Assembly (NCBI GenBank): GCA_021816925.1
Contig: JAKAWQ010000001.1
Span: 1-64,000 of the forward strand
DNA: 64,000 bases
Reading direction: 5' to 3'
DNA from: Pseudomonadota bacterium
GTDB taxonomy: Bacteria; Pseudomonadota; Alphaproteobacteria; Acetobacterales; Acetobacteraceae
Shown here: positions 1-64,000 of the stretch, in pieces
Layout: the number at the start of each line of letters is the position of its first letter
Position numbering within the stretch: the stretch's first letter is position 1
The notes under the pieces: model-generated
What the model saw: only the letters and a program-made list of their open reading frames with translations
Databases searched by the model: none
What the model was told of the DNA's origin: nothing
Position numbers and translations under genes: made by a program

Positions 1-127
1 GCGGACCTTCGAGGATCCGGCCGGGCGCCGGCCTTGGCGTCGTTTCGGTCATGCCGCCGTCATCAATTCAGGTCGCGAAGCGCCAACGCCACCCACCCTT
101 ACGCCGTCATTGCGAGGACCGCGAGCG
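1..127. repeat. Direct repeat, copy 1 (184-bp period)
   Basis: Bases 1-127 recur without visible change at 185-311, so a unit of about 184 bp is tandemly duplicated here and may extend left of the window. The copy contains the string cgtcattgcgag, which together with gacgaagcaatct near 341 resembles the scattered intergenic repeats built on such cores in many proteobacterial genomes. No gene is supported in it. The match is seen directly; the repeat-family assignment is inference. Confidence 0.85.
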
Positions 128-184
128 TCCAGCCCGCCGCTCCGTTTGCCTCGGCGGTCTCGATGCGCATCCGCTCGCTGAAGA

Positions 185-311
185 GCGGACCTTCGAGGAT
201 CCGGCCGGGCGCCGGCCTTGGCGTCGTTTCGGTCATGCCGCCGTCATCAATTCAGGTCGCGAAGCGCCAACGCCACCCACCCTTACGCCGTCATTGCGAG
301 GACCGCGAGCG
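185..311. repeat. Direct repeat, copy 2
   Basis: This is the second copy of bases 1-127. The two copies diverge just after gaccgcgagcg. Copy 2 continues into a GC-palindromic stretch and then into the degenerate aldolase fragment, so the duplication lies beside other signs of rearrangement. Confidence 0.85.
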
Positions 312-371
312 CGCGGCGCGCGCGTGGCGGGACGAAGCAATCTCCTGCCCACGCGTTGCTCCTCCGTCGCA

Positions 372-490
372 GAAGCGCCTTCGGATTTCCGCAACCTCAG
401 CCCGGTCCAGGTGCCGCACCCGCTGCCCCCGGCAAGACAAGATAGAGCTTCGCCTTCTCCTCCCGCTCCTCGATCGCACCGGCCGCCGAG
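372..490 (-). pseudogene. Fragment of OtnC-like class II aldolase 3' end
   Basis: About 120 bp match the last 40 codons of the intact aldolase gene at 1253-1894 (compare 1262-1380). Read on the minus strand it encodes AAGAIEEREEKAKLYLVL and then, after a one-base shift, RGQRVRHLDRAEVAEIRRRF. The intact gene reads AAGAIEELEETAKLHLLL and RGQRVRHLDQAEVAEIRRRF in one frame. The frameshift and the missing 5' part make this a nonfunctional remnant, either of a local duplication or of a second paralogue. The coordinates are approximate. Confidence 0.8.
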
Positions 491-694
491 CTTGCCGACA
501 CGCCGCGGATCGATGCCTTCCACTTTGACCACACGTTCGCGGGTGGCAGGACAGAAAGCGACCTGCTGCGCGGCGAGGGCATCGCGGTCGGGCAGGACCT
601 GGTCAGGACGGCGACGCGGCAGCGTTCCACTTCGGAGAACCGCTCGCCGACCCAACCGCCCCGCCCCGCACAACCGGGCCAGCCGCGAACCCCT
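491..694. other. No recognisable gene
   Basis: This stretch lies between the aldolase remnant and the DUF5681 gene. All frames are open over short spans because of high GC, but I recognise no family, start or ribosome-binding site. It may be more decayed coding sequence from the same rearrangement. Confidence 0.4.
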
Positions 695-1051
695 CTACCC
701 GTCCCCCGGCGGCGGCGCAGCCTCCGCCGCCGCCCCTTCCCCGAATTCACGAAAACCAGGAGGCGGCTCATTAATATGGAACGTGAACCTCATTGGCCCC
801 TCGGGTTCGGGCAGTGCCGGCCCGGGCTTGCCCCAAGCGCGGTCGAGCAGCGCGTTCGCCGCCGCCACGCGCGCGCTCTCGTTCGCCCCGCCCTTGGCGA
901 TCTCGATCAGGGTTGCGAGCGCGCCCGCCGTGTGCCGGCGCGCCAGCACGCGAATCCCCTCCGCGGTCTTCGGCCGCCCGCCGGGATTGCCGCTTTGCCC
1001 CTTCCGGAACGGCCGCCCCCGCTGTTTCCTCGCTGTTCTGAGCGTGTCCAT
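695..1051 (-). CDS. DUF5681 domain-containing protein
   Basis: A small basic protein of about 118 residues. Its N-terminus carries the motif GRPFRKGQSGNPGGRPK (about residues 12-28), the hallmark of the DUF5681 family, followed by a short helical stretch (LATLIEIAKGG...AANALLDRAWGKP) and a Pro/Gly/Ala-rich tail. DUF5681 proteins are common in alphaproteobacteria, often near phage-like or mobile genes. Their role is not established. I chose the ATG giving MDTLRTARKQRG because the family motif follows directly; a longer start 63 bp upstream is open but adds only unrelated Arg-rich residues. The neighbourhood is rearranged, so expression is uncertain. Confidence 0.7.
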   Translation of the reverse strand: MDTLRTARKQRGRPFRKGQSGNPGGRPKTAEGIRVLARRHTAGALATLIEIAKGGANESARVAAANALLDRAWGKPGPALPEPEGPMRFTFHINEPPPGFREFGEGAAAEAAPPPGDG

Positions 1052-1252
1052 CCGCTCCCTATAAGGCCGGGCTCGCCATTGCGGAAAGGCCCTCCGGCAA
1101 AATCGCAGCCGCAAACAGCTTCAGACGCCGCGGTTTCCCTTGCTCCAATGGAACGCTCGCCGGCAGGATGACGTCATGCCCGACGTTTCCCCCTCCCCGA
1201 TCCGGCCAAGCCCTCGCTGTTCTGAGCGCCGGCCGGGAACGGACAGGTTCCG

Positions 1253-1894
1253 TCAGCCCCCGAAGCGCCTTCGGATTTCCGCAACCTCGGCCTGGTCCAG
1301 GTGCCGTACCCGCTGCCCCCGCAGCAGAAGATGCAGCTTGGCCGTCTCCTCCAGCTCCTCGATCGCGCCGGCGGCGGCGGAAAGCGAGGTGCCGGCGACG
1401 ACCGGCCCGTGATTGGCGAGAAGCACGGCGTGATGTTTTCCCGCAAGCGGCCTGACCGCCGCCGCGAGCGCAGCATCGCCGGGCGGGAAATAGGGCACGA
1501 GCGGCAGGCGGCCGACACGCATGACGTAATAGGCGGTGATCGGCGGCAGGACGTCTGCGGGATCGACGTCGGCGAGGCACGACACGGCGACCGAGTGCGT
1601 GGAATGGAGGTGCACGACGGCAGCGGCGTCCGCGCGTTCCTCGTACATCACGCGATGGAGAAAGCTCTCCTTGGTGGGCGGCTCGCCCTGCATGAGACGG
1701 CCCGCAGCATCGAGCCGTGCGAGCCGCGCCGGGTCCAGGTCGTCGAGACTGACATTGGTCGGCGTCATCAGCCAGCCGTCCTCGAGCCGCACGCTGATAT
1801 TGCCCGAACTCCCGAAGGTAAGGCCGCGGCGGAAGAGGCTGCGCCCAAGGCGGCAGAGTGCCTCGCGCGCCTTCGTTTCGTTCATCGCCGGCAT
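1253..1894 (-). CDS. otnC: Class II aldolase/adducin family, 3-oxo-tetronate 4-phosphate decarboxylase-like
   Basis: A protein of 213 residues covering one complete class II aldolase/adducin fold, the usual length for this family. Visible signatures are FGSSGNISVRL (phosphate-binding loop), the Glu in PPTKESFLHR, the metal-ligand pair VHLHSTHS, and a third His in LLANHGPVVAG. The segment PPITAYYVMRVGRLPLVPY is very like OtnC, which decarboxylates 3-oxo-tetronate 4-phosphate to a triose phosphate in tetronate catabolism. None of the usual partners (OtnK kinase, dehydrogenase, isomerase) is next to it, so the substrate is inferred only from sequence. The start at MPAMNE is supported by GGAGGG six bases upstream. 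It is divergent from the MurT-GatD gene across 133 bp. Confidence 0.82.
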   Translation of the reverse strand: MPAMNETKAREALCRLGRSLFRRGLTFGSSGNISVRLEDGWLMTPTNVSLDDLDPARLARLDAAGRLMQGEPPTKESFLHRVMYEERADAAAVVHLHSTHSVAVSCLADVDPADVLPPITAYYVMRVGRLPLVPYFPPGDAALAAAVRPLAGKHHAVLLANHGPVVAGTSLSAAAGAIEELEETAKLHLLLRGQRVRHLDQAEVAEIRRRFGG

Positions 1895-2027
1895 TGCGCA
1901 CCCTCCGAGGCCGGCCCCGCTCGGGCAGGGCCGGATTGCGGCCAGAGAAAGCCGATCCGGAGCCGAAGCGCCAGGGCCGGCTGTTCGCGGCGCGGGCGTC
2001 GGTGCTAATCCTCGGCGAGACCAACCG

Positions 2028-4028
2028 ATGACCAGGATCTTCGCACGCCCCGTTGCCAAGCTGCTGCGCCAGGGCCTGCTCAGTGTTGGCTCCGGCGGCA
2101 CGAGCCTGCCCGGGCGCGTGGCGCTGGCACTCGACCCGGAGTTTCTTGGCCGCGCCCGGAACTACCCAAGCCGGCTCATCGTCACCGGGACGAACGGGAA
2201 AACCTCGACGGTCGCGATGATCGCGGCCCTGCTCCGGCAGGCGGGGAAGAGTGTGGCCACCAATGCGGAAGGCGCCAATCTGCGCCAGGGCCTGGCGACC
2301 ACACTCCTCGAGCCGCCGCGCGATTCGCTGGTGCTGGAGGTGGACGAGCTGACCGTGCCGCACGTTGGCCCGATCGTGGCGCCGCAGGCGATGGTGGTGA
2401 CGGGCCTCTTCCGCGATCAGCTCGACCGTTACGGTGAAGTGGCCAAGGTGCGGGCCGCGCTTGCGGAGGCAGCCGCCGCCATGCCGGAGACCATTCTGGT
2501 CCTGAACGGCGACGATCCGCTGACCGCAAGCCTGGACGCAAAGCGGCGGCTGATCTTCCGTCTCTCGCATCCGCCGCTCGACGTGCCGGCGGACGGCATG
2601 GACTGCCCGCGCTGCGGCGCGCTTCTTTCCTACAGCGCGCGCTATTATGCCCAGCTCGGCGAATATCGCTGCCCCGCCTGCGGTTTCGCCGCACCGGAGG
2701 CGGATATCTGGGCTGTGGCGAGCGCGGAAAGCTTCTCGGTGAACGGCACGCTTCTGCCGCCCCTGCCGCCGGCGCTGCATCCCTACAGCGCGCTCGCCGG
2801 CATTGCCGCGGTCCGCGCCCTCGGGCTCCAAATCTGGCCTGCCGCCTGGCCCCCGCCGGTGGCCGGACGCGGTTCGAGTACGGCGATTGAGGGACGGCAG
2901 GTCACGGTCGTCCTCGGCAAGAACCCGGCCTCGGTCAGCTGGAATCTCGCGCAGCATCCCGGCGATGTTCATCTTTTCCTGGTCAACAACCGCACCGCCG
3001 ACGGGCGCGATATTTCCTGGCTCTGGGACATCAACCTCGGTCCGGTGCGGCGGGCCACGGTGGCGGGCGAGCGCGCGCTCGAGATGCTGATCCGGCTCCG
3101 TTACGAGCCGCGGGTAAGCGAAGCCACAGCCTATCCCGAGCCGGCAGAGGCGTTCGGCGCGGCGCTTGCGGCAACGCCCGAAGGAGGAAAGCTCGTGGTG
3201 GTCGCGACCTACACGGCGCTGCCGACCGCGCTCGGACTGATCCGCCGCCCGCCGGCAGCCGGGCGCCAGGCCGCGCACGGGGCGGGCAAGACGCTGCCCT
3301 CGCGCCCGGGCGTGCGCGCGCGAGGGAAGAGCGCGCGCATCGTTCTTCTGTTCCCGGACCAGCTCGGCACCTATGCGGACGGCGGCAATGCAGTGGTGCT
3401 GCAGCGGCGGCTGGAATGGCGCGGCATCGCCGCGAGCGTGACGCGGATCGGGCCGGGCGATAGCCTGCCCGGCGATGCCGACGTGCTCCTGCTCGGCGGA
3501 GGGGAGGACCGAGGCCAGGTGCTAGCGCTCGAAGGGTTGCGGCGGATGCGGCCCGATCTCGCCGCGATGCTCGGCGATGGCGTTCCCGCGCTCCTCGTGT
3601 GTGGGGGGCTGCAGCTTTACGGGCAATCGCTGCCGCTCGAGGGACACGATGTCGCGGGGCTCGGCCTTCTGCCCTTCGTCACGCGCCGCGGCACGCCGCG
3701 GCTCGTCGGGCGGATCGGCGTTGAGAGTTCGCTCGTCCCCGAACCGCTCATCGGGTTCGAGAACCATGGAGGCCACAGCGCGCTTCTGGAAGGCGGAAGG
3801 CCGCTCGGGCGGGTTCTCTACGGCAACGGCAACGGAGTGGACGGGACGGAGCAGGAGGGAATCGTCCTGAACCGCACGATCGGCACTTACATCCACGGGC
3901 CTGTGCTGGCGCGCAATCCCGCGCTCGCCGAGGTCATGCTCGCGTGGGTGGCGGAGCGGCGCGGGTTCGCCGCGTTCGACCCGCTCGACGATCCGGTCGA
4001 GCGGGAAGCGGCGGCCAACCGCGCCTGA
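2028..4028 (+). CDS. Fused MurT-GatD lipid II amidotransferase-like protein
   Basis: A 666-residue protein joining two enzymes that are separate subunits in Gram-positive bacteria. Residues 1-410 are MurT-like, a Mur ligase fold with the ATP loop GTNGKTST (54-61), a four-cysteine zinc site (C193, C196, C215, C218) and the C-terminal DUF1727 region with the conserved Asp in WLWDINL (D334). A Pro/Arg/Gly-rich linker (about 405-435) leads to a GatD-like class I glutaminase: the nucleophile is C525 in LLVCGGLQLYG and the catalytic His is H623 in TYIHGP. MurT/GatD amidates D-Glu of lipid II to D-isoglutamine, with GatD supplying ammonia. All key residues are present, so activity is likely, but the acceptor in this organism is unknown. 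Start ATG at 2028; upstream in-frame codons are unrelated. Confidence 0.9.
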   Translation: MTRIFARPVAKLLRQGLLSVGSGGTSLPGRVALALDPEFLGRARNYPSRLIVTGTNGKTSTVAMIAALLRQAGKSVATNAEGANLRQGLATTLLEPPRDSLVLEVDELTVPHVGPIVAPQAMVVTGLFRDQLDRYGEVAKVRAALAEAAAAMPETILVLNGDDPLTASLDAKRRLIFRLSHPPLDVPADGMDCPRCGALLSYSARYYAQLGEYRCPACGFAAPEADIWAVASAESFSVNGTLLPPLPPALHPYSALAGIAAVRALGLQIWPAAWPPPVAGRGSSTAIEGRQVTVVLGKNPASVSWNLAQHPGDVHLFLVNNRTADGRDISWLWDINLGPVRRATVAGERALEMLIRLRYEPRVSEATAYPEPAEAFGAALAATPEGGKLVVVATYTALPTALGLIRRPPAAGRQAAHGAGKTLPSRPGVRARGKSARIVLLFPDQLGTYADGGNAVVLQRRLEWRGIAASVTRIGPGDSLPGDADVLLLGGGEDRGQVLALEGLRRMRPDLAAMLGDGVPALLVCGGLQLYGQSLPLEGHDVAGLGLLPFVTRRGTPRLVGRIGVESSLVPEPLIGFENHGGHSALLEGGRPLGRVLYGNGNGVDGTEQEGIVLNRTIGTYIHGPVLARNPALAEVMLAWVAERRGFAAFDPLDDPVEREAAANRA

Positions 4029-4066
4029 CGGGTGGAGGCCGGCCGTGCTAGAGGGCCGGCCGGAAC

Positions 4067-4639
4067 ATGGTGAGGGAGAAGCGTGTGCAAGCGGGAAGCA
4101 GCATCGCGGAACCGGCAGCAACCGTGGCGCTAACGCCGTCCTGGCAGGACGAGCTCTACGATCTCTTGCGCCAGCATGGCGTGACAGAGTTCGCCTATGT
4201 GCCGGACGCCGGTCATCGCGTGCTGATCGACCGCTCTCTGGCCGATCCGGGGGCGCATTCGGTGGCGCTGACGACGGAAGAAGAAGGCGTTGCGCTGCTC
4301 GCCGGCGCCGACCTCGGCGGCGCGCGCGGCGTTCTGCTGATGCAGAGCAGCGGGGTCGGCAACTGCATCAACATGCTCTCGCTGGTCAAGGGCGGGCGCT
4401 TTCCGTTCCTCACGCTCGTCAGCATGCGTGGCGATTTCGGCGAGGGGAATCCGTGGCAGTTCCCGATGGGCCAGGCCGTGCAGCCGGTGCTGGAGGCGAT
4501 GGGCGTCATCTGCCTCCGCGTCGAGCGGCGCGAGGAGGTGCTGCCGACCGTGGCGGCGGCGCTGACGATGGTCTTCCAATCCGGCTACGCCGTCGCGGTG
4601 CTCCTGACCCAGAAGCTGATTGGGGCCAAGCAATTCTAG
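4067..4639 (+). CDS. Sulfopyruvate/phosphonopyruvate decarboxylase-like, alpha (Pyr-domain) subunit
   Basis: About 185-190 residues forming only the N-terminal pyrimidine-binding domain of a TPP enzyme. The segment ALTTEEEGVALLAGADLGG contains the Glu that activates the TPP aminopyrimidine ring, and VLLMQSSGVGNCINMLS is typical of ComD and of the N-half of phosphonopyruvate decarboxylase. The matching PP-domain subunit lies at 5205-5843, so the enzyme is split in two. Family enzymes decarboxylate sulfopyruvate or phosphonopyruvate to the aldehyde; no coenzyme M or phosphonate genes (no PepM-type mutase) are in view, so the substrate is open. The start may be ATG 4067 or, with better GGGAG spacing, GTG 4085. 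Confidence 0.85.
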   Translation: MVREKRVQAGSSIAEPAATVALTPSWQDELYDLLRQHGVTEFAYVPDAGHRVLIDRSLADPGAHSVALTTEEEGVALLAGADLGGARGVLLMQSSGVGNCINMLSLVKGGRFPFLTLVSMRGDFGEGNPWQFPMGQAVQPVLEAMGVICLRVERREEVLPTVAAALTMVFQSGYAVAVLLTQKLIGAKQF

Positions 4640-4657
4640 GGCGCGGCACTCCGAGAC

Positions 4658-4690
4658 CGATTCCTCCGAGGACATGAATCGCTTTTTGTT
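4658..4690 (+). terminator. Possible rho-independent terminator after the alpha-subunit gene
   Basis: The arms cgattc (4658-4663) and gaatcg (4676-4681) form a 6-bp stem, followed at once by ctttttgtt. The stem is AT-containing and the loop is 12 nt with some internal pairing, so it is modest. If real, it separates the alpha-subunit transcript from the lipoprotein and beta-subunit genes. Confidence 0.4.
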
Positions 4691-4846
4691 TCAATGATCT
4701 GAGCCAAAATTGCGCAAGATGGGCAAAACCCCGGGCAGTGGCACCTACGCGGATCGGCCGCGGCGGAGCCGGAATGTCACCATATCGAGATCGCTTGACT
4801 TCCGAACGGACAGTTCGGACATAGAGATCATGAAAGGAGCCTCCTC

Positions 4847-5098
4847 ATGCAGCGGAAATTTCTGACTGCCGTCGTTGTCACGGGCCTCGCGCTCGGACTT
4901 GCCGGATGCGGCGAGCAGCCCGGCTCGCGGGCCCTTTCGGGCGGGGCAATCGGCGCGGGTACCGGAGCGATCATCGGCGCGGCCACCGGCGGCAGCGCGG
5001 CGACCGGAGCACTGATCGGCGGCGCGGTCGGCGCCCTCGGGGGTGCGCTGACCAGCCCGAATACGGTCAATCTCGGGAAGCCGCTGATCGGCCAGTAA
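4847..5098 (+). CDS. Glycine-zipper lipoprotein
   Basis: An 83-residue protein with a short basic N-terminus, hydrophobic core and lipobox LAGC at C21, so it should be lipid-modified and held at an envelope membrane. The mature part is a glycine-zipper helix of repeated GxxxG steps (GAIGAGTGAIIGAATGG and onward), a pattern found in small outer-membrane lipoproteins such as OsmB/SlyB-like proteins. A clear AAAGGAG precedes the ATG with good spacing. It sits between the two subunit genes of a TPP decarboxylase, for which it has no obvious function, so it is probably an insertion or an independently transcribed gene. Confidence 0.85.
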   Translation: MQRKFLTAVVVTGLALGLAGCGEQPGSRALSGGAIGAGTGAIIGAATGGSAATGALIGGAVGALGGALTSPNTVNLGKPLIGQ

Positions 5099-5204
5099 GG
5101 AAGGATCAGCGCACATCGGATCATTTGCGATCCCGCCCGGATGATCTGCCGAGCGCGCGGGGAGCGGTGCCGCATGGCGGGCCGCGCAGAATGAAAGGCC
5201 GAGG

Positions 5205-5843
5205 ATGGAACCGAGAAGCGTAGCGGCATCCGAGGCGCCGCCGTTCCTGCTCGACCGCCGCCAGGCCGTTCCGGCGCTGATCGGCAGGCACGAGGACTTC
5301 CTGATCGTTACGGGTCTTGCGGGCACCGCCAAGGACATCGCCGCTCTGACCGAAGACGGCTCGCACGCCTACACCATGGCAGGTGCGATGGGTGGGGCTG
5401 CTGCAATGGGACTGGGCCTCGCGCTCGCGCAACCCAAGCGCCGCGTGTTGGTGGTGACGGGAGACGGAGAATTGTTGATGAATGTGGGCACGCTCGCCAC
5501 CATCGCCATTCTCAATCCACCCAATCTTTCGATCCTCTGTGTCGATAACGGCCATTACGGCGAAACCGGCAACCAGAAGAGCCACACGGCTCTCGGCGTG
5601 CAGCTCGACCGGATGGCAGCCGGCGCCGGGATAGGGGTGATCCGCACGGTGAACACGGAAGCCGACATCGCCGAGGCGGCACAGACTCTGCGTGCGCACA
5701 ACGCCACCGCCTTTGTTCTGCTCCGCGTCAAGGATGGCCCACCCGCTTCGTTCAGGCGAAACATGTCCGCCGCAGCCTGCCGCGAGCGCTTTCGCGGTGC
5801 TCTGCTCGGGCGTGGCTCAAGCGGGCGACCGCCGCATGGATAG
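5205..5843 (+). CDS. Sulfopyruvate/phosphonopyruvate decarboxylase-like, beta (TPP-binding PP-domain) subunit
   Basis: A 212-residue protein with the C-terminal TPP-binding fold. The diphosphate/Mg motif starts at GDGELLMN and ends about 30 residues later at the Asn in VDNGHYGETG, as in ComE and phosphonopyruvate decarboxylase C-halves. YTMAGAMGGAAAMGLGLALA is the typical preceding helix. It pairs with the Pyr-domain protein at 4067-4639, although a lipoprotein gene and a possible terminator separate them. A small unknown gene follows 6 bp later and is probably co-translated. The last 30 residues are Arg/Ser-rich and poorly conserved. The substrate is unproven. Confidence 0.85.
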   Translation: MEPRSVAASEAPPFLLDRRQAVPALIGRHEDFLIVTGLAGTAKDIAALTEDGSHAYTMAGAMGGAAAMGLGLALAQPKRRVLVVTGDGELLMNVGTLATIAILNPPNLSILCVDNGHYGETGNQKSHTALGVQLDRMAAGAGIGVIRTVNTEADIAEAAQTLRAHNATAFVLLRVKDGPPASFRRNMSAAACRERFRGALLGRGSSGRPPHG

Positions 5844-5849
5844 GGGCGC

Positions 5850-6101
5850 ATGAGCGAGGATCCTGCCAAGGCAGCCGAACGGGTTGCCCGGCATCTTACG
5901 GAGCACGGCCACGCCGAGCACGCGGGGAGCTTGCGCCGGGCGCTCACGCTCGGAGCGGAGCGGACCGTGCTGCACGCGCTGCGCGAGGCGTGCCAGACGG
6001 TGCTCAGCGCCGTCGAAGCATTCGATCCCGAGACATCCGCAATGATCGAGGAGCTGAGGCTTTCGATCGATCGCCGGCTCGAAGGCCCACGCCCGGGCTG
6101 A
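5850..6101 (+). CDS. Small hypothetical protein, 83 aa
   Basis: I do not recognise a family. The protein is predicted all-helical, soluble and charged, with heptad-like spacing (VLHALREACQTVLSAVEAF, MIEELRLSIDRRL) and no signal peptide or membrane segment. It starts 6 bp after the beta-subunit stop, which suggests translational coupling and perhaps an accessory role for that enzyme. Codon use looks like the neighbours. A chance open frame cannot be excluded, but its position and start make a real gene more likely. Confidence 0.6.
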   Translation: MSEDPAKAAERVARHLTEHGHAEHAGSLRRALTLGAERTVLHALREACQTVLSAVEAFDPETSAMIEELRLSIDRRLEGPRPG

Positions 6102-6421
6102 ACCGAAGTACTGCGAAACGCTCGGGCGAAAGGGAATGGGGCGGGTCCGAGAATGTCGCCCGGTCGTGGCTTCAGGTCGGTCGGGCACGCGAGGGACTCG
6201 CGCCGGAAGCCATGGAATCCGCCGTGCTGCCGGGCGATGGTGCGGTGACCTGCCGCGAGGCGAATGATTCCGCTTGTTGCCCCGGCCTGTCGGGTCGGCC
6301 ATACTTGGCGCCGTTCACACCGCGACGCTTTGGGCGGTGCACCGGAGAGCGGGCCGGGATCCTCACACCCGGGTGGCCCAGAGAACGCGCAAGAAGAGAA
6401 CGCGCAAGAAGGAGGGCAGGA
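6102..6421. other. 320-bp gap with a perfect 15-bp tandem repeat at its end
   Basis: No gene is supported here. At 6381-6410 the unit gagaacgcgcaagaa occurs twice in perfect tandem, directly before the aaggaggg that serves the next gene. The duplication therefore lies in the 5' untranslated region of the methyltransferase mRNA, where it could alter ribosome access or simply be replication slippage. Confidence 0.7.
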
Positions 6422-7639
6422 TTGGCCACGGAGAACGTGACGGGCGCCATCGAGGCGCGCAATGACGCGGCGGTGGATCACGCGCCGATGTCCGGTGTTG
6501 GCGGAGTTTTATACCGGCGGCTTGCCGCAAAATGCGCGGGCCTCACGACCGGGTTCGATCTCGTCCTTCCCGACGGCGTTTCCCGCCGGCTCGGCAATGG
6601 TGCGCGCACCTTCCGATTGGTGTTCCGCAATCAACGTGCCTTGCGGGCGTTCGCAAGCCTCGACCAGGTGCGGATCGCCGAAGCGTACTTCGCCGGCGAT
6701 TTTGACATCGAAGGTGATATGCTGAGCGCGTTCCGGATCCGCTCCGTGCTGACCGACCAGCATCCCTTGATGACACTGCAGCGATTCATCCAGCCGCTGC
6801 TGCTCGGCCAGGCGCGGCTCAACAAGCGCGCGATCTCCACACACTACGACCGGGACGAGACGTTCTTCTTCCAGTTCCTCGATCCCCAGATCCCGCTCTA
6901 TACCCAAGGCGTCTATGAAAGTGACGATGAAACCCTGGCTGCCGCATCACTCAGGAAATTCAAATACTGCTTTGAAAAGTGCGAGCTGAAGCCGGGAGAT
7001 CGTTTGCTGGAGATCGGTCCCGGCTGGGGCGCCTGGTTCAGGTATGCGTCGGAGCGCGGCGTCAAGTGCACGGGCTTGTCGATCTCTCGCGCCTCGATCG
7101 ATTACCTTAACAGGATTGCAAAGGCCGAAGGGTACGACTGGGAGCTGATCTTCTCCGATCTTCTGGAATTCAGGTCGGATCGGAAGTTCGATGCCATCGT
7201 GATGATGGGCGTGATCGAGCATCTGCCGCAGTACGAACAGGTCTTGGCCCGATTCATGTCCGTCCTCAAGCCCGGCGGCCACATTTATATCGACGGCGCA
7301 TCGACGGCCAGCAAAAAGGACATCTCCTCGGTCATCGTCAAACACATCTATCCCGGCAATCACTCGCTCCTGGTCCTGCAGGATCTTCTGGAGGCGATGT
7401 CGTGCACCCCCTTGCAGGTTCGCGAGATCTTCGACGACCGGCATAGCTATTTCCTCACGTTCCGCCAGTGGGCGCGGAACTGGGAGAAGAACCGCGCGAC
7501 CGTTGTCGAGCGTTTCGGGGAGGCTGACTATCGCCGCTTCCTCCTCTACCTCTGGGGATTCACCCACAACATGCGGACCGCCGCGTCCGGCTGCTACCGC
7601 ATGGTCATCCGCTCCCCCGGCGAGGACGCCGGGGACTGA
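6422..7639 (+). CDS. Cyclopropane-fatty-acyl-phospholipid synthase-family methyltransferase
   Basis: A 405-residue protein. The N-terminal third has the CFA-synthase lipid-binding pattern (IAEAYFAGDFDIEGDM, residues 86-101, and HYDRDETFFFQFLDP, 141-155). The class I methyltransferase core follows, with SAM motif LLEIGPGWG (195-203) and VMMGVIEHLP further on. Such enzymes add a methylene or methyl group from S-adenosylmethionine to unsaturated phospholipid acyl chains at the inner membrane. The start is assigned to TTG 6422 because AAGGAGGG lies about five bases upstream; the first internal ATG (6488) has no such site. Exact substrate (CFA, mycolate-like or other lipid) cannot be read from the sequence. 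Confidence 0.85.
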   Translation: MATENVTGAIEARNDAAVDHAPMSGVGGVLYRRLAAKCAGLTTGFDLVLPDGVSRRLGNGARTFRLVFRNQRALRAFASLDQVRIAEAYFAGDFDIEGDMLSAFRIRSVLTDQHPLMTLQRFIQPLLLGQARLNKRAISTHYDRDETFFFQFLDPQIPLYTQGVYESDDETLAAASLRKFKYCFEKCELKPGDRLLEIGPGWGAWFRYASERGVKCTGLSISRASIDYLNRIAKAEGYDWELIFSDLLEFRSDRKFDAIVMMGVIEHLPQYEQVLARFMSVLKPGGHIYIDGASTASKKDISSVIVKHIYPGNHSLLVLQDLLEAMSCTPLQVREIFDDRHSYFLTFRQWARNWEKNRATVVERFGEADYRRFLLYLWGFTHNMRTAASGCYRMVIRSPGEDAGD

Positions 7640-7694
7640 ACCAGGCCCGCCGCGGCCGCTGATCCGAGGGCGACCTGAAATCATGGTTGGACGG

Positions 7695-8202
7695 TTGGGG
7701 CCTCGGCCGAACTCGAGCGGGCGTTCGGGCGTGCGATCCAACTCGGCGAGGAGATCGAGGACACGGAGGAGATCTATCCCGCTCTCTACAGCCGAGATCG
7801 TGACCGGCGAATGAACCGAGCGCTCGTCCACGCCGAGGAGGCCGTCCAGTTTGCAAAGCACAACCCAGGCTCGGACGCGGCGGGGTTGCGGAGGGACTTG
7901 CCGCACTCAAGGAGGGTTGGGAAGCCGCGAAGGGAGGCGAGCACTGGGTGGATGCGGAGTTGCACCGCGTTCAGGGCGAATTGCTGGCGCGAGGACCATC
8001 CGCCGATCGTGCCCTGGCTGTGCAAAACTTTCGCGATGCACTGGCTGTGGCGAGGGCGCAGATGTCGCGCTCTCTGGAACTGCATGCCGTGATCAGCCTC
8101 GCCCGGCTATGGTTGAGCGAGGATCGTCGCGATGACGCCCTCGCGGTGCTCAAGCCGGCGATCGACTGGTTCGCGGAATGCGATCATGCCGAGCTAACGT
8201 AA
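7695..8202 (+). pseudogene. Remnant of the TPR region of an adenylate-cyclase-type ATPase
   Basis: Three frames together reproduce the C-terminal TPR region typical of large guanylate/adenylate-cyclase ATPase proteins. These are AELERAFGRAIQLGEEI, then ALVHAEEAVQFAKHNPG, then GVAEGLAALKEGWEAAKGG running into HWVDAELHRVQGELL and SLARLWLSEDRRDDALAVL. Shifts between blocks and loss of the catalytic cyclase, ATPase and first repeats make it nonfunctional. In intact relatives these segments are spread over several hundred residues, so internal deletions have also occurred. Boundaries are approximate. Confidence 0.8.
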
Positions 8203-8208
8203 ACGGAT

Positions 8209-8904
8209 TCAGGCGAGGCTGATCGACCCCACTTCCGGCCCCTTGGCGCCTTGCACGACGTTCATGCGCACCGCTTGGCCTTCCTGCAACGGCGGAAGGC
8301 CGGCGAGCTCAAGCGCCGAGGCATGGACGAACACATCCCGTCCGCCGCCCGGAGTGGTAATGAAGCCAAACCCTTTCTCGGGATTGTACCACTTCACCAC
8401 ACCCGTCATCTCGACGGCCGAACTGAGATCGACCGGCCGGCGCGGCCCGCGCGGTGGCCGCGGTGCCCGCGGGGCGAACCCGCCGCGCGCCGGCTCGGCC
8501 GTGCTCTCGTCAACCGAGACCACCTGATCGACCTGGCGCCCCTTCTGGCCCTGGCCCACCCGTATCCTCACCGTCGCCCCGGGGCTCACGGTTTGGTAGC
8601 CGGCCGCTTGCAGCGCATTGGCGTGCAAGAACACGTCCCCCGAGCCATCCGCCAGCGCGACGAACCCGAACCCTTTGTCCGGATTGAACCATTTGACCGT
8701 TGCTTGCACCTCCGGCCCCGCGGGTGCTCCACCGAATCCGGCAAACGGCGAGGGCGGGGCGTTCCCGTAGAAATTGTCGTCATCGAAACCGCGTCGGCGT
8801 GGTTGCCGCTGCCGGTCGTTCCTTGGTGATCTCAACTCGACTCGTTCCTCTGTCTGTGTTCTGGCCGAACCGCTCGGCAAGAAGGACGTCTCGGCACGTT
8901 TCAC
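8209..8904 (-). CDS. Double cold-shock-domain protein
   Basis: About 231 residues with two cold-shock domains: the first near residues 68-135 (VKWFNPDKGFGFVA, then DVFLHANAL) and the second near 163-231 (VKWYNPEKGFGFIT, then DVFVHASAL). Both carry the aromatic RNP-1 and RNP-2 motifs that bind single-stranded RNA and DNA. An Arg/Gly/Pro-rich linker joins them. Two-domain CSPs of this kind are typical of alphaproteobacteria and act as RNA chaperones in cold or stationary phase. The start is uncertain: GTG 8904 gives a basic N-terminal extension, while TTG 8835 has AGAGGAA at better spacing and begins nearer the conserved RQPRRRGFDDDN region. Confidence 0.9.
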   Translation of the reverse strand: MKRAETSFLPSGSARTQTEERVELRSPRNDRQRQPRRRGFDDDNFYGNAPPSPFAGFGGAPAGPEVQATVKWFNPDKGFGFVALADGSGDVFLHANALQAAGYQTVSPGATVRIRVGQGQKGRQVDQVVSVDESTAEPARGGFAPRAPRPPRGPRRPVDLSSAVEMTGVVKWYNPEKGFGFITTPGGGRDVFVHASALELAGLPPLQEGQAVRMNVVQGAKGPEVGSISLA

Positions 8905-9109
8905 GTCCCCCCTTCGGCGGTTCGTGAAACGAACGTCACATTGCAGCGCGACGCTCGCAATTCAAGCCACCCGGTGGAAACCATGACGACCCCCGCGCTG
9001 GCACCCAGCCGACGATCGGAGGCCGTTGTAGGGGATCGGGAGGCGGAATTGAAGAGTGCGGTTAGGTCGAAATCGCCCCCGACCCGCCCGTCCTCATCCG
9101 TCGGCGGCC

Positions 9110-9690
9110 ACCCACCGCAAAGCTGAACAGAGAGAGCCGCTCGCGGCCGAGCAGGAAAACCCGCGCTCCGCGCGGAAAGAGCGACAGGATCACAGGATCG
9201 CGCACGTCGAGCCCGCCCCTGTAAGCACCAAACGCCGGCAGCGCGACGCGGGTCGTGATGCTGGCTTTCGGGCGAAAGTGTCCGCATAGCTCGCCGCCTG
9301 CCTCCGCTGTCGAAGCATGGCAGAATCGGAACGGGCCCGCTCCCATGCCTCGAGCGCGCTCCCGGAAATGCCCGCCAGCGGCTCCGGGTCGTGATTGCCG
9401 CGAACCCAGACGAACGGGGAACGCTCTCGCTCATCGCCTCCAGGCGCGGCCGATCCCTGCGCAGCACCCCTCCCAGCCGATCGAGTGTGCTCCGGCCGTC
9501 CCAAGGCGGCAGGGGCCGGCCGCCGCGCTCGGCCGGCACCGAGCCCTACTCGAGATGCAGATCCACCACTGCCAGCAGGCCTTCCCGAGGCCGGAACACC
9601 GCGCCGGCGGGATCGAGCAGCAGGCCGCTCGCCGAGGAGGTGAACGGGGGGGCCGGGCCGTCACAGCGGCAGCGCCGCCTGGCGGACCAG
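9110..9690 (-). pseudogene. Degraded ligase-associated phosphoesterase PdeM
   Basis: Reading the minus strand across three frames gives the ordered motifs of PdeM, the metallophosphoesterase of the ligase-associated DNA-damage-response cassette. These are GLLLDPAGAVFRPREGLLAVVDLHLE (about 9625-9547), then LPPWDGRSTLDRLGGVLRR, then VWVRGNHDPEPLAGI (the metal-binding GNHD), then LPAFGAYRGGLDVRDP and VFLLGRERL near the end. Frame changes and lost segments interrupt the gene at least three times. The motifs are seen directly; the PdeM assignment rests on knowledge of that family. Confidence 0.8.
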
Positions 9691-9699
9691 CGGCGCTCG

Positions 9700-9907
9700 C
9701 ACGTGCGCCGACGGCTCCGTTCCCAGCGCCTCGGCAAGTAGGGCCTCGGTCTCGGCCAAAAGGAAATCCTCCCCCCGCGCCGGCTGCAATCCTCTCCCGA
9801 CCGATCTCCAGGGCCGCGGCAAGAAGCGCCAACTGGTGCGCGCGCGGAACCCAGCCACGGCGTGCGAACCAGCCGGCAAAGGGTTCGGGCCAAGCCTCGC
9901 TCATCAT
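9700..9907 (-). pseudogene. Remnant of the N-terminus of a ligase-associated Lhr-type DEXH helicase
   Basis: MSEAWPEPFAGWFARRGW and VPRAHQLALLAAA (from 9904 down) match the very N-terminus of the ligase-associated DEXH-box helicase (Lhr-like). The Walker A region that should follow is destroyed, and nearly all of the roughly 800-residue protein is missing before the PdeM remnant begins. In intact genomes this helicase gene sits directly upstream of pdeM, the same order and strand as here, so both remnants come from one lost repair cassette. Confidence 0.75.
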
Positions 9908-10013
9908 CTTCCTCGGTTGCCGCCCGCATCGTGGTTCATTGGACACGCATCGGGGAAGCCGGAGGATGCGCCCACGCTGCGCGTCGGCCGAGGAGGGCGC
10001 CGAGCTCGCCCTC

Positions 10014-11210
10014 TCAGATTCGTTTGAGCACGTAGCCGGTGGCAAGTGCCGCGGTGATCTCCTCTGCATGCGCGGGGTCACGCGCCTCGACCATCACTTC
10101 GAGATGGGCGGACTGCACTGACGGCGCCGCAAACAGGCGCTGGTGGGATACTTCGATGACATTGCCGTCGTGCGCAGCGATCCGGGTCGCGATGTCAGCG
10201 AGCACGCCCGGCCGGTCCGGGATCTCGAGCGAAATGCGCAGGAGTCGCCCGTCACGCAGAAGATTCCGCAGCAGAACGTTGGCGAGGATGCGAGGATCGA
10301 TATTGGCGCCGCAGATCGGCACGCCAACCTTTTTCCCCTTGAAGCGTTCCGGGAAAGCAAGGAGTGCCGCCACGCCCGCGGCGCCGGCGCCCTCGGCGAC
10401 CACCTTCGCACCTTCAACGAGGAGCGCGATCGCCTGCTCGATCGCCTGCTCGGGAACCACGAGAACCTCTGCGACATGCGCGCGGATGATGGAGAACGGC
10501 AGATCGCCGATATCGCGCACCGCGATGCCCTCGGCGATCGTGGCACCGCCGACCGCGACCGGCCGCCCGGCCAGGCGCTGCGCCAGGGCTGCGTACGCCT
10601 CGACCTCGACGCCGATGATCTCAATCCCGGGCTTGAGCGCGGCCGCTGCCACCGCCGAGCCCGCGATCATGCCGCCGCCGCCCACCGGAATCACGAGTAC
10701 GTCGAGGTCCGGTGTGTCGTTGAGAAGCTCGAGCGCGAGCGTTCCCTGGCCGGCCATCACCGCCGGATCGTCGTAGGGATGCACCATCACGAGCCCTTCA
10801 CGTTCCGCGAGCAGGGCGGCGTGTGAGGCGGATTCGACGAGCGTCTCGCCGTGCAGGTCGATCCTGGCGCCCCAGGCCGCCGTGCGGGAAACCTTGGTGA
10901 GCGGCGTATAGCGCGGCATCACGATGGTGGCGGAAATGCCGGCCAGGCGGGCGTGGCGTGCAACCGCCTGGGCATGATTGCCGGCCGACATCGCGACTAC
11001 GCCTGCGGCGCGCTCGGCAGGCGACAGCAAGGCGAGCTTATTCGCCGCACCCCGCTCCTTGAAGCTTCCGGTGGCCTGAAAGGTCTCGAGCTTCAGCGTT
11101 ACCGAGGCGCCACTCGCGCGACTGATCGCCTCGCAGGCGAGAGCGGGCGTGCGCACAACGCTTCCGGCGATGCGCCGCGCCGCGGCTTCGACATCGGCGA
11201 TCCCGATCAT
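10014..11210 (-). CDS. ilvA: Threonine ammonia-lyase with ACT domain
   Basis: A 398-residue PLP enzyme converting threonine to 2-oxobutyrate and ammonia, the entry step of isoleucine synthesis, or acting catabolically. The PLP lysine is K51 in TGSFKERGAANK, MSAGNHAQ follows as the substrate loop, and the glycine-rich phosphate loop is VIPVGGGGMI. From about residue 325 (LEIPDRPGVLADIATRIA) there is a single ACT domain. This one-ACT layout matches the shorter forms common in alphaproteobacteria, unlike E. coli IlvA with two. Start ATG 11210 has no strong ribosome-binding site but fits the family N-terminus. It lies 25 bp after greA on the same strand and may be transcribed with it. Confidence 0.92.
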   Translation of the reverse strand: MIGIADVEAAARRIAGSVVRTPALACEAISRASGASVTLKLETFQATGSFKERGAANKLALLSPAERAAGVVAMSAGNHAQAVARHARLAGISATIVMPRYTPLTKVSRTAAWGARIDLHGETLVESASHAALLAEREGLVMVHPYDDPAVMAGQGTLALELLNDTPDLDVLVIPVGGGGMIAGSAVAAAALKPGIEIIGVEVEAYAALAQRLAGRPVAVGGATIAEGIAVRDIGDLPFSIIRAHVAEVLVVPEQAIEQAIALLVEGAKVVAEGAGAAGVAALLAFPERFKGKKVGVPICGANIDPRILANVLLRNLLRDGRLLRISLEIPDRPGVLADIATRIAAHDGNVIEVSHQRLFAAPSVQSAHLEVMVEARDPAHAEEITAALATGYVLKRI

Positions 11211-11235
11211 CGGGACCGCGCACGGAGCACTCGGC

Positions 11236-11709
11236 TCAAAGGTACTTGACGCCGAGAATCTCGTAGGAGCGGTCGCCGCTCGGTGCCGGGACCGAAACGG
11301 TGTCGCCGACCTTGCGGCCGATCAGCGCCTTGGCGAGCGGCGAGGAAACCGAAATCCGGCCGTTCTTGATGTCCGCCTCGTGCTGGCCCACGATTTGATA
11401 GGTGGCCTCCTTCTCGGAATCCTCGTCCACGACCCAGACATGCGCGCCGAACTTGACGTTGTCGCCGGAGAGGGTGGACGGATCGATCACCTCGGCCGAT
11501 GCAATGATTTCCTCGAGCTCGGCGATCCGGCCCTCGATGAAAGACTGCCGGTCGCGCGCAGCATGATATTCCGCGTTCTCGGACAAATCCCCATGAGTGC
11601 GTGCCTCGGCGATCGCTCGAATGATAGCCGGGCGCTCCGCACCCTTAAGATGGCGAAGCTCCTCCTCCAAGCGCTGCAGGCCGGCAGCCGTCATCGGGAA
11701 TTTCTGCAC
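11236..11709 (-). CDS. greA: Transcription elongation factor GreA
   Basis: A protein of 157 residues, the standard GreA length. The N-terminal coiled coil (MTAAGLQRLEEELRHLK onward) carries the acidic tip DLSENAEYHAA that reaches into the RNA polymerase secondary channel and stimulates cleavage of backtracked RNA. The C-terminal FKBP-like domain (SPLAKALIGRKVGD) follows. The GTG at 11709 gives VQKFPMTAAGL, the normal family N-terminus, with GAGG upstream; the frame is open further but that part lies over the carB end. It follows carB on the same strand after 73 bp. Confidence 0.95.
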   Translation of the reverse strand: MQKFPMTAAGLQRLEEELRHLKGAERPAIIRAIAEARTHGDLSENAEYHAARDRQSFIEGRIAELEEIIASAEVIDPSTLSGDNVKFGAHVWVVDEDSEKEATYQIVGQHEADIKNGRISVSSPLAKALIGRKVGDTVSVPAPSGDRSYEILGVKYL

Positions 11710-11782
11710 CTTACGGACCTCAAGACAGGCAATAGACGACACCACTCCGTCGCGCCCGGGCTTAGCCCCCGGCCACGAAGGA

Positions 11783-14700
11783 TCAGAATGGTGCGCGAAA
11801 ATAGGCCTGTAAGGGCGCCACTTCAAGGATGCCCGCACGCAGCGCGGCGATGGCATGAACGGCAGCCCGCGCGCCCGCAAGGGTGGTGTAGTGCGGGATG
11901 CCATGGGTGAGCGCGCTCCGCCGGATGTCGAAGCTGTCGGCCACCGACTGCGGGCCGGAGGCCGTATTGATCACGAGATGGATCTCCCCCGAGCGGATCG
12001 CGTCCACGCAGTGCGGCCGTCCCTCGAGGACCTTGTTCACCACGGTCACCGGCAAACCGGCCTCGCGAATCCGTGCTGCCGTGCCGCGCGTTGCCAGCAC
12101 CGTGAAGCCCATCTCGACCAGACGGCGTGCCAGCGGCACCAGCGCGGTCTTGTCGGAGTCCTTGACCGAAAGGAACGCTGCCCCACTCCCCGGCAGCACG
12201 ACACCCGCGCCGAGCTGGGATTTGGCGAAGGCACGCTCGAAGCTCACGTCGATCCCCATCACCTCGCCCGTGGACTTCATTTCCGGCCCGAGAATGGTGT
12301 CCACATCCGGAAACCGCGCGAACGGGAACACCGCCTCCTTCACCGCCACATGCGGCGCGACCGCCTGGCCGTCCAGGCGGAACGAGGCAAGGCGCGCGCC
12401 GGCCATCACGCGCGCCCCGATCTTCGCCACCGGAACCCCTGTCGCCTTTGCCACGAAGGGCACCGTGCGCGAGGCGCGCGGGTTCACCTCGAGCACGTGA
12501 ATGAGATCGCCCTGGATGGCATACTGTACGTTCATCAGGCCGACCACGCCGAGCGTCTGTGCCATCGCTGCGGTCTCCGCCTTGAGCTCGGTCACGATCG
12601 CCGGCGCGAGCGTATACGGCGGCAGCGCGCAGGCGGAGTCGCCGGAATGGATGCCCGCCTCCTCGATGTGCTCCATCACGCCGGCAACATAGACGCTCTC
12701 ACCGTCCGCGATGCAGTCGACGTCCACCTCGATCGCATCGCTCAGGTAACGGTCGATCAGCACCGGATTCTCGCCCGAAACACGCACCGCTTCGCGCATG
12801 TAGCGCCCAAGGCTCGCGCGATCATAAACGATCTCCATGGCCCGACCGCCGAGCACGTAGCTCGGGCGGATCACCACCGGATAGCCGATCCGCTCGGCCA
12901 CCATCTCGGCTTCTGCAAGCGAGCGCGCCGTGCCGTTCTCAGGCTGGCGCAGCCCGAGCCGTTGCAGGAGCTTCTGGAAGCGCTCCCGGTCTTCGGCGAT
13001 GTCGATCGCATCCGCGCTCGTGCCGAGAATGGGCACCCCGGCGCGCGCCAGCGCCTGCGAAAGTTTGAGCGGCGTCTGCCCGCCGTACTGGACGATGCAG
13101 CCGAGCAGACGGCCGTTGCTCTGTTCGCGGCGGATGAGCGCGAGCACGTCCTCCGCGTCCAGCGGTTCGAAGTAGAGGCGGTCGGAGGTATCGTAGTCCG
13201 TGGACACCGTCTCCGGGTTGCAGTTGACCATGATCGTTTCGAACCCGGATTCCTTGAGCGCATAGGCCGCGTGCACGCAGCAATAATCGAACTCGATTCC
13301 CTGCCCGATGCGGTTCGGCCCGCCGCCGAGGATCACGATCTTGTCTCGATCGGAAGGATCCGCCTCGCAGAGGGGCACGCCAAATCCGCCCTCATAGGTC
13401 GAGTACATGTAAGGCGTGGCGGAAGCGAATTCCGCCGCACAGGTGTCGATGCGCTTGTAGACGGGCTGCACCCCAAGCCGAGCCCTCTGCCCCGCCACCA
13501 TCGTCTCGGTGAGGCCGGCAAGCTCGGCCAGGCGCCGGTCGGAGAAGCCGAGTGCCTTGAGCCGGCGCAAGCCCGTCGCATCCTGCGGCAGCCCTCCCGC
13601 CGTCACCTCCTGTTCAGCGGCGACGATGCGCCGAACCTCGCCGATGAACCATGGATCGAAACGCGTCGCCTCGTGGATCTCGGCAACCGTAAGCCCGGCG
13701 CGCAGCGCCTCGGCGACCATCAAGAGTCGGTCCGGCCGAGGCGCCGAAAGCGCGGCGCGGAAGGCGTCCGCCCCGCCGTCGCCCGGGCGAGCGATCGGAT
13801 CGAGTCCGGAGAGGCCGGTCTCCATGCTGCGCAGTCCCTTCTGCAAGGCCTCGCAAAAGCTCCGGCCGATCGCCATCGCCTCGCCGACAGACTTCATGCT
13901 CGTCGTCAAAAGCGGCGGCGTACCTGGGAATTTCTCGAAAGTGAAGCGTGGCAGCTTGACCACCACGTAGTCGATCGTCGGCTCGAAGCTCGCCGGCGTC
14001 GTCCGGGTGATGTCGTTGGCGAGCTCGTCGAGCGTGTAGCCGACCGCAAGCTTCGCCGCGACCTTGGCAATCGGAAATCCGGTCGCTTTGGAAGCGAGCG
14101 CCGAGGAGCGCGAGACGCGCGGGTTCATTTCGATGATCACCATCCGTCCGTCCGCGGGATTGATCGCGAACTGCACGTTCGAGCCGCCCGTATCCACCCC
14201 GATGGCGCGCAGGCAGGCGATCGAGGCATCGCGCATGCGCTGGTATTCCTTGTCGGTGAGTGTGAGCGCGGGAGCGACGGTCACGGAATCGCCGGTGTGG
14301 ACGCCCATCGGATCGACATTCTCGATCGAGCAGACGATGATGCAGTTGTCGGCGCGGTCGCGCACGACCTCCATCTCGAATTCCTTCCACCCGAGCACGC
14401 TTTCCTCGACCAGCACCTCTCTCACCGGCGAAGCGTCGAGCCCGCCCTGCACGATCGCATCGAACTCCTCGCGGTTGTAGGCGATGCCCCCACCGGTGCC
14501 GCCGAGCGTGAAGCTCGGCCGGATCACGGCCGGCAGCTCGATCCGACCGGAGGCCGTGATCGGGCCAAGAACCGCATGGCCGGCCATGACAATAGAGCGC
14601 GCCTCCTCGATTGTGTGTGCGATCGCGCTCCGCGGGCAGTCGAGTCCGATTGCCGCCATTGCCTCGCGGAACTTCAACCGATCTTCGGCGCGCTCGATCA

Positions 14701-15064
14701 CCTCGGCGCGTGCTCCGATCAATTCCACGCCGTGCCGCTCGAGAGTGCCGTTTTTCGCCAGCGCCATGGCAGCATTGAGCGCCGTCTGCCCGCCCATCGT
14801 GGGAAGCAGCGCATCGGGTCGTTCGCGCGCGATGATCTGCTCGATGACTTCCGGTGTGATCGGCTCGATGTAGGTTGCATCGGCGAGCCCCGGATCGGTC
14901 ATGATCGTCGCAGGATTGGAGTTGACGAGGACGATGCGAAAACCCTCTTCGCGGAGAGCCTTGCAGGCTTGCGCGCCGGAATAGTCGAACTCACAGGCCT
15001 GCCCGATGATGATCGGCCCGGCGCCGATGATCAGGATGCTCTTGATGTCAACGCGCTTCGGCAT
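11783..15064 (-). CDS. carB: Carbamoyl-phosphate synthase large subunit
   Basis: The full-length 1093-residue synthetase subunit. Two homologous ATP-grasp halves are visible: the carboxyphosphate half begins [21 protein letters not shown] and the carbamoyl half begins [19 protein letters not shown]. The C-terminal allosteric MGS-like domain includes [11 protein letters not shown]. With ammonia from CarA it makes carbamoyl phosphate for arginine and pyrimidines. The start overlaps the carA end by 17 bp, so the pair is translated together. No frameshift or missing catalytic region is seen. Confidence 0.97.
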
Positions 15065-16424
15065 CGCGACCTTCGATCATCTGCACGAAGCGGCGGAAAA
15101 GATAATGCGAATCGCTCGGCCCGGGGCTCGCCTCGGGATGGTACTGCACCGCGAAGGCCGGGCGGTCGGTGCAGGCGATGCCCTCGTTGGTGCCGTCGAA
15201 CAGACTCACGTGCGTGACGCGCACCGAAGGCGGCAGCGTTTCCGGATCGACCGCGAATCCATGGTTCTGGCTCGTGATTTCCACCTTGCCCGTGTCGAGA
15301 TCCTTGACCGGCTGATTGGCGCCCCGGTGGCCACGCGCGAGTTTGAAGGTTCGCGCACCAAGCGCGAGCGCCAGCAACTGATGCCCGAGGCAGATGCCGA
15401 AAATCGGCACGCCTGCGCCGAGCACCTCCCGGATCGCCGGCACGGCGTACTCTCCGGTCGCTGCCGGATCGCCCGGTCCGTTGGACAGAAATACGCCGTC
15501 CGGGTCGTGCCGGAGAATCTCCTCGCCCGTCGCCGTGGCCGGCACCACCGTCACCCGGCAACCGGCGGAGGCAAGCGAGCGGAGAATGTTGCGTTTGGCG
15601 CCGTAATCGACCGCGACGACATGATATTTTGGTTCGGTCTGCCGACCGTACCCGGCCGGCCAGGCCCAACGCGTCTCGTCCCAGGAATAGCTTTGGGTGC
15701 AGGAAACCTCCCGAGCGAGGTCCATGCCTTCAAGTCCGGGCCAAGCCGCCGCCACCGCCGTCAACCCTTTGATGTCGAAGCGCCCGTCCTCCGGAAAGGA
15801 GAGTACACCCGAGGGCGCGCCGCCATCGCGGATGCGAATCGTGAGTGCCCGCGTATCCACCCCAGAGATTCCCGGAACGCCATGGCCCTTGAGCCAGTCC
15901 TCGAGCCGCTGACGAGCACGCCAATTCGAAGGCTCCGTCACGTCCTGCCGCACAACCAAGCCGCGTGCGGCCGGCGTCGCAGCCTCGACATCCTCCGGGT
16001 TCGCGCCGACATTGCCGATATGAGGGAAAGTGAAGGTGATGATCTGCGCGGCATATGAGGGGTCGGTCAGCGTCTCCTGGTAGCCGGTCATGCCGGTATT
16101 GAAACAGACCTCACCAGCCGGCACGCGCTCGGGCGCGGTCCGGGCGCCGAAGCCCCTCCCCCAGAAAATGGTTCCGTCCGCCAATACCAGCGCCGCGGTT
16201 GCCCCACCCGGCGCCTGATCCGGGGCGACGTCGGCGGGGCGGGCAGAGCCCGGCAGATCGCCCAACGCAAGTCCCGTCGCGGCAATCAGTTTTGGCCAGT
16301 GGCGCGCCGGGATGGCACGTGCCTGGCGCCACTTGCGCACCGCCTCGGCGGAGACGCCCGTAAGCTGGGCCGTCTGGTCGAGCCCGCCAAGGAATCGGAT
16401 GATGTCATCGACGGAGAGGGTCAT
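15048..16424 (-). CDS. carA: Carbamoyl-phosphate synthase small subunit with N-terminal HTH-like domain
   Basis: A 458-residue protein. Residues about 75-458 are normal CarA: the N-terminal domain from [17 protein letters not shown], then a class I glutaminase with nucleophile C345 (FGICLGHQ), H429 and E431 (QYHPEA). Residues 1-55 are extra and look like a small helix-turn-helix unit: [20 protein letters not shown] then [20 protein letters not shown]. This resembles the carph-isopro/YdaS-type DNA-binding segment seen in alphaproteobacterial phage-like regulators. A Pro/Ala-rich linker (57-74) joins the two. The ATG at 16424 is used because the HTH part is in frame without a break. A start near the CarA core cannot be excluded. 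Confidence 0.93.
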
Positions 16425-16556
16425 GCAGTGGGCATACGGGAATTTTTTTCCTGCGGCAATGGCTGGCGCAAGAGTGGGAAATTTCCTCCGGCACCACCCA
16501 TCCCCGGTCCCGCAACCAACCGCTGTAGTAGTATAGAGGATCAGAGGAAGACTGCC

Positions 16557-17009
16557 GTGGGACTGCGTGACTCCCTCACCGAGGCACTGAAGGTAGCGAT
16601 GAAGGCCCGGCAGCCCGCACGCACCTCGACGCTCAGGTTGATCCTCGCCAAACTCAAGGAAACGGACATCGCCGCGCGCCCGAAAGGCCCGGTACCAGAT
16701 TCCGAGATTCTCGCCATGCTGCGAGGAATGGTGAAATCCCGCGGGGAATCAGTCGCGCTCTACCGCCAGGGCAACCGCCCCGACCTGGTGGCCAAGGAAA
16801 CCGCCGAGATCGCAGTGATCGAGGAGTTCCTCCCCCCGGCGATGGACGAAGCGGAGCTCGCGGCGGCGGTGGCGAAGGCGATTGCCGAGACCGGTGCAGC
16901 CGGGCCGAAGGACATGGGCAAGGTGATGGCCGCGCTGAAGAGCCGGCACACCGGCCGGATCGATCTCGGGCGCGCCGGCGCGATCGTGAAGGTCCGGCTC
17001 GGCGGCTGA
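16557..17009 (+). CDS. GatB/YqeY domain-containing protein
   Basis: A 150-residue protein of the YqeY family, which resembles the tail domain of GatB of the tRNA amidotransferase. Typical features are [14 protein letters not shown], the [14 protein letters not shown] motif and [11 protein letters not shown] near the end. A role in tRNA-dependent amidation has been proposed for the family but is not settled. The GTG start at 16557 has AGGAAG seven bases upstream. Its TGA overlaps the dnaG ATG by one base (TGATG), so it heads the yqeY-dnaG-rpoD group common in Rhodospirillales. It is divergent from carA. Confidence 0.93.
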
Positions 17010-18772
17010 TGGCACTGCCGGAGCCCTTCCTTGAAGAGCTGCGCGCGCGCACGCCGCTTGCCGAACTCATCCGCGGCCGCGTGCGGCTCGTCCGCTCAGG
17101 ACGCCAATGGAAGGGTTGCTGCCCGTTCCACGACGAGAAGACACCGAGCTTTCAGGTCTACCACGACCATTTCCACTGTTACGGCTGCGGCGCGCACGGG
17201 GACGCGATCAGCTACGTCATGCAAACCCAGGGCCTCGGGTTCATGGAGGCGGTAGCACAGCTTGCCGCCGCGGCCGGCCTCGCGGTGCCGCAGCCGAATC
17301 CGGAGGCCGCAGCCGCCGACGAAGCCCGCCAGGACCTCTTCGCCGTTCTTGAGGCCGCCGCCCGCGCCTTCTCTCGCCGGCTCTTTCTTCCTGAAGGCAA
17401 GGCGGCACTCGCCTATCTGCGCGGCCGCGGCCTCTCCGAGCAGACGATCCGCGATTTCGGGCTCGGCTGGTCCGGTGAGGGACGCGGCGCGCTTGCCGCC
17501 GAACTCGGACGGGAGGGTTTTTCCAAGCTTCGTCTCGCCGCCGCTGGATTGGCAAAAGAAGATGGAAACTTAAACTACTACGAGTTTTTCTTCAACAGAA
17601 TCATGTTCCCGATCCGAGACCCGCGTGGCCGCGTTATCAGCTTCGGCGGCCGTACGCTCGGCGAGGGCCAACCCAAATATCTGAATGGCCCGGAGACGGA
17701 ACTCTTCGTCAAGCGCCGCACCCTTTACGGCCTTGACCGCGCGCGCCCGGCCTTCCGCGCCCACCCCTCGACGGGCAGTCCGCCGATCGTGGTCGAGGGA
17801 TACATGGACGTGATCGCGTTGCATCAGGCCGGCTTCCCCACCGCCGTCGCCCCGCTCGGCACTGCACTCACCGAGGAGCACCTCCACGAACTCTGGCGCT
17901 TTGCCGATGCGCCGGTGATCTGCTTCGACGGCGACGCGGCCGGCGCTCGCGCAGCGGAGCGGACGATCGAACTTGCGCTTCCACTACTCACTCACGAGCA
18001 CACCCTGGCCTTTGCCGAGCTGCCGGACAGAGAAGATCCCGACAGCCTGGTTCGCCGTGCCGGCCCGGAATCCTTCCGAGCCGTCATTGCCGCGGCCGAG
18101 CCCTTGTTCCGGGTTCTCTACCGTCTCCTCCGCGGCCGCACCGGCGAGGCAACGCCCGAACAGCGGGCGGCGCTTCGCGCCCGTCTGGACGCAGCGGCAA
18201 GACGCATTCTCGATCGCGCGCTCGCGCACGAGTACAGGCGCACGCTCCGTGAACTTTCGTTCCTTGCCCCGCGCCGGCGACCGGCAGCGCCGCAGCACCG
18301 TCCGGAGCCGGGCGCAATCGCCGCCGACCGTCCGCGCCAACTCGTTGCGATCCTGCTGCGTCAGCCGATGCTTTTGCCGGAACTTGAGGAAGAACTGTCC
18401 CGATTGGACCTGCCCCCACCGCTCGCGCGCCTGCGAGCCGCGATTTTGCAATGGTGGGAGGGAGTTCCACCGCTTGACTCGTCCGGATTGATCGCCCACC
18501 TGAACGCGGCCGGTCTGGCGACCGAGACGGCAAAGGTCTTGGCGCGGGTGCCGCTGCCGGTGTGCCCTGCAGGCGTGGACCCGGCGGAGGCTCGGGCTCG
18601 GTGGCGAGAGGTCTACCACATGCTGATGACCCAGCCTCGTCTGGAAGAGGACGTGGCGGTGCGCCGGCGTGATCTGGCGGCGAACATGGTTCCCGCTATC
18701 GAGCGACAGCTCGCGGCGAGCAAAGTCGCGCTCGACGCGGTTCGCCGAGGCAGCGACGACGACGCAAGCTGA
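17009..18772 (+). CDS. dnaG: DNA primase
   Basis: A 587-residue primase. The N-terminal zinc ribbon is seen as CCPFHDEKTPSF followed by FHCYGCGAHGD. The TOPRIM catalytic core has the Glu in VVEGYMDVIALHQAG and the acidic pair in CFDGDAAGARAAERT. The C-terminal third is the variable DnaB-binding region. It makes RNA primers at the replication fork. It is translationally coupled to yqeY and followed by rpoD after about 70 bp, the classic macromolecular-synthesis arrangement. Confidence 0.96.
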   Translation: MALPEPFLEELRARTPLAELIRGRVRLVRSGRQWKGCCPFHDEKTPSFQVYHDHFHCYGCGAHGDAISYVMQTQGLGFMEAVAQLAAAAGLAVPQPNPEAAAADEARQDLFAVLEAAARAFSRRLFLPEGKAALAYLRGRGLSEQTIRDFGLGWSGEGRGALAAELGREGFSKLRLAAAGLAKEDGNLNYYEFFFNRIMFPIRDPRGRVISFGGRTLGEGQPKYLNGPETELFVKRRTLYGLDRARPAFRAHPSTGSPPIVVEGYMDVIALHQAGFPTAVAPLGTALTEEHLHELWRFADAPVICFDGDAAGARAAERTIELALPLLTHEHTLAFAELPDREDPDSLVRRAGPESFRAVIAAAEPLFRVLYRLLRGRTGEATPEQRAALRARLDAAARRILDRALAHEYRRTLRELSFLAPRRRPAAPQHRPEPGAIAADRPRQLVAILLRQPMLLPELEEELSRLDLPPPLARLRAAILQWWEGVPPLDSSGLIAHLNAAGLATETAKVLARVPLPVCPAGVDPAEARARWREVYHMLMTQPRLEEDVAVRRRDLAANMVPAIERQLAASKVALDAVRRGSDDDAS

Positions 18773-18844
18773 ACCGGATCGACAGAGAGGCGCGTTTGCC
18801 GGTCGCCGCAGGTGCAGGTCTTTTTTGACGGAGTGAACGAAGCA

Positions 18845-20785
<1,941 letters not shown>

Positions 20786-20809
20786 AAGCCGCAAGGTCCA
20801 AACAAGCCG

Positions 20810-21367
20810 ATGGAGCCGGTAGTCCGGGTCGCGGTGACGGTCACCTTTCTCAGAATGACCGCCCCGCCGCCGGAACCCGCGCGGCCGTTTCCTCCCGGCG
20901 CCTCGGTGGTGCGGCTCGCCGCGCCCACAGCCCCCTTCTACCGCTATCTCTACGACACGGTGGGCGGCCCCTATGTATGGTGGCTGCGCCGCGCGGCGCC
21001 GCTCGCCGAACTCACGGCGATCATCCGCCACCCGGACATTTCGATCCACGTGCTCTATCAGGGGGGCGAGCCCGCCGGCTTCTTCGAGCTCGACGCCCGG
21101 CCCGCACCCGACATCAATCTCGGCTATTTCGGGCTGCTGCCGCATGCAATCGGGCGCGGCCTCGGGCATGCGTTCCTGCGCGCTGCCGTGGACGAGGCCT
21201 GGCGCTCGCGGCCGCGCCTCCTCACCGTCAATACCTGCACCGCAGACCATCCACGCGCGCTGCCGCTCTACCGCCGCGTCGGCTTTCTTCCCTTCCGCCA
21301 GGTCCCAGAGCTTTGGGATGTGCCACTCAGGCTCGGCATGTCGATCCCGCCCGGCCTCCGGGCATGA
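20810..21367 (+). CDS. GNAT-family N-acetyltransferase
   Basis: A protein of 170-185 residues with one GNAT fold. The acetyl-CoA segment is seen as INLGYFGLLPHAIGRGLGHAFL, followed by TVNTCTADHPRALPLYRRVGF, the usual motif B. The substrate is unknown. It starts 24 bp after rpoD and may be read from that transcript. ATG 20810 is the first start; ATG 20855 would give MTAPPPEPARPF and is equally compatible with homologous N-termini. Confidence 0.85.
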   Translation: MEPVVRVAVTVTFLRMTAPPPEPARPFPPGASVVRLAAPTAPFYRYLYDTVGGPYVWWLRRAAPLAELTAIIRHPDISIHVLYQGGEPAGFFELDARPAPDINLGYFGLLPHAIGRGLGHAFLRAAVDEAWRSRPRLLTVNTCTADHPRALPLYRRVGFLPFRQVPELWDVPLRLGMSIPPGLRA

Positions 21368-21376
21368 ACGCCCGCC

Positions 21377-21808
21377 TCAGTGCGGCGGATCGCAGGCCAC
21401 GGTGCCCATCTCCGCAGGGACCGAACATTCGAGCAACTCGAACGTCTCCGAGGTGCGGATCTCATTGTGCGGGGTGCCGCCGGGAATGAAGACGGAATCC
21501 CCCTCGCCGAGCCGGACCGTGCCGCGCTGGGCGAACTCGAGCTCGAGCCAGCCCTTGAGGACATACACGAACTGCGTCTCGCAGACGTGATAATGCCAGC
21601 CGGTCGGCCGCGACAACCCCACCTTCGCCGCAGTGATCTGCGCGCGCATCTTGCCCCGGCTCGCCGCCGTCACGCCGAGATCGCGATAGGTGAAGAAGGC
21701 GCGGCGGCCCGGAACGAAGACCGGCGTAGCGGCACTCGCCACGGCGACCTCCATTTTTCTCTCCGCCGCCGCGGGCGGCCGGGCTTCGGTTTTTGCATCA
21801 CTCGCCAT
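21377..21808 (-). CDS. Cupin-domain protein
   Basis: A 143-residue protein with a single small-barrel cupin domain in the C-terminal two thirds. Motif 1 is TGWHYHVCETQFVYVLKGWLELEF (two His and a Glu position for a metal) and motif 2 is DSVFIPGGTPHNEIRTSE, supplying a further His. The first 25 residues are Ala/Pro-rich and look disordered. No second domain or signal peptide is seen, so it may be a metal-binding enzyme or sensor of unknown substrate. It stands alone on the minus strand, convergent with the GNAT gene on its left. Confidence 0.85.
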   Translation of the reverse strand: MASDAKTEARPPAAAERKMEVAVASAATPVFVPGRRAFFTYRDLGVTAASRGKMRAQITAAKVGLSRPTGWHYHVCETQFVYVLKGWLELEFAQRGTVRLGEGDSVFIPGGTPHNEIRTSETFELLECSVPAEMGTVACDPPH

Positions 21809-21897
21809 GACCTTTCCTCCTCACCTGACGCCGGCCGGCGCCCGCCGGCGGGTGACACGATAGGCCTAACGCGGTGGAAGGGGATAGAACGACCCCG

Positions 21898-22422
21898 ATG
21901 AACGAACCGCCGACCTTCCGCACTCCGCGCCTCATCCTCCGCCCGCGAACGCTCGCGGATATCGAGGCCTGCCTCGCGATGGACGACGATGCCGAGGTGA
22001 TGCGCTTCCTAGGTGTCCGCTGGACGGATGCAGAGTCGCACCGCATCTTCGTCGAAGCCCGCACGCGGCATTCGTACCCGCCGGGCATGGGCTACTGGTC
22101 GGCGTTCCTCGAACAGACCTTCATCGGCTGGATCCTGCTCACGCCTCTCGATCTCCTTGGCCCGGAGATCGAGATCGGCTGGCGCTTCGTCCGCCGCGCC
22201 TGGCGCCGCGGCTACGCCACCGAGGCCGCTCGCCCGATTCTTGCACATGCGCTGCAAACCCTCGGCCTTTCCGAGGTCGTCGCCGACATCATGCCCGCCA
22301 ATGCCGCTTCCGTCGGTGTTGCCCGCAAGCTCGGCATGCGGCTCGCCGGCCCGGCGGTGCACGCCGGCTACGACGTCAGCCGTTTCATTGCCGGCCGCTT
22401 CGACGCCCCTGCCGGCGGCTGA
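21898..22422 (+). CDS. RimJ/RimL-type GNAT acetyltransferase
   Basis: A 174-residue GNAT enzyme of the Acetyltransf_3 group. The N-terminus FRTPRLILRPRTLADIEA is diagnostic of RimJ/RimL-like proteins. EIGWRFVRRAWRRGYATEAARPIL is the acetyl-CoA loop, and NAASVGVARKLGMRL is the usual motif B region. The natural substrate (protein N-terminus, antibiotic or small molecule) cannot be told. ATG 21898 is preferred over the GTG at 21874 because GGAAGGGG lies suitably upstream. The UDG-like gene begins 6 bp after its stop. Confidence 0.88.
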   Translation: MNEPPTFRTPRLILRPRTLADIEACLAMDDDAEVMRFLGVRWTDAESHRIFVEARTRHSYPPGMGYWSAFLEQTFIGWILLTPLDLLGPEIEIGWRFVRRAWRRGYATEAARPILAHALQTLGLSEVVADIMPANAASVGVARKLGMRLAGPAVHAGYDVSRFIAGRFDAPAGG

Positions 22423-22427
22423 TTGCC

Positions 22428-23039
22428 GTGGCATCGGCGCTGCACCGGGACACCCTTGATCGGCTGATCGCCGAGGCGCGCGCCTGCCGCGCCTGCGCGG
22501 AGTTCCTGCCGCTCGGACCCCGTCCGGTCTTCCAGGTTTCACGCACGGCCAAGCTCCTGATCACGAGCCAAGCGCCCGGAACCAGGGTGCATGAGAGCGG
22601 AATGCCCTTCACGGATGCCTCGGGCGATCGGCTGCGCGCGTGGCTCGGCATGTCGAAAACGCTGTTCTACGACGCCTCGCGCATCGCGATCCTGCCGATG
22701 GGGATGTGCTACCCTGGCCGATTGCCGAACGGCGGGGATGCACCGCCCCGGCCGGAATGTGCGCCCCTCTGGCGCCGACGGTTTCTTGAGGCGATGCCCG
22801 CGGTGCGGCTCACCCTCCTTGTCGGAAAATACGCGCAGGCGTGGGCCCTCGGGCCGGCCGCCGTCACGGACCGCGTTCACGATTTTCGCCGCTACCTGCC
22901 GCGCTATTTCCCGCTGCCCCACCCGTCCTGGCGGAGCACGCTCTGGGAGCGGCGGAATCCCTGGTTCGCGGCAGAGGTCCTGCCGGCGCTCAGAGCCGAG
23001 ATCGCCGCGCTGTTCGATGCGCCCCTCGCCGATCCGTGA
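22428..23039 (+). CDS. Uracil-DNA glycosylase-family protein
   Basis: A 203-residue member of the UDG fold, subgroup with ITSQAPGTRVHESGMPFTDASGDRLR as the water-activating and pyrimidine-binding loops and LPHPSWRST as the C-terminal His motif. This subgroup is annotated widely in alphaproteobacteria. Whether it excises uracil or has another nucleic-acid role is not established. The N-terminal CRACAEF has two cysteines but the full four-cysteine Fe-S set of family 4/5 enzymes is not evident. Start GTG at 22428, 5 bp after the GNAT stop, so the pair is likely co-translated. Confidence 0.85.
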   Translation: MASALHRDTLDRLIAEARACRACAEFLPLGPRPVFQVSRTAKLLITSQAPGTRVHESGMPFTDASGDRLRAWLGMSKTLFYDASRIAILPMGMCYPGRLPNGGDAPPRPECAPLWRRRFLEAMPAVRLTLLVGKYAQAWALGPAAVTDRVHDFRRYLPRYFPLPHPSWRSTLWERRNPWFAAEVLPALRAEIAALFDAPLADP

Positions 23040-24692
23040 TCACGGCGCATTCCGAGCGAGCCTCCGTGCCCGCTCGCGCAGCACGTGCTTCTGGATTTTC
23101 CCCGTCGCGGTCTTGGGCAGATCGCCGAAGACGATCGTCTTCGGCACCTTGAAGTGCGCCATGCGCTCGCGGCAGAAGGAAAAAAGCTCCTCGGCGGTCG
23201 CCTCGCCACCCTCCTTGAGGGTGACGAACGCGCACGGCGTTTCGCCCCATTTCTCGTCCGGCCGCGCCACCACCGCTGCCGCCAGCACCGCCGGGTGCCG
23301 GTAGAGCACCTCTTCCACCTCGATCGAGGCGATGTTCTCTCCGCCCGAGATCACGATGTCCTTGGCGCGATCCTTCACCTCGACATAGCGGTCGGGATGC
23401 AACACAGCGAGATCGCCGGTGTGGAACCAACTGCCGGCAAAGGCCTCCGTCGTCGCCTCCGGATTCTTGAGATAGCCCTTCATCAGCACATTGCCGCGGG
23501 TCACGATCTCGCCCATGCTGGCCGCATCCGCCGGCAATTCTTCGCCGGCCGGCCCGATCACGGCGAGATCCTCCATCGTCAGGGTGTTGACGCCCTGGCG
23601 CGCGAACTTCCCCAGGCGCTCCTCCTCGGGCAAATCCGCCCACGCCGCCTGCCATTCGCACACCACCGAGGGGCCGTAGCTCTCCGTGAGGCCATACGCG
23701 TGCAGCACCTGAAACCCGAGCGCCTCCATTCCCCGGATCACCGCGGAAGGCGGTGAGGCGCCGCCCGTCATGATGCGCACCGGGCCGGGCAGTGGCCGTC
23801 GCAGTTCCGCCGGCGCGTGGATGATCATGCCGAGCACGATCGGCGCGCCACACATATGCGTCACGCGATGCACCGCGATTGCCGCAAAAATCGCCCCCGG
23901 CTCCACTTTGCGCAAGCACACATGAGTGCCCCCAGCGGCCGTGACCGCCCAGGTGTTGGTCCAGCCGTTGCAGTGGAACATCGGCAGCGTCCAAAGGAAC
24001 ACACTCTTCGGCCTGAGGTTAAAGGCCATCGCATTGCCGAGCGAGCCGAGATAGGCGCCGCGATGGTGGCACACCACGCCCTTCGGATTGCCGGTCGTGC
24101 CGGAGGTGTAGTTGACGCAGATCGCCTGCCATTCGTCCGCCGGCAGCCGCCAGTTGAGAGGCTCGGCTCCGGCAAGAAATTCCTCGTAGCCAATTCCACC
24201 GCAGGCACCCGTTCCCCTCACCGCCGGATCGTCGATCTCGACCAGCGTGATCGGGCGGCCGAGATCTTTCACCACCGCGCGTACTTTCTCCGCCTGCTCG
24301 CGGTCGGCCAGCAGCACCTTGCATTCGGCGTGCTCGAGGATGAAGGCGATGCTCGCTGCGTCGAGCAGCACGTTGATCGGCGCAAGCACACCACCGGCGA
24401 GCGGCACGCCGTAATGCGCTTCCAGCAGCGCCGGAACATTCGGCGCCAGCACTGCCGCGGCCTCGCCCGGACCGAGGCCCGCGCTTTGCAGCGCCGCGGC
24501 CAGCCGGCGGCAGCGGAGCGCGAACTCGGCATAGGTGAAGCGCCGGTCGCGATCGATCACCGCGATCTTGTCGGGCCATACCCGGCTCGAACGCTTGAGG
24601 AAGCTCAGCGGCGAGAGCGCCATGTGATTGACCGGATTGGCGGCGAGATCCCGCTCGAAGATCCCCGGCCGCCCTTCCGTCCCTTCCGGCAT
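23040..24692 (-). CDS. AMP-dependent acyl-CoA synthetase/ligase
   Basis: A 550-residue ANL-superfamily enzyme. The P-loop YTSGTTGNPKGV, the aromatic/adenine segment LHAYGLTESYGP, the hinge motif WFHTGDLAVLHPDRYVEVKDR, and the C-terminal catalytic Lys in GKIQKHVLRE are all present. It activates a carboxylic acid, most likely a fatty or aromatic acid, to its CoA thioester via an acyl-adenylate; the sequence does not fix chain length. ATG 24692 is supported by GGGAGGA six bases upstream. No beta-oxidation partner genes lie beside it. Confidence 0.92.
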   Translation of the reverse strand: MPEGTEGRPGIFERDLAANPVNHMALSPLSFLKRSSRVWPDKIAVIDRDRRFTYAEFALRCRRLAAALQSAGLGPGEAAAVLAPNVPALLEAHYGVPLAGGVLAPINVLLDAASIAFILEHAECKVLLADREQAEKVRAVVKDLGRPITLVEIDDPAVRGTGACGGIGYEEFLAGAEPLNWRLPADEWQAICVNYTSGTTGNPKGVVCHHRGAYLGSLGNAMAFNLRPKSVFLWTLPMFHCNGWTNTWAVTAAGGTHVCLRKVEPGAIFAAIAVHRVTHMCGAPIVLGMIIHAPAELRRPLPGPVRIMTGGASPPSAVIRGMEALGFQVLHAYGLTESYGPSVVCEWQAAWADLPEEERLGKFARQGVNTLTMEDLAVIGPAGEELPADAASMGEIVTRGNVLMKGYLKNPEATTEAFAGSWFHTGDLAVLHPDRYVEVKDRAKDIVISGGENIASIEVEEVLYRHPAVLAAAVVARPDEKWGETPCAFVTLKEGGEATAEELFSFCRERMAHFKVPKTIVFGDLPKTATGKIQKHVLRERARRLARNAP

Positions 24693-24832
24693 GCGGTTCC
24701 TCCCTCGAACCACCCCTCTTCAGGTACGCAGGATCGCAGAGTGTGCGCTCGGCCGACAAGCCCACGGTCCGACAGCCCACGGTCCGGGTGGCCCGCATGA
24801 TGGCGCCGGTCCCTGCCGCGCCGCAGCCTTCT

Positions 24833-25381
24833 TCAGCCCGACCACATGCGCCTTAGCACGTTTCGCCCGCGGCGATGATTGTGCACCGCCGCTGCGGCAT
24901 GGCCCGCGGCAAGCAGGACGAGCGCGATCGCCGCGGCCCGATGCAAATTGAGCAGCACCGGAAACCAGACCTTATTGACGCCGAAGAGCGCGGGAACGGG
25001 AACAATGCCGAAAAAGAGAGTAGGAATCTGGATTGGCGCGGTGCAGGCGACGAGATAACCGAGCACGGGAACGAGCAGAAGAAGGATATAAAGCGCCACG
25101 TGCAGGCGTTCGGCCGCCTTCCGCTGCCATCTCGGAAGGCCGGCATCCCACTCGGGGCGGCCATGCCGCACGCGGACGAAAACCCGGGCCAGCCCGGTCA
25201 TCAGCACCAGCAGGCCAAGTGTCTTGTGCACCTGGAAGAGGACGAATTTGAGCAGCAACTCACGGAACGGCACCGCCACCATCACCCACGCAATCGGAAA
25301 CGCGAGCAGGATCAGAGCCGCATTCGTCCAGTGCAGCCGTCGCTGGGCCCGGCTCCAGTCGGCCCCGCCGTCAGCCCGCAT
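24833..25381 (-). CDS. Cytochrome b561
   Basis: A 182-residue inner-membrane protein with four predicted transmembrane helices. Histidines in the first, second and fourth helices (RRLHWTNA, FQVHKTLGLL, LNLHRAAAI), with ERLHVALY in the third, provide the ligands for two b-type hemes. It should carry electrons from the quinone pool to a periplasmic acceptor. Its ATG lies inside the end of the yceI gene (11-bp overlap). Pairing of b561 with YceI-like isoprenoid-binding proteins is common, and a shared quinone-related role is a reasonable inference. Confidence 0.92.
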   Translation of the reverse strand: MRADGGADWSRAQRRLHWTNAALILLAFPIAWVMVAVPFRELLLKFVLFQVHKTLGLLVLMTGLARVFVRVRHGRPEWDAGLPRWQRKAAERLHVALYILLLLVPVLGYLVACTAPIQIPTLFFGIVPVPALFGVNKVWFPVLLNLHRAAAIALVLLAAGHAAAAVHNHRRGRNVLRRMWSG

Positions 25382-25973
25382 GCGCAAGCGTGGGCAGCGC
25401 AAGGTGGATATGAATGATGATCCGGACCAGGTCGCCCAAGAAATTCTCGTTCGCCGTCATGCCGAAAGCGGAACGGTGCAGCCTGCCGGTCACCGTGAAA
25501 TAGGCCGTGGGTGGTCCCTTGGCAGGGTGCTTTTCGCCCGCCAGCACCGCCACCAGCTCCTGCGGATGGGTCACGCCGCGGATTCGGAGCAGGCCGAAGA
25601 CGAGATATCGATCAGGCCCTGCCGCTACCACCCTGGTGCTGCGGAAGCGGATGGCAGGATGCACCCCGGCGTCGAAATAGGCCGGCGAGAGCAGGAGATG
25701 CACTGCCCGCGCCGACGACATGGCAACCGAACCCGTCGCGATCGCAACGTCGATCTTTGTCCGGTCCGGATGGGCCGGATCGATCGCCAGCCTTCCCGTG
25801 AACTTCCTGAAGCTGCCTGCGGCGTCGAACAGCCAAAGCTCGCTGACCGAGAAGCCGATCGAGCCGTATCGCTGATCGACGTTGTAGTGGAGAGCCGCAG
25901 CGGCGGCGGCACGCGCGCCTGCGGGCACCAGCAGCGCCAGCACCGCCGCCAGGGCCGCTCTCCGCATCCGCAA
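25371..25973 (-). CDS. YceI-family periplasmic protein
   Basis: A 200-residue secreted protein. The N-terminus has Arg residues and an Ala/Leu core (residues 3-22) with an Ala-rich cleavage region. The mature part is the lipocalin-like YceI barrel: IGFSVSELWLFDAAGSFRKFTGRL near the start and ARAVHLLLSPAYFDAGVHPAIRF in the middle. YceI proteins bind isoprenoid lipids such as quinones in the periplasm. It is translationally coupled to cytochrome b561 downstream and follows the secreted-repeat protein and the ECF sigma operon on the same strand. Confidence 0.92.
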   Translation of the reverse strand: MRMRRAALAAVLALLVPAGARAAAAAALHYNVDQRYGSIGFSVSELWLFDAAGSFRKFTGRLAIDPAHPDRTKIDVAIATGSVAMSSARAVHLLLSPAYFDAGVHPAIRFRSTRVVAAGPDRYLVFGLLRIRGVTHPQELVAVLAGEKHPAKGPPTAYFTVTGRLHRSAFGMTANENFLGDLVRIIIHIHLALPTLAHAG

Positions 25974-26007
25974 ACGTCACACCGCCGCTGCGTTCACCGC
26001 CCGATTG

Positions 26008-26475
26008 CTACCAGCTTCCCGTGCTCTTCGCCGCCGCAGTCTTTTCGATCTCGTTACCGGTCGGCGTGACAAGGTACCACTTTCCGCCGAAGTGGGCGAG
26101 GCCCTCGCCGGCCGTGGTGCCGGGGCCCTTGTCGCCGACGAAGTAGTAGAGCGGCTTGCCCGCATAGGTGATCTGGGTGCCACCTTTGCGTCCGATGGTG
26201 CCGAGCTCAGCCGAATCCACGCCGGGCCCGGCGATCGGTGCGCCCTTGGTCATCACCGGCGGCCAGACCTGCGTGCAGGCGCCGTGACACGCGCTCATCC
26301 CGTTGTGGTCGGCGGTAAACATATAGACCGCACGGCCGTTATCAGCCGAGACGTAGGCCCCGTAGGGACCCTTGCTTTGCGTGACGAGTTTTTCCCCGGC
26401 CGCGAGGGCCACTGCCCCCGCGGCGAAGAGAACGGCGAGGCTGACGGAAGCGATCAAGGCGACTCTACCAATCAT
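26008..26475 (-). CDS. Secreted-repeat (COG4315-type) protein
   Basis: A 155-residue protein with an N-terminal hydrophobic signal (IGRVALIASVSLAVLFAAGAVA) and two copies of the secreted repeat of unknown function. The first is AYVSADNGRAVYMFTADHNG with CHGACTQVWPPV, the second QITYAGKPLYYFVGDKGPG with WYLVTPTGNEI. The role of the family is unknown; it is often found with YceI, cytochrome b561 and ECF sigma genes, as here. ATG 26475 has GGGGAGA upstream. The two Cys residues lie in the first repeat and could form a disulfide. Confidence 0.88.
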   Translation of the reverse strand: MIGRVALIASVSLAVLFAAGAVALAAGEKLVTQSKGPYGAYVSADNGRAVYMFTADHNGMSACHGACTQVWPPVMTKGAPIAGPGVDSAELGTIGRKGGTQITYAGKPLYYFVGDKGPGTTAGEGLAHFGGKWYLVTPTGNEIEKTAAAKSTGSW

Positions 26476-26570
26476 GATCAGATCTCCCCTGCGAGCGGCC
26501 GGAGCAGCGCCACGCACTGCCTCGGCCTCGGCCAAGAGAACACCTCCCGGGTCGGGCTATTCCCGCTAGG

Positions 26571-27350
26571 TCATGTTTTCTCGAGCGCGGGAGCGAGAGC
26601 GACGGCCATCCTTCTCAGCCGTGACGGGTTGATCCATCCGACAAGCACATAGGCGTACCCCCGGCGTGCCCAAAGCGCGAGAGCGACCCCGTCGCGACGA
26701 TCCGTCTCGAGCGCGCGGTCAGCGCCGGACCATACTGTGATGCAGACGCCAAGCGGACGCGAGGGCGCTCCAGGGGCTGCATAGAGAAGCTGGGCGACCG
26801 GTCGCGCGTCCGCCACCAGCAGCCGCGCGCCCTGGAAGACGAGGCCGAACCGTGCAAGATCCGGGATCTGCACGGGACGACGGAGCACATCGGCGAACCA
26901 GGCTTCGATCCGAGGGGCCTCGCTCGCCGGGGCAAGGTCGAGGGGGATCGTTTCGCCGGCATAGACGGTGTGGTATCCCGCGACCTCGCCAAGCAGCCGC
27001 TCTGCAGGCCCCTCGCGCTTCGCGAGTGTGCGTTCCAGCGCCACACCGCCGGCAAACCCCGCCGCGCACGCGGCAACCGACGCGGCGAGCGCTGACGCGA
27101 ACTGCCGCCGGCTCGCGAGCCACAGCCCGACGCGTCGACCTTCGACGAGCGCGACCAGGCGCCGCGGCACTTCCTGCCACTCCTGCTCGGCGAACGCCGC
27201 ACGCACGAGCGCCGACGAGCTCTGCAGCCGCCGCACCGTTTCCGCCGCGCCGCGGTCGCGCGCGAGATGCTGCGCAATCTCCGCCGCCGAGGCGGGGTCG
27301 AGCTCTCCGTCCACGAAGGCGAGCAGAGTGGTGTCGGTAAGGTCGGTCAC
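26571..27350 (-). CDS. Anti-sigma factor, membrane-anchored
   Basis: A 259-residue protein. The first 45 residues form the short anti-sigma N-terminal domain (LLAFVDGELDPASAAEIAQHLA), without the usual zinc HxxxCxxC motif. One transmembrane helix lies near 84-105, leaving a C-terminal periplasmic sensor domain that ends GYAYVLVGWI. It should hold the ECF sigma factor inactive until a periplasmic signal arrives. Its GTG start overlaps the sigma stop as GTGA, so the two are made together. The signal is unknown; oxidative or redox stress is plausible given the YceI/b561 neighbours. Confidence 0.88.
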   Translation of the reverse strand: MTDLTDTTLLAFVDGELDPASAAEIAQHLARDRGAAETVRRLQSSSALVRAAFAEQEWQEVPRRLVALVEGRRVGLWLASRRQFASALAASVAACAAGFAGGVALERTLAKREGPAERLLGEVAGYHTVYAGETIPLDLAPASEAPRIEAWFADVLRRPVQIPDLARFGLVFQGARLLVADARPVAQLLYAAPGAPSRPLGVCITVWSGADRALETDRRDGVALALWARRGYAYVLVGWINPSRLRRMAVALAPALEKT

Positions 27351-27874
27351 TTCAATCCCATCCGTACGACATTTCTCGCGGCATCGCTCTCGCTCTCGCC
27401 GATCGCCTTCATCAGCCCGAGGCGAGCGCGCGCGAGACGGCTCATCACCGTGCCGATGGGGACATCGGCGATCTCCGCGGCTTCCCGGTAAGAGAATCCT
27501 TCGACCGTCACGAGCATGAGCACCATGCGCTGCTCCGCCGGCAGCTCCAGCACCTTCTCCGCGACCTGCGCCAGCATCAGCCGCCCCTCCGCCGCGGCCG
27601 GAGCCGCGGCAGGCTCCCGGGCGGCAAGCTCCGCCCGGTGGCGCGTGCGGACGCCCTTGGCCCGCAGATCGTTCAGCCAGATCGTCTGCATGATGCGGAA
27701 CATCCAGCTGTCGAGCCGCGTGTCGGGCTGCCACTGCCCGACGCGGGCGAGTGCGCGCTCGCAAGCCGCCTGCGTCAGGTCCTCGGCCTCATGGCGGGAC
27801 CGCGTCAGCGCCATCGCGAACCGCATCAGGCGCGGGAGAAGGGCAACGAGCTGGCGTCGAAAATCGCTTTCCAA
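27347..27874 (-). CDS. ECF-family RNA polymerase sigma factor
   Basis: A 175-residue sigma factor with region 2 (LMRFAMALTRSRHEAEDLTQAACERAL, then LDSWMFRIMQTIWLNDLRAK) and region 4 (LPAEQRMVLMLVTVEGFSYREAAEIADVPIGTVMSRLARAR). It lacks regions 1 and 3, as ECF sigmas do. The TTG at 27874 is chosen because GGAGAAGG precedes it and homologues begin just before region 2. A longer open frame upstream adds unrelated Arg/Pro sequence. It is coupled to the anti-sigma gene through GTGA. Its likely targets include its own operon and the downstream YceI/b561 genes (inference). Confidence 0.9.
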   Translation of the reverse strand: MESDFRRQLVALLPRLMRFAMALTRSRHEAEDLTQAACERALARVGQWQPDTRLDSWMFRIMQTIWLNDLRAKGVRTRHRAELAAREPAAAPAAAEGRLMLAQVAEKVLELPAEQRMVLMLVTVEGFSYREAAEIADVPIGTVMSRLARARLGLMKAIGESESDAARNVVRMGLK

Positions 27875-27956
27875 ATGGCCTTCTCCGGCCGCCCAGCGAT
27901 CAGAACACCGGGCCGCGCGATCTATTCCCGAACGCGGAACAAAATTGCCGGTCGCA

Positions 27957-28172
27957 TCAAGGCCGGGAGGGCGGAGTGGCGATCGGGGCGCAGTTGGTGC
28001 GTCCGGAGGCCACGCAGTCCTGGATCGCTGCCATGTGCGAGAGCGCGCCCCAGAGGAAGAGGCCACCCGCGACGAGGACCACGATCACGACCAATGCGAG
28101 GAGGGCCGTGCGACGCGACCCGTCGGGCTCGCGCCCATCTGGCACCGGCAGATCCGGCTCTCCGCGCGGCAT
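27957..28172 (-). CDS. Small single-pass membrane protein
   Basis: A 71-residue protein: a hydrophilic Pro/Arg-rich N-terminus, one strong transmembrane helix (LLALVVIVVLVAGGLFLWGAL) and a short tail with DCVASGRTNCAPI. The tail, with two Cys, probably lies in the periplasm. Small proteins of this design with DC..SGRTNC tails occur in related genomes; no function is known to me. The ATG at 28172 follows a purine-rich stretch with GGAGGGAAGGGAGG, so initiation here is well supported. Confidence 0.75.
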   Translation of the reverse strand: MPRGEPDLPVPDGREPDGSRRTALLALVVIVVLVAGGLFLWGALSHMAAIQDCVASGRTNCAPIATPPSRP

Positions 28173-28276
28173 TTTCCTCCCTTCCCTCCCCGCCAGTGCC
28201 AACCCCACTCAAGAATCGTCACCCGCCCCGCTGTGCCGGCATCGAACCCAAGCGCCGCTTTGCGGTCGCCGTGCCA

Positions 28277-29260
28277 TCAGCAGAGCCTACCATCCGACGC
28301 TACATTGGCATCCGCAGCCATCTCTTCCACGACCTCCTCCTCGATCGCGGCGAGCAGCCGGGCCGGCAAATACCGCGGCACACCTTCGCCGATGAAGACG
28401 AGCCGCGTGCGCCGATCCTCGCCCGGCCAGGCCGGCAGCCATTGCGGCGGCTCGAAGACGTGCTGAACCCCGTGGATCAGCGCCGGCTGCCCCGGCATTT
28501 CCACGACATCGACGAGCCCCTTCACGCGCAAGAGCCGCCGTCCGCAATGCTCTGTCAGTGCCTGGAGCAGCAGGATCAGCGCGAGTGCCGGCACCGGGCG
28601 CTCACGGATCAGCACCCCGCTCGTGATCCCGCTGCCGTGCACTGCAACCGGCGGCCCAGCAGGCGAAGCGGGGAGAGGGGAGGCCGAGAACAGCGCCGCC
28701 GGGGCGATGGCGCCCCTGACCGCAGTCATTCGTTCCGCATCCGGATTGAGCGTGTCGAGCGCCACGTCAAGGCCGGCAATATCAGGCGCGAGATCCGTCT
28801 TGGTGATCAGCAGCCGGTCCGCGAGCGCAACCTGGCGCCGCGCCTCCGGATGGCGGGCCAGGTTCGCTTCGCCGGCCCGCGCGTCGACCAGCGTGAGAGT
28901 GCCATGCAGGACATGCCCGGCGCGGATCGTCGGATCAGTAAGCAGGCTGTGGAGGATCGGTGCCGGATCAGCAAGGCCCGAGGTCTCGATCAGTACGCGC
29001 TCATATCGCCCCGCACCGCGTCGGGCGAGTTCGGAGAATGTGCGGCCGAGATCGCTCGAAACCCGGCAGCAGAGGCAGCCCGTGGCAAGCTCGAGCAGGC
29101 TTTCGTCCGCAGAGGCAATCAGATCGTGGTCGAGCCCGATCTCGCCCCATTCGTTGACGATCACGGCCGAGCGCGCGAACGCCGGGTCGGCGAGGATGCG
29201 CCGGATCAGCGTGGTCTTGCCGCTGCCGAGGAAACCCGTGACGAGCAGGACCGGAATCAT
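28277..29260 (-). CDS. CobW/COG0523-family GTPase
   Basis: A 327-residue G3E-family GTPase: P-loop GFLGSGKTT (residues 9-17), metal site GCLCCRV (CxCC, C62-C65), and the GTP specificity TKTD. The C-terminal CobW_C domain runs from about 230 (VKGLVDVVEMPGQPALIHGVQ). These proteins load metals such as zinc or cobalt into client enzymes. ATG 29260 overlaps the upstream gene's TGA (ATGA), and that gene overlaps the hydantoinase, so it is the last member of a tightly coupled trio. The obvious client by position is the metallo-hydantoinase (inference). Confidence 0.9.
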   Translation of the reverse strand: MIPVLLVTGFLGSGKTTLIRRILADPAFARSAVIVNEWGEIGLDHDLIASADESLLELATGCLCCRVSSDLGRTFSELARRGAGRYERVLIETSGLADPAPILHSLLTDPTIRAGHVLHGTLTLVDARAGEANLARHPEARRQVALADRLLITKTDLAPDIAGLDVALDTLNPDAERMTAVRGAIAPAALFSASPLPASPAGPPVAVHGSGITSGVLIRERPVPALALILLLQALTEHCGRRLLRVKGLVDVVEMPGQPALIHGVQHVFEPPQWLPAWPGEDRRTRLVFIGEGVPRYLPARLLAAIEEEVVEEMAADANVASDGRLC

Positions 29261-29571
29261 GGAGACCGGCTCCACTCCGGTTCGACGACATCGAGCCCGG
29301 GGCCCGGCGTATCGGCTCCGAGCGCGTCGCGCACGCCGCCGAGCAGACCAGTGATCGAAGTGCAGGCGGCCGGCGGCCGGCCGGCCGCCGCGCGCTCCGC
29401 CGTCTGCAAAAGCCACCGCGCCGGCCGCTGCTCAGGCGCGGCCCGACCGACCGTGCAGGAGAGACCCCCAGCGCTGACGCAAAGCCCGCTCTCGCCCGGC
29501 ACGACGCGGCCCGGAATCCCCCACACGGCCAGGCAATCGGTGAGCAGATTGGCGAGTTCGGCGTCGGTCAC
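29257..29571 (-). CDS. Unknown 104-aa protein between hydantoinase and CobW GTPase
   Basis: I recognise no family. The start is GTG at 29571, overlapping the hydantoinase stop as GTGA, and its own TGA overlaps the CobW ATG as ATGA. It has an amphipathic helix (AELANLLTDCLAVWGI), a beta-rich middle with SGLCVSAGGLSCTVG, and a Pro-rich tail. There is no signal or membrane segment. Three scattered Cys and few His make it a weak candidate for metal transfer. Tight coupling on both sides strongly supports that it is translated. Confidence 0.75.
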   Translation of the reverse strand: MTDAELANLLTDCLAVWGIPGRVVPGESGLCVSAGGLSCTVGRAAPEQRPARWLLQTAERAAAGRPPAACTSITGLLGGVRDALGADTPGPGLDVVEPEWSRSP

Positions 29572-30992
29572 GGCAAAGGTCCCGCGCGCACGGCATCGGG
29601 AATGTGCCGGGGAAGCCAAAGTCCGTCGGCAGCGCCGGCATGCAGCATACCATCCGCCATCGCGATCTTGCCGCGCAGGATCGTCATCACCGGCCAGGCT
29701 GAAACCGCGCGGCCCTCCCAGGGTGAATAATCCGCCTCGTGCAGTTGCGCAGCGCGGAGGATGCGCGGCACCGGGTCGAGCACGCAGAGGTCGGCATCCG
29801 ATCCCACCGCGATTGCCCCCTTGCGCGGATAAAGCCCCATCAGCCGAGCTGCGTTCGTCGAGACGAGATCGACAAAGCGCTGCAGCGTATAGCCCTGCCG
29901 CGTCACCATCTCGGTGTACATCAGCGCCACCCGCGGCTCGACCCCGGCGTTGCCGCCGGTGGTGTCGTCGATCCTGCGTCCCTGTGTCTTCCGTGCAAGC
30001 GTGCAGCAGATTTCGTCGGTGGCGATGCTGCTGATCGTCCCGTCCCGCGTTCCCTCCCAAAGCGCCGCCTGGTCGGCCGGGGATTTGAGCGATGGGTAGG
30101 TGTGATAGATCTGCCCGTTCGGCCGCTGATAATCCGCGCTCGAACAGAGCATGTACTGATGCAGGGTCTCGCCGTAGATCGGCAGGCCCCGGCCGCGCGC
30201 CTCGCGGATCGCGGCAACGCCGCTCGCCGCACTCACATGCATCATGTAGAGCGCCGTTCCGGGTACCCTCTCCGCCAGGCGGATCACACGCCGGAACGAA
30301 AGATCCTCTGAGAGCGTGTTGTGCACCTCCGCCATGTTCTCGAAACCGGCGCGGCCCTCACGGATCAGCTTCCCATACATATGCATGACGATATCATTGT
30401 CCTCGGCGTGGATCACGCCAAGCCCGCCAGCCTCGGCCAGCACCTGGAAAACCTCCTGGATATCGCCGAACTTCACCATTCGGCCGCGCCGCGAAGGCGT
30501 GATGTCGGTGGTGAAGATCTTCACCGTCGCATGGCCGGCCTGGATGGCCTCGGCAAGCTCACCCGGAATCTCCGGAGGCAGGTCGCCCTCCACCATGATG
30601 TGCCACGCGTAGTCGCAATGGCAGGCGCCGTGCCACTCGGCGCGCCGTGCCTCGATCGCACCAGCGATCGTCTGCCCGTGCGTCCAGCGCACGAAGTCGA
30701 TGATGGTGGTGGTGCCGCCGAAGAGCGCGGCCCGGCTGACGGCGGCCGGCGGATCCGAGAGGCCCCAGCTTCCGTCCGGGTTGGGGAGCGGCCAGGAACA
30801 ATGCACGTGCGGATCGATGCCGCCCGGGATGACGATCTTTCCCCCCGCGTCGATCAGCCGCGTCCCCTCCCCCACCGCAAGTGCGCCCGGCGCCGCAAGC
30901 GCCGCGATCCTTCCTTCGTTCACGCCGATATCGGCGGCGATCACGCCCGCCGGCGTGACCACTTGGCCCGATCGCAACACCAGCGTCAGCAT
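29568..30992 (-). CDS. Dihydropyrimidinase/hydantoinase-type amidohydrolase
   Basis: A 474-residue cyclic-amide hydrolase. Metal ligands are HVH (residues 62-64), the carboxylated Lys K158 in TVKIFTTD, the His in GVIHAEDND and YMMHVSAASG, and the Asp in SSIATDEICC. Family enzymes open dihydropyrimidines, hydantoins or allantoin; the exact substrate is not determined. It begins an operon with a small unknown gene and a CobW-type GTPase, joined by 4-bp overlaps. A FAD-dependent oxidase gene is divergent from it. No carbamoylase (HyuC type) is nearby. Confidence 0.9.
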   Translation of the reverse strand: MLTLVLRSGQVVTPAGVIAADIGVNEGRIAALAAPGALAVGEGTRLIDAGGKIVIPGGIDPHVHCSWPLPNPDGSWGLSDPPAAVSRAALFGGTTTIIDFVRWTHGQTIAGAIEARRAEWHGACHCDYAWHIMVEGDLPPEIPGELAEAIQAGHATVKIFTTDITPSRRGRMVKFGDIQEVFQVLAEAGGLGVIHAEDNDIVMHMYGKLIREGRAGFENMAEVHNTLSEDLSFRRVIRLAERVPGTALYMMHVSAASGVAAIREARGRGLPIYGETLHQYMLCSSADYQRPNGQIYHTYPSLKSPADQAALWEGTRDGTISSIATDEICCTLARKTQGRRIDDTTGGNAGVEPRVALMYTEMVTRQGYTLQRFVDLVSTNAARLMGLYPRKGAIAVGSDADLCVLDPVPRILRAAQLHEADYSPWEGRAVSAWPVMTILRGKIAMADGMLHAGAADGLWLPRHIPDAVRAGPLP

Positions 30993-31089
30993 CCTTGTCT
31001 CCCGGCTCTCTCGCCATGCTGGCAGCTTTCGCCCAGCCCGTCATGGCGCCGGGTTGCGGGCTCCGTCAGCATCGGGGAAGCTTGGTGCA

Positions 31090-32211
31090 ATGGAAACCGA
31101 GACCTTCGATGCCATCATCGTCGGCGCCGGCATGGCCGGCGCGACAGTCGCCGGACACCTCGCGCCCGAGCGCCGTGTGGCGCTCGTCGAGGCCGAGGAG
31201 GCCGCCGGCTACCACGCCACCGGCCGCTCGGCCGCGATGTACATCCTCAATTACGGCCCGCCTGATGTCCGCGCGCTCACCGGGTTCTCTCGCGATTTCT
31301 TCGATCTCCCGCCACCGGGCTTCACCGACCATCCCCTGATGCGACGCCGCCCGGTCGTCTTTCTCGCCCCCCAAGAGCAGCGTGCCGCACTCGATCGGAT
31401 GCTTTCCGACGTTCCGGGCCTCCGTCCGATCACGATCGCCGAGGTCGCGGACATGGTTCCGGCGCTCAGGCCCGATTACGCCCTCGCCGCAGCAATCGAG
31501 GAGGATGACTTCGACATCGACGTCGCCGCCCTCCATCAGGGCTTCCTTGCCATGCTCCGCGCGCATCGCGGTGTGTTGGCGCTGCGCAGCCGCGCCGCCC
31601 GGATTGTGCGCCGGGCGGGCTCCTGGCATGTGGATACGGCCAGCGGCGCCGTCTTCCGCGCCACCGTCCTCGTTAACGCAGCCGGCGCCTGGGGTGATGA
31701 GGTGGCGCGTATCGCCGACGTCGCCCCTCTCGGCCTCACGCCTTGCCGGCGCACCGGTGTGATCATCGATCCCGCGCCCTTCGTCCCGGCGGACTGGCCG
31801 CTCGTGAACGACGTCGGCCAAAGCTGGTACGCGCGCCCCGAAGCGCGCACGCGGCTGATGGTCTCACCGGCCGACGAGACACCGATGGACCCGCAGGACG
31901 TGCAGCCGGACGAGCTCGACATTGCGCTCGCCATCGACCGGATGCAGCAGGCGCTCGCGATCCCGGTCCGGCGCGTCGAGCGGAGTTGGGCGGGCCTGCG
32001 GACCTTCACCCCCGACCGCAGCCTCGCCATCGGCTGGGACCGCACCGCCGAGGGCTTCTTCTGGTGCGTCGGCCAGGGCGGCTACGGCATTCAGACCGCA
32101 CCAGCCGCCGGCCGCTTGGTCGCCGACCTGATCGCCGGCCGTGATCCCCGCCCCGCCTCGCACGTCCTGGAGGCGATCGACCCGCGGCGTTTCACAAGCA
32201 TAGCCAATTGA
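31090..32211 (+). CDS. FAD-dependent oxidoreductase (D-amino-acid-oxidase fold)
   Basis: A 373-residue DAO-family enzyme. The N-terminal FAD loop is AIIVGAGMAGATVAGHLA, followed by the family pattern YHATGRSAAMY. The middle holds LVNAAGAWGDEVARIA, and the C-terminal FAD contact is SWAGLRTFTPDRSLAIGWD with FFWCVGQGGYGIQTAPA. The group includes amino-acid and sarcosine-like oxidases; the substrate is unknown. It diverges from the hydantoinase, so a D-amino acid or N-carbamoyl derivative is possible but unproven. The ATG at 31090 fits the family N-terminus. Confidence 0.9.
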   Translation: METETFDAIIVGAGMAGATVAGHLAPERRVALVEAEEAAGYHATGRSAAMYILNYGPPDVRALTGFSRDFFDLPPPGFTDHPLMRRRPVVFLAPQEQRAALDRMLSDVPGLRPITIAEVADMVPALRPDYALAAAIEEDDFDIDVAALHQGFLAMLRAHRGVLALRSRAARIVRRAGSWHVDTASGAVFRATVLVNAAGAWGDEVARIADVAPLGLTPCRRTGVIIDPAPFVPADWPLVNDVGQSWYARPEARTRLMVSPADETPMDPQDVQPDELDIALAIDRMQQALAIPVRRVERSWAGLRTFTPDRSLAIGWDRTAEGFFWCVGQGGYGIQTAPAAGRLVADLIAGRDPRPASHVLEAIDPRRFTSIAN

Positions 32212-32251
32212 ACCGTCGCCATCGCATGGGCGTGCTGGCCCAGGGAGTTAT

Positions 32252-32264
32252 TTGACTTCGTCAA
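32252..32264. promoter_or_regulatory. Palindrome TTGAC-ttc-GTCAA, likely MarR-type operator
   Basis: A perfect 5-3-5 inverted repeat ends 8 bp before the ATG of the MarR-GNAT gene. Short palindromes with TTGAC half-sites are typical for MarR family operators, so autorepression is the simplest reading. The palindrome is seen; its use is inference. Confidence 0.6.
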
Positions 32265-32272
32265 GTATTCGC

Positions 32273-33238
32273 ATGACAAAGGCATGGAACCGACCGTGCG
32301 AGCGGCCCGTGGATGTCCCAAGCCTTGCCGGGCGCGCCGCAGCGGTGCGTCGCTTCAACCGCTTTTACACGCAGAAGATCGGCGTGCTCGAGGAAGGCCT
32401 CCTGCAAAGCCGGTTCTCGCTCACGGAGGTTCGCGTTCTCTACGAGCTCGCCCATCGCGATCGGCCGACCGCTTCTGCGCTTGCCCGGGAACTCGGGCTC
32501 GACCAGGGCTATCTCTCCCGCATTCTCTCCCGCTTCGAGCGCTGCGGACTTGTTTCCCGCGCGGCCTCCGATACCGACGGACGACAGACCCATCTTTCGC
32601 TGACCGCATCAGGCCTCGCCACCTTCGCGCCCCTCGAACGGGCCACCGACGAGTCCGTCGCGACCATGCTCAGCGGCCTCTCCGAGCCCGACCAGGTCCA
32701 CCTCCTCGCCGCCATGGCGCGGATCGAGGCCCTGCTCGGCGCTCCTGCCGAGCCAGCCGCGCCGTTCCTCCTGCGCAGCCCTCGCCCCGGCGATTACGGC
32801 TGGGTGGTGCATCGCCAGGGTGCTCTCTACGCCTCCGAATACGGCTGGGATGAAACCTTCGAGGCCCTGGTTGCAGAAATCGTCGCCAAATTCGTCAGGA
32901 ACTTCGATCCCCATGGCGAGGGCTGCTGGCTCGCCGAGCGCTCCGGGCGGGTGGTCGGCTCCGTCTTTCTTGTCCGTGATTCCAAGACGGTCGGGAAGCT
33001 CCGCCTTCTCTACGTGGAACCCGAAGCCCGGGGCCTCGGCATCGGCCAACGCCTCGTCGCCGAGTGCATCGCCGGCGCCCGCCGCGCCGGCTACGCGCGG
33101 CTCACCCTCTGGACCAACGACGTGCTGGTGTCCGCGCGGCGCATCTACGAGGCGGCCGGATTCCGCTTGGTGCGGGAAGAAAAGCACCACTCCTTCGGCA
33201 AAGATCTCATTGGCCAGTTCTGGGAGCTGCCCTTGTGA
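32273..33238 (+). CDS. MarR-family regulator fused to GNAT acetyltransferase
   Basis: A 321-residue fusion. Residues about 18-150 are a MarR winged helix: FNRFYTQKIGVLEEGLLQSRFSLTEVRVLYEL, then the recognition segment LARELGLDQGYLSRILSRFE and the wing with DTDGRQTHLSL. Residues about 160-321 are a GNAT enzyme with LLYVEPEARGLGIGQRLVAE (acetyl-CoA loop) and SARRIYEAAGFRLVREEKHHSF. MarR-GNAT fusions are a known but unstudied class. A 5-3-5 palindrome just upstream suggests autoregulation. ATG 32273 is the natural start; the short frame before it overlaps the palindrome. Confidence 0.92.
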   Translation: MTKAWNRPCERPVDVPSLAGRAAAVRRFNRFYTQKIGVLEEGLLQSRFSLTEVRVLYELAHRDRPTASALARELGLDQGYLSRILSRFERCGLVSRAASDTDGRQTHLSLTASGLATFAPLERATDESVATMLSGLSEPDQVHLLAAMARIEALLGAPAEPAAPFLLRSPRPGDYGWVVHRQGALYASEYGWDETFEALVAEIVAKFVRNFDPHGEGCWLAERSGRVVGSVFLVRDSKTVGKLRLLYVEPEARGLGIGQRLVAECIAGARRAGYARLTLWTNDVLVSARRIYEAAGFRLVREEKHHSFGKDLIGQFWELPL

Positions 33239-33627
33239 GCGAGCACTCTCGTGGTCCTCGACGGGCAGGCTGCGGCGCCGCAGCGAGAGCGACGGCAGGT
33301 TCCCGGTCCGCCGCTTCCTGCTCTCGGTTTCCCGACCGTGCGGGACTGGACGTTCGGCGTCGAATCGGGAGCGAGGTCACGACACCGCGCAGGAAGCCGT
33401 CTGCGGGACGACGCAGGACATGAGCGGACCAGGCGAGCCGGAAGCCGTTTGCGCCCGTAGGCGCGATCGGAACCGGTGTTGCGGCCATCGCCTTCAATTG
33501 CCCGATGCCCCGTCAATCCGTTGTGGACCGCAATCGGCCCTCGTTTCAGCCGGCCCCCGCTCGCCGATTGCCTGCACCGCAAGCGACACCGCGGCTACAC
33601 ACACTCGGAATTATCCAGGATTAACCG
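33239..33627. other. Intergenic stretch, no gene recognised
   Basis: This 389-bp stretch between the MarR-GNAT gene and NAD kinase (convergent) shows short open frames on both strands, but none with a recognised motif or convincing start. No tRNA, strong terminator or repeat was seen. Confidence 0.4.
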
Positions 33628-34434
33628 TCAAACCGTGAACTGCTCGGCGATGATGCGCTCCGAAAGGGCCTGATCCGGATCGAACAAGACGGTCACTGAG
33701 AGGGATCGATCCTCGTGCACCAGAACGCGCACCACGTCACGCACTTCCGTAAAGTCCGCAACCGCCGCCACTGGCCGCTTGTCGGCTTCCAGCACTTCAA
33801 ACAGCACCTCGGCAGTGCTCGGCAGAAGAGCCCCTCGCCAACGCCGCGGCCGGAATGCACTGATCGGCGTCAGCGGAAGTAGGTTCGCGGAAAGCGGCAC
33901 GATCGGCCCGTGTGCGGAAAGATTATACGCCGTTGATCCGGCGGGCGTGGCGATCAAAACCCCGTCGCACATCAGCTCCGCAAGGCGCACCCGGCCATCA
34001 ACGGAAATGCGAATCTTCGCGCCCTGGCGCAATTGCCGGAGCAAGCTCACTTCATTGAATGCCAGCGCCTCGACAACTTGACGATCGGCGGTTAGGGCGC
34101 GCATGCAAAGCGGGTAGAGGACGGTCGTTTGCGCTACCGCCAGGCGATTGGGCAGACCGGACTCCTTATAGCCGTTCATCAGGAACCCGACCGAGCCGCA
34201 ATTCATTCCGTAAACCGGAATGCCGCGGCTCAGCATGCCGTGCAGGGTCTCGAGCATGAAGCCATCCCCGCCGAGCGCGACCACGACTTTGGCCTGTTCC
34301 AGAGAACACGAACCGTAGCGCGAGATGAGTCGATCACGACTCTTCTGCGCCAACGGGGTCGGCGACGCGACAAAGGCGATCTGCCGCACCGTCCGATTCT
34401 GCGGTCGGTCGGGCGCCGCCGCGCCCTTGTTCAT
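33628..34434 (-). CDS. nadK: NAD kinase
   Basis: A 268-residue enzyme that phosphorylates NAD to NADP with ATP or polyphosphate in the cytoplasm. The catalytic GGDG motif is at residues 55-58 ([11 protein letters not shown]). It is followed by [13 protein letters not shown], the conserved FNEVSL segment and the C-terminal glycine-rich [18 protein letters not shown]. The length fits the short bacterial form. ATG 34434 is used, although no strong ribosome-binding site is apparent. It is on the same strand as the nitrilase-family gene, 20 bp downstream of it. Confidence 0.94.
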
Positions 34435-34454
34435 GCGCGGCGCGACACGGCCGC

Positions 34455-35291
34455 TCAGACGAGCCGACGGTGGGCGAGAACCGGCATGTCACGCCGCACG
34501 CGCTCGGTCACCGCCTGGTCAATGCGCGCCGACGCCCAACCGATACCGTCAGAGGCTTTTGCCACCACGTGCCCCCATGGATCGCACAAAAGCGAGTGAC
34601 CGTAGGTCCAACGCGGCTCGCCGCCGGCGTCGAGATGCTTGCCGTAGCACGCCGGGGCAGCGAACCAGCACTGCGTCTCGATCGCTCGCGCGCGGAGAAG
34701 CACCTCCCAATGATCCTTTCCCGTCTCGCGGGTAAAGGCGGCCGGCAGGAAAATCAGCTCCGCGCCGGCTCGCCGAAGTGCCAGAAAAAGTTCAGCGAAG
34801 CGAAGATCGTAACAGATTGCCAATCCGATCCGCACGCCGTTGGCTTCGCATGTCACCACCTCGTTCCCGGCGCCAAACGTCGCGCTCTCGCGATAGCCCG
34901 TGCCGTCGGGAGCCGTGATGTCGAACAGATGGATCTTGCGATAGCGCGCGATTTCCTGCCCTTCCGGGTTGAACACCACCGTTGTGTTGAAAAGCTTGTC
35001 GCCCGCCCTTTCGCCGATCGAACCTCCATGCACGTGGATGCGCCTGTCGCGCGCAACCCCGCGAAGGAACTCAAAGGCCGGCCCCCCGGGCTCGTTCGAG
35101 CCCGGGGGCGGGAGGGGTTCCGCCTGATCGAACTTCGTTGCGCGATCACCACCAAGGCATGTCCAGATTTCCGGCAGTCCGAGCATGTCCGGTCGATCGA
35201 AAGCAAGTGCGCCGTCGATCAGTCGCCTGGCCTGGACGATATTGGCCGCCTTGTCGTGGCCGGGGCTCATCTGCACCACGCTCACACGCAT
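34455..35291 (-). CDS. Carbon-nitrogen hydrolase (nitrilase superfamily, Nit-like)
   Basis: A 278-residue amidase with the nitrilase catalytic triad: E41 (LPEIWT), K119 (YRKIHLFD) and C160 ([12 protein letters not shown]). The CYDLRF motif and overall length are typical of the Nit1/Nit2 branch, whose members act on deaminated glutathione or omega-amides, so a metabolite-repair role is likely. ATG 35291 has GGAGG upstream. It is followed closely by nadK and preceded, 74 bp away, by the YkoP-like gene on the same strand. Confidence 0.92.
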
Positions 35292-35365
35292 CGCCTGTCC
35301 TCCAGTCCTACACCTGTTGCACCGAGGGTTCCCTATCCATAATCCGGTTCCGGATCGGTGCAAGA

Positions 35366-36067
35366 TCATAGTCCGTGCCCGCCCTCGGATGGGTTGGGAC
35401 GCGCGGGCAGAAAGCGGGCGAGCAGGGCGGGGCGGGAAACCCAGATCTCCTGGCGCGACCGGAAAAACCCGTGGCTGCTCAGCGCTCCCGGGTTAAACGT
35501 CCGCAGCATGCCCCAGAGGAGGAAATCCTGCATGAGGTCGTGCACCCGGTGCGCGATCGTCCGGTCAGGAGCGAAGAGATCCAGCCCGAACTCCTCGATC
35601 AGACGTCGCTGATGACTCGCATCGAAGGCGCCCGCGAAGGCCCAGCGGGCGAACACCGCCCTGAGATCCTGCCACGGCGCATCGCTCTCCAGTGCCGCTG
35701 CCAGGAGTGAAAACGACTGCCGCAAGCGCCGATAGGTCTCCACCGCCCAGGCAAGGTCGGGCCCGTCGCGGGCAAAAGCTGGCATATGTTCGCTCAAGAA
35801 ATGCAGCTCACCTACCGGATCCCCGGGAGCGATAGCCGTGCCGTCCGAAAGCAAAAGACGCCGCCAGGCGCGCTCGTGCGACAGCCTGAGGACGCAGGAC
35901 GGATCATCGGAGAACTCCTTGATGCCGTAACCCCGCCGGAGACTGGAATCAAGCTGACGAACCAGCATCGCGACGGGATCGAACGATCGTTCCCGGGCCG
36001 CCGGGGAAAGCGTGAGCCTCTCCCGTTCCCTGGCAGTCGCGGCGGCCGGGCCGTCCTTTGGAACCAC
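35366..36067 (-). CDS. YkoP-like conserved hypothetical protein
   Basis: A 233-residue protein of unclear function. The region around LRRGYGIKEFSDDPSCVLRLS and LSDGTAIAPGDPVGELHFLSEHMP resembles the N-terminal part of YkoP-type proteins, with a helical C-terminus (LAWAVETYRRLRQSFSLLAAAL and onward). I see no catalytic motif, signal peptide or membrane helix. The GTG at 36067 has GAGG seven bases upstream and is preferred; the ATG at 35968 lies nearer the conserved core but lacks such a site. It is the last host gene before the tRNA-Thr element. Confidence 0.6.
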   Translation of the reverse strand: MVPKDGPAAATARERERLTLSPAARERSFDPVAMLVRQLDSSLRRGYGIKEFSDDPSCVLRLSHERAWRRLLLSDGTAIAPGDPVGELHFLSEHMPAFARDGPDLAWAVETYRRLRQSFSLLAAALESDAPWQDLRAVFARWAFAGAFDASHQRRLIEEFGLDLFAPDRTIAHRVHDLMQDFLLWGMLRTFNPGALSSHGFFRSRQEIWVSRPALLARFLPARPNPSEGGHGL

Positions 36068-36454
36068 GATCCGCCTCGGCTGATGTCACGCAAGAGGTAG
36101 AGCATAGACCAAAGCATGCCTGTTGCGGACAACCAGCGCCCGCCCTGCTGGAGACAGCTGAGCCGGGCGCCGCCGTGCCGCGACGCCAAACGATCCGTCG
36201 GTTGGCATGATGGCTGCGGTAGCCCTGCCGCCGTCTCGCGCTCTGCCCCGGAGCCGTTCCGTGCGGACCGCCGGCGGCACGGCCTCGAGCGCTCGCGGAT
36301 TGGGAGGGTCTCCCTTTCCGCGCCGTATCGCGGCAGCATCTCCGGGATGGGCGCGGCCCTGCTGTGCCTGGACCTTACCCGCCTCGGTGCGGCCGCGATT
36401 CGGCGCATCCTGTCGAGCGCGCCGCGGGATAGCCTCTAAGCAGTTGACTTGGTC
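36068..36454. other. Host sequence left of the integrated element, no gene recognised
   Basis: Before integration this stretch lay directly downstream of the tRNA-Thr gene now at 47163-47234. Short high-GC open frames exist on both strands, but none shows a family motif. I see no RNA gene in it. Confidence 0.4.
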
Positions 36455-36499
36455 GGTGCCGACGCTCGGACTTGAACCGAGGACCTACTGATTACGAAT
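36455..36499. other. attL: 45-bp copy of the tRNA-Thr 3' portion
   Basis: This sequence is identical to 47161-47205. It spans from CC of the tRNA CCA end to the anticodon loop. The sequence then departs (tttgatgtcc versus cagttgctct), so no complete tRNA exists here. The endpoint in the anticodon loop is a common crossover position for tyrosine integrases. Confidence 0.93.
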
Positions 36500-36505
36500 T
36501 TGATG

Positions 36506-36636
36506 TCCTAGATCGGTTAGGTTTTCCGCACGCCCTATAGTCATTGATTTACCAGCATATCTCACCATATTCTGTTGCACTCGGTTTCCACGGATTGCCC
36601 AAGTGGTGATTCCTTGGTGATTCCTAGACCGGTTAG
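36506..36636. repeat. Repeated motifs inside attL side, probable integrase arm sites
   Basis: tcctagatcggttag (36506-36520) recurs as tcctagaccggttag (36622-36636). The 11-mer tggtgattcct occurs in tandem at 36604-36614 and 36615-36625, and again in the same orientation near the other end at 47102-47112, followed there also by aga. Repeated short sites beside att cores are typical binding sites for integrase arms or excisionase; this use is inference. Confidence 0.6.
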
Positions 36637-36651
36637 AGGGCAGAGGCGAGC

Positions 36652-37842
36652 ATGCAGGGGAAGATCACAAAGCGGGCGGTAGATCGCTTGCTGGTGCCAG
36701 CGGCGGGCGAGGCAGTGCTTTGGGATAACGAGATCAAGGGGTTCGGCGTTCGCATCCAGCGGGCTGGTGCCAAGGCCTACATTCTCCAATACCGAGCCGG
36801 CTCCGGGCGAGCCGCTCCCCTGCGCAAGTACACCATCGGGCGGCACGGCTCGCCATGGACCGCCACAAACGCCCGCACAGAAGCGACACGTCTTCTCGGC
36901 CTTGTCGCCTCCGGGAAAGACCCTGCTGCCGTCAAAGCCGCCGACCGGGTAGCAGAAACCGTTACCGATTTGGCTGCCGACTTCCTCGCCAAGCACGTGG
37001 AGACAAGGCGTAAAACCCGCACCATCGCGGAGTATCGCCGCCTGCTCGACAAGATCATCCTGCCCGCCCTTGGCAAACGGAAAGTACAAGACGTTACCAG
37101 GGCCGAGGTGGCCAAGCTCCACCATGGTCTTCGGGCGGCGCCGTATGAGGCTAACCGGGTGCTCGCCGTCCTGAGCAAGATGTTTGCGCTGGCCGAGGCT
37201 TGGGGCCTCCGGGATGCGCCAGCCGGCAATCCGGCGCGTGGGATTGAGAAATATCCCGAGCGAAAGCGGGAGCGGATGCTTTCCGCCGAGGAACTTGGCC
37301 GGCTGAGCGATGCATTGCGCGCCTATCAGGAAGCCGGCGGCTCGCGCTATGTAGTGGGAGCGGTCAGATTGCTTGTCTTTACCGGCGCCCGGCTCTCCGA
37401 AATCCTCGGGCTGCAATGGAGCTGGATCGACTTTGACCGGGGCGAGGCCAGGCTGCCGGACTCCAAGACCGGCGCGAAGACTATTCACCTCCCTGATCCT
37501 GCAATGGCCGTTCTAGCCGATTTGCCGAGGCTGGACGCCAACCCGCATGTCATCGTGGGGATGAAGCCGGGTGCGCCTTTGGTCAACCTGGAGAAGCCCT
37601 GGCGGGCGATTCGCGGCATGGCCGGCTTCCACGACCTTCGCCTCCACGACCTCCGCCACGCTTTCGCGTCCATAGCTGCGTCTTCTGGTATGGGCCTCCC
37701 GATCATCGGCAAGATGCTCGGCCACACTCAAGCTGCAACAACCGCCCGTTACGCCCATCTCGCAGCCGATCCGGTCAAGGCCGCTGCTGCCTCCGTCGCC
37801 GACAAGATCGAACAGGCAATGAACCGCAGGGCAGAAGGCTAA
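36652..37842 (+). CDS. Tyrosine-type site-specific integrase
   Basis: A 396-residue phage/island integrase. Residues 1-80 are the DUF4102-type arm-binding domain (LWDNEIKGFGVRIQRAG), 105-190 the core-binding SAM-like domain, and 200-370 the catalytic domain. Catalytic residues seen are R247 (GARLSEIL), H332 and R335 (LHDLRHAF), H358 (LGHTQAA) and the nucleophile Y367 (ARYAHL). All are intact, so the enzyme should be active on the flanking tRNA-Thr att sites. It is transcribed into the element. Confidence 0.95.
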   Translation: MQGKITKRAVDRLLVPAAGEAVLWDNEIKGFGVRIQRAGAKAYILQYRAGSGRAAPLRKYTIGRHGSPWTATNARTEATRLLGLVASGKDPAAVKAADRVAETVTDLAADFLAKHVETRRKTRTIAEYRRLLDKIILPALGKRKVQDVTRAEVAKLHHGLRAAPYEANRVLAVLSKMFALAEAWGLRDAPAGNPARGIEKYPERKRERMLSAEELGRLSDALRAYQEAGGSRYVVGAVRLLVFTGARLSEILGLQWSWIDFDRGEARLPDSKTGAKTIHLPDPAMAVLADLPRLDANPHVIVGMKPGAPLVNLEKPWRAIRGMAGFHDLRLHDLRHAFASIAASSGMGLPIIGKMLGHTQAATTARYAHLAADPVKAAAASVADKIEQAMNRRAEG

Positions 37843-38011
37843 GGTGGTGCGGCTAGCGGCTGCATCTTGAAAAAAATTCGACTACGCCCCACCTTCGCCC
37901 TCGTCTCGTTGTTTTCCACCGGTTTTCGTCGTTATGCTCTACCGTTTTTCTTTCCTCTCAATTTTAATCCCACACTTTGCAGCAAACATTTACAGAAGAA
38001 AGGAATTAAAC

Positions 38012-38227
38012 ATGGCAACAATTTATACATCAACTCCCAAGCACATTCGGCGGAAACAGGCTGCAGACTATCTTGCGGTCTCGCAATCATGGCTTGAGAA
38101 GGCTGCCGTAACAGGGAATGGCCCGCCCTTCCTCCGGCTCTCTCCTCGGCTTGTTGTCTACGACCTCGACGACCTCGACGTTTGGGCGGCAGGCCATCGG
38201 GTCCGAAGTACCTCCGAGCCCGGCTAG
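38012..38227 (+). CDS. AlpA/excisionase-like helix-turn-helix protein
   Basis: A 71-residue protein with the MerR-like HTH of the helix_turn_helix_17/AlpA group: RRKQAADYLAVSQSWLEKAA, then a short wing with PPFLRLSPRLVVYDLDDLDVW. Such small proteins next to an integrase usually act as excisionases or as regulators of the integrase. AAAGGA nine bases upstream supports the ATG. The 170 bp between the integrase and this gene are AT-rich compared with the host and probably contain its promoter. Confidence 0.85.
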   Translation: MATIYTSTPKHIRRKQAADYLAVSQSWLEKAAVTGNGPPFLRLSPRLVVYDLDDLDVWAAGHRVRSTSEPG

Positions 38228-38300
38228 GACATCATGCACTTTCCGCAGTCCAAGCGCGGACTTTTTGGTCTGCGCAGCTGGGGGTTGTGATCTCCGAGAG

Positions 38301-38311
38301 TTGTGAGACAA
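38301..38311. promoter_or_regulatory. Small palindrome TTGT-gag-ACAA before second HTH gene
   Basis: This inverted repeat lies 27 bp before the ATG at 38338, close to where a promoter would be. A further ttgtga occurs 16 bp upstream. It could be an operator for one of the two small HTH proteins; it may also be chance. Confidence 0.35.
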
Positions 38312-38337
38312 TGAGTTTATAAGGGAGGAATAGCAAC

Positions 38338-38559
38338 ATGAACAATTCAGATCATAAAAATGGAGACGAAAACCCAAAGTCGTGGATGACCGTACACGAA
38401 GCCGCCAACCGCGCGGAGGTAACTGTTTGGACCATAGCTTATTGGTGTCGGACCAGATGGCCTGAGCTGGGGCGTAAAATAGGCGGGCGTTGGCGCATTA
38501 ACCGGGGGGAGCTTAACCGGCTTTTGACCAGAAAGTGTCCCAGAATTCGGTCATGCTAA
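38338..38559 (+). CDS. Small helix-turn-helix (excisionase-type) protein
   Basis: A 73-residue protein: WMTVHEAANRAEVTVWTIAYWCRT is an excisionase-like HTH, and KIGGRWRINRGELNRLL the usual wing/tail. A strong AAGGGAGGAA precedes the ATG. Its TAA overlaps the start of the DUF3631 remnant (ATGCTAA), so the two were translated together. With the AlpA-like gene it gives the element two small DNA-binding proteins, one perhaps for excision and one for controlling the following gene. Confidence 0.82.
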   Translation: MNNSDHKNGDENPKSWMTVHEAANRAEVTVWTIAYWCRTRWPELGRKIGGRWRINRGELNRLLTRKCPRIRSC

Positions 38560-39089
38560 AGCTGCTTCCCAATGTGCCGGCCACCGAGGTTACGATCCAA
38601 GCTGGCTCGGCCAATTTCAAGGAGAAGGCAAAGACCAAGCAAGGCACGATGTTGACGCTGAGTCCGCCGGCACTATCGCCCGAGGCAGTAGATGGCGCTG
38701 CCCTCCTCGATGAATTGTCACGGTTCTTTGCCGAGCACGCCTTCCTGCCCCCTGGCGCAGCCGATGTGCTGGCCGTCTGGGCGACCCAGACTTACTGTTA
38801 TTACTTGTTCCCCCATACACCACGTTTAAGCATCACCTCTCCCGAAAAGGGCTCCGGAAAGACCACGGTCTTAGATCTCCTCGAAAGGATAGTTTGCAAA
38901 CCCATGAGCGTTGTGAACATCACCCCTGCGTCCGTCTTTCGTTCCATCGAGAAGATGAAGCCGACTCTCCTGGTTGATGAAGCCGACACCTTCCTGACCG
39001 GAAAGAGCGAACTGCGTGGCGTCCTCAATGCGGGTCATAAGTTCGGCGGGACATCCCCTGGCATAGCGCGGCGGGGGATATGCACTTAA
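38553..39089 (+). pseudogene. Truncated DUF3631-type P-loop ATPase
   Basis: 178 residues of an ATPase that in intact islands is usually several hundred long. The N-terminal part is normal: LLDELSRFFAEHAFLPPGAA, the P-loop SITSPEKGSGKTTVLDLL, and the Walker B-like TLLVDEADTFL. After LRGVLNAGHKFGG it abruptly becomes TSPGIARRGICT and stops, nine bases into the GajA gene. The sharp change suggests a recombination junction near 39050, where the rest of the gene was replaced by the Gabija module. Start ATG 38553 overlaps the preceding stop; GTG 38535 is an alternative. The fragment may still be translated. Confidence 0.8.
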
Positions 39090-40903
39090 GCCAACTTCGA
39101 CTCTCAAATTTTCGGTCGTTCGCAGAAGAGCTGGTCTTTTTCGAGCGTCGCCTGACGGTGCTTGTCGGAGAGAACAACGGTGGCAAAAGCAATCTTATCG
39201 ATGCCATCCGCCTTATTTCTTCGCCCTTGAGCGGTCGCCGTGAACTCTATTGCGAGCAAACCGACATACGCTTTGGCACTATCTCCCGCTCGTTTACTAT
39301 TCAGGCGACATTTGATGAACTGGCGCCGCCGCAACAGGGACGCCTCATTTCGGCAACGACCGATGACACGTTAAGCACAGCCTGCTTTGGCCTCACCTAC
39401 GACGCCGCCGGCAAACAATCGCACATCCGCCCCAACCTGTGGGCGGGCCGCTTTAAAGCGCCGCCGGAGCCCGGCGCGCATGAAATGATCCGGCATGTCT
39501 ACCTGCCTCCGCTACGCGACGCTAAACACGCCCTCGCATCGGGCAATCCCACGCGCATTCATGCTCTCTTGCACCACTTTCTTGGGGACCGCGATCCCAA
39601 TGAAATTGCCAGGAATCTAGCTCGCACCAGCGACGATCAGATTCTTACGGATGTGGACCTCGCTGTGGCTGGCGGTCTGGATATTCTGACTACCGGCGTC
39701 AGGCGGCAAAACGCCAGCCTGGGATTCAACACGGATGAGAAATTGATCGACATTGCCCGCGACCTGCGGTTCAAGCTCGCCGATCACGGCATCACGCCGG
39801 AAGACCTTCAATATTCCGGACACGGCTTTGCCAATCTGCTTTATATCGCAACGATCGCGGTCGAGCTGGAAAAGACTGACAATGCCGAACTTACAACGTT
39901 CCTTGTCGAAGAACCGGAGGCCCACCTTCATCCCCAGCTACAGGCTGCAGTACTGAATTTTCTGGAAGAGCGCGCCGAGCAGTCGCTCAACCCGAAGAAG
40001 GACCAAAACGCTCCGGCGGGTCATTTACAGGTCATCGTTGCCACACATTCACCGAATCTGTCCGCCTGGGTCCCAAGCAAGAACCTGGTGTTCGTGCGCT
40101 CCGTAGCGCCTGCGAGCGACGCAATTGATGACACCGGCCAAGAGGGTAGCGGGCAATCCGAATATCCAGAAGCACCGCAGGCCACGACGGCGCCTCGTGC
40201 GGAATCTCGCTGCATTCCCCTTTCCAGGCTTGATTTGAGTGATCCGGAACGACGGAAGATCGACCGTTACCTCGATGTGACGAAATCGGCGCTGCTGTTC
40301 GGCGGGCGCGTCCTTCTGGTCGAAGGCATCGCCGAGGCGCTGTTACTGCCGGTTATTGCCAAACACCACGTCCTAAAAGACAAACCAGCGGCCTTCCGAA
40401 TATTTCGGTCAGCCGTCTTCGTGCCGATAGACGGGGTGGATTTCACACCGTATGCGAAAGCCCTTTTATCGCCATTCAATAATGTTCGTATTGCCGACCG
40501 CCTTGTGATCATTACGGACGGCGACAAGCATACCGTCGAAGCTGGTAAACCGCTTCCGGGCGTCAATCGCAAAACTGCCCTGGACACGCTGGCTGCGGAC
40601 AGGAATGCCAGCGACGTCCTGGATGTCTTCGTAAATACCTACTCGCTGGAAACCGAACTCGTGGCCGCCGGCAACGCGGCATGTCTCAAGGCCGTGTATC
40701 TAATTTTGCATCCGCAGTCGGAAGATAAGTGGGATGAAGCGGTGGCGAAGTCTGGTGACGATCGTGCCCAGGCCATACAGGACCTTTTCAAAACGACGCC
40801 TAAAGGAGACTTTGCGCAGCTTCTCGCCGAGAAGGTAGCGGTCAGCCAGGCCTTCATTGTGCCGGACTACATCCGGCAGGCCATCGAGGCGCTTGTGAAA
40901 TGA
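39080..40903 (+). CDS. gajA: Gabija protein GajA (OLD-family ATPase/TOPRIM nuclease)
   Basis: A 607-residue class 2 OLD protein. Walker A is GENNGGKS (30-37), the ABC signature region is QYSGHGFANLLYIA (245-258), Walker B is FLVEEPEAHLHP (274-285), and the H-loop is VIVATHSPNL. The TOPRIM nuclease domain starts near 405 with VLLVEGIAEALLLPV (E415) and has the acidic ITDGDK (D480, D482). In Gabija systems GajA nicks DNA and is held inactive by normal nucleotide levels until phage depletes them. The following helicase gene overlaps by 4 bp (ATGA), which matches known gajAB operons. Confidence 0.9.
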   Translation: MHLSQLRLSNFRSFAEELVFFERRLTVLVGENNGGKSNLIDAIRLISSPLSGRRELYCEQTDIRFGTISRSFTIQATFDELAPPQQGRLISATTDDTLSTACFGLTYDAAGKQSHIRPNLWAGRFKAPPEPGAHEMIRHVYLPPLRDAKHALASGNPTRIHALLHHFLGDRDPNEIARNLARTSDDQILTDVDLAVAGGLDILTTGVRRQNASLGFNTDEKLIDIARDLRFKLADHGITPEDLQYSGHGFANLLYIATIAVELEKTDNAELTTFLVEEPEAHLHPQLQAAVLNFLEERAEQSLNPKKDQNAPAGHLQVIVATHSPNLSAWVPSKNLVFVRSVAPASDAIDDTGQEGSGQSEYPEAPQATTAPRAESRCIPLSRLDLSDPERRKIDRYLDVTKSALLFGGRVLLVEGIAEALLLPVIAKHHVLKDKPAAFRIFRSAVFVPIDGVDFTPYAKALLSPFNNVRIADRLVIITDGDKHTVEAGKPLPGVNRKTALDTLAADRNASDVLDVFVNTYSLETELVAAGNAACLKAVYLILHPQSEDKWDEAVAKSGDDRAQAIQDLFKTTPKGDFAQLLAEKVAVSQAFIVPDYIRQAIEALVK

Positions 40904-42648
40904 ATCCGCAAGCCTTCCAGCCCACGCCCGAACAGCAAGCCGTCATCGGTCATGAGGGCTCCGCATTTGTGACGGCATGCCCCGGCGCCGGCAAGACGCG
41001 GGTTATGACCGAACGCGCGCGGCGCCTGTTCTCTGACATGCCGGCTGGCAGGGGCGTGGCTTTCCTGTCATTTACCCAGGGCGCCATCTTCGAGCTGGAA
41101 ACCCGGCTCCAGGAAGAACGGATTCTACCTTCACCCGTTTTCCCGAGCTTTATCGGAACCTTTGACAGCTTCGTGTGGCAATTCCTTGTCGCGCCCTTTG
41201 GCGTCAAGGATTGCGATGCCCGGCCGCGATTGATCGCCGATCTCGCGGACCTTGCCGTAACGCCGTTTCGTGGCGCTCACCCCTTGCCGCTATCCTGTTT
41301 TTGCCCTGTCACCGGAAACATCTTTGAGCAGGCCGCGAAAGTCCGGGGTTTCGATGTTTCTCAAAAGCCCGCCCATCTGGTCCAGGCTTATGTAACGGCG
41401 GCGGCGGCCATCCGCGCCAGGTTGCGTGAACGCGGCCAACTGGGTTTTGACGAGGCGCGCGGCGTGGCCCTCGAACGGCTCAAAGACGCTGGAGCCGCAC
41501 CTCGTATCGCGGCGGCCCTGGTGGGCCGGTTCCGCGAAGTGATTGTCGATGAAGCGCAGGACTGCAATCCGGACGATCTGCATGTCATTTCATGGCTGCG
41601 GGATTCGGGTCTGCCGGTGAAGGTCGTATGCGATCCTCACCAATCGATTTATGAATTTCGCGGCGGCGTTACAGATCAGCTTTTTACCTTTGCGGAGACC
41701 TTCGGCGAAGGCAACCGCAAAACGTTGACCGGAAACTTTCGGTCCGCGCCCAATGTCTGCAAATCCATCGCCCAGCTCCGCCCGCCCGCATCGCGTATGG
41801 CGCCGGACGAACCGCTCGGTCCGTACAAAGACGATGCCACGCCGATACGCATACTGTCCTATCCCGGCACCGCCGTTCCGGCATCGATCGGCGCCGCTTT
41901 CTGTGCCTATGTGAAGGAAGCAGACATCGATCCGGCCTTGTCACCGCTCATTGCCGCGACCAGAGCGAGCGGCGCCGCCGCTGCTGGACAGCCCCGTCCG
42001 AGCAACAGGCGTGACCGGGCCGTGCGCCTTGCAGAGGCCGTGACAGACTTTTATTTTGCTGCCGGCTTCAATGATATGAAGTCGGCGATCGATCAGGTCC
42101 ATCAAATCCTGCTGGAGCTGGAGGGGCGTCTGGGCGATCTCTCTTATCGGCAATATCTCGCGGATAACGAGATCGAGCAGGCAAACTGGCGTCCTCACGT
42201 TCTGTTTCTTTTGCGAGCGTTGCGCTTCGATCCGTCGAAGCACGCGGATGCCAAGGCCTGGCACGCTGCCGCCAAAGACCTGTTGGCCCAACATCTCACA
42301 TTGGGGGACGGGCCTTCACTTTCGCAAAGGCTCAAATGGAACGACGCCGTTGCCGCCGCACTTGCTGCGGTGCCTGCGGCGACAGCGATGCCCCGCACGA
42401 TACATGCCGTCAAAGGCATGGAGTTCCCGGCCGTCTGTGTCGTGACCACGGCTTCGACTCTCAAAAGCATTCTCGACTACCTGGAAACAGGGGAACCCGC
42501 AGACAAGGCCGAAGATGCCCGTAAACTTTATGTCGCGTCGTCACGCGCGGAAAAATTGCTTGTGATCGCCGCGCCAAAAAGTCAGGCCGACCGGCTGGCA
42601 ACATATCTGCGCGGTCAGGGCGCGGCGGTGGAAGTAAAGGAGATTTAG
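40900..42648 (+). CDS. gajB: Gabija protein GajB (UvrD/PcrA-like helicase)
   Basis: A 582-residue superfamily 1 helicase. Motif I is TACPGAGKT (25-33), motif II is VDEAQDC (216-222), motif III KVVCDPHQSIYEFRGG, motif IV NFRSAPNVC, a motif V-like AMPRTIHAVKGMEFPAVCV, and motif VI LYVASSRAEKLLVIA. It is shorter than UvrD and similar to GajB, which joins GajA in a large complex and responds to DNA ends. Coupled to gajA through ATGA. No other defence gene is fused or adjoining except the secreted protein downstream. Confidence 0.9.
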   Translation: MNPQAFQPTPEQQAVIGHEGSAFVTACPGAGKTRVMTERARRLFSDMPAGRGVAFLSFTQGAIFELETRLQEERILPSPVFPSFIGTFDSFVWQFLVAPFGVKDCDARPRLIADLADLAVTPFRGAHPLPLSCFCPVTGNIFEQAAKVRGFDVSQKPAHLVQAYVTAAAAIRARLRERGQLGFDEARGVALERLKDAGAAPRIAAALVGRFREVIVDEAQDCNPDDLHVISWLRDSGLPVKVVCDPHQSIYEFRGGVTDQLFTFAETFGEGNRKTLTGNFRSAPNVCKSIAQLRPPASRMAPDEPLGPYKDDATPIRILSYPGTAVPASIGAAFCAYVKEADIDPALSPLIAATRASGAAAAGQPRPSNRRDRAVRLAEAVTDFYFAAGFNDMKSAIDQVHQILLELEGRLGDLSYRQYLADNEIEQANWRPHVLFLLRALRFDPSKHADAKAWHAAAKDLLAQHLTLGDGPSLSQRLKWNDAVAAALAAVPAATAMPRTIHAVKGMEFPAVCVVTTASTLKSILDYLETGEPADKAEDARKLYVASSRAEKLLVIAAPKSQADRLATYLRGQGAAVEVKEI

Positions 42649-42804
42649 AGACTCTGCGTGCCATAGCGATGGCCCGGCAAGCGCAAATGGAACATGAAGA
42701 AAGACTGGCTCCAAAATCTCAAGGCAATTGAGTAGGCACAAGCTTGTTACTATCGTAGCCGATTACCGGCGCTATGCTGCCGGCGGTCGGGGGACAGGCT
42801 GGCG

Positions 42805-44598
42805 ATGCGGTGGGAGCTTGCTGTTGCGGCGCTTGTTGTGGCGGCATGGGCGGCTGGGCCTGCGTGTGCTCAGGACGGGGCTGCCGGTCTGACTGGGCTG
42901 CCCTCCCATCTCGGCCCGAGTTTCCCCTGCCCCGCGCCGCAAGACCCACTCGCTCAACTGATATGTTCAAGCCAGGAGCTTTCCAAGGACGACCTTCGGC
43001 TTGTCCAGGCTTACCAGGCCCTCCGATACCAACTCGACCAGGCCGGGAAGGATGCCCTGACCCGGGAGGCGATTGCCTTCACGGCCAAGGTGCATGCGCA
43101 GTGCGGAATCCGGGCTTCGGGCTCCGGCCTGACCGCCGCCTCGGCTACCATTCCGTGCGTCAAGCAGGAGTACGAGAAGGAGCGGGCTCTCTGGGCTCGC
43201 CGCCTGACCGGCCCCGCCGCCGAGGAAGCAGCCCGCCCGTTACGCGAGCATGTTGCCTTGCAAGCCGATCTTAAGGCACTCGGATTCTTGCCGCCGGGTT
43301 CGCCCGTTGATGGCGTGTACGGACCGGAAACGCGGGCGGCAATCCAACGGTATCAAGAGTCTCAGAATTCCTCCGCAACGGGTTTCATTAGCAACGATAC
43401 CGCTGCGACCCTCGTGCGGCAGACTGCTAACGCTATTACGGTCAAGCAACTGATCCCGTTGGCATGGAATCTCGACGCCCTAATCGCGCCTAGGCGGAAG
43501 CAATGTCTATCCAATCAGCTGGACGCTCATCTGCCCGGCGAAACGCAACTTATCAGCGCCAAGGCGCATTATGTTGGCGGATACCGGTGCGACGTAGATA
43601 TCGTCATCACTGATGAAAAGGGTAACCCTTTGTATCACTCATTCCATTGGTTCGGCTACGAGGTGGGCCCTGGAAAAGGGATCAGCCGGACCCTCGCTGC
43701 TGAGCTAGTGATTATTATGCATCACCCGATCCTGGTCTTAACAGAACGGGTCGGTCCAGAGCCTGGATCTTGCGGCAGCTGTCATGGTGGATTTTCAACT
43801 GTGCTTGACTTCCTTGTACTTCGGGCCAGCCAAAAACCAAAGTCTCAGAGGTTTACGATGAGCGAGGAGAACACGCTGGACTATGCCGTGCAGCCGTGGG
43901 GAATGCAGCTCGCAGTGGGTGTGAAGCTCGCATGTGAATTGTGCGAAATCGTAACGGTTACGCCGTACAGATTCAACCCCAAGTCTCTCCAATTCGAGAA
44001 GAGCGGGGACACGACCATCGATAACTCGGCCTACGCGAAGGCTAATCATGAGACGATCACAAATTATCATTTGCTCAGGTGGCCAACTTGGGGGCCTTGG
44101 AGGCTCTATCACCAGGCGCCGCATATCTGTTATCTTGGAGCGGTGAGTCACCATGGCGCTGCGGTCGGATTCGAAGTGTCACCTTCTCAACTGGCAATAT
44201 CTGTAGACAATGACATCGTTCATTACCAGCCAGACCTTGAGTTCTTTTTACATGGCGGGCAACTCCCATCGGGTCTTACTGCCTATATCGTGCCGAACCC
44301 TAAGCCAGCAGGAGCTTTTTCGGGAGACCTTGCGCCTAAAATTAAGTTTTCTAACGTTGTGCTGTCACCGCTCGGTCGGCTCACTGGTTTGATGCCGTAC
44401 TACCCGCCAGCTGACGCAGCCGAACCTCCCGAGCTAACCGGCTTATACAGGGCTATGAAGCTGGCTGCCTGGTACTTGATCATCGATCTTGATTGGAACT
44501 ACGAGACCGGTGCTGAGTATACGCATCTCATTGGTATGGATATCAGTGGTAGTGCCTCTGCCCTACGGCAGCTACGATTTTGTGTAGCCAACCAATGA
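42805..44598 (+). CDS. Secreted LprI/peptidoglycan-binding multidomain protein, unknown function
   Basis: A 597-residue exported protein. The signal peptide is residues 1-22 (ending ACAQ). Residues 42-130 resemble the LprI/DUF1311 lysozyme-inhibitor-like domain (CPAPQDPLAQLICSSQELS). Residues 150-210 are a peptidoglycan_binding_1 repeat (LKALGFLPPGSPVDGVYGPE). The remaining 380 residues match nothing I know; they are rich in aromatic and His residues and contain CGSCH (323-327), which has the CxxCH heme-attachment pattern. It sits 156 bp after gajB and may be island cargo acting at the cell wall. Whether it belongs to defence is unknown. Confidence 0.75.
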   Translation: MRWELAVAALVVAAWAAGPACAQDGAAGLTGLPSHLGPSFPCPAPQDPLAQLICSSQELSKDDLRLVQAYQALRYQLDQAGKDALTREAIAFTAKVHAQCGIRASGSGLTAASATIPCVKQEYEKERALWARRLTGPAAEEAARPLREHVALQADLKALGFLPPGSPVDGVYGPETRAAIQRYQESQNSSATGFISNDTAATLVRQTANAITVKQLIPLAWNLDALIAPRRKQCLSNQLDAHLPGETQLISAKAHYVGGYRCDVDIVITDEKGNPLYHSFHWFGYEVGPGKGISRTLAAELVIIMHHPILVLTERVGPEPGSCGSCHGGFSTVLDFLVLRASQKPKSQRFTMSEENTLDYAVQPWGMQLAVGVKLACELCEIVTVTPYRFNPKSLQFEKSGDTTIDNSAYAKANHETITNYHLLRWPTWGPWRLYHQAPHICYLGAVSHHGAAVGFEVSPSQLAISVDNDIVHYQPDLEFFLHGGQLPSGLTAYIVPNPKPAGAFSGDLAPKIKFSNVVLSPLGRLTGLMPYYPPADAAEPPELTGLYRAMKLAAWYLIIDLDWNYETGAEYTHLIGMDISGSASALRQLRFCVANQ

Positions 44599-44627
44599 CT
44601 GCGTACACCCCAGGGGCATCCTCCGCG

Positions 44628-46694
44628 CTAGCCTGGATTTCCACGGCGCAGAATTGACCTAACACGCGAAGCATGGCCGTCCTATTGGACGATCCGGAGG
44701 GGGCGACGGTGCCACCATCGGACTGGGACGGGTTTATCGATGAGTCCGGAGGCGAGGACGATGGGCAGATGGGCCCGGCGGTGGAATCGGAGCCGGATTT
44801 CGTGGTCGGTGATGGCGACGTCGGCGGGCATATCGATGAGGTCGCGGAAGATCTGGCGCGCCTGAGCGTCGTCGTATCCGCGCATACGGCGGGCGAGCAG
44901 ACGATGGAGGCCGGAGGCGATGACGAGCAGCGCCATGTCGAAGTCGACCTTGAAGCCGACCGAGGAGGAGAGCGCGTCGATGTGGAAGAAGCGCACGGCA
45001 TCGGCGAGCGCGTTCTCGATTAGCATGCGCCTGGCATAGCGGGCGATGATGCTGCGGGCGTTGGAGCGCACGTCGTTGGTGAGCAGGATCGTCGGCTCCT
45101 CGTGGCCGAGATCCTTGATGAAGAACTGGCGGAAGCTCTGCTCGCGCGGGCGGACCTTTTGCTCGTAGACGCGCGGGGTGCGGTATTTGCGGTGCGGGAT
45201 GTCGAGGGTGATGGTGCGCCAAGCCGATGGCGGCAGGTGGTCGATCTCGGCAAGCAGGCTTGATGAGCGCCGGCGCAGGGTAAGGAAGGTGATCCCGAGG
45301 GCATCGAGCCGGTCGAGGCCTTGGTAAGTGGTCAGCTTGGAATCGAAGACCAGGTGTCTTGGCACGCTGCCGTATTGGCGCTTCCAGAAGGCGATGAAGC
45401 GAAAGACTGCCCCGCTCTCCTCGCCCTTGCGGAGGTCGGCATTCGAGTAGCAGAAGACCCGACTGTCGGCGTCTTGGACGAGGAAGGTGAGGACGCTGGG
45501 CTGACGGCGGCTGCGCTTGGACAGATAGTGAGGCTCGACCAACGGGTGTTCGCCGAAGTACGGCACGGAATGGAAGTCGAGATTGAGCGAGCTGCCGGTC
45601 AGGAGGGCCTCGGCGCTCAACTGGCGGTGCCAGAGCGCGAGCAGTCGGGTGACCCTCTGCGGGGTGATGCGCGAGGAGTATTCCGATAGGAAACTCTTCT
45701 GGGGCGCGGCATTGAGCCCGCAGAACAGTGCCAGTCCCGGGTCGGCCACGAGCGCCATGATGTGGCTCTTGCGTTCGATTGACCACAGCTTGAGCGCCAA
45801 CGAAGCGCGCAAGGCATGCCCGGCCGGGATCATAGAAGAGCCGGGAAGCTGGGCCTCAAGCGCCAACGCCTCGGCGTCGAGACGCACCAAGTCGGGAACG
45901 AACAGGAACAATCCTCCGACCTGGGTGGTGAACTCGCGCGGCGCGAGCACGAAATCCCGGACATCGGCTACCGCCTGGGCGTCGGGCCCGATGCCGTGAG
46001 GCCGCTCCTCGTCGAGGCGACGGGGCAAAGGTGCGAAGCCCTCCGCGGCGAGGACCTCGCGCACGGCGGTGACGCCGAGCGGGGTTCCCTGCTCCTTGAG
46101 CGCCCGGCTGATCTCATAGACCGAGTAATTGCGCTTGCGCAGCGCTACGATTTGCTCATGGGCGCGGCTCTTCTTGGGCTGCTGGCGCGGGCCCGGATGC
46201 GCGGTGGCGAAGAACGCCGGCAGCTCCCCGCGCCGGAAAGCGTGGCAGAGGACGCGGAAGGCGCCCGGCGAATAGCCGAAACGCCTGGCCGCCTCGGCTG
46301 AGGGCACGCGCTCCAAGAAGAAGGCCCGCAGAGCCTCGTATTGGCGCTGCCGCGGACTCGCCGGCTCGGTGAAGAACCGGCACGTCTTTGTTATCTCATA
46401 TGGTGCGCTGATAGGCACATATGCACGGTGTCACATACCAGATCTGGTGTCAAGTCCCAAACCGCATCCCAATGGCTTGGATCGCAGAACACCCTCATGC
46501 CACGGGCGCTTTGCCCATGATTGGCCGGAACAACGCTGTGGGGCGGAAGGCCCGCGAACCGGGAAGTGAGGGCGCGCAATCACTCTATCAGCGCACTATT
46601 CACGATAACAGAGTGCAGCGAAATCGTGAATCTAATGAATCCCTTGGTCGCGACCGATGTTAGCGGAATCGTGCGCCGTGGAAATTCAGGCTAG
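44628..46694 (-). mobile_element. Insertion sequence, about 2.07 kb, with terminal inverted repeats
   Basis: The ends are imperfect inverted repeats: from 44628 inward ctagcctggatttccacggc, and from 46694 inward ctagcctgaatttccacggc, with 25 of 28 positions equal. Between them is one transposase gene on the minus strand. The outermost ctag is palindromic, so it may be a target duplication instead of part of the repeat. The left end lies 29 bp after the stop of the secreted-protein gene, so the IS inserted into the island without breaking that gene. The IS family is uncertain. Confidence 0.88.
44682..46418 (-). CDS. Transposase with N-terminal HTH (IS4-like DDE fold)
   Basis: A 578-residue transposase. 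The first 130 residues are HTH repeats (VPSAEAARRFGYSPGAFRVL and KRNYSVYEISRALKEQG), used to bind the inverted repeats. The catalytic part includes LNLDFHSVPYFGE and RHLVFDSKLTTYQGLDRL (likely first and second Asp) and a C-terminal region with RSNARSIIARYARRMLIENALADAVRFF, where the catalytic Glu is expected in the IS4-like YRxRWxIE-type helix. It appears intact. The 276 bp between its ATG and the right inverted repeat are noncoding. Confidence 0.85.
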   Translation of the reverse strand: MPISAPYEITKTCRFFTEPASPRQRQYEALRAFFLERVPSAEAARRFGYSPGAFRVLCHAFRRGELPAFFATAHPGPRQQPKKSRAHEQIVALRKRNYSVYEISRALKEQGTPLGVTAVREVLAAEGFAPLPRRLDEERPHGIGPDAQAVADVRDFVLAPREFTTQVGGLFLFVPDLVRLDAEALALEAQLPGSSMIPAGHALRASLALKLWSIERKSHIMALVADPGLALFCGLNAAPQKSFLSEYSSRITPQRVTRLLALWHRQLSAEALLTGSSLNLDFHSVPYFGEHPLVEPHYLSKRSRRQPSVLTFLVQDADSRVFCYSNADLRKGEESGAVFRFIAFWKRQYGSVPRHLVFDSKLTTYQGLDRLDALGITFLTLRRRSSSLLAEIDHLPPSAWRTITLDIPHRKYRTPRVYEQKVRPREQSFRQFFIKDLGHEEPTILLTNDVRSNARSIIARYARRMLIENALADAVRFFHIDALSSSVGFKVDFDMALLVIASGLHRLLARRMRGYDDAQARQIFRDLIDMPADVAITDHEIRLRFHRRAHLPIVLASGLIDKPVPVRWWHRRPLRIVQ

Positions 46695-47159
46695 GCCCTC
46701 TGGCTTGTGCCGCGCGTCCGGTCGAAACGGAGAGCACTTCACGCGCCGTGTAGAGCGAGCCACCCCCCACGAAGGCGAACATACGGCCTCTTACCGCGGC
46801 GCCTCCCTTCCCTTTGCATTTGACGTTAGCGCAAAATACCTCCAGGTCCACCCAGTAATTAGAAAAAAGATAGCTGTTTCAATGGCTTATGCTTAGAAGG
46901 CGCCGCTGAACGTTGCCCATCCTTGTGAGGCGGGTTTCCATGGCCGAAAAATTTCTGGTGTAGAACACCGCGAGGCGGTTCCGCGCTATAGCGCGTCCTT
47001 CCCGGCCTCCTCCGCACCTCCTACCCCCATGCGCAACCCTCTAACGCTTGGGGCGAGCCGGCGAGCTTCCCATCAGGATGCAGGTTTGCCGCGTGATACC
47101 TTGGTGATTCCTAGAGCGGAACAGAAGCGTTGCCATGCGAAGTAACTCGTTGATTTCAC
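46695..47159. other. Right end of the island, no gene recognised
   Basis: The 465 bp between the insertion sequence and the attR/tRNA contain no supported gene. The notable feature is tggtgattcctaga at 47102-47115, matching 36615-36628 at the other end. The remainder may be the decayed end of former cargo. Confidence 0.5.
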
Positions 47160-47160
47160 T

Positions 47161-47234
<74 letters not shown>

Positions 47235-47256
47235 GCAGAGGGGATTGGGCCGGTTG

Positions 47257-48129
47257 CTATACTGCCCGCTCGGCCGACTCGCAACCGGCCGGCAGGTGCG
47301 CCAAGGAGGGCGGAGGCTTGCGGATCGCCCCGATCAGCGCCCGTACCTCCGCCCGCGCCGCCACATGGCTCATGCCAAGCGCAATGCCGATCCCCGCCTC
47401 GCGGACGTCCATCAGGGTGAGACCTTGCAGGAAGAGCTCACGGAAGATTACCCGCTCCCCGAACCCCTTGACGGTGCGAAAGCCGATCCGTTTCGCGAGG
47501 AGCTCGAGGGTGGCTCCGACGTCGCGCTTGTTCCGCGCGGCCACCGCGCCGAGGCGATTGCGCATCACGATCCAGTCGATTCGCCCGCGATCGCGCGCGA
47601 AGCGCGCCTTGCGCGCCTGCCAGACCATCTCGCTGTAGATGCTCGGGTGCACCACGTCGTGGTGGTCCGGGTCCACCTTCGCGAGCATCGCAAAGTCGAC
47701 AAAGCTGTCGTTGATCGGCGTGACCAGTGTATCGGCGTGCGCGTGGCCAAGTCGGCTCAGATATGTATCGGCACCGGGGCAATCGACCACCACGATCTCG
47801 CACTCCCGGGAAAGCTCACCAAGCGCGGCCGAAAAACGCTGCCGCTCCTCCTCCTCCGCCACCGCGCGGCTGTCCGCTTCGCTCCGCACCACCGCGATGG
47901 TTCGTGGCATCCCAAGCACGATTCCCTTGGCGGCAACGAAGGCCTCGCGGGCCGCGATATAGCCCGAAAGCGTCGCCTGCCGTGCATCGAGATCGATCGC
48001 ACCGACGCGATAGCCGTCCCGAAGGAGGCCGATGATCAGATGCATTGCCGTCGTGGACTTTCCGGACCCGCCCTTCTCGTTGCCGAGCACGATCAGGATC
48101 GGACGCCGATCGAGACTGACGCTGGACAA
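47257..48129 (-). CDS. mipZ: Division-plane positioning ATPase MipZ
   Basis: A 290-residue ParA/MinD-like ATPase. The deviant Walker A is NEKGGSGKSTTAMH, followed by GAIDLDARQATLSGY and VVVDCPGADTYLSRLGHA. PINDSFVDFAMLAKVDP and the long insert with MVWQARKARFA are characteristic of MipZ. It forms a gradient from ParB at the chromosome ends and inhibits FtsZ, so division occurs at midcell. MipZ is restricted to alphaproteobacteria, which supports the taxonomic reading. The start appears to be TTG 48129 with a GGGGG stretch just upstream; no ATG or GTG fits better. Confidence 0.92.
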   Translation of the reverse strand: MSSVSLDRRPILIVLGNEKGGSGKSTTAMHLIIGLLRDGYRVGAIDLDARQATLSGYIAAREAFVAAKGIVLGMPRTIAVVRSEADSRAVAEEEERQRFSAALGELSRECEIVVVDCPGADTYLSRLGHAHADTLVTPINDSFVDFAMLAKVDPDHHDVVHPSIYSEMVWQARKARFARDRGRIDWIVMRNRLGAVAARNKRDVGATLELLAKRIGFRTVKGFGERVIFRELFLQGLTLMDVREAGIGIALGMSHVAARAEVRALIGAIRKPPPSLAHLPAGCESAERAV

Positions 48130-48214
48130 GCCCCCCGATCCCCCGTCGATTGCGCCGCCGCTTATGCCAAGCCGCCTTGGCCGCGTCCATCGGTGGCGGC
48201 CGCGTGGAATGCGC

Positions 48215-49627
48215 TCAGCGGCCGGTCAGAATCCGTTCGACGAGTTCCTTGACGGTCGGGATGAAGCCGTTGGAGTAGAAGGGGTCGGTTGCGAAGCGGA
48301 ACGCGTTGGCGCCGCTGAACATCAGGTTCTGCTCGATCGCCTCGGGCTGGTCCGATCGGTGCCCGATCGCCTGCAGCGTCTTCTGGATGCAGAAGCTGCG
48401 CGGATCCGCCTTCTTCCCGGTGCTGTAGCCTGGGGCCTCTTCGCTCCAGTTGGAGAAGCGGCAGGCGCTGAGGCAGCCCATGCAAGCCACCTGATCCCTG
48501 CGGATCTCGGCGGCCTTCTCGGGTGTCACGAACACCAGCGTTGAATCAGGCGTGCGCAGCGCCTCCGTAAATCCCCGCCGTTCCCAGCCCTCGACCCGCT
48601 CAAGATCGGCCTCGGTGAGATAGACCGGGCGCTTGCGCGGGCCCACCCCGTAGAGCGCGACGTGCTCGCCGATCGCTTCGGACGCATAGGCGACCTGCCG
48701 CTCCGAGCGCTGCTTGAGTTCGTTGAGAAAGCCGTTGCTGACCGCGGAAGAATAAAAGCCGGTCGGGCTGAAGTGATTGAGGAAAACATCCCCCGGCTTC
48801 AGTTTCAGGAGCCGTTGCTTCCAGCCCTCGCCGATCGGGCTTTCGCGCGTCAGCAGCGGGCGCGTGCCGAATTGGAAGGCGATCGGGCCGAGGTCAGGAT
48901 TATCGATCCAGTCCGCCCACTCCTCGAGCCACCAGACGCCGCCCGCCATGATGATCGGCGTCTCGGCGAGGCCAAATTCGCGCATCAGCTTGCGCAGGCT
49001 CAGCACGCGGGGGAACGGCGCCTCCGGCCGCACCGGATCCTCGCTGTTGGAAAGGCCGTTGTGGCCACCGGCCAGCCAGGGGTCCTCGTAGACGACACCG
49101 CCGAGCAGGTCCGAGACTTTGTGGTAGGCGCGCTTCCAGAGCGCGTTGAAGGCGCGCGCCGAGGAGACGATCGGATAGTAGTGAACGCCGAACCGGCTCG
49201 CGATCTCGGACAGCCGATAGGGCATCCCGGCCCCGCAGGTGATGCCATTGATGAGGCCCTTCGCGCCCTCGAGCACACCGGAGATCACCCGTTCCGCCCC
49301 GGCCATCTCCCAGAGGATGTTGGCGTGGATGCGTCCGAGGCTGCCGGCGAGCTCCCGCGCACGTCTGGCCTGCGCAATCCCACCCTGGATCGCGTAGCGA
49401 ACGAGCTCCTCGTGCCGCTCCCGCCGGGTGCGGCCTTGGTAGCTCTGCGGAATCACGCGGCCCTCTTCATTGTAGCTGTCGGCGTTGACGGCGCTGAACG
49501 TGCCGATCCCACTGGCGGCCGCCCAGTGACCTGAAGAGATGCCGTTCGAGATGGAGATGCCCTTGCCGCCTTCGATCAGTGGCAGCACGTCCACGCCCCC
49601 GATACGCATGGCGTTGAGCGCCTTCAT
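48215..49627 (-). CDS. Nitronate monooxygenase/NPD-like flavoprotein
   Basis: A 470-residue FMN-dependent enzyme of the 2-nitropropane dioxygenase superfamily, TIM-barrel type. Seen are GISSGHWAAASGIGTFSAVN at the start, the glycine-rich GLINGITCGAGMPYRL, HYYPIVSSARAFNALWKRA and IIMAGGVWWLEEWADWI. The C-terminal 100 residues are an extension containing CMGCLSACRFSNW (CxxCxxxC) and a later Cys (SFCIQKT), which could bind an Fe-S cluster. The substrate is not clear. It follows pnp on the same strand and is separated from it by the probable pnp terminator. Confidence 0.85.
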   Translation of the reverse strand: MKALNAMRIGGVDVLPLIEGGKGISISNGISSGHWAAASGIGTFSAVNADSYNEEGRVIPQSYQGRTRRERHEELVRYAIQGGIAQARRARELAGSLGRIHANILWEMAGAERVISGVLEGAKGLINGITCGAGMPYRLSEIASRFGVHYYPIVSSARAFNALWKRAYHKVSDLLGGVVYEDPWLAGGHNGLSNSEDPVRPEAPFPRVLSLRKLMREFGLAETPIIMAGGVWWLEEWADWIDNPDLGPIAFQFGTRPLLTRESPIGEGWKQRLLKLKPGDVFLNHFSPTGFYSSAVSNGFLNELKQRSERQVAYASEAIGEHVALYGVGPRKRPVYLTEADLERVEGWERRGFTEALRTPDSTLVFVTPEKAAEIRRDQVACMGCLSACRFSNWSEEAPGYSTGKKADPRSFCIQKTLQAIGHRSDQPEAIEQNLMFSGANAFRFATDPFYSNGFIPTVKELVERILTGR

Positions 49628-49697
49628 GACCTCCTCCGGTCCGGGCCTCCGATCCGCGGCTCTTTTCTTATCACGAGATTGTGTATCAGGAATTAAG

Positions 49698-49725
49698 GCC
49701 GCTTGCGAGCGGCCGGCCCGCCACC
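49698..49725 (-). terminator. Probable rho-independent terminator of pnp
   Basis: The 7-bp stem agcggcc/ggccgct (49698-49704 and 49709-49715) with a tetraloop lies 27 bp after the pnp stop on the minus strand. On that strand it is followed by ttaattcctg, a weak U-tract. The stem is strong and the run of U short, so termination may be partial. Confidence 0.55.
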
Positions 49726-49741
49726 CGCCCCGGCCCAGCCC

Positions 49742-51913
49742 TCAGCTCGCCGCGGCCTCGTCGGCGCCCATCCGTTCGCGCCGCTCGCGGCTACCCTTCG
49801 GTCCGACTTTCTCGGTGATGTCCTCCCCGCTCGCCTGGTCGACCACCCGCATCGAGAGCTTGACCTTGCCGCGCTCGTCAAAGCCGATCACCTTGACCTT
49901 CACCGCGTCGCCAACGTTTACCACGTCGGTGGTGCGGCCCACCCGTCCTTGCGCGAGCTCGCTGATGTGCACCAGTCCGTCGCGGCTGCCGAGGAAATTC
50001 ACGAAGGCGCCGAACTCGGCCGTCTTCACCACCTTGCCGTTATAGATGACGCCGAGCTCCGGTTCGGCAACGATGCCGCGGATCCAGTCGATCGCGGCCT
50101 GTGCCTGCTTTTGGTCGACCGCCGCGATCTTGATCGTCCCGTCGTCGTCGATATCGACCTTGGTTCCGGTCTGCTCTGTGATCTCGCGGATCACCTTGCC
50201 GCCGGTGCCGATCACCTCGCGGATCTTCTCCTTCGGCACGGAGATTACGGTAATGCGCGGCGCCGTCGCCGCGACATCGCTGCGATGCCCGGTCAGCGCC
50301 TTGGCCATCTCGCCCAGGATGTGAAGGCGCCCCTCGCGCGCCTGCGCGAGCGCGATCTGCATGATCTCCGGCGTGATCGACGTAATCTTGATGTCCATCT
50401 GCAGGCTGGTTACGCCCTGGTCGGTGCCGGCCACCTTGAAGTCCATGTCGCCGAGGTGGTCTTCGTCGCCGATGATGTCGGAGAGCACGGCGAAGCCCCG
50501 CCCCTCCTTGATCAGCCCCATGGCGATGCCGGCCACGGGCCGCTTGAGCGGCACGCCGGCATCCATCAGCGCGAGCGAGGAGCCGCACACGGTTGCCATC
50601 GAGGAGCTGCCGTTGCTCTCGGTGATCTCGCTCACCACCCGCATCGTGTAGGGAAAGCTTTCCTTGTCGGGAAGCAGCGGATGGACTGCCCGCCAGGCGA
50701 GCTTGCCGTGGCCGATTTCGCGCCGGCCCGGACTGCCGATCCGCCCCGCCTCGCCCACCGAATAGGGCGGGAAATTGTAGTGCAGCATGAAGTGTTCGCG
50801 ATATTCCCGGTCGAGCGCATCGATCACCTGCTCGTCCTGGCCGGTGCCGAGCGTTGCCACGCAAAGCGCCTGCGTCTCCCCGCGGGTAAAGAGCGCGCTG
50901 CCGTGCGTGCGCGGCAGCACGCCCACCTCGGCCAGAATCGGTCGGATCGTCCGCGTGTCTCGCCCGTCGATCCTGACGCCGGTCTCGAGGATCGCGCCGC
51001 GCACGATCTCGGCCTCGAGCGCCTCGAAGTGCGGCTCGAGCTTCCCCGGCTCCACCCCTTCGGCGAGCAGTGCCGCGATGGCGGCGGCCCGCGCCGACGC
51101 CACCTTCTCGGCCCGCACCTGCTTCACCCTCTCCCGGTAGGCTTCGCCGAGCGGCGCCCGCGCCAGTGCCGCGACGCGCCCGGGGAGTGCCTGCCCGGCC
51201 GCGTCCGCCTCCGGCAACGGCCAGGGCTCCTTCGCCGCATGCTCTGCAAGCTCGATGATCGCCTCGATCACCGGCTGGAAGCCGGCATGCCCGAAGACCA
51301 CTGCCTCCAGCATCTGTTCCTCGGAGAGCTCCTGCGCCTCGCTCTCCACCATCAGGACGCCCTTCGCGGTGCCGGCCACCACGAGATCGAGCGCCGAACG
51401 CTCGCGTTCGTCCACCGTCGGATTGAGCACGAACGAACCGCCAATCAATCCGACCCGCGCCGCGCCCACCGGCCCGAAGAAGGGGATGCCCGAGAAGGTC
51501 AGCGCGGCCGAGCTCCCGATCATCGCCGCGATATCCGGATCGTTCTCGAGATCATGGCTCAGCACGGTTGCGATCACCTGCACCTCGTTCCGGAATCGAT
51601 CCGGAAACAGCGGCCGGATCGGCCGATCGATCAGCCGGCTCACCAGCGTCTCCTTCTCGCTCGGTCGTCCCTCCCGCTTGAAGAAGCCGCCCGGTATCTT
51701 GCCCGCGGCGAAGCTCTTCTCCTGGTAGTTCACGGTCAGCGGAAAGAAGTCCTGCCCGGGGCGTGCATTCCGTACGCCGACGGCAGTGCACAGCACCACC
51801 GTATCGCCGTAGCGCACCAGCACGGCTCCATCGGCCTGGCGCGCGATTTTGCCCGTCTCCAGGATCAGCTTCCGGCCGCCCCAGTCGAGTTCTTTGCGGA
51901 AATAGTTGAACAT
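49742..51913 (-). CDS. pnp: Polyribonucleotide nucleotidyltransferase
   Basis: A 723-residue PNPase: two RNase PH-like domains (first from [25 protein letters not shown]; second with [14 protein letters not shown] and [20 protein letters not shown], including the catalytic Asp). The KH domain ([15 protein letters not shown]) and S1 domain ([27 protein letters not shown]) follow. It degrades RNA from the 3' end using phosphate and joins RNase E in the degradosome. ATG 51913 has AAGGA about eight bases upstream. It lies downstream of rpsO, as usual, but with a 384-bp gap. Confidence 0.97.
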
Positions 51914-52297
51914 CACTCTTGGTCCTTCACGAAGAGCGATCGAGGGCGGCCGGAACGCAATTCCGCTCTTTTTCCCGGTGACCACGGGCGCGGCGTCTCG
52001 GGCGGCATGGAAGCGGCCTGCCGGGGAGGCAGGTCGCGGGCCATGCGGCCGGAAACGCCGCTCGCTGTCCCGCTTGCTCGGGAGGGCCGGATCGACTCTC
52101 GGTCCGTTCCGCCGCGATCGCGACGGTCGGGGAATGGTCCCCGACCAGTTGCCCCGCACCCCCATGGCGCAAGGAATTCACTCCTCTTTATGCTCCCGCG
52201 CGTCCGATCCGTTCGGCGCGGCTGCGGGACAAAGCACCCCTCTCTGTATAAATGGCGCCGCATCCGTATATGGGCCCTTGCGCCGGCAAAGCTACGC
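51914..52297. other. rpsO-pnp intergenic region, 384 bp
   Basis: No gene is supported. The stretch is less GC-rich around 52245-52280, with tataca- and tatacg-like hexamers on the minus strand, so a separate pnp promoter is possible. In many bacteria the pnp leader is a site of RNase III processing and autoregulation; I see no simple long hairpin to prove this here. Confidence 0.45.
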
Positions 52298-52567
52298 TCA
52301 GCGACGCAAATTCAGCCGTCCTATCAGCGATTCGTAGCGCCTGGCGTCCTTTGCTTTCAGATAGTCGAGCAGGCGCCGGCGCCGTCCCACCAGCATCAGG
52401 AGGCCGCGGCGGCTGTGGAAGTCCTTGCCGTGCGCCTTCAGATGCTCGGTGAGATTGGCGATCCGCTCCGAAAGGAGTGCCACCTGAACCTCCGGGCTGC
52501 CGGTGTCCGCGGTCTTGGTCGCGTACTCCGCCACCAGCGCCTGCCTGCGCTCGGCCGTGATCGACAT
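52298..52567 (-). CDS. rpsO: 30S ribosomal protein S15
   Basis: The complete 89-residue S15. Diagnostic segments are [23 protein letters not shown] and [23 protein letters not shown]. It binds the central domain of 16S rRNA early in small-subunit assembly and often represses its own mRNA. AAGGAG seven bases before the ATG supports the start. It is 25 bp after the truB stop in the rimP-pnp operon. Confidence 0.97.
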
Positions 52568-52592
52568 CGGGTTCTCCTTAGCTCCGGAACCG

Positions 52593-53597
52593 TCACACCT
52601 CAATTCGTTGCCCGGCCCGTCCCACCGTTCGCGGCCCGGCCAGCACTCGCTCAGCCAGCGGGCCCGGCGAGCAGGGCACGAGAAGCCGCTCGGGCTTCAG
52701 CCAGCCGTCTCCGAGCCGGCCCAGCCCAAGCACCTGCCCCCCCGCCATCGCCCGCAGCAGACCCCCCGAGGGGTTTGCGCGCTCCGGAATCCGGCCCATC
52801 AGCGCAACCAAGCTCAGTGCCTGACCGCGCATCAGAACGGCGGCCTCCGCAGCGGTCAGGGCCAGCGCCGGGATGTCGGCCAGCGCGGTCGCAACCGGAA
52901 GCAGGAGGTCCGGGGAAGCCGCCGTCCTATCCCCCGCCGCATCGAACTTGTCCAGCGGAATTGCCTCGGCGTCGGTGAAGGGGCCGACCCGCAGGCGGCG
53001 CAAGGCAGCGACGTGGCCGAACGTGCCGAGCCTGAGCGCGAGGTCGCGCGCCAGGCTCCGCATATAGACCCCCTTGCCGGAGACCACCTCGAACTCGGCG
53101 TGATCGGTGTCCGGCAATGCCACGAGTTCGAACCGTTCCACCCGCGCCGGACGCGCCGCAAGCACCTGCGGCTCTCCGCCACGCGCCAGGACGTAAGCCC
53201 GCGCGCCGCCGACCTTGACGGCCGAGAAGGTGGGAGGCACCTGCATGATATCTCCCCGAAAGGCCGCCAGCGCGGCGCAGATCTCCGTCTGGCCCGGCCG
53301 CACCGGCGAGATCCCGACAACCGCACCGTCCGCATCGTCGGTGTCGCGGGCCTCGCCCCAGCGAAGCGTGAAGCGGTAGCGCTTGGCGCCGTCCATCACG
53401 TAAGGCACCGTCTTCGTCGCCGCGCCGAAGGCAACCGGCAACACTCCGGTGGCCAGCGGATCGAGCGTCCCGCCGTGCCCGGCCTTCGCTGCGCCGAACG
53501 CCCGGCGCACCCGGTTCACCACCGTTGCGCTGGTGATGCCCGCAGGTTTGTCCACAACCAGCCAGCCGTCGAGCCGCCGCCGGTGTCTTGCTCTCAT
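52593..53597 (-). CDS. truB: tRNA pseudouridine(55) synthase TruB
   Basis: A 334-residue enzyme that makes pseudouridine 55 in the T loop of tRNAs. The catalytic Asp is in [19 protein letters not shown], preceded by [33 protein letters not shown] and [13 protein letters not shown] are further family motifs. The C-terminal PUA-like end includes [17 protein letters not shown] 53597; the 21-bp gap after rbfA agrees with one operon. Confidence 0.95.
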
Positions 53598-53618
53598 GAC
53601 GCCCTCTCGAGAAACTTG

Positions 53619-53999
53619 TCAGTCGTGCGTGAGATCTCTGGCGACGGCGGGCGAGCGCAGCACCGCCTCGATCCGGCTGGCCTGATCGAGAGCAGTGTCG
53701 GCCGCGAAGACGAGGGTCGGGGTGTGTCTGAGAGAAAGTCCCCGTCCGACCTCGCCTTGCAGGAACGGGGCCGCACGCGCGAGCGCGGGCAAGAGCGCCG
53801 CGATGTCGCTCCGGCCAAGGCGCGCGACGAACGCGGTTGCGTGCCTGAGATCGGGGCTGATCCGGACCTCGGTCACGGTGACGTGCGCCGCGGCGAGCTC
53901 CGGATCGCGGAATTCTGCGCGTGCGAAGAGGCCCGCCAGACGGTGGCGGATCTCCTCGGCCACGCGGAGCCCACGCTGGGAGGGTCTGCCCGGCGTCAT
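53619..53999 (-). CDS. rbfA: Ribosome-binding factor A
   Basis: A 126-residue protein with the type II KH fold: [24 protein letters not shown] at the start, then [23 protein letters not shown] and [25 protein letters not shown] at the end. It binds immature 30S subunits and helps 16S rRNA 5' processing, notably in the cold. The ATG at 53999 overlaps the infB stop as ATGA, so translation is coupled. Confidence 0.93.
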
Positions 54000-56629
54000 G
54001 CCGGAACCATCTCGCTTTCGAAACACTCGACCATGTCGCCCTCGCGCAGATCCTGCCAGCCCGCGAAGGCGAGACCGCATTCGTAGCCCTTGGCCACCTC
54101 GCGCACGTCGTCCTTGAAGCGCCTGAGCTGGGAAAGTTCGCCGGCGTGGATGACGATGCCGTCGCGCAGGAGCCTGACGCCGGCGCCGCGGCGCACCAGC
54201 CCGTCGGTCACCATGCAGCCGGCGACCTTGCCCACCTTGGTGATTTCGAACACCTTGCGGATCTCGGCGTATCCCAGGAACCGCTCCCGCGCCTTTGGCG
54301 CGATCCGGCCTTTGACGAGCTTCTCGATATCGTCGGCGAGCTCGTAGATAATGCTGTAGTACCGGATCTCGACGCCATCGCGACCGGCCATCTCGCGGGC
54401 CTGGGCGGTGGCACGCACATTGAACCCCACCACCACCGCGTCCGAGGCTTCGGCAAGCACGATATCGCTCTCGGTGATCTGCCCGACCGCGGCGTGCAGC
54501 ACGCGCACCTTCACCTCGTCATTGCCGAGTCTGAGCACGGTGGCCTGGATTGCTTCGGCACTGCCCTGCACGTCGGCCTTGATGACGACCGCGACTTCCT
54601 TTTGTTCCCCGGCGTTGATGCGTGCCAGCATCTGCTCGAGCGTGCCACGCCCGGCGCCGCTGCTGGCCGCCGCCTTGTCGCGCAACCTGCGCTGGCGGAA
54701 CTCGGCCACCTCGCGCGCGCGTGCCTCGTTCTCGACCGCGACCAGCGGCTCGCCCGCTACGGGTACCCCGGCCAGTCCCTGGATCTCGACCGGCGTCGAG
54801 GGACCGGCCTCGACGAGCGCGCGGTTGCGCTCGTCGAGCAGCGCCCGCACACGGCCCCATTCCGCGCCCGCCACCACGATATCGCCCTGGCGAAGCGTAC
54901 CTTTCTGCACGAGCACGGTTGCCACCGGTCCGCGACCGCGATCGAGCCGGCTTTCGATGACCGTGCCCTCGGCCGGCCGGTTCGGGTTCGCCTTGAGTTC
55001 CAGTATCTCGGCCTGCACCAGGATCGCCTCCAGCAGGCGGTCAAGCCCGGTGCGCCTGAGCGCCGAGACTTCGACGTCCTGCGTCTCGCCGCCCATCTCC
55101 TCGACCACCACCTCGTGCTGCAGCAGTTCATTCCGCACGCGGTTGGGATTGGCGCCCGGCTTGTCCATCTTGTTGATGGCCACGACGAGCGGTGCCTTGG
55201 CCGCGTGAGCATGCCGGATTGCCTCGATCGTTTGCGGCATCACCCCGTCGTCGGCAGCGACCACCAGCACGACGATGTCGGTGACGCTCGCCCCGCGGGC
55301 GCGGAGTGCGGTGAAGGCCTCGTGGCCGGGCGTATCGATGAAGGTGATGCGCCCGCCCGCGGGCAGCGTCACCTGATAGGCACCGATATGCTGGGTGATG
55401 CCCCCCGCCTCGCCGGCCGCGACGTCGGTCGCGCGCAGCGCATCGAGAAGCGAGGTCTTGCCATGATCCACATGGCCCATCACGGTGACCACCGGCGGGC
55501 GAGGGAGGAGATCGGTCTCGACATCCGCTTGGCCCTCGAGGCCGAGTTCCACGTCGGCCTCCGAAACCCGTTTGGCACGGTGGCCGAATTCCTGCACCAC
55601 GAGCTCGGCAGTGTCGGCGTCCAGCGTCTGAGTGATGGTGGCCATCACGCCAAGCTTCATCAGCGCCTTGATCACGTCCCCCGCGCGCGCGGCCATGCGG
55701 CTGGCCAGCTCCTGAACGGTGATGCTCTCCGGCAGCACGACGTCGCGCACCACCTTCACCTGGTCCGACCGCAAAAGCTCGAGTTCGGCCTGACGGCGTT
55801 CGCGCTCGCGCTGGCGGCGGACCGAGGCGAGACTGCGTACGCGCTCGTCCTCGCCCTCGATCGCTGCCTGCACGTCGATTTTCGCCCCGCGCCTTCGGTC
55901 CTCGAGCCCTTTCTTCGGCGCCGCCACCTGCGGCTTGCGCGGAGGGAGAGGCGCTCCGGGACGGCGCACAGGTCGCGCCTCATCGTCCTCCTCGCCGACG
56001 CGCGCAGGCTTCAGGCGAAGCGTGCCGCCCGGCTGTCCCGGCTCCGGCTGCGACGCCGGCGGGCGCCGCCGCGCCTCCTCGGGCACGCGCGCCGCCGCCT
56101 CGGCTTGCAACCGCGCCTCTTCCGCAGCCTTCGCCGCTTCCTCGGCCCGACGCCGGGCTTCCTCGGCGGCCGCTCTGGCCGTTTCCTCTGCGGCCTTTCT
56201 TGCCTCCTCCTCGGCCTTGCGCCGCGCCTCCTCGGCCGCCGAGAGGATCGAGATCTTTTCCTCCTCGCGCCGCTCCGCCTCGCGCTTGGCCTGCTCGCGC
56301 TGCTGCTCGGCCAGCGCCTTCTGCCGGGCCGCCAGTTCCGTCGCCGTCAAGGCCCGCGCGCCGCCGGCGGCGGGTTTGCCGCCCGCCGGCGCCGTGCGCG
56401 GCGGTTGTGACGCGCCCGATTCAGCCGGATGCGGAGTGGCTCCCGCCTGACTTGCCGGCGCGATCGGGGCGCGTTTGCGACGCACCTCCACCTGCACGAC
56501 CTTCGACCGACCGTGGCTGAAGCTCTGCCGCACCGAGCCCGCGTCCACGGTTCGCCCGAGTTCCGGTCGCGCCGCCGGCCGGAGGCTCAACCGCCCCTTC
56601 ACCGGTTCCTGATCATTGCCTTCGGTCAT
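53996..56629 (-). CDS. infB: Translation initiation factor IF-2
   Basis: An 877-residue GTPase. The N-terminal 250 residues are a Lys/Arg/Glu/Ala-rich helical region ([20 protein letters not shown] type repeats). The IF2_N domain follows ([23 protein letters not shown]), then the G domain with [24 protein letters not shown] and INKMDKPG, and domains II to IV binding initiator tRNA. It promotes formation of the 70S initiation complex. ATG 56629 ([18 protein letters not shown]) is the typical alphaproteobacterial start. It lies 23 bp after the ylxR gene. Confidence 0.97.
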
Positions 56630-56652
56630 GCACTCGCCCGCCCCGCCTTGAA

Positions 56653-57342
56653 TCATCCGCGCCCAACCGTCTCGTCTATCCCGCGCCCGCAGTCGAAGCC
56701 CGCCAGCCGTGCCGCGTCAGTCCGCACCGCATCGGCCAGCCTCCCCGGCCGCAGCGCCACGTGCACCACGCGCCCGGCACCGGACACCCGACCGAGCGCG
56801 GCGGCAGAGAGGCCCACCCTGAGCGGGGGGTTCACTGCCGGCGCGCTTCCCGAACTCTCGCCCAGGGTCCGCAGAGGTTCGGCATCACCACCGTCCTCGG
56901 CTTGCAACAGCAGGCCCGCATCGCCCCGGGCCAGCCACGCGCGCACCTTCTCCGTCTCCCACACCGCCTGCCCGGCACGACGAGCCGCCCTTAGAAGCGC
57001 AGCGAGTCGCTCTGCCAGCCCCGCCTCCAGCCGCGCACGAAGATCGGAAGGGATCGCCACCGGGCCCCCGGCCGCCCGCGACACGGCCCGCGCCAGCACC
57101 CCGCGTGCGCGCGCGGTTTCTAACACATCGCGTTCAGCGCTCAACCAGATTCCCCGGCCCGGCAATCGTCCCGCGAGGTCCGCCACCAACACGCGTCCCG
57201 GCCCGACCACGAACCTCACCATTTTCTGCTTCGGCAGCACCGCCCGTGTCACTGCGCAGCGCCGCACCGACGGCGCCGCGACGGAAGCATCCCAGCGCTT
57301 GGGGCGCGGCTTAGCCGTGGCGCGCCTCCCCCGCCGGGGCAT
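56653..57342 (-). CDS. YlxR (DUF448)/L7Ae-type RNA-binding protein
   Basis: A 229-residue protein. After a basic N-terminal stretch it has the YlxR/DUF448 domain ([19 protein letters not shown], then [18 protein letters not shown]). A second half resembles the L7Ae-like fold ([22 protein letters not shown] and [15 protein letters not shown]), a fusion usual in alphaproteobacteria. It is probably an RNA-binding protein tied to NusA/IF2 function, but its exact role is not known. The ATG at 57342 overlaps the nusA end by 32 bp. Confidence 0.9.
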
Positions 57343-58837
57343 CCGCGAACCAGTGGGCGCGGGCCGCCATAATGATCGTGTTCGCACTCGCCTCGTCGAG
57401 CACCTCGCTGCCAACGATCTCGATCAGCTCGTCAGAGGCAAGGTCGGCCAGATCGTCGAGCGACTTGATGCCCTTCTCCCCGAGCGCCACCAGCATGCCC
57501 GGCGTGAACCCCTCGATCTCGGCCACCTCGTCGGCCACCCCGAGCGCGCGGCGCCGCTCGGTGAATTCGGCGTCGCGGCGCACTCGATAGGCCTCGGCGC
57601 GGCGGATCAGTTCGGCAGCGATCTGCTCGTCGAAGCCCTCGATCGCAGCCAACTCCTCGGGCGGCGTCATCGCCAGCTCCTCAACCGAACCGAAGCCCTC
57701 GGTCACGAGCAATCCCGCGATCACGTCGTCCACATCGAGCGCCTCGACGAAAAGGCCGGTGCGGCGGCGGAACTCCTCCTGCCGCCGCTCGCTCTCCTCG
57801 GCCTCGGTCATGATGTCGATGTCCCAGCGCGTGAGCTGGCTCGCCAGTCGCACGTTCTGCCCGCGTCGGCCGATCGCCAGCGAGAGCTGCTCGTCCGGCA
57901 CCACCACCTCAACGCGCCCCGCTTCATCGTCCATCACCACCTTGGTGACCTCGGCCGGGGCGAGCGCGTTGACGACGAAGGTGGCGGCTTGCGGGCTCCA
58001 GGGGATGATGTCGATCTTCTCTCCCTGCAGTTCCGCCACCACCGCCTGCACGCGCGAGCCGCGCATGCCCACGCAGGCACCGACCGGATCGATCGAGGAA
58101 TCGCGGCTGATCACAGCCATCTTCGCCCGCGAGCCGGGATCGCGCGCCACGGCCTTGATCTCGATGATGCCGTCGTAGATCTCCGGCACCTCCTGGGCGA
58201 ACAGCTTGGCGAGGAAGCCCGGATGCGTGCGCGAGAGGAAGATTTGCGGCCCGCGTGCCTCCGCACGTACGTCGTAGATATAGGCGCGCACGCGATCGCC
58301 GTTGCGGAAGCTCTCGCGCGGGATCAGTTCGTCACGGCGCAAGAGCGCCTCCGCGCGGCCGAGATCCACCATCAGATTGCCGTACTCGGTGCGCTTGACG
58401 ATGCCGTTGACGATCTCGCCGACACGATCCTTGTACTCCTCGAACTGCCGCTTGCGCTCGATGTCGCGCACACCCTGCACGATCACCTGCTTGGCGGTCT
58501 GCGCCGCGATGCGCCCGAAATCGATCGGCGGCAGGGGGTCGACAATGTGCCCGCCGAGCTTGATGTCGGGCTGCAGCTTGCGCGCGAGCGAGAGCGGGAT
58601 CTGCGTCTCCTCGTTCTCGACCGCCTCCACCACCTCGCTCCAGCGCGACAAACGGACATCGCCCGTCTTGCGGTCGATCGTGGCGCGGATATCCTTCTCG
58701 TGCCCGTACTTGGCGCGCCCGGCCTTCTGGATCGCATTCTCGAGGGTGACGATCACCTCCTCGCGGTCGATCGACTTCTCGCGGGCGACGGCGTCGGCCA
58801 CCAGGAGGATGTCGGGGCGGGCGATCGCGGTATCCAT
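57311..58837 (-). CDS. nusA: Transcription termination/antitermination factor NusA
   Basis: A 508-residue NusA. The N-terminal RNA polymerase-binding domain is followed by S1 (VGEIVNGIVKRTEYGNLMVDLG) and two KH domains (VGACVGMRGSRVQAVVAEL and LSLAIGRRGQNVRLASQL). Two C-terminal acidic repeats with helix-hairpin-helix follow (GFGSVEELAMTPPEELAAIEGFD and GIKSLDDLADLASDELIEI). It governs pausing, termination and antitermination. ATG 58837 follows rimP by 13 bp with GAGAGGGACC upstream. Confidence 0.97.
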   Translation of the reverse strand: MDTAIARPDILLVADAVAREKSIDREEVIVTLENAIQKAGRAKYGHEKDIRATIDRKTGDVRLSRWSEVVEAVENEETQIPLSLARKLQPDIKLGGHIVDPLPPIDFGRIAAQTAKQVIVQGVRDIERKRQFEEYKDRVGEIVNGIVKRTEYGNLMVDLGRAEALLRRDELIPRESFRNGDRVRAYIYDVRAEARGPQIFLSRTHPGFLAKLFAQEVPEIYDGIIEIKAVARDPGSRAKMAVISRDSSIDPVGACVGMRGSRVQAVVAELQGEKIDIIPWSPQAATFVVNALAPAEVTKVVMDDEAGRVEVVVPDEQLSLAIGRRGQNVRLASQLTRWDIDIMTEAEESERRQEEFRRRTGLFVEALDVDDVIAGLLVTEGFGSVEELAMTPPEELAAIEGFDEQIAAELIRRAEAYRVRRDAEFTERRRALGVADEVAEIEGFTPGMLVALGEKGIKSLDDLADLASDELIEIVGSEVLDEASANTIIMAARAHWFADAPAGEARHG

Positions 58838-58850
58838 GGGAGGGTCCCTC

Positions 58851-59372
58851 TCAGTTGCTTTGTCGTGTCGGGGCCGTGGCGCGGATCAACGCTTCCGTCA
58901 GAACCAGCCGCGCACGGCGGATCGCGCCGAGCGGCAGGGCGACCTCTGCGCCGTCCCCAAGCCGGAGCCGCGCCGTTTTCTCGTCTGCCCCGAGCACGGT
59001 TCCGCTCATCCGCCGGCGGCCCTCGATCGGCAGTGCAAGCTCGACCCGCGCCAGATGGCCGGCGAAACGGTTCCAATCCTTCATCCGGACGAGCGGGCGG
59101 TCGATCCCCGGGCTGCTCACCTCGAGCGCCCAGGCGCCGGGCAGAGGGTCGGCCACGTCGAGTACGGCGTCGAGCGCGCGACTGATCGCCTCGCAGTCCG
59201 CCACCGCCATGGTCGCGCCGTCAGTCCGCTCGGCCATGATCTGCACGCCCGCCGGCGGCCCGCCGGTCAGGGCCACGCGCACCAGTTCGTAGCCCATCGC
59301 CTCGAGCGCGGGTGAAATGAGTTCGGCAAGCCGGCCTTGCAGTGCCGGATCAGACGGTAGGCGATCGGTCAA
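58851..59372 (-). CDS. rimP: Ribosome maturation factor RimP
   Basis: About 173 residues with both RimP domains: [19 protein letters not shown], then [39 protein letters not shown], then the C-terminal SH3-like part. It assists 30S maturation. The start is unclear: TTG 59372 gives [15 protein letters not shown], close to where homologues begin, but this codon is at the tail of a terminator-like hairpin. A GTG at 59453 is in frame but adds 27 unlikely residues. It heads the rimP-nusA-infB-rbfA-truB-rpsO-pnp operon. Confidence 0.9.
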
Positions 59373-59375
59373 AAC

Positions 59376-59401
59376 AAAAAAGGCGGCCCGCCAAGGCCAC
59401 C
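59376..59401 (-). terminator. Terminator-like hairpin at the rimP start
   Basis: On the minus strand the stem GGTGGCC (59401-59395) pairs with GGCCGCC (59388-59382) around the loop TTGGCG, followed by six T (59381-59376) and then gTTTTG, which includes the probable TTG start. It may end trmB transcripts or act as an attenuator/translation switch for the rimP operon. The stem-loop and T-run are seen; the role is inference. Confidence 0.6.
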
Positions 59402-59498
59402 CCCCGTTTGTCAGCGGAGAATGATATTGTGCAGCAGATAGCGCCGTGCTCACCCGATTGCAAGGAGCGCTGACCGATCCGTTTTCGCCCGCGCGCCT

Positions 59499-60227
59499 TC
59501 AGCCTCGGCGGATCAGCCGCCAATAGAGCACCGGGCGGCCGGCGGCGCGGGCCTTTGCCTCGTAGCGCGTCGGCGGCCAGCCCGCGGGGCGCTCCGCCGC
59601 GGGCGGCGGGGCGTGGAAAAATTCCTGTCCCGCCAGGACATCGCGCGACCAAGCCTGGTTTACAGGATCATCGGTCGCGATCCGCCACTCCGCACCGGGG
59701 GCGAGAATGCGGGCCACCGCCGGCACATTGGCGGGGTGCAGGAAGCGGCGCTTGGCGTGCCGCACTTTCGGCCACGGATCAGGAAACAACAGGAAAAGTC
59801 GGGCGATCGAGGCGTCCGGCAGCGCCCGTATCAGGCTGCGTGCATCATCGTTCCAAAGCCGGAGATTGCCGGGCAGCGTTGTATTCGCTTCAGCGCCTTC
59901 CGGAACCAGCCGAGAGAGAAGAGAGGCAACCCCGTTCTCGAAAACCTCGCAAGCAATCAGGCCGATCTCGGGTCGAGCCTCGATCGTGGCCAACGCGTGC
60001 TCGCCGGCGCCGAACCCGACCTCGAGCCAGACCTCGGCTGGGCGCGGGGAGAATGCGCCGACCGGATCGGCGGCATCGGCAAGGGTGAAGCGAAGCCGCG
60101 GCAAGAACTCGGAGAGCAGTCGCCGCTGCCGCGCGCTCGGGGAGTGAGCGCGGTTCCGCCCGTAGAGCCGGTCCGGCGGTGGCTTGAGGCGCCTCGCCGC
60201 AAGTGGCTCGCCGCGTGGCCCGTTCAG
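59499..60227 (-). CDS. trmB: tRNA (guanine-N7-)-methyltransferase TrmB
   Basis: TrmB methylates G46 of tRNAs with S-adenosylmethionine. Motifs seen: [30 protein letters not shown] (SAM loop), [21 protein letters not shown] (catalytic DPWPK), and [10 protein letters not shown]. The conserved N-terminus ([19 protein letters not shown]) continues upstream in frame with no ATG, GTG or TTG until the metK stop. There a CTG at 60227 overlaps the metK TGA as CTGA. I therefore extend the gene to 60227 (242 residues). The first ordinary start, TTG 60104, would lose 41 residues including the conserved part. The SAM-producing metK directly precedes it. Confidence 0.85.
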
Positions 60228-61411
60228 CGCTCGAAGGCCGCCCGGAGCGCCGGCACGAGGTCGGTCCGCTCCCAGGTGAAGAGACCCCGCTCCTCGTCCG
60301 GCTCGCGCCCGAAATGGCCGAACGCGGAGGTCGGCGCATAGATCGGACGGTTGAGGTGCAGATGCTCACGGATGCCGCGCGGGGAAAGGTCCATGAGATC
60401 GCGCAGCACCGTCTCGAGCCGCACCTCGTCCACATCGCGGCCGGTGCCGTGTAGATCGACATAGATGGAGAGCGGATGGGAAATGCCGATTGCATAGCTG
60501 ATCTGCAGCGTGCAGCGATCGGCAAGGCCGGCCGCGACGACGTTCTTCGCGAGATACCGGCAGGCATAGGCCGCCGAGCGGTCGACCTTGCTCGGGTCCT
60601 TGCCGCTGAACGCCCCGCCGCCATGCGGGGCCGCCCCGCCGTAGGTATCCACGATGATCTTCCGGCCCGTGAGCCCGCAATCCCCGTCAGGGCCACCGAT
60701 CACGAATTTTCCCGTCGGATTCACGTAGAATTCTGTTTCGGAACACATCCAGCCGGACGGCAGGCTGCTCTCCACGATCGGCCACAGCATGCGCTTGATC
60801 TCGCTCTGCTCGAGCTCCGGCTCATGTTGGATCGAGACCACGATCGAGCGTGCCTGGACCGGCCTGCCATCCACGTAGCAAAGCGTGACTTGGCTCTTTG
60901 CGTCCGGCTTGAGGCCGGCCACCGAGACGTCGCGGTTGCGCCTGAGCTCGCTGATCCGGCGCAGGATCAGGTGCGCGTAATGGATGGGCGCAGGCATCAA
61001 CGCTTCCGTTTCGGTGCACGCATATCCGAACATGATGCCCTGGTCGCCCGCGCCCTCGTCCTTGTTGCCCCCGGCATCAACGCCGAGCGCAATGTCGGAG
61101 GACTGCGCGTGCAAGTGGCAGCAGACGACCGCGTCCCTCCAGGAGAATCCGCTCTGGTCGTAACCAATATCGTGCACGGCAAGGCGGGTGAGGTGCGTCA
61201 GGTACTCGGACGTGACCGTCTCCGGTCCGCGTGTCTCGCCGGCCAGAATGATACGGTTTGTGGTGACGAGCGTCTCGCAGGCCACACGTGCATAGGGGTC
61301 GACGGCCAGGAACGCGTCGAGCACGGTGTCGCTGATGCGATCGGCGACCTTGTCGGGATGGCCCTCCGAAACCGATTCGGAGGTGAACAGGTACTCGCCC
61401 GTTTCGCGCAT
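60224..61411 (-). CDS. metK: S-adenosylmethionine synthetase
   Basis: A 395-residue MetK: N-terminal [20 protein letters not shown], the central [22 protein letters not shown] and [33 protein letters not shown]. All ATP/methionine-binding signatures are present. It makes SAM, used by the trmB product just downstream and by the methyltransferase at 6422. AGAGGAAAG precedes the ATG at 61411. I looked for known SAM-riboswitch cores in the 139-bp leader and saw none; it has one small GC hairpin. Confidence 0.96.
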
Positions 61412-61550
61412 GGATCTTTCCTCTTGTCGCGAGAGCGTCGCCCGGAGGTCCCCCCGCTGCGCCGGCCATCTGCCGAAGCGCGCGGTCAATGGCGGAAAGC
61501 CACCGCCTGGTCAAGATCGCAGCGCTCGGCGCGGGTCTCGGCGGGAAGTC

Positions 61551-62321
61551 TTACGGGATGCCAAGCACGTCGCGCATGGTGTAGAGCCCGGCCGGCCGGT
61601 CGGCGAGCCAGAACGCCGCATTCACCGCGCCGGTTGCATAGACCCGCCGGTCGAAAGCGCGGTGCATGAGGGCAAGATGCTCGCTCGCGCCGGCAAAGAG
61701 CAGCGTGTGCTCGCCCACGACCTGGCCGCCGCGCAAGGCTGCAAACCCGATCTCTCCCGTCCGGCGCACTCCGACCTCGCCGTGCCGGCCGCCTTGCATC
61801 ACCGCCTCGAGCATCACGCCGCGGCCCTTGGCCACCGCCCTCCCGATCCCGATCGCGGTGCCGGAGGGCGCGTCCACCTTCTGGCGATGATGCATCTCCA
61901 GGATCTCGGCGTCGTACTCGGCCGCCGACAGGGCGGCGCCCATGCGCTCAGAGAGCGCTAGCATCAGGTTGACGCCTGGGGAAAAGTTCGCCGCATAAAT
62001 CACCGGTATGCGGCTCGCCGTCGCCGCCACCGTCGCCTCCTCCGCTGCCCCGAGACCAGACGTGCCGAGCACCCATCCGACGCCTGCCTCCGCCAGCGCC
62101 GCCGCGTGCCCGGCGACGGTCGAAGCGTGTGTGAAGTCGATCACCACGTCGCAGAGCCGCGCGAGAGCGGTGATGTCCGGTTCGAGCGCGCCACCGGGCC
62201 TCTCGCCCGCGCCGGGACGGCGGACGCCGCCGGCGAGCGTTCCGCCCGCCGCCCGGATCTCCTCGACCACCAGCCGCCCCATCCGCCCGGTGATGCCGGC
62301 GATCCCAATGCTGACCGTCAT
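61551..62321 (-). CDS. dapB: 4-hydroxy-tetrahydrodipicolinate reductase
   Basis: A 256-residue NAD(P)H enzyme of the lysine and meso-diaminopimelate pathway. The nucleotide loop is IGIAGITGRMGRLV, the substrate region has EILEMHHRQKVDAPSGTAI with the catalytic His and Lys, and VIYAANFSPGVNLM precedes it. The product feeds peptidoglycan synthesis, which is relevant to the MurT-GatD protein elsewhere in the window. ATG 62321 has AAGGA upstream; it lies 51 bp after dnaJ on the same strand. Confidence 0.96.
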   Translation of the reverse strand: MTVSIGIAGITGRMGRLVVEEIRAAGGTLAGGVRRPGAGERPGGALEPDITALARLCDVVIDFTHASTVAGHAAALAEAGVGWVLGTSGLGAAEEATVAATASRIPVIYAANFSPGVNLMLALSERMGAALSAAEYDAEILEMHHRQKVDAPSGTAIGIGRAVAKGRGVMLEAVMQGGRHGEVGVRRTGEIGFAALRGGQVVGEHTLLFAGASEHLALMHRAFDRRVYATGAVNAAFWLADRPAGLYTMRDVLGIP

Positions 62322-62372
62322 GCCCGTCCTTTCCACCCTCCGGTGCGGCGCGGCTTTTCTCGCCGCAAGCGT

Positions 62373-63521
62373 TCAGCCTCGTCCGCCGTTCTCGAAGAAT
62401 TCGCGCACGCGCGCAAAGAAGCCCTCCGACTCCGGGTGGCCCTTGGCGTTGCCCTGGGATTCCTCCTCGAACTCCTCCAAGAGCTCGCGCTGGCGGCGCG
62501 TCAGATGCTGCGGCGTCTCCACTGCCACCTGCACGTACATGTCGCCGCGGGTGGCGCTGCGCAGAACCGAAAAGCCCTTTCCCTTGAGCCGGAACTGATC
62601 CCCGCTTTGCGCGCCGGATGGGATTTTCAACTTGGCGCGGCTGCCGTCGATGACCGGAACCTCGACTTCGGCGCCGAGTGCGGCCTGCGTCATGCGCAGC
62701 GGCACGCGGCAGAAAATGTTTGCACCGTCACGCTGGAACAAGGGATGCGGGCGGATCGCCACGTGAACGTAGAGATCTCCGGACGGAGTGCCGCGCGCCC
62801 CCGCCTCGCCCTCGCCCGCCAGACGGATCCGCGTGCCGTCCTCGACGCCGGCCGGAATGGCGACTGAGAGGGTGCGCTCCCGGGCGACTGTCCCGGAGCC
62901 GCCGCAGACACGGCAGGGATTGCGGATGACGCGGCCGGCGCCGCCGCAGGCGGCACACGTGCGCTCAACGACGAAGAACCCCTGTTGGGCGCGCACCCGA
63001 CCGGCGCCGCCGCAGGTCGGGCAGGTCTCGGCGCCGCGGTCCCGGCTTTCCGATCCACTGCCGCGGCAGGCGTCGCAGACGACGCGCGTCGGCACGCGGA
63101 GCTGGATCTTGGTGCCCGTGAAAGCATCGGCGAGATCGATCTCGACGCTCTGGCGAAGGTCCGCTCCGGGTCGCGGCCCGCGGCCCGCGCCGCGCCGGCC
63201 GCCCATGAACTCGCCGAACATCTGGTCGAAGATGTCGCCGAGCCCGCCGCTGGCGGCGAAGTCGAACCCGCCGGCACCGGGGCCGCCCATCGAGGGGTCG
63301 AAGGCGGCATGGCCGAACCGGTCGTAGGCAGCGCGCTTCTGCTCGTCCTTGAGGACGTCGTAGGCCTCGTTGATCTCCTTGAACTTCGCCTCCGCCTGCT
63401 TGCTCCCCGGATTGCGGTCGGGGTGGTACTGCATGGCGAGCTTGCGATAGGCCTTCTTCAGATCCTCGGCGCCTGCGTCGCGCGCAACGCCGAGCGTGGC
63501 GTAATAATCCTGCTTCGCCAA
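62373..63521 (-). CDS. dnaJ: Chaperone protein DnaJ
   Basis: A 382-residue type I Hsp40. The J domain has [26 protein letters not shown] with the HPD motif, followed by a Gly/Phe-rich region ([15 protein letters not shown]). Four CxxCxGxG zinc repeats ([32 protein letters not shown]) and the C-terminal substrate domain follow. It delivers unfolded proteins to DnaK and stimulates its ATPase. The start is TTG 63521 ([12 protein letters not shown]) with GAGGATGG upstream; no ATG fits without an intervening stop. Confidence 0.95.
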
Positions 63522-63607
63522 TTCAGCCCATCCTCACCATGCGGGAACCGGTGCCCGCCCTCGATCGGGCCCGGGCACCGGCATCCCCTCCATCCGACCG
63601 CGCGCGG

Positions 63608-64000
63608 TCAGGCGGATTTCTTCTTCTTGTCGTCCACTTCCTCGAACTCGGCGTCCACCACCTTTTCGCTGCCAGGCTTGCCGGCTCCCGAAGCCTCGGG
63701 TCCGGCACCCGGCCCACCCGGCTCTGCCGCGCCTTCCTGGGGTGCGCTTTGCTGGGCACGGTACATCGCCTCGCCGATCTTCATCGCCACCTGCGAGAGC
63801 CGCTCGGTCGCGCTCTTCAGCGCCGCCGCGTCGGTTCCCTCGGTGGCGCTCCGCACTGCGGCGATCGCGGCCTCGGCCTCGGTCTTGTCGGCAGGGGCAA
63901 CCTTGCCCTCATTCTCCTTCAACGTTTTCTCGACTTGGTGGATCAGGCCGTCCGCGTGGTTCTTCGCCTCGACGAACTCGCGCCGCTCCTTGTCGGAGGC
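63608..64000 (-). CDS. dnaK: Chaperone protein DnaK, 3' part only (gene runs off the window)
   Basis: 131 C-terminal codons are visible. The lid helices (SDKERREFVEAKNHADGLIH, then KVAPADKTEAEAAIAAVRSA) are followed by a Gly/Ala/Pro-rich disordered tail ending EFEEVDDKKKKSA, the typical DnaK C-terminal EEVD-like end. The ATPase and substrate domains lie beyond base 64000. The gene is 86 bp upstream of dnaJ on the same strand, the usual dnaKJ order. Confidence 0.95.
   Translation of the reverse strand, partial: ASDKERREFVEAKNHADGLIHQVEKTLKENEGKVAPADKTEAEAAIAAVRSATEGTDAAALKSATERLSQVAMKIGEAMYRAQQSAPQEGAAEPGGPGAGPEASGAGKPGSEKVVDAEFEEVDDKKKKSA

Follow-up and report, generated by a model that had tools for sequence, protein, structure and literature searches.

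MurT/GatD, the lipid II isoglutaminyl synthase, is normally a two-subunit enzyme that modulates the Gram-positive cell wall; the characterised MurT/GatD enzymes act on D-Glu. Amidation of D-Glu supports cross-linking in Gram-positive bacteria (PMC6085368), and D-isoglutamine impairs the recognition of D-Glu-mDAP by NOD1 (PMC3267633). Three fused MurT-GatD open reading frames from Actinobacteria appear in the legend of Fig. S1 of Figueiredo 2012 (PMC3267633), rare Gram-negative carriers of murT/gatD are mentioned by Morlot 2018 (PMC6085368), and transfer of the genes to archaea has been described (PMC11915815). Our literature search of open-licence papers found no report of an alphaproteobacterial MurT-GatD fusion.

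We investigated a fused murT-gatD gene in an alphaproteobacterial window (the whole stretch of 64,000 nucleotides that was analysed). The region 2028-4028 on the plus strand translates into 666 residues with a single terminal stop, and the encoded protein, P0001, carries three Pfam domains, all above gathering scores: Mur_ligase_M (residues 52-171), MurT_C (PF08353, 296-398), and GATase_3 (437-630). Its features are as follows:

2028..4028, plus strand: fused murT-gatD gene (protein P0001), 666 aa plus stop
2028..3248, plus strand: MurT part, residues 1-407, comprising an N-terminal segment, the Mur middle domain, a zinc ribbon, and MurT_C
2181..2207, plus strand: P-loop VTGTNGKTS, residues 52-60
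2604..2681, plus strand: Cys4 zinc ribbon, Cys193/196/215/218
3009..3011, plus strand: Asp328, corresponding by alignment to S. aureus (Sa) MurT D349; would complete, as third residue, the catalytic triad putatively shared by the two parts
3249..3326, plus strand: linker, residues about 408-433, ends set by eye
3327..4025, plus strand: GatD part, residues 434-666, GATase_3 plus C-terminal helices
3600..3602, plus strand: Cys525, GatD nucleophile, Cys in 65/65 other rows of the alignment
3894..3896, plus strand: His623, GatD catalytic His, His in 64/64 other rows with a letter there

The open frame extends back to 1536, and no clear ribosome-binding site precedes 2028; a start at 2028 is nevertheless likely, since two congeners begin (MTK) at the equivalent position. 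The initial annotation had proposed a one-piece MurT/GatD with the MurT P-loop, Cys4 site and Asp joined by a linker to the GatD Cys and His, and this description agreed well with what we found: a single frame, the expected Pfam domains, every named residue in place (54-59; 193/196/215/218; D328; C525; H623), and the same fusion in three genera. The stretch near 3250-3330, where a split into two genes had been considered, is open in P0001 and in its relatives P0002, P0003, L148, and L149.

The fusion recurs among close relatives. Within the genus, the fusion gene was found in four of five genomes: it is intact in two congeners (80% and 75% identity), and in G001 it is cut by two contig ends, with residues 1-329 on contig C185 and 405-666 on C118. 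The fifth genome, G002 (77% complete), gave a weak Mur-ligase-like match only. Two other genera of the family encode the fusion in one frame, at 49% identity to P0001. All five complete alphaproteobacterial copies are thus in one frame, as opposed to the two-subunit operon of lipid II isoglutaminyl synthase. Among the three congeners, dN/dS was 0.13-0.21 for MurT, 0.18-0.25 for GatD, and 0.45-0.88 for the linker; both domains are under purifying selection, and the linker, variable in sequence and nearly constant in length across the five proteins, is a loosely constrained tether.

The genomes are drafts of about 100-650 contigs and 2 kb separate the fused gene from the nearer end of its 282-kb contig, circumstances that would suit an artefact of assembly, frameshift, or binning. 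However, the fusion is common to three genera, its neighbors are shared within the genus, its domains are under purifying selection, and rpoD- and pnp-like genes lie in the same window; we consider the chance of such an artefact negligible. Contamination as the source of the gene is likewise unlikely, because the rpoD- and pnp-like genes sharing the window have their best plasmid-collection matches in Alphaproteobacteria; the recurrence of the gene among congeners, with neighbors in common, makes it less likely still. A dihydropyrimidinase-like protein of the window has its best match on an Arthrobacter plasmid (46.8%).

Modeled as a single chain by AlphaFold with a 55-row alignment, in which the MurT rows, bar two read-through rows, occupy 20-26% of the GatD columns (a reservation about the model), P0001 gave one confident model (pLDDT 92.3, pTM 0.90). 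The lowest-scoring block (pLDDT 62, residues 411-420) falls in the linker, for which the initial annotation had suggested a structure prediction, and the second-lowest (70, residues 131-140) corresponds by alignment to the canonical MurT interface loop. A Foldseek search with the model returned MurT or GatD chains as all of its top 22 matches. In structure comparison, the GatD part superimposed on GatD chains with Z of 30-33 and rmsd of 1.8-2.1 over 229-238 residues, and the MurT part on S. aureus MurT (7q8e_A) with Z of 25.8 and rmsd of 7.9 over 363 residues. By our reading, this high rmsd would reflect two MurT domains turned against each other in the model.

The closest solved proteins to P0001 are MurT and GatD chains (E 6.5e-43 and 2.8e-38, respectively), those of S. 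pneumoniae (Sp) and S. aureus among them, and identity to the solved chains is 25-35%. P0001 shares with the lipid II isoglutaminyl synthases (S. aureus 6GS2/6H5E, S. pneumoniae 6FQB, S. pyogenes 9SQ9/9SQJ) the domain order, P-loop, Mg and acceptor residues, zinc ribbon, putative split triad, and folds; it differs in being one chain instead of two, in having its adenine-pocket asparagines replaced, and in its alphaproteobacterial host. The features of the broad MurT/GatD family are present, including the P-loop GTNGKT (54-59), the Mg-binding Glu, the acceptor Asn, and the acidic pair (K58, T59, E104, N84, D106, E107), as is the Cys4 ribbon in the Mur middle domain, which is usual but not universal in the family. 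The triad of GatD Cys, GatD His, and MurT Asp (Sa C94, H189, D349) is matched by C525, H623, and D328, the first two assigned by conserved column and not by numbering against a solved chain. All five alphaproteobacterial proteins have K58, T59, N84, E104, D106, E107, D130, D133, R134, E137, the Cys4 set, R281, K298-N299-P300, D325, and D328, among them residues whose mutation abolishes or severely reduces Sp or Sa MurT/GatD activity (PMC6085368; PMC6113224). They likewise keep the N-terminal G24-x3-P28-G29 stretch. At the same time, P0001 scored far below the NCBIfam equivalog cut-offs for lipid II isoglutaminyl synthase, both for MurT (NF045635/NF052464; 162.7 and 146.4 bits against cut-offs of 800 each) and for GatD (NF045636/NF052463; 112.4 bits against 400 and 143.5 against 450). 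Since the broad-family features are present and the equivalog cut-offs are missed, we filed P0001 as a MurT/GatD-type amidotransferase whose predicted specificity for lipid II is probable. The Mur ligases MurC-F and the pseudomurein ligases pMurC/E share its Mur middle and C-terminal folds and P-loop but lack an amidotransferase part.

Fused MurT-GatD in the family is real and rare, confined to a small set of alphaproteobacteria. In the family sample, 6/299 genomes and 3/102 genera had a match, leaving 293 genomes without one. The class and phylum samples, which overlap and hold few family members, added little: PF08353 was matched in 2/385 genomes of the class, namely the gene's own genome and, below the cut-off (20.8 bits), G067, and in the phylum sample the own genome was the only one of 398 with a match. 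We took the weak G067 match as chance, as its locus L032 matches P0001 no better than E 0.38. Elsewhere, matches at E 1e-30 or better were found in 138/221 genomes from the phylum of a Chloroflexi bacterium and in 112/256 from that of a Thermoleophilaceae bacterium. These two samples contained at least six fused MurT-GatD proteins (L137-L142), one in the former and five in the latter; among the 80 named relative loci listed, no frame matched both domains. The six have the same MurT-linker-GatD order in one frame as P0001, with 43-65 residues between two fixed points where P0001 has 38, but lie elsewhere in the tree and keep Asn at columns 126 and 254 (L137 by its absence from the listed exceptions). 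Together with the three actinobacterial reading frames of Figueiredo 2012 (PMC3267633), they give the fusion as such precedents, and its uniqueness is rejected.

Other arrangements came to light in these searches. In four genomes of cyanobacterial, Dehalococcoidia, and Gastranaerophilales origin (G788, G789, G792, G793), the murT and gatD matches lie on separate contigs. In Crocosphaera watsonii, a MurT-like frame (locus L064, 5944-12126) stays open for 2061 aa, with its GatD match on another contig; at E 1e-5, Pfam finds in it Mur_ligase_M and a MurT_C match that covers the profile up to position 68 of 110, with no hit over the ~1670 residues that follow.

The initial annotation had raised the question of clade or transfer. 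In a tree of 65 concatenated MurT-GatD rows, which leaves out five near-identical rows, the alphaproteobacterial proteins, five in number, group as a single clade with support of 100/100, on a long stem of 0.82 substitutions per site. Under midpoint rooting, this clade is sister to one with Propionibacteriaceae, Frankiales, Amycolatopsis, and Micromonosporaceae (98/88 for the pair), and the group enclosing the pair also contains two further genomes, L134 and L135 (99/97). The GatD-only tree agrees with this placement (94), and the MurT-only tree places the alphaproteobacterial proteins beside L134/L135 instead (79). The lineage thus probably received its fused gene from outside Pseudomonadota, nearest an actinobacterial clade in these trees; because the amino-acid composition of many rows deviates from the mean, we describe the donor only as outside Pseudomonadota and nearest to actinobacterial sequences. 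Within the family, the genomes G1272 and G1332 pair in the MurT-GatD tree, unlike in a Pnp tree, where G1272 falls weakly beside the genus of P0001 (93/72) and G1332 has no resolved place, which bears on a single vertical inheritance in the family.

The other fused rows fall in two other places in the tree. Constraining all fused rows to one clade, as a single origin would have it, was rejected (p-AU 1.3e-9) on a 33-row subset under LG+G4 with a quick search, in which long branches share the model's pull, and mapping the fusion state on the tree requires four changes. Taken together, the rejected constraint, the scattered placement, and the four changes suggest three or more separate origins of the fusion, or else gain followed by loss. 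One fused protein from the Chloroflexi bacterium's phylum sample (L137; genome G857, contig C12) sits inside an actinobacterial clade, by transfer or as a wrongly binned contig.

A greater surprise than the fusion is the part of the MurT domain that would hold the adenine base, a point on which the initial annotation is silent. In the known enzymes this pocket is lined by asparagines (Sp N132/N270/N273; Sa N267), a feature absent from P0001:

2403..2405, plus strand: Gly126, replacing by alignment an Asn (Sp N132), which Morlot 2018 assigns to adenine (PMC6085368)
2778..2789, plus strand: His251 and Ser254, replacing by alignment two adenine-pocket Asn (Sp N270/N273; Sa N264/N267)

We checked our residue numbers against the MurT proteins of S. 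aureus and S. pneumoniae, using MurT residues named in PMC6085368 and PMC6113224, and those checked agree in kind. All three asparagines are replaced identically (G126, H251, S254) in all five alphaproteobacterial proteins, and Asn is found at these columns in 66, 57, and 65 of 67 other MurT rows, respectively. These conservation counts use only rows with both domains (68 rows, three of them alphaproteobacterial) plus L148, L149, and two Gram-positive MurT fragments; 14/82 MurT rows and 3/71 GatD rows were dropped, six duplicate loci were skipped, and some near-identical rows are included (L115-L117 and L121; L118-L120). Of the columns conserved to 90% or more among the 67 other rows, 45 in all, the alphaproteobacterial clade lacks the common residue at only three, N126, G248, and N254, the latter two in the same loop. 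At 80% conservation, it lacks the common residue at nine of 70 columns, five of which carry one uniform replacement (S60, G126, H251, S254, S302); a simple hypergeometric count, done once the pattern had been noticed, puts the chance of all three adenine columns being among the nine at 0.0015.

The loss is not fully unique to this clade. L039, from a Chloroflexi bacterium, is the only one of the 67 other rows without all three asparagines; its residues there (D, I, D) differ from those of the alphaproteobacterial clade, and it has Ser at column 302. The loss therefore probably happened more than once. The L039 MurT (5935-7287) is encoded apart from its GatD. A further row, L069, lacks two of the three asparagines (H, D). 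Asn at column 126 is also usual in Mur-ligase-like loci: among the 39 of 49 such loci that could be aligned there, 28 have Asn, eight have N one column earlier, before a gap, and three have M, S, or G.

Overall, comparison with the solved enzymes indicates that the triphosphate end of the nucleotide site is intact and the base end rebuilt. A changed nucleotide preference would be the simplest reading of the pocket, and looser ATP binding the other. In S. aureus, one adenine-pocket Asn has been tested, Sa N267 (at the position of S254 in P0001), and its exchange for the bulky Tyr left the enzyme inactive (PMC6113224). In the open-licence literature, our search found that only the structure papers PMC6085368 and PMC6113224 bear on the nucleotide specificity of MurT, and it returned no report of replaced adenine-pocket asparagines; the terms GTP, UTP, and CTP are absent from PMC8210147.

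The activity, acceptor, nucleotide, and ammonia path that we infer for P0001 would fit together as follows. The GatD half (Cys525, His623), with Asp328 from the MurT half, would release ammonia from glutamine, and the MurT half would activate a carboxylate with a nucleoside triphosphate through its Mur-ligase P-loop and Mg sites. Ammonia would then cross the domain interface to form the amide, most likely on the alpha-carboxyl of D-Glu in lipid II, yielding iso-D-glutamine. The fusion may keep the 1:1 ratio and the interface, and since the nucleoside pocket appears rebuilt in this lineage, its nucleotide choice or affinity is probably unlike that of canonical ATP-dependent MurT. We favor, with moderate confidence, a single-chain Mur-type amidotransferase that hydrolyses glutamine and probably acts on lipid II D-Glu, with a remodelled and possibly non-ATP nucleotide pocket. 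Against it stand the missed equivalog cut-offs, the lack of wall-enzyme neighbors described below, the replaced adenine asparagines, the long stem, and the patchy distribution. A bolder version, in which a Gram-negative clade makes D-isoglutamine peptidoglycan by a one-chain MurT-GatD that has dispensed with adenine recognition and runs on another NTP such as GTP, is speculative; a Mur-fold ligase that abandoned adenine for another NTP would, to our knowledge, be the first.

The genomic context bears on the choice of acceptor. Two neighbors of the fused gene stand out in the window:

4067..4639, plus strand: sulfopyruvate-decarboxylase-alpha-like protein, by NCBIfam, below the curated cut-off
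5205..5843, plus strand: sulfopyruvate-decarboxylase-beta-like TPP enzyme, below the curated cut-off

This TPP decarboxylase-like pair adjoins the fused gene in G000, G001, and G003 and lies about 2.8 kb off in G004; within the genus, a 3-oxo-tetronate-4-phosphate decarboxylase above its NCBIfam cut-off is also found near the gene. In three congeners, an amidohydrolase frame directly precedes it (L003, L004, L005; Pfam Amidohydro_2 in L151), which has no match among the frames of the window. Of the two other genera, one has a DctM transporter and an AMP-binding enzyme as nearest neighbors, and the other an aldehyde dehydrogenase together with a nitroreductase-family protein. We dropped a functional tie to the decarboxylase pair, because no frame in the fused-gene stretches of these two genera matched the pair. 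Pfam identified no wall enzyme among the 27 proteins that we scanned in the flanks of the gene across the three genera (4/27 had no match), so the context neither supports a wall role nor excludes one. The wall role put forward in the initial annotation stands as the most likely one.

These neighborhoods, with flanks that differ between genera and a decarboxylase pair close by in one of them, could also suit the same chemistry on a carboxylate other than lipid II D-Glu, such as a cofactor, a gamma-glutamyl compound, or another metabolite, and the long stem and patchy distribution point the same way. We regard this as possible though doubtful: there is no change in the acceptor Asn84, in the acidic pair D106/E107, or in the two conserved motifs (the N-terminal one and DG-x-D-x-SW), and we are not aware of anything that ties the decarboxylase pair to a carboxylate in need of an amide. 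That the protein has decayed or been repurposed, as a pseudoenzyme or a glutaminase only, and no longer uses a nucleotide would account for the three lost asparagines and for G248 lost from the same loop. Yet both domains have dN/dS of 0.13-0.25, the named triphosphate and Mg residues are kept, and S60, G126, H251, S254, and S302 are identical in all five proteins despite the 49% identity of the other two genera to P0001, which makes decay unlikely.

Amidated peptidoglycan in acetic acid bacteria had been offered in the initial annotation as a reason to test for a wall role, but that connection did not hold. Their amide is placed on the L-centre of mDAP in a 2024 paper that calls for the identification of the responsible genes (PMC10864386), and a muropeptide search allowing Gln at position 2, as far as PMC10727944 describes it, reports amidated mDAP and no Gln at that position. 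With 293/299 sampled genomes of P0001's own family lacking a match, the gene could not explain a trait of that whole family, a result that would extend to acetic acid bacteria if they belong to it. As the characterised MurT/GatD act on D-Glu besides, it is highly improbable that the fused protein is the mDAP-amidating enzyme of these bacteria.

What is new here, then, is not fusion as such but five alphaproteobacterial proteins forming one long-branched clade with all three adenine-pocket asparagines replaced. A lineage of Alphaproteobacteria equipped with such a self-contained enzyme would allow the role of the D-Glu amide to be tested in a Gram-negative-type wall, and a natural protein lacking these asparagines offers a direct handle on nucleotide choice by Mur-fold ligases. 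A one-chain enzyme may also be an easier target than the two-subunit complex for substrate-bound structures.

The window also holds a Gabija anti-phage pair at 39080-42648 on the plus strand, consisting of GajA (39080-40903; 972.7 bits, full profile) and GajB (40900-42648; 799 bits). The G+C content of this stretch is 0.56-0.60, compared with about 0.67, and the distance from it to a tRNA-Thr gene (at 47160) is about 4.5 kb.
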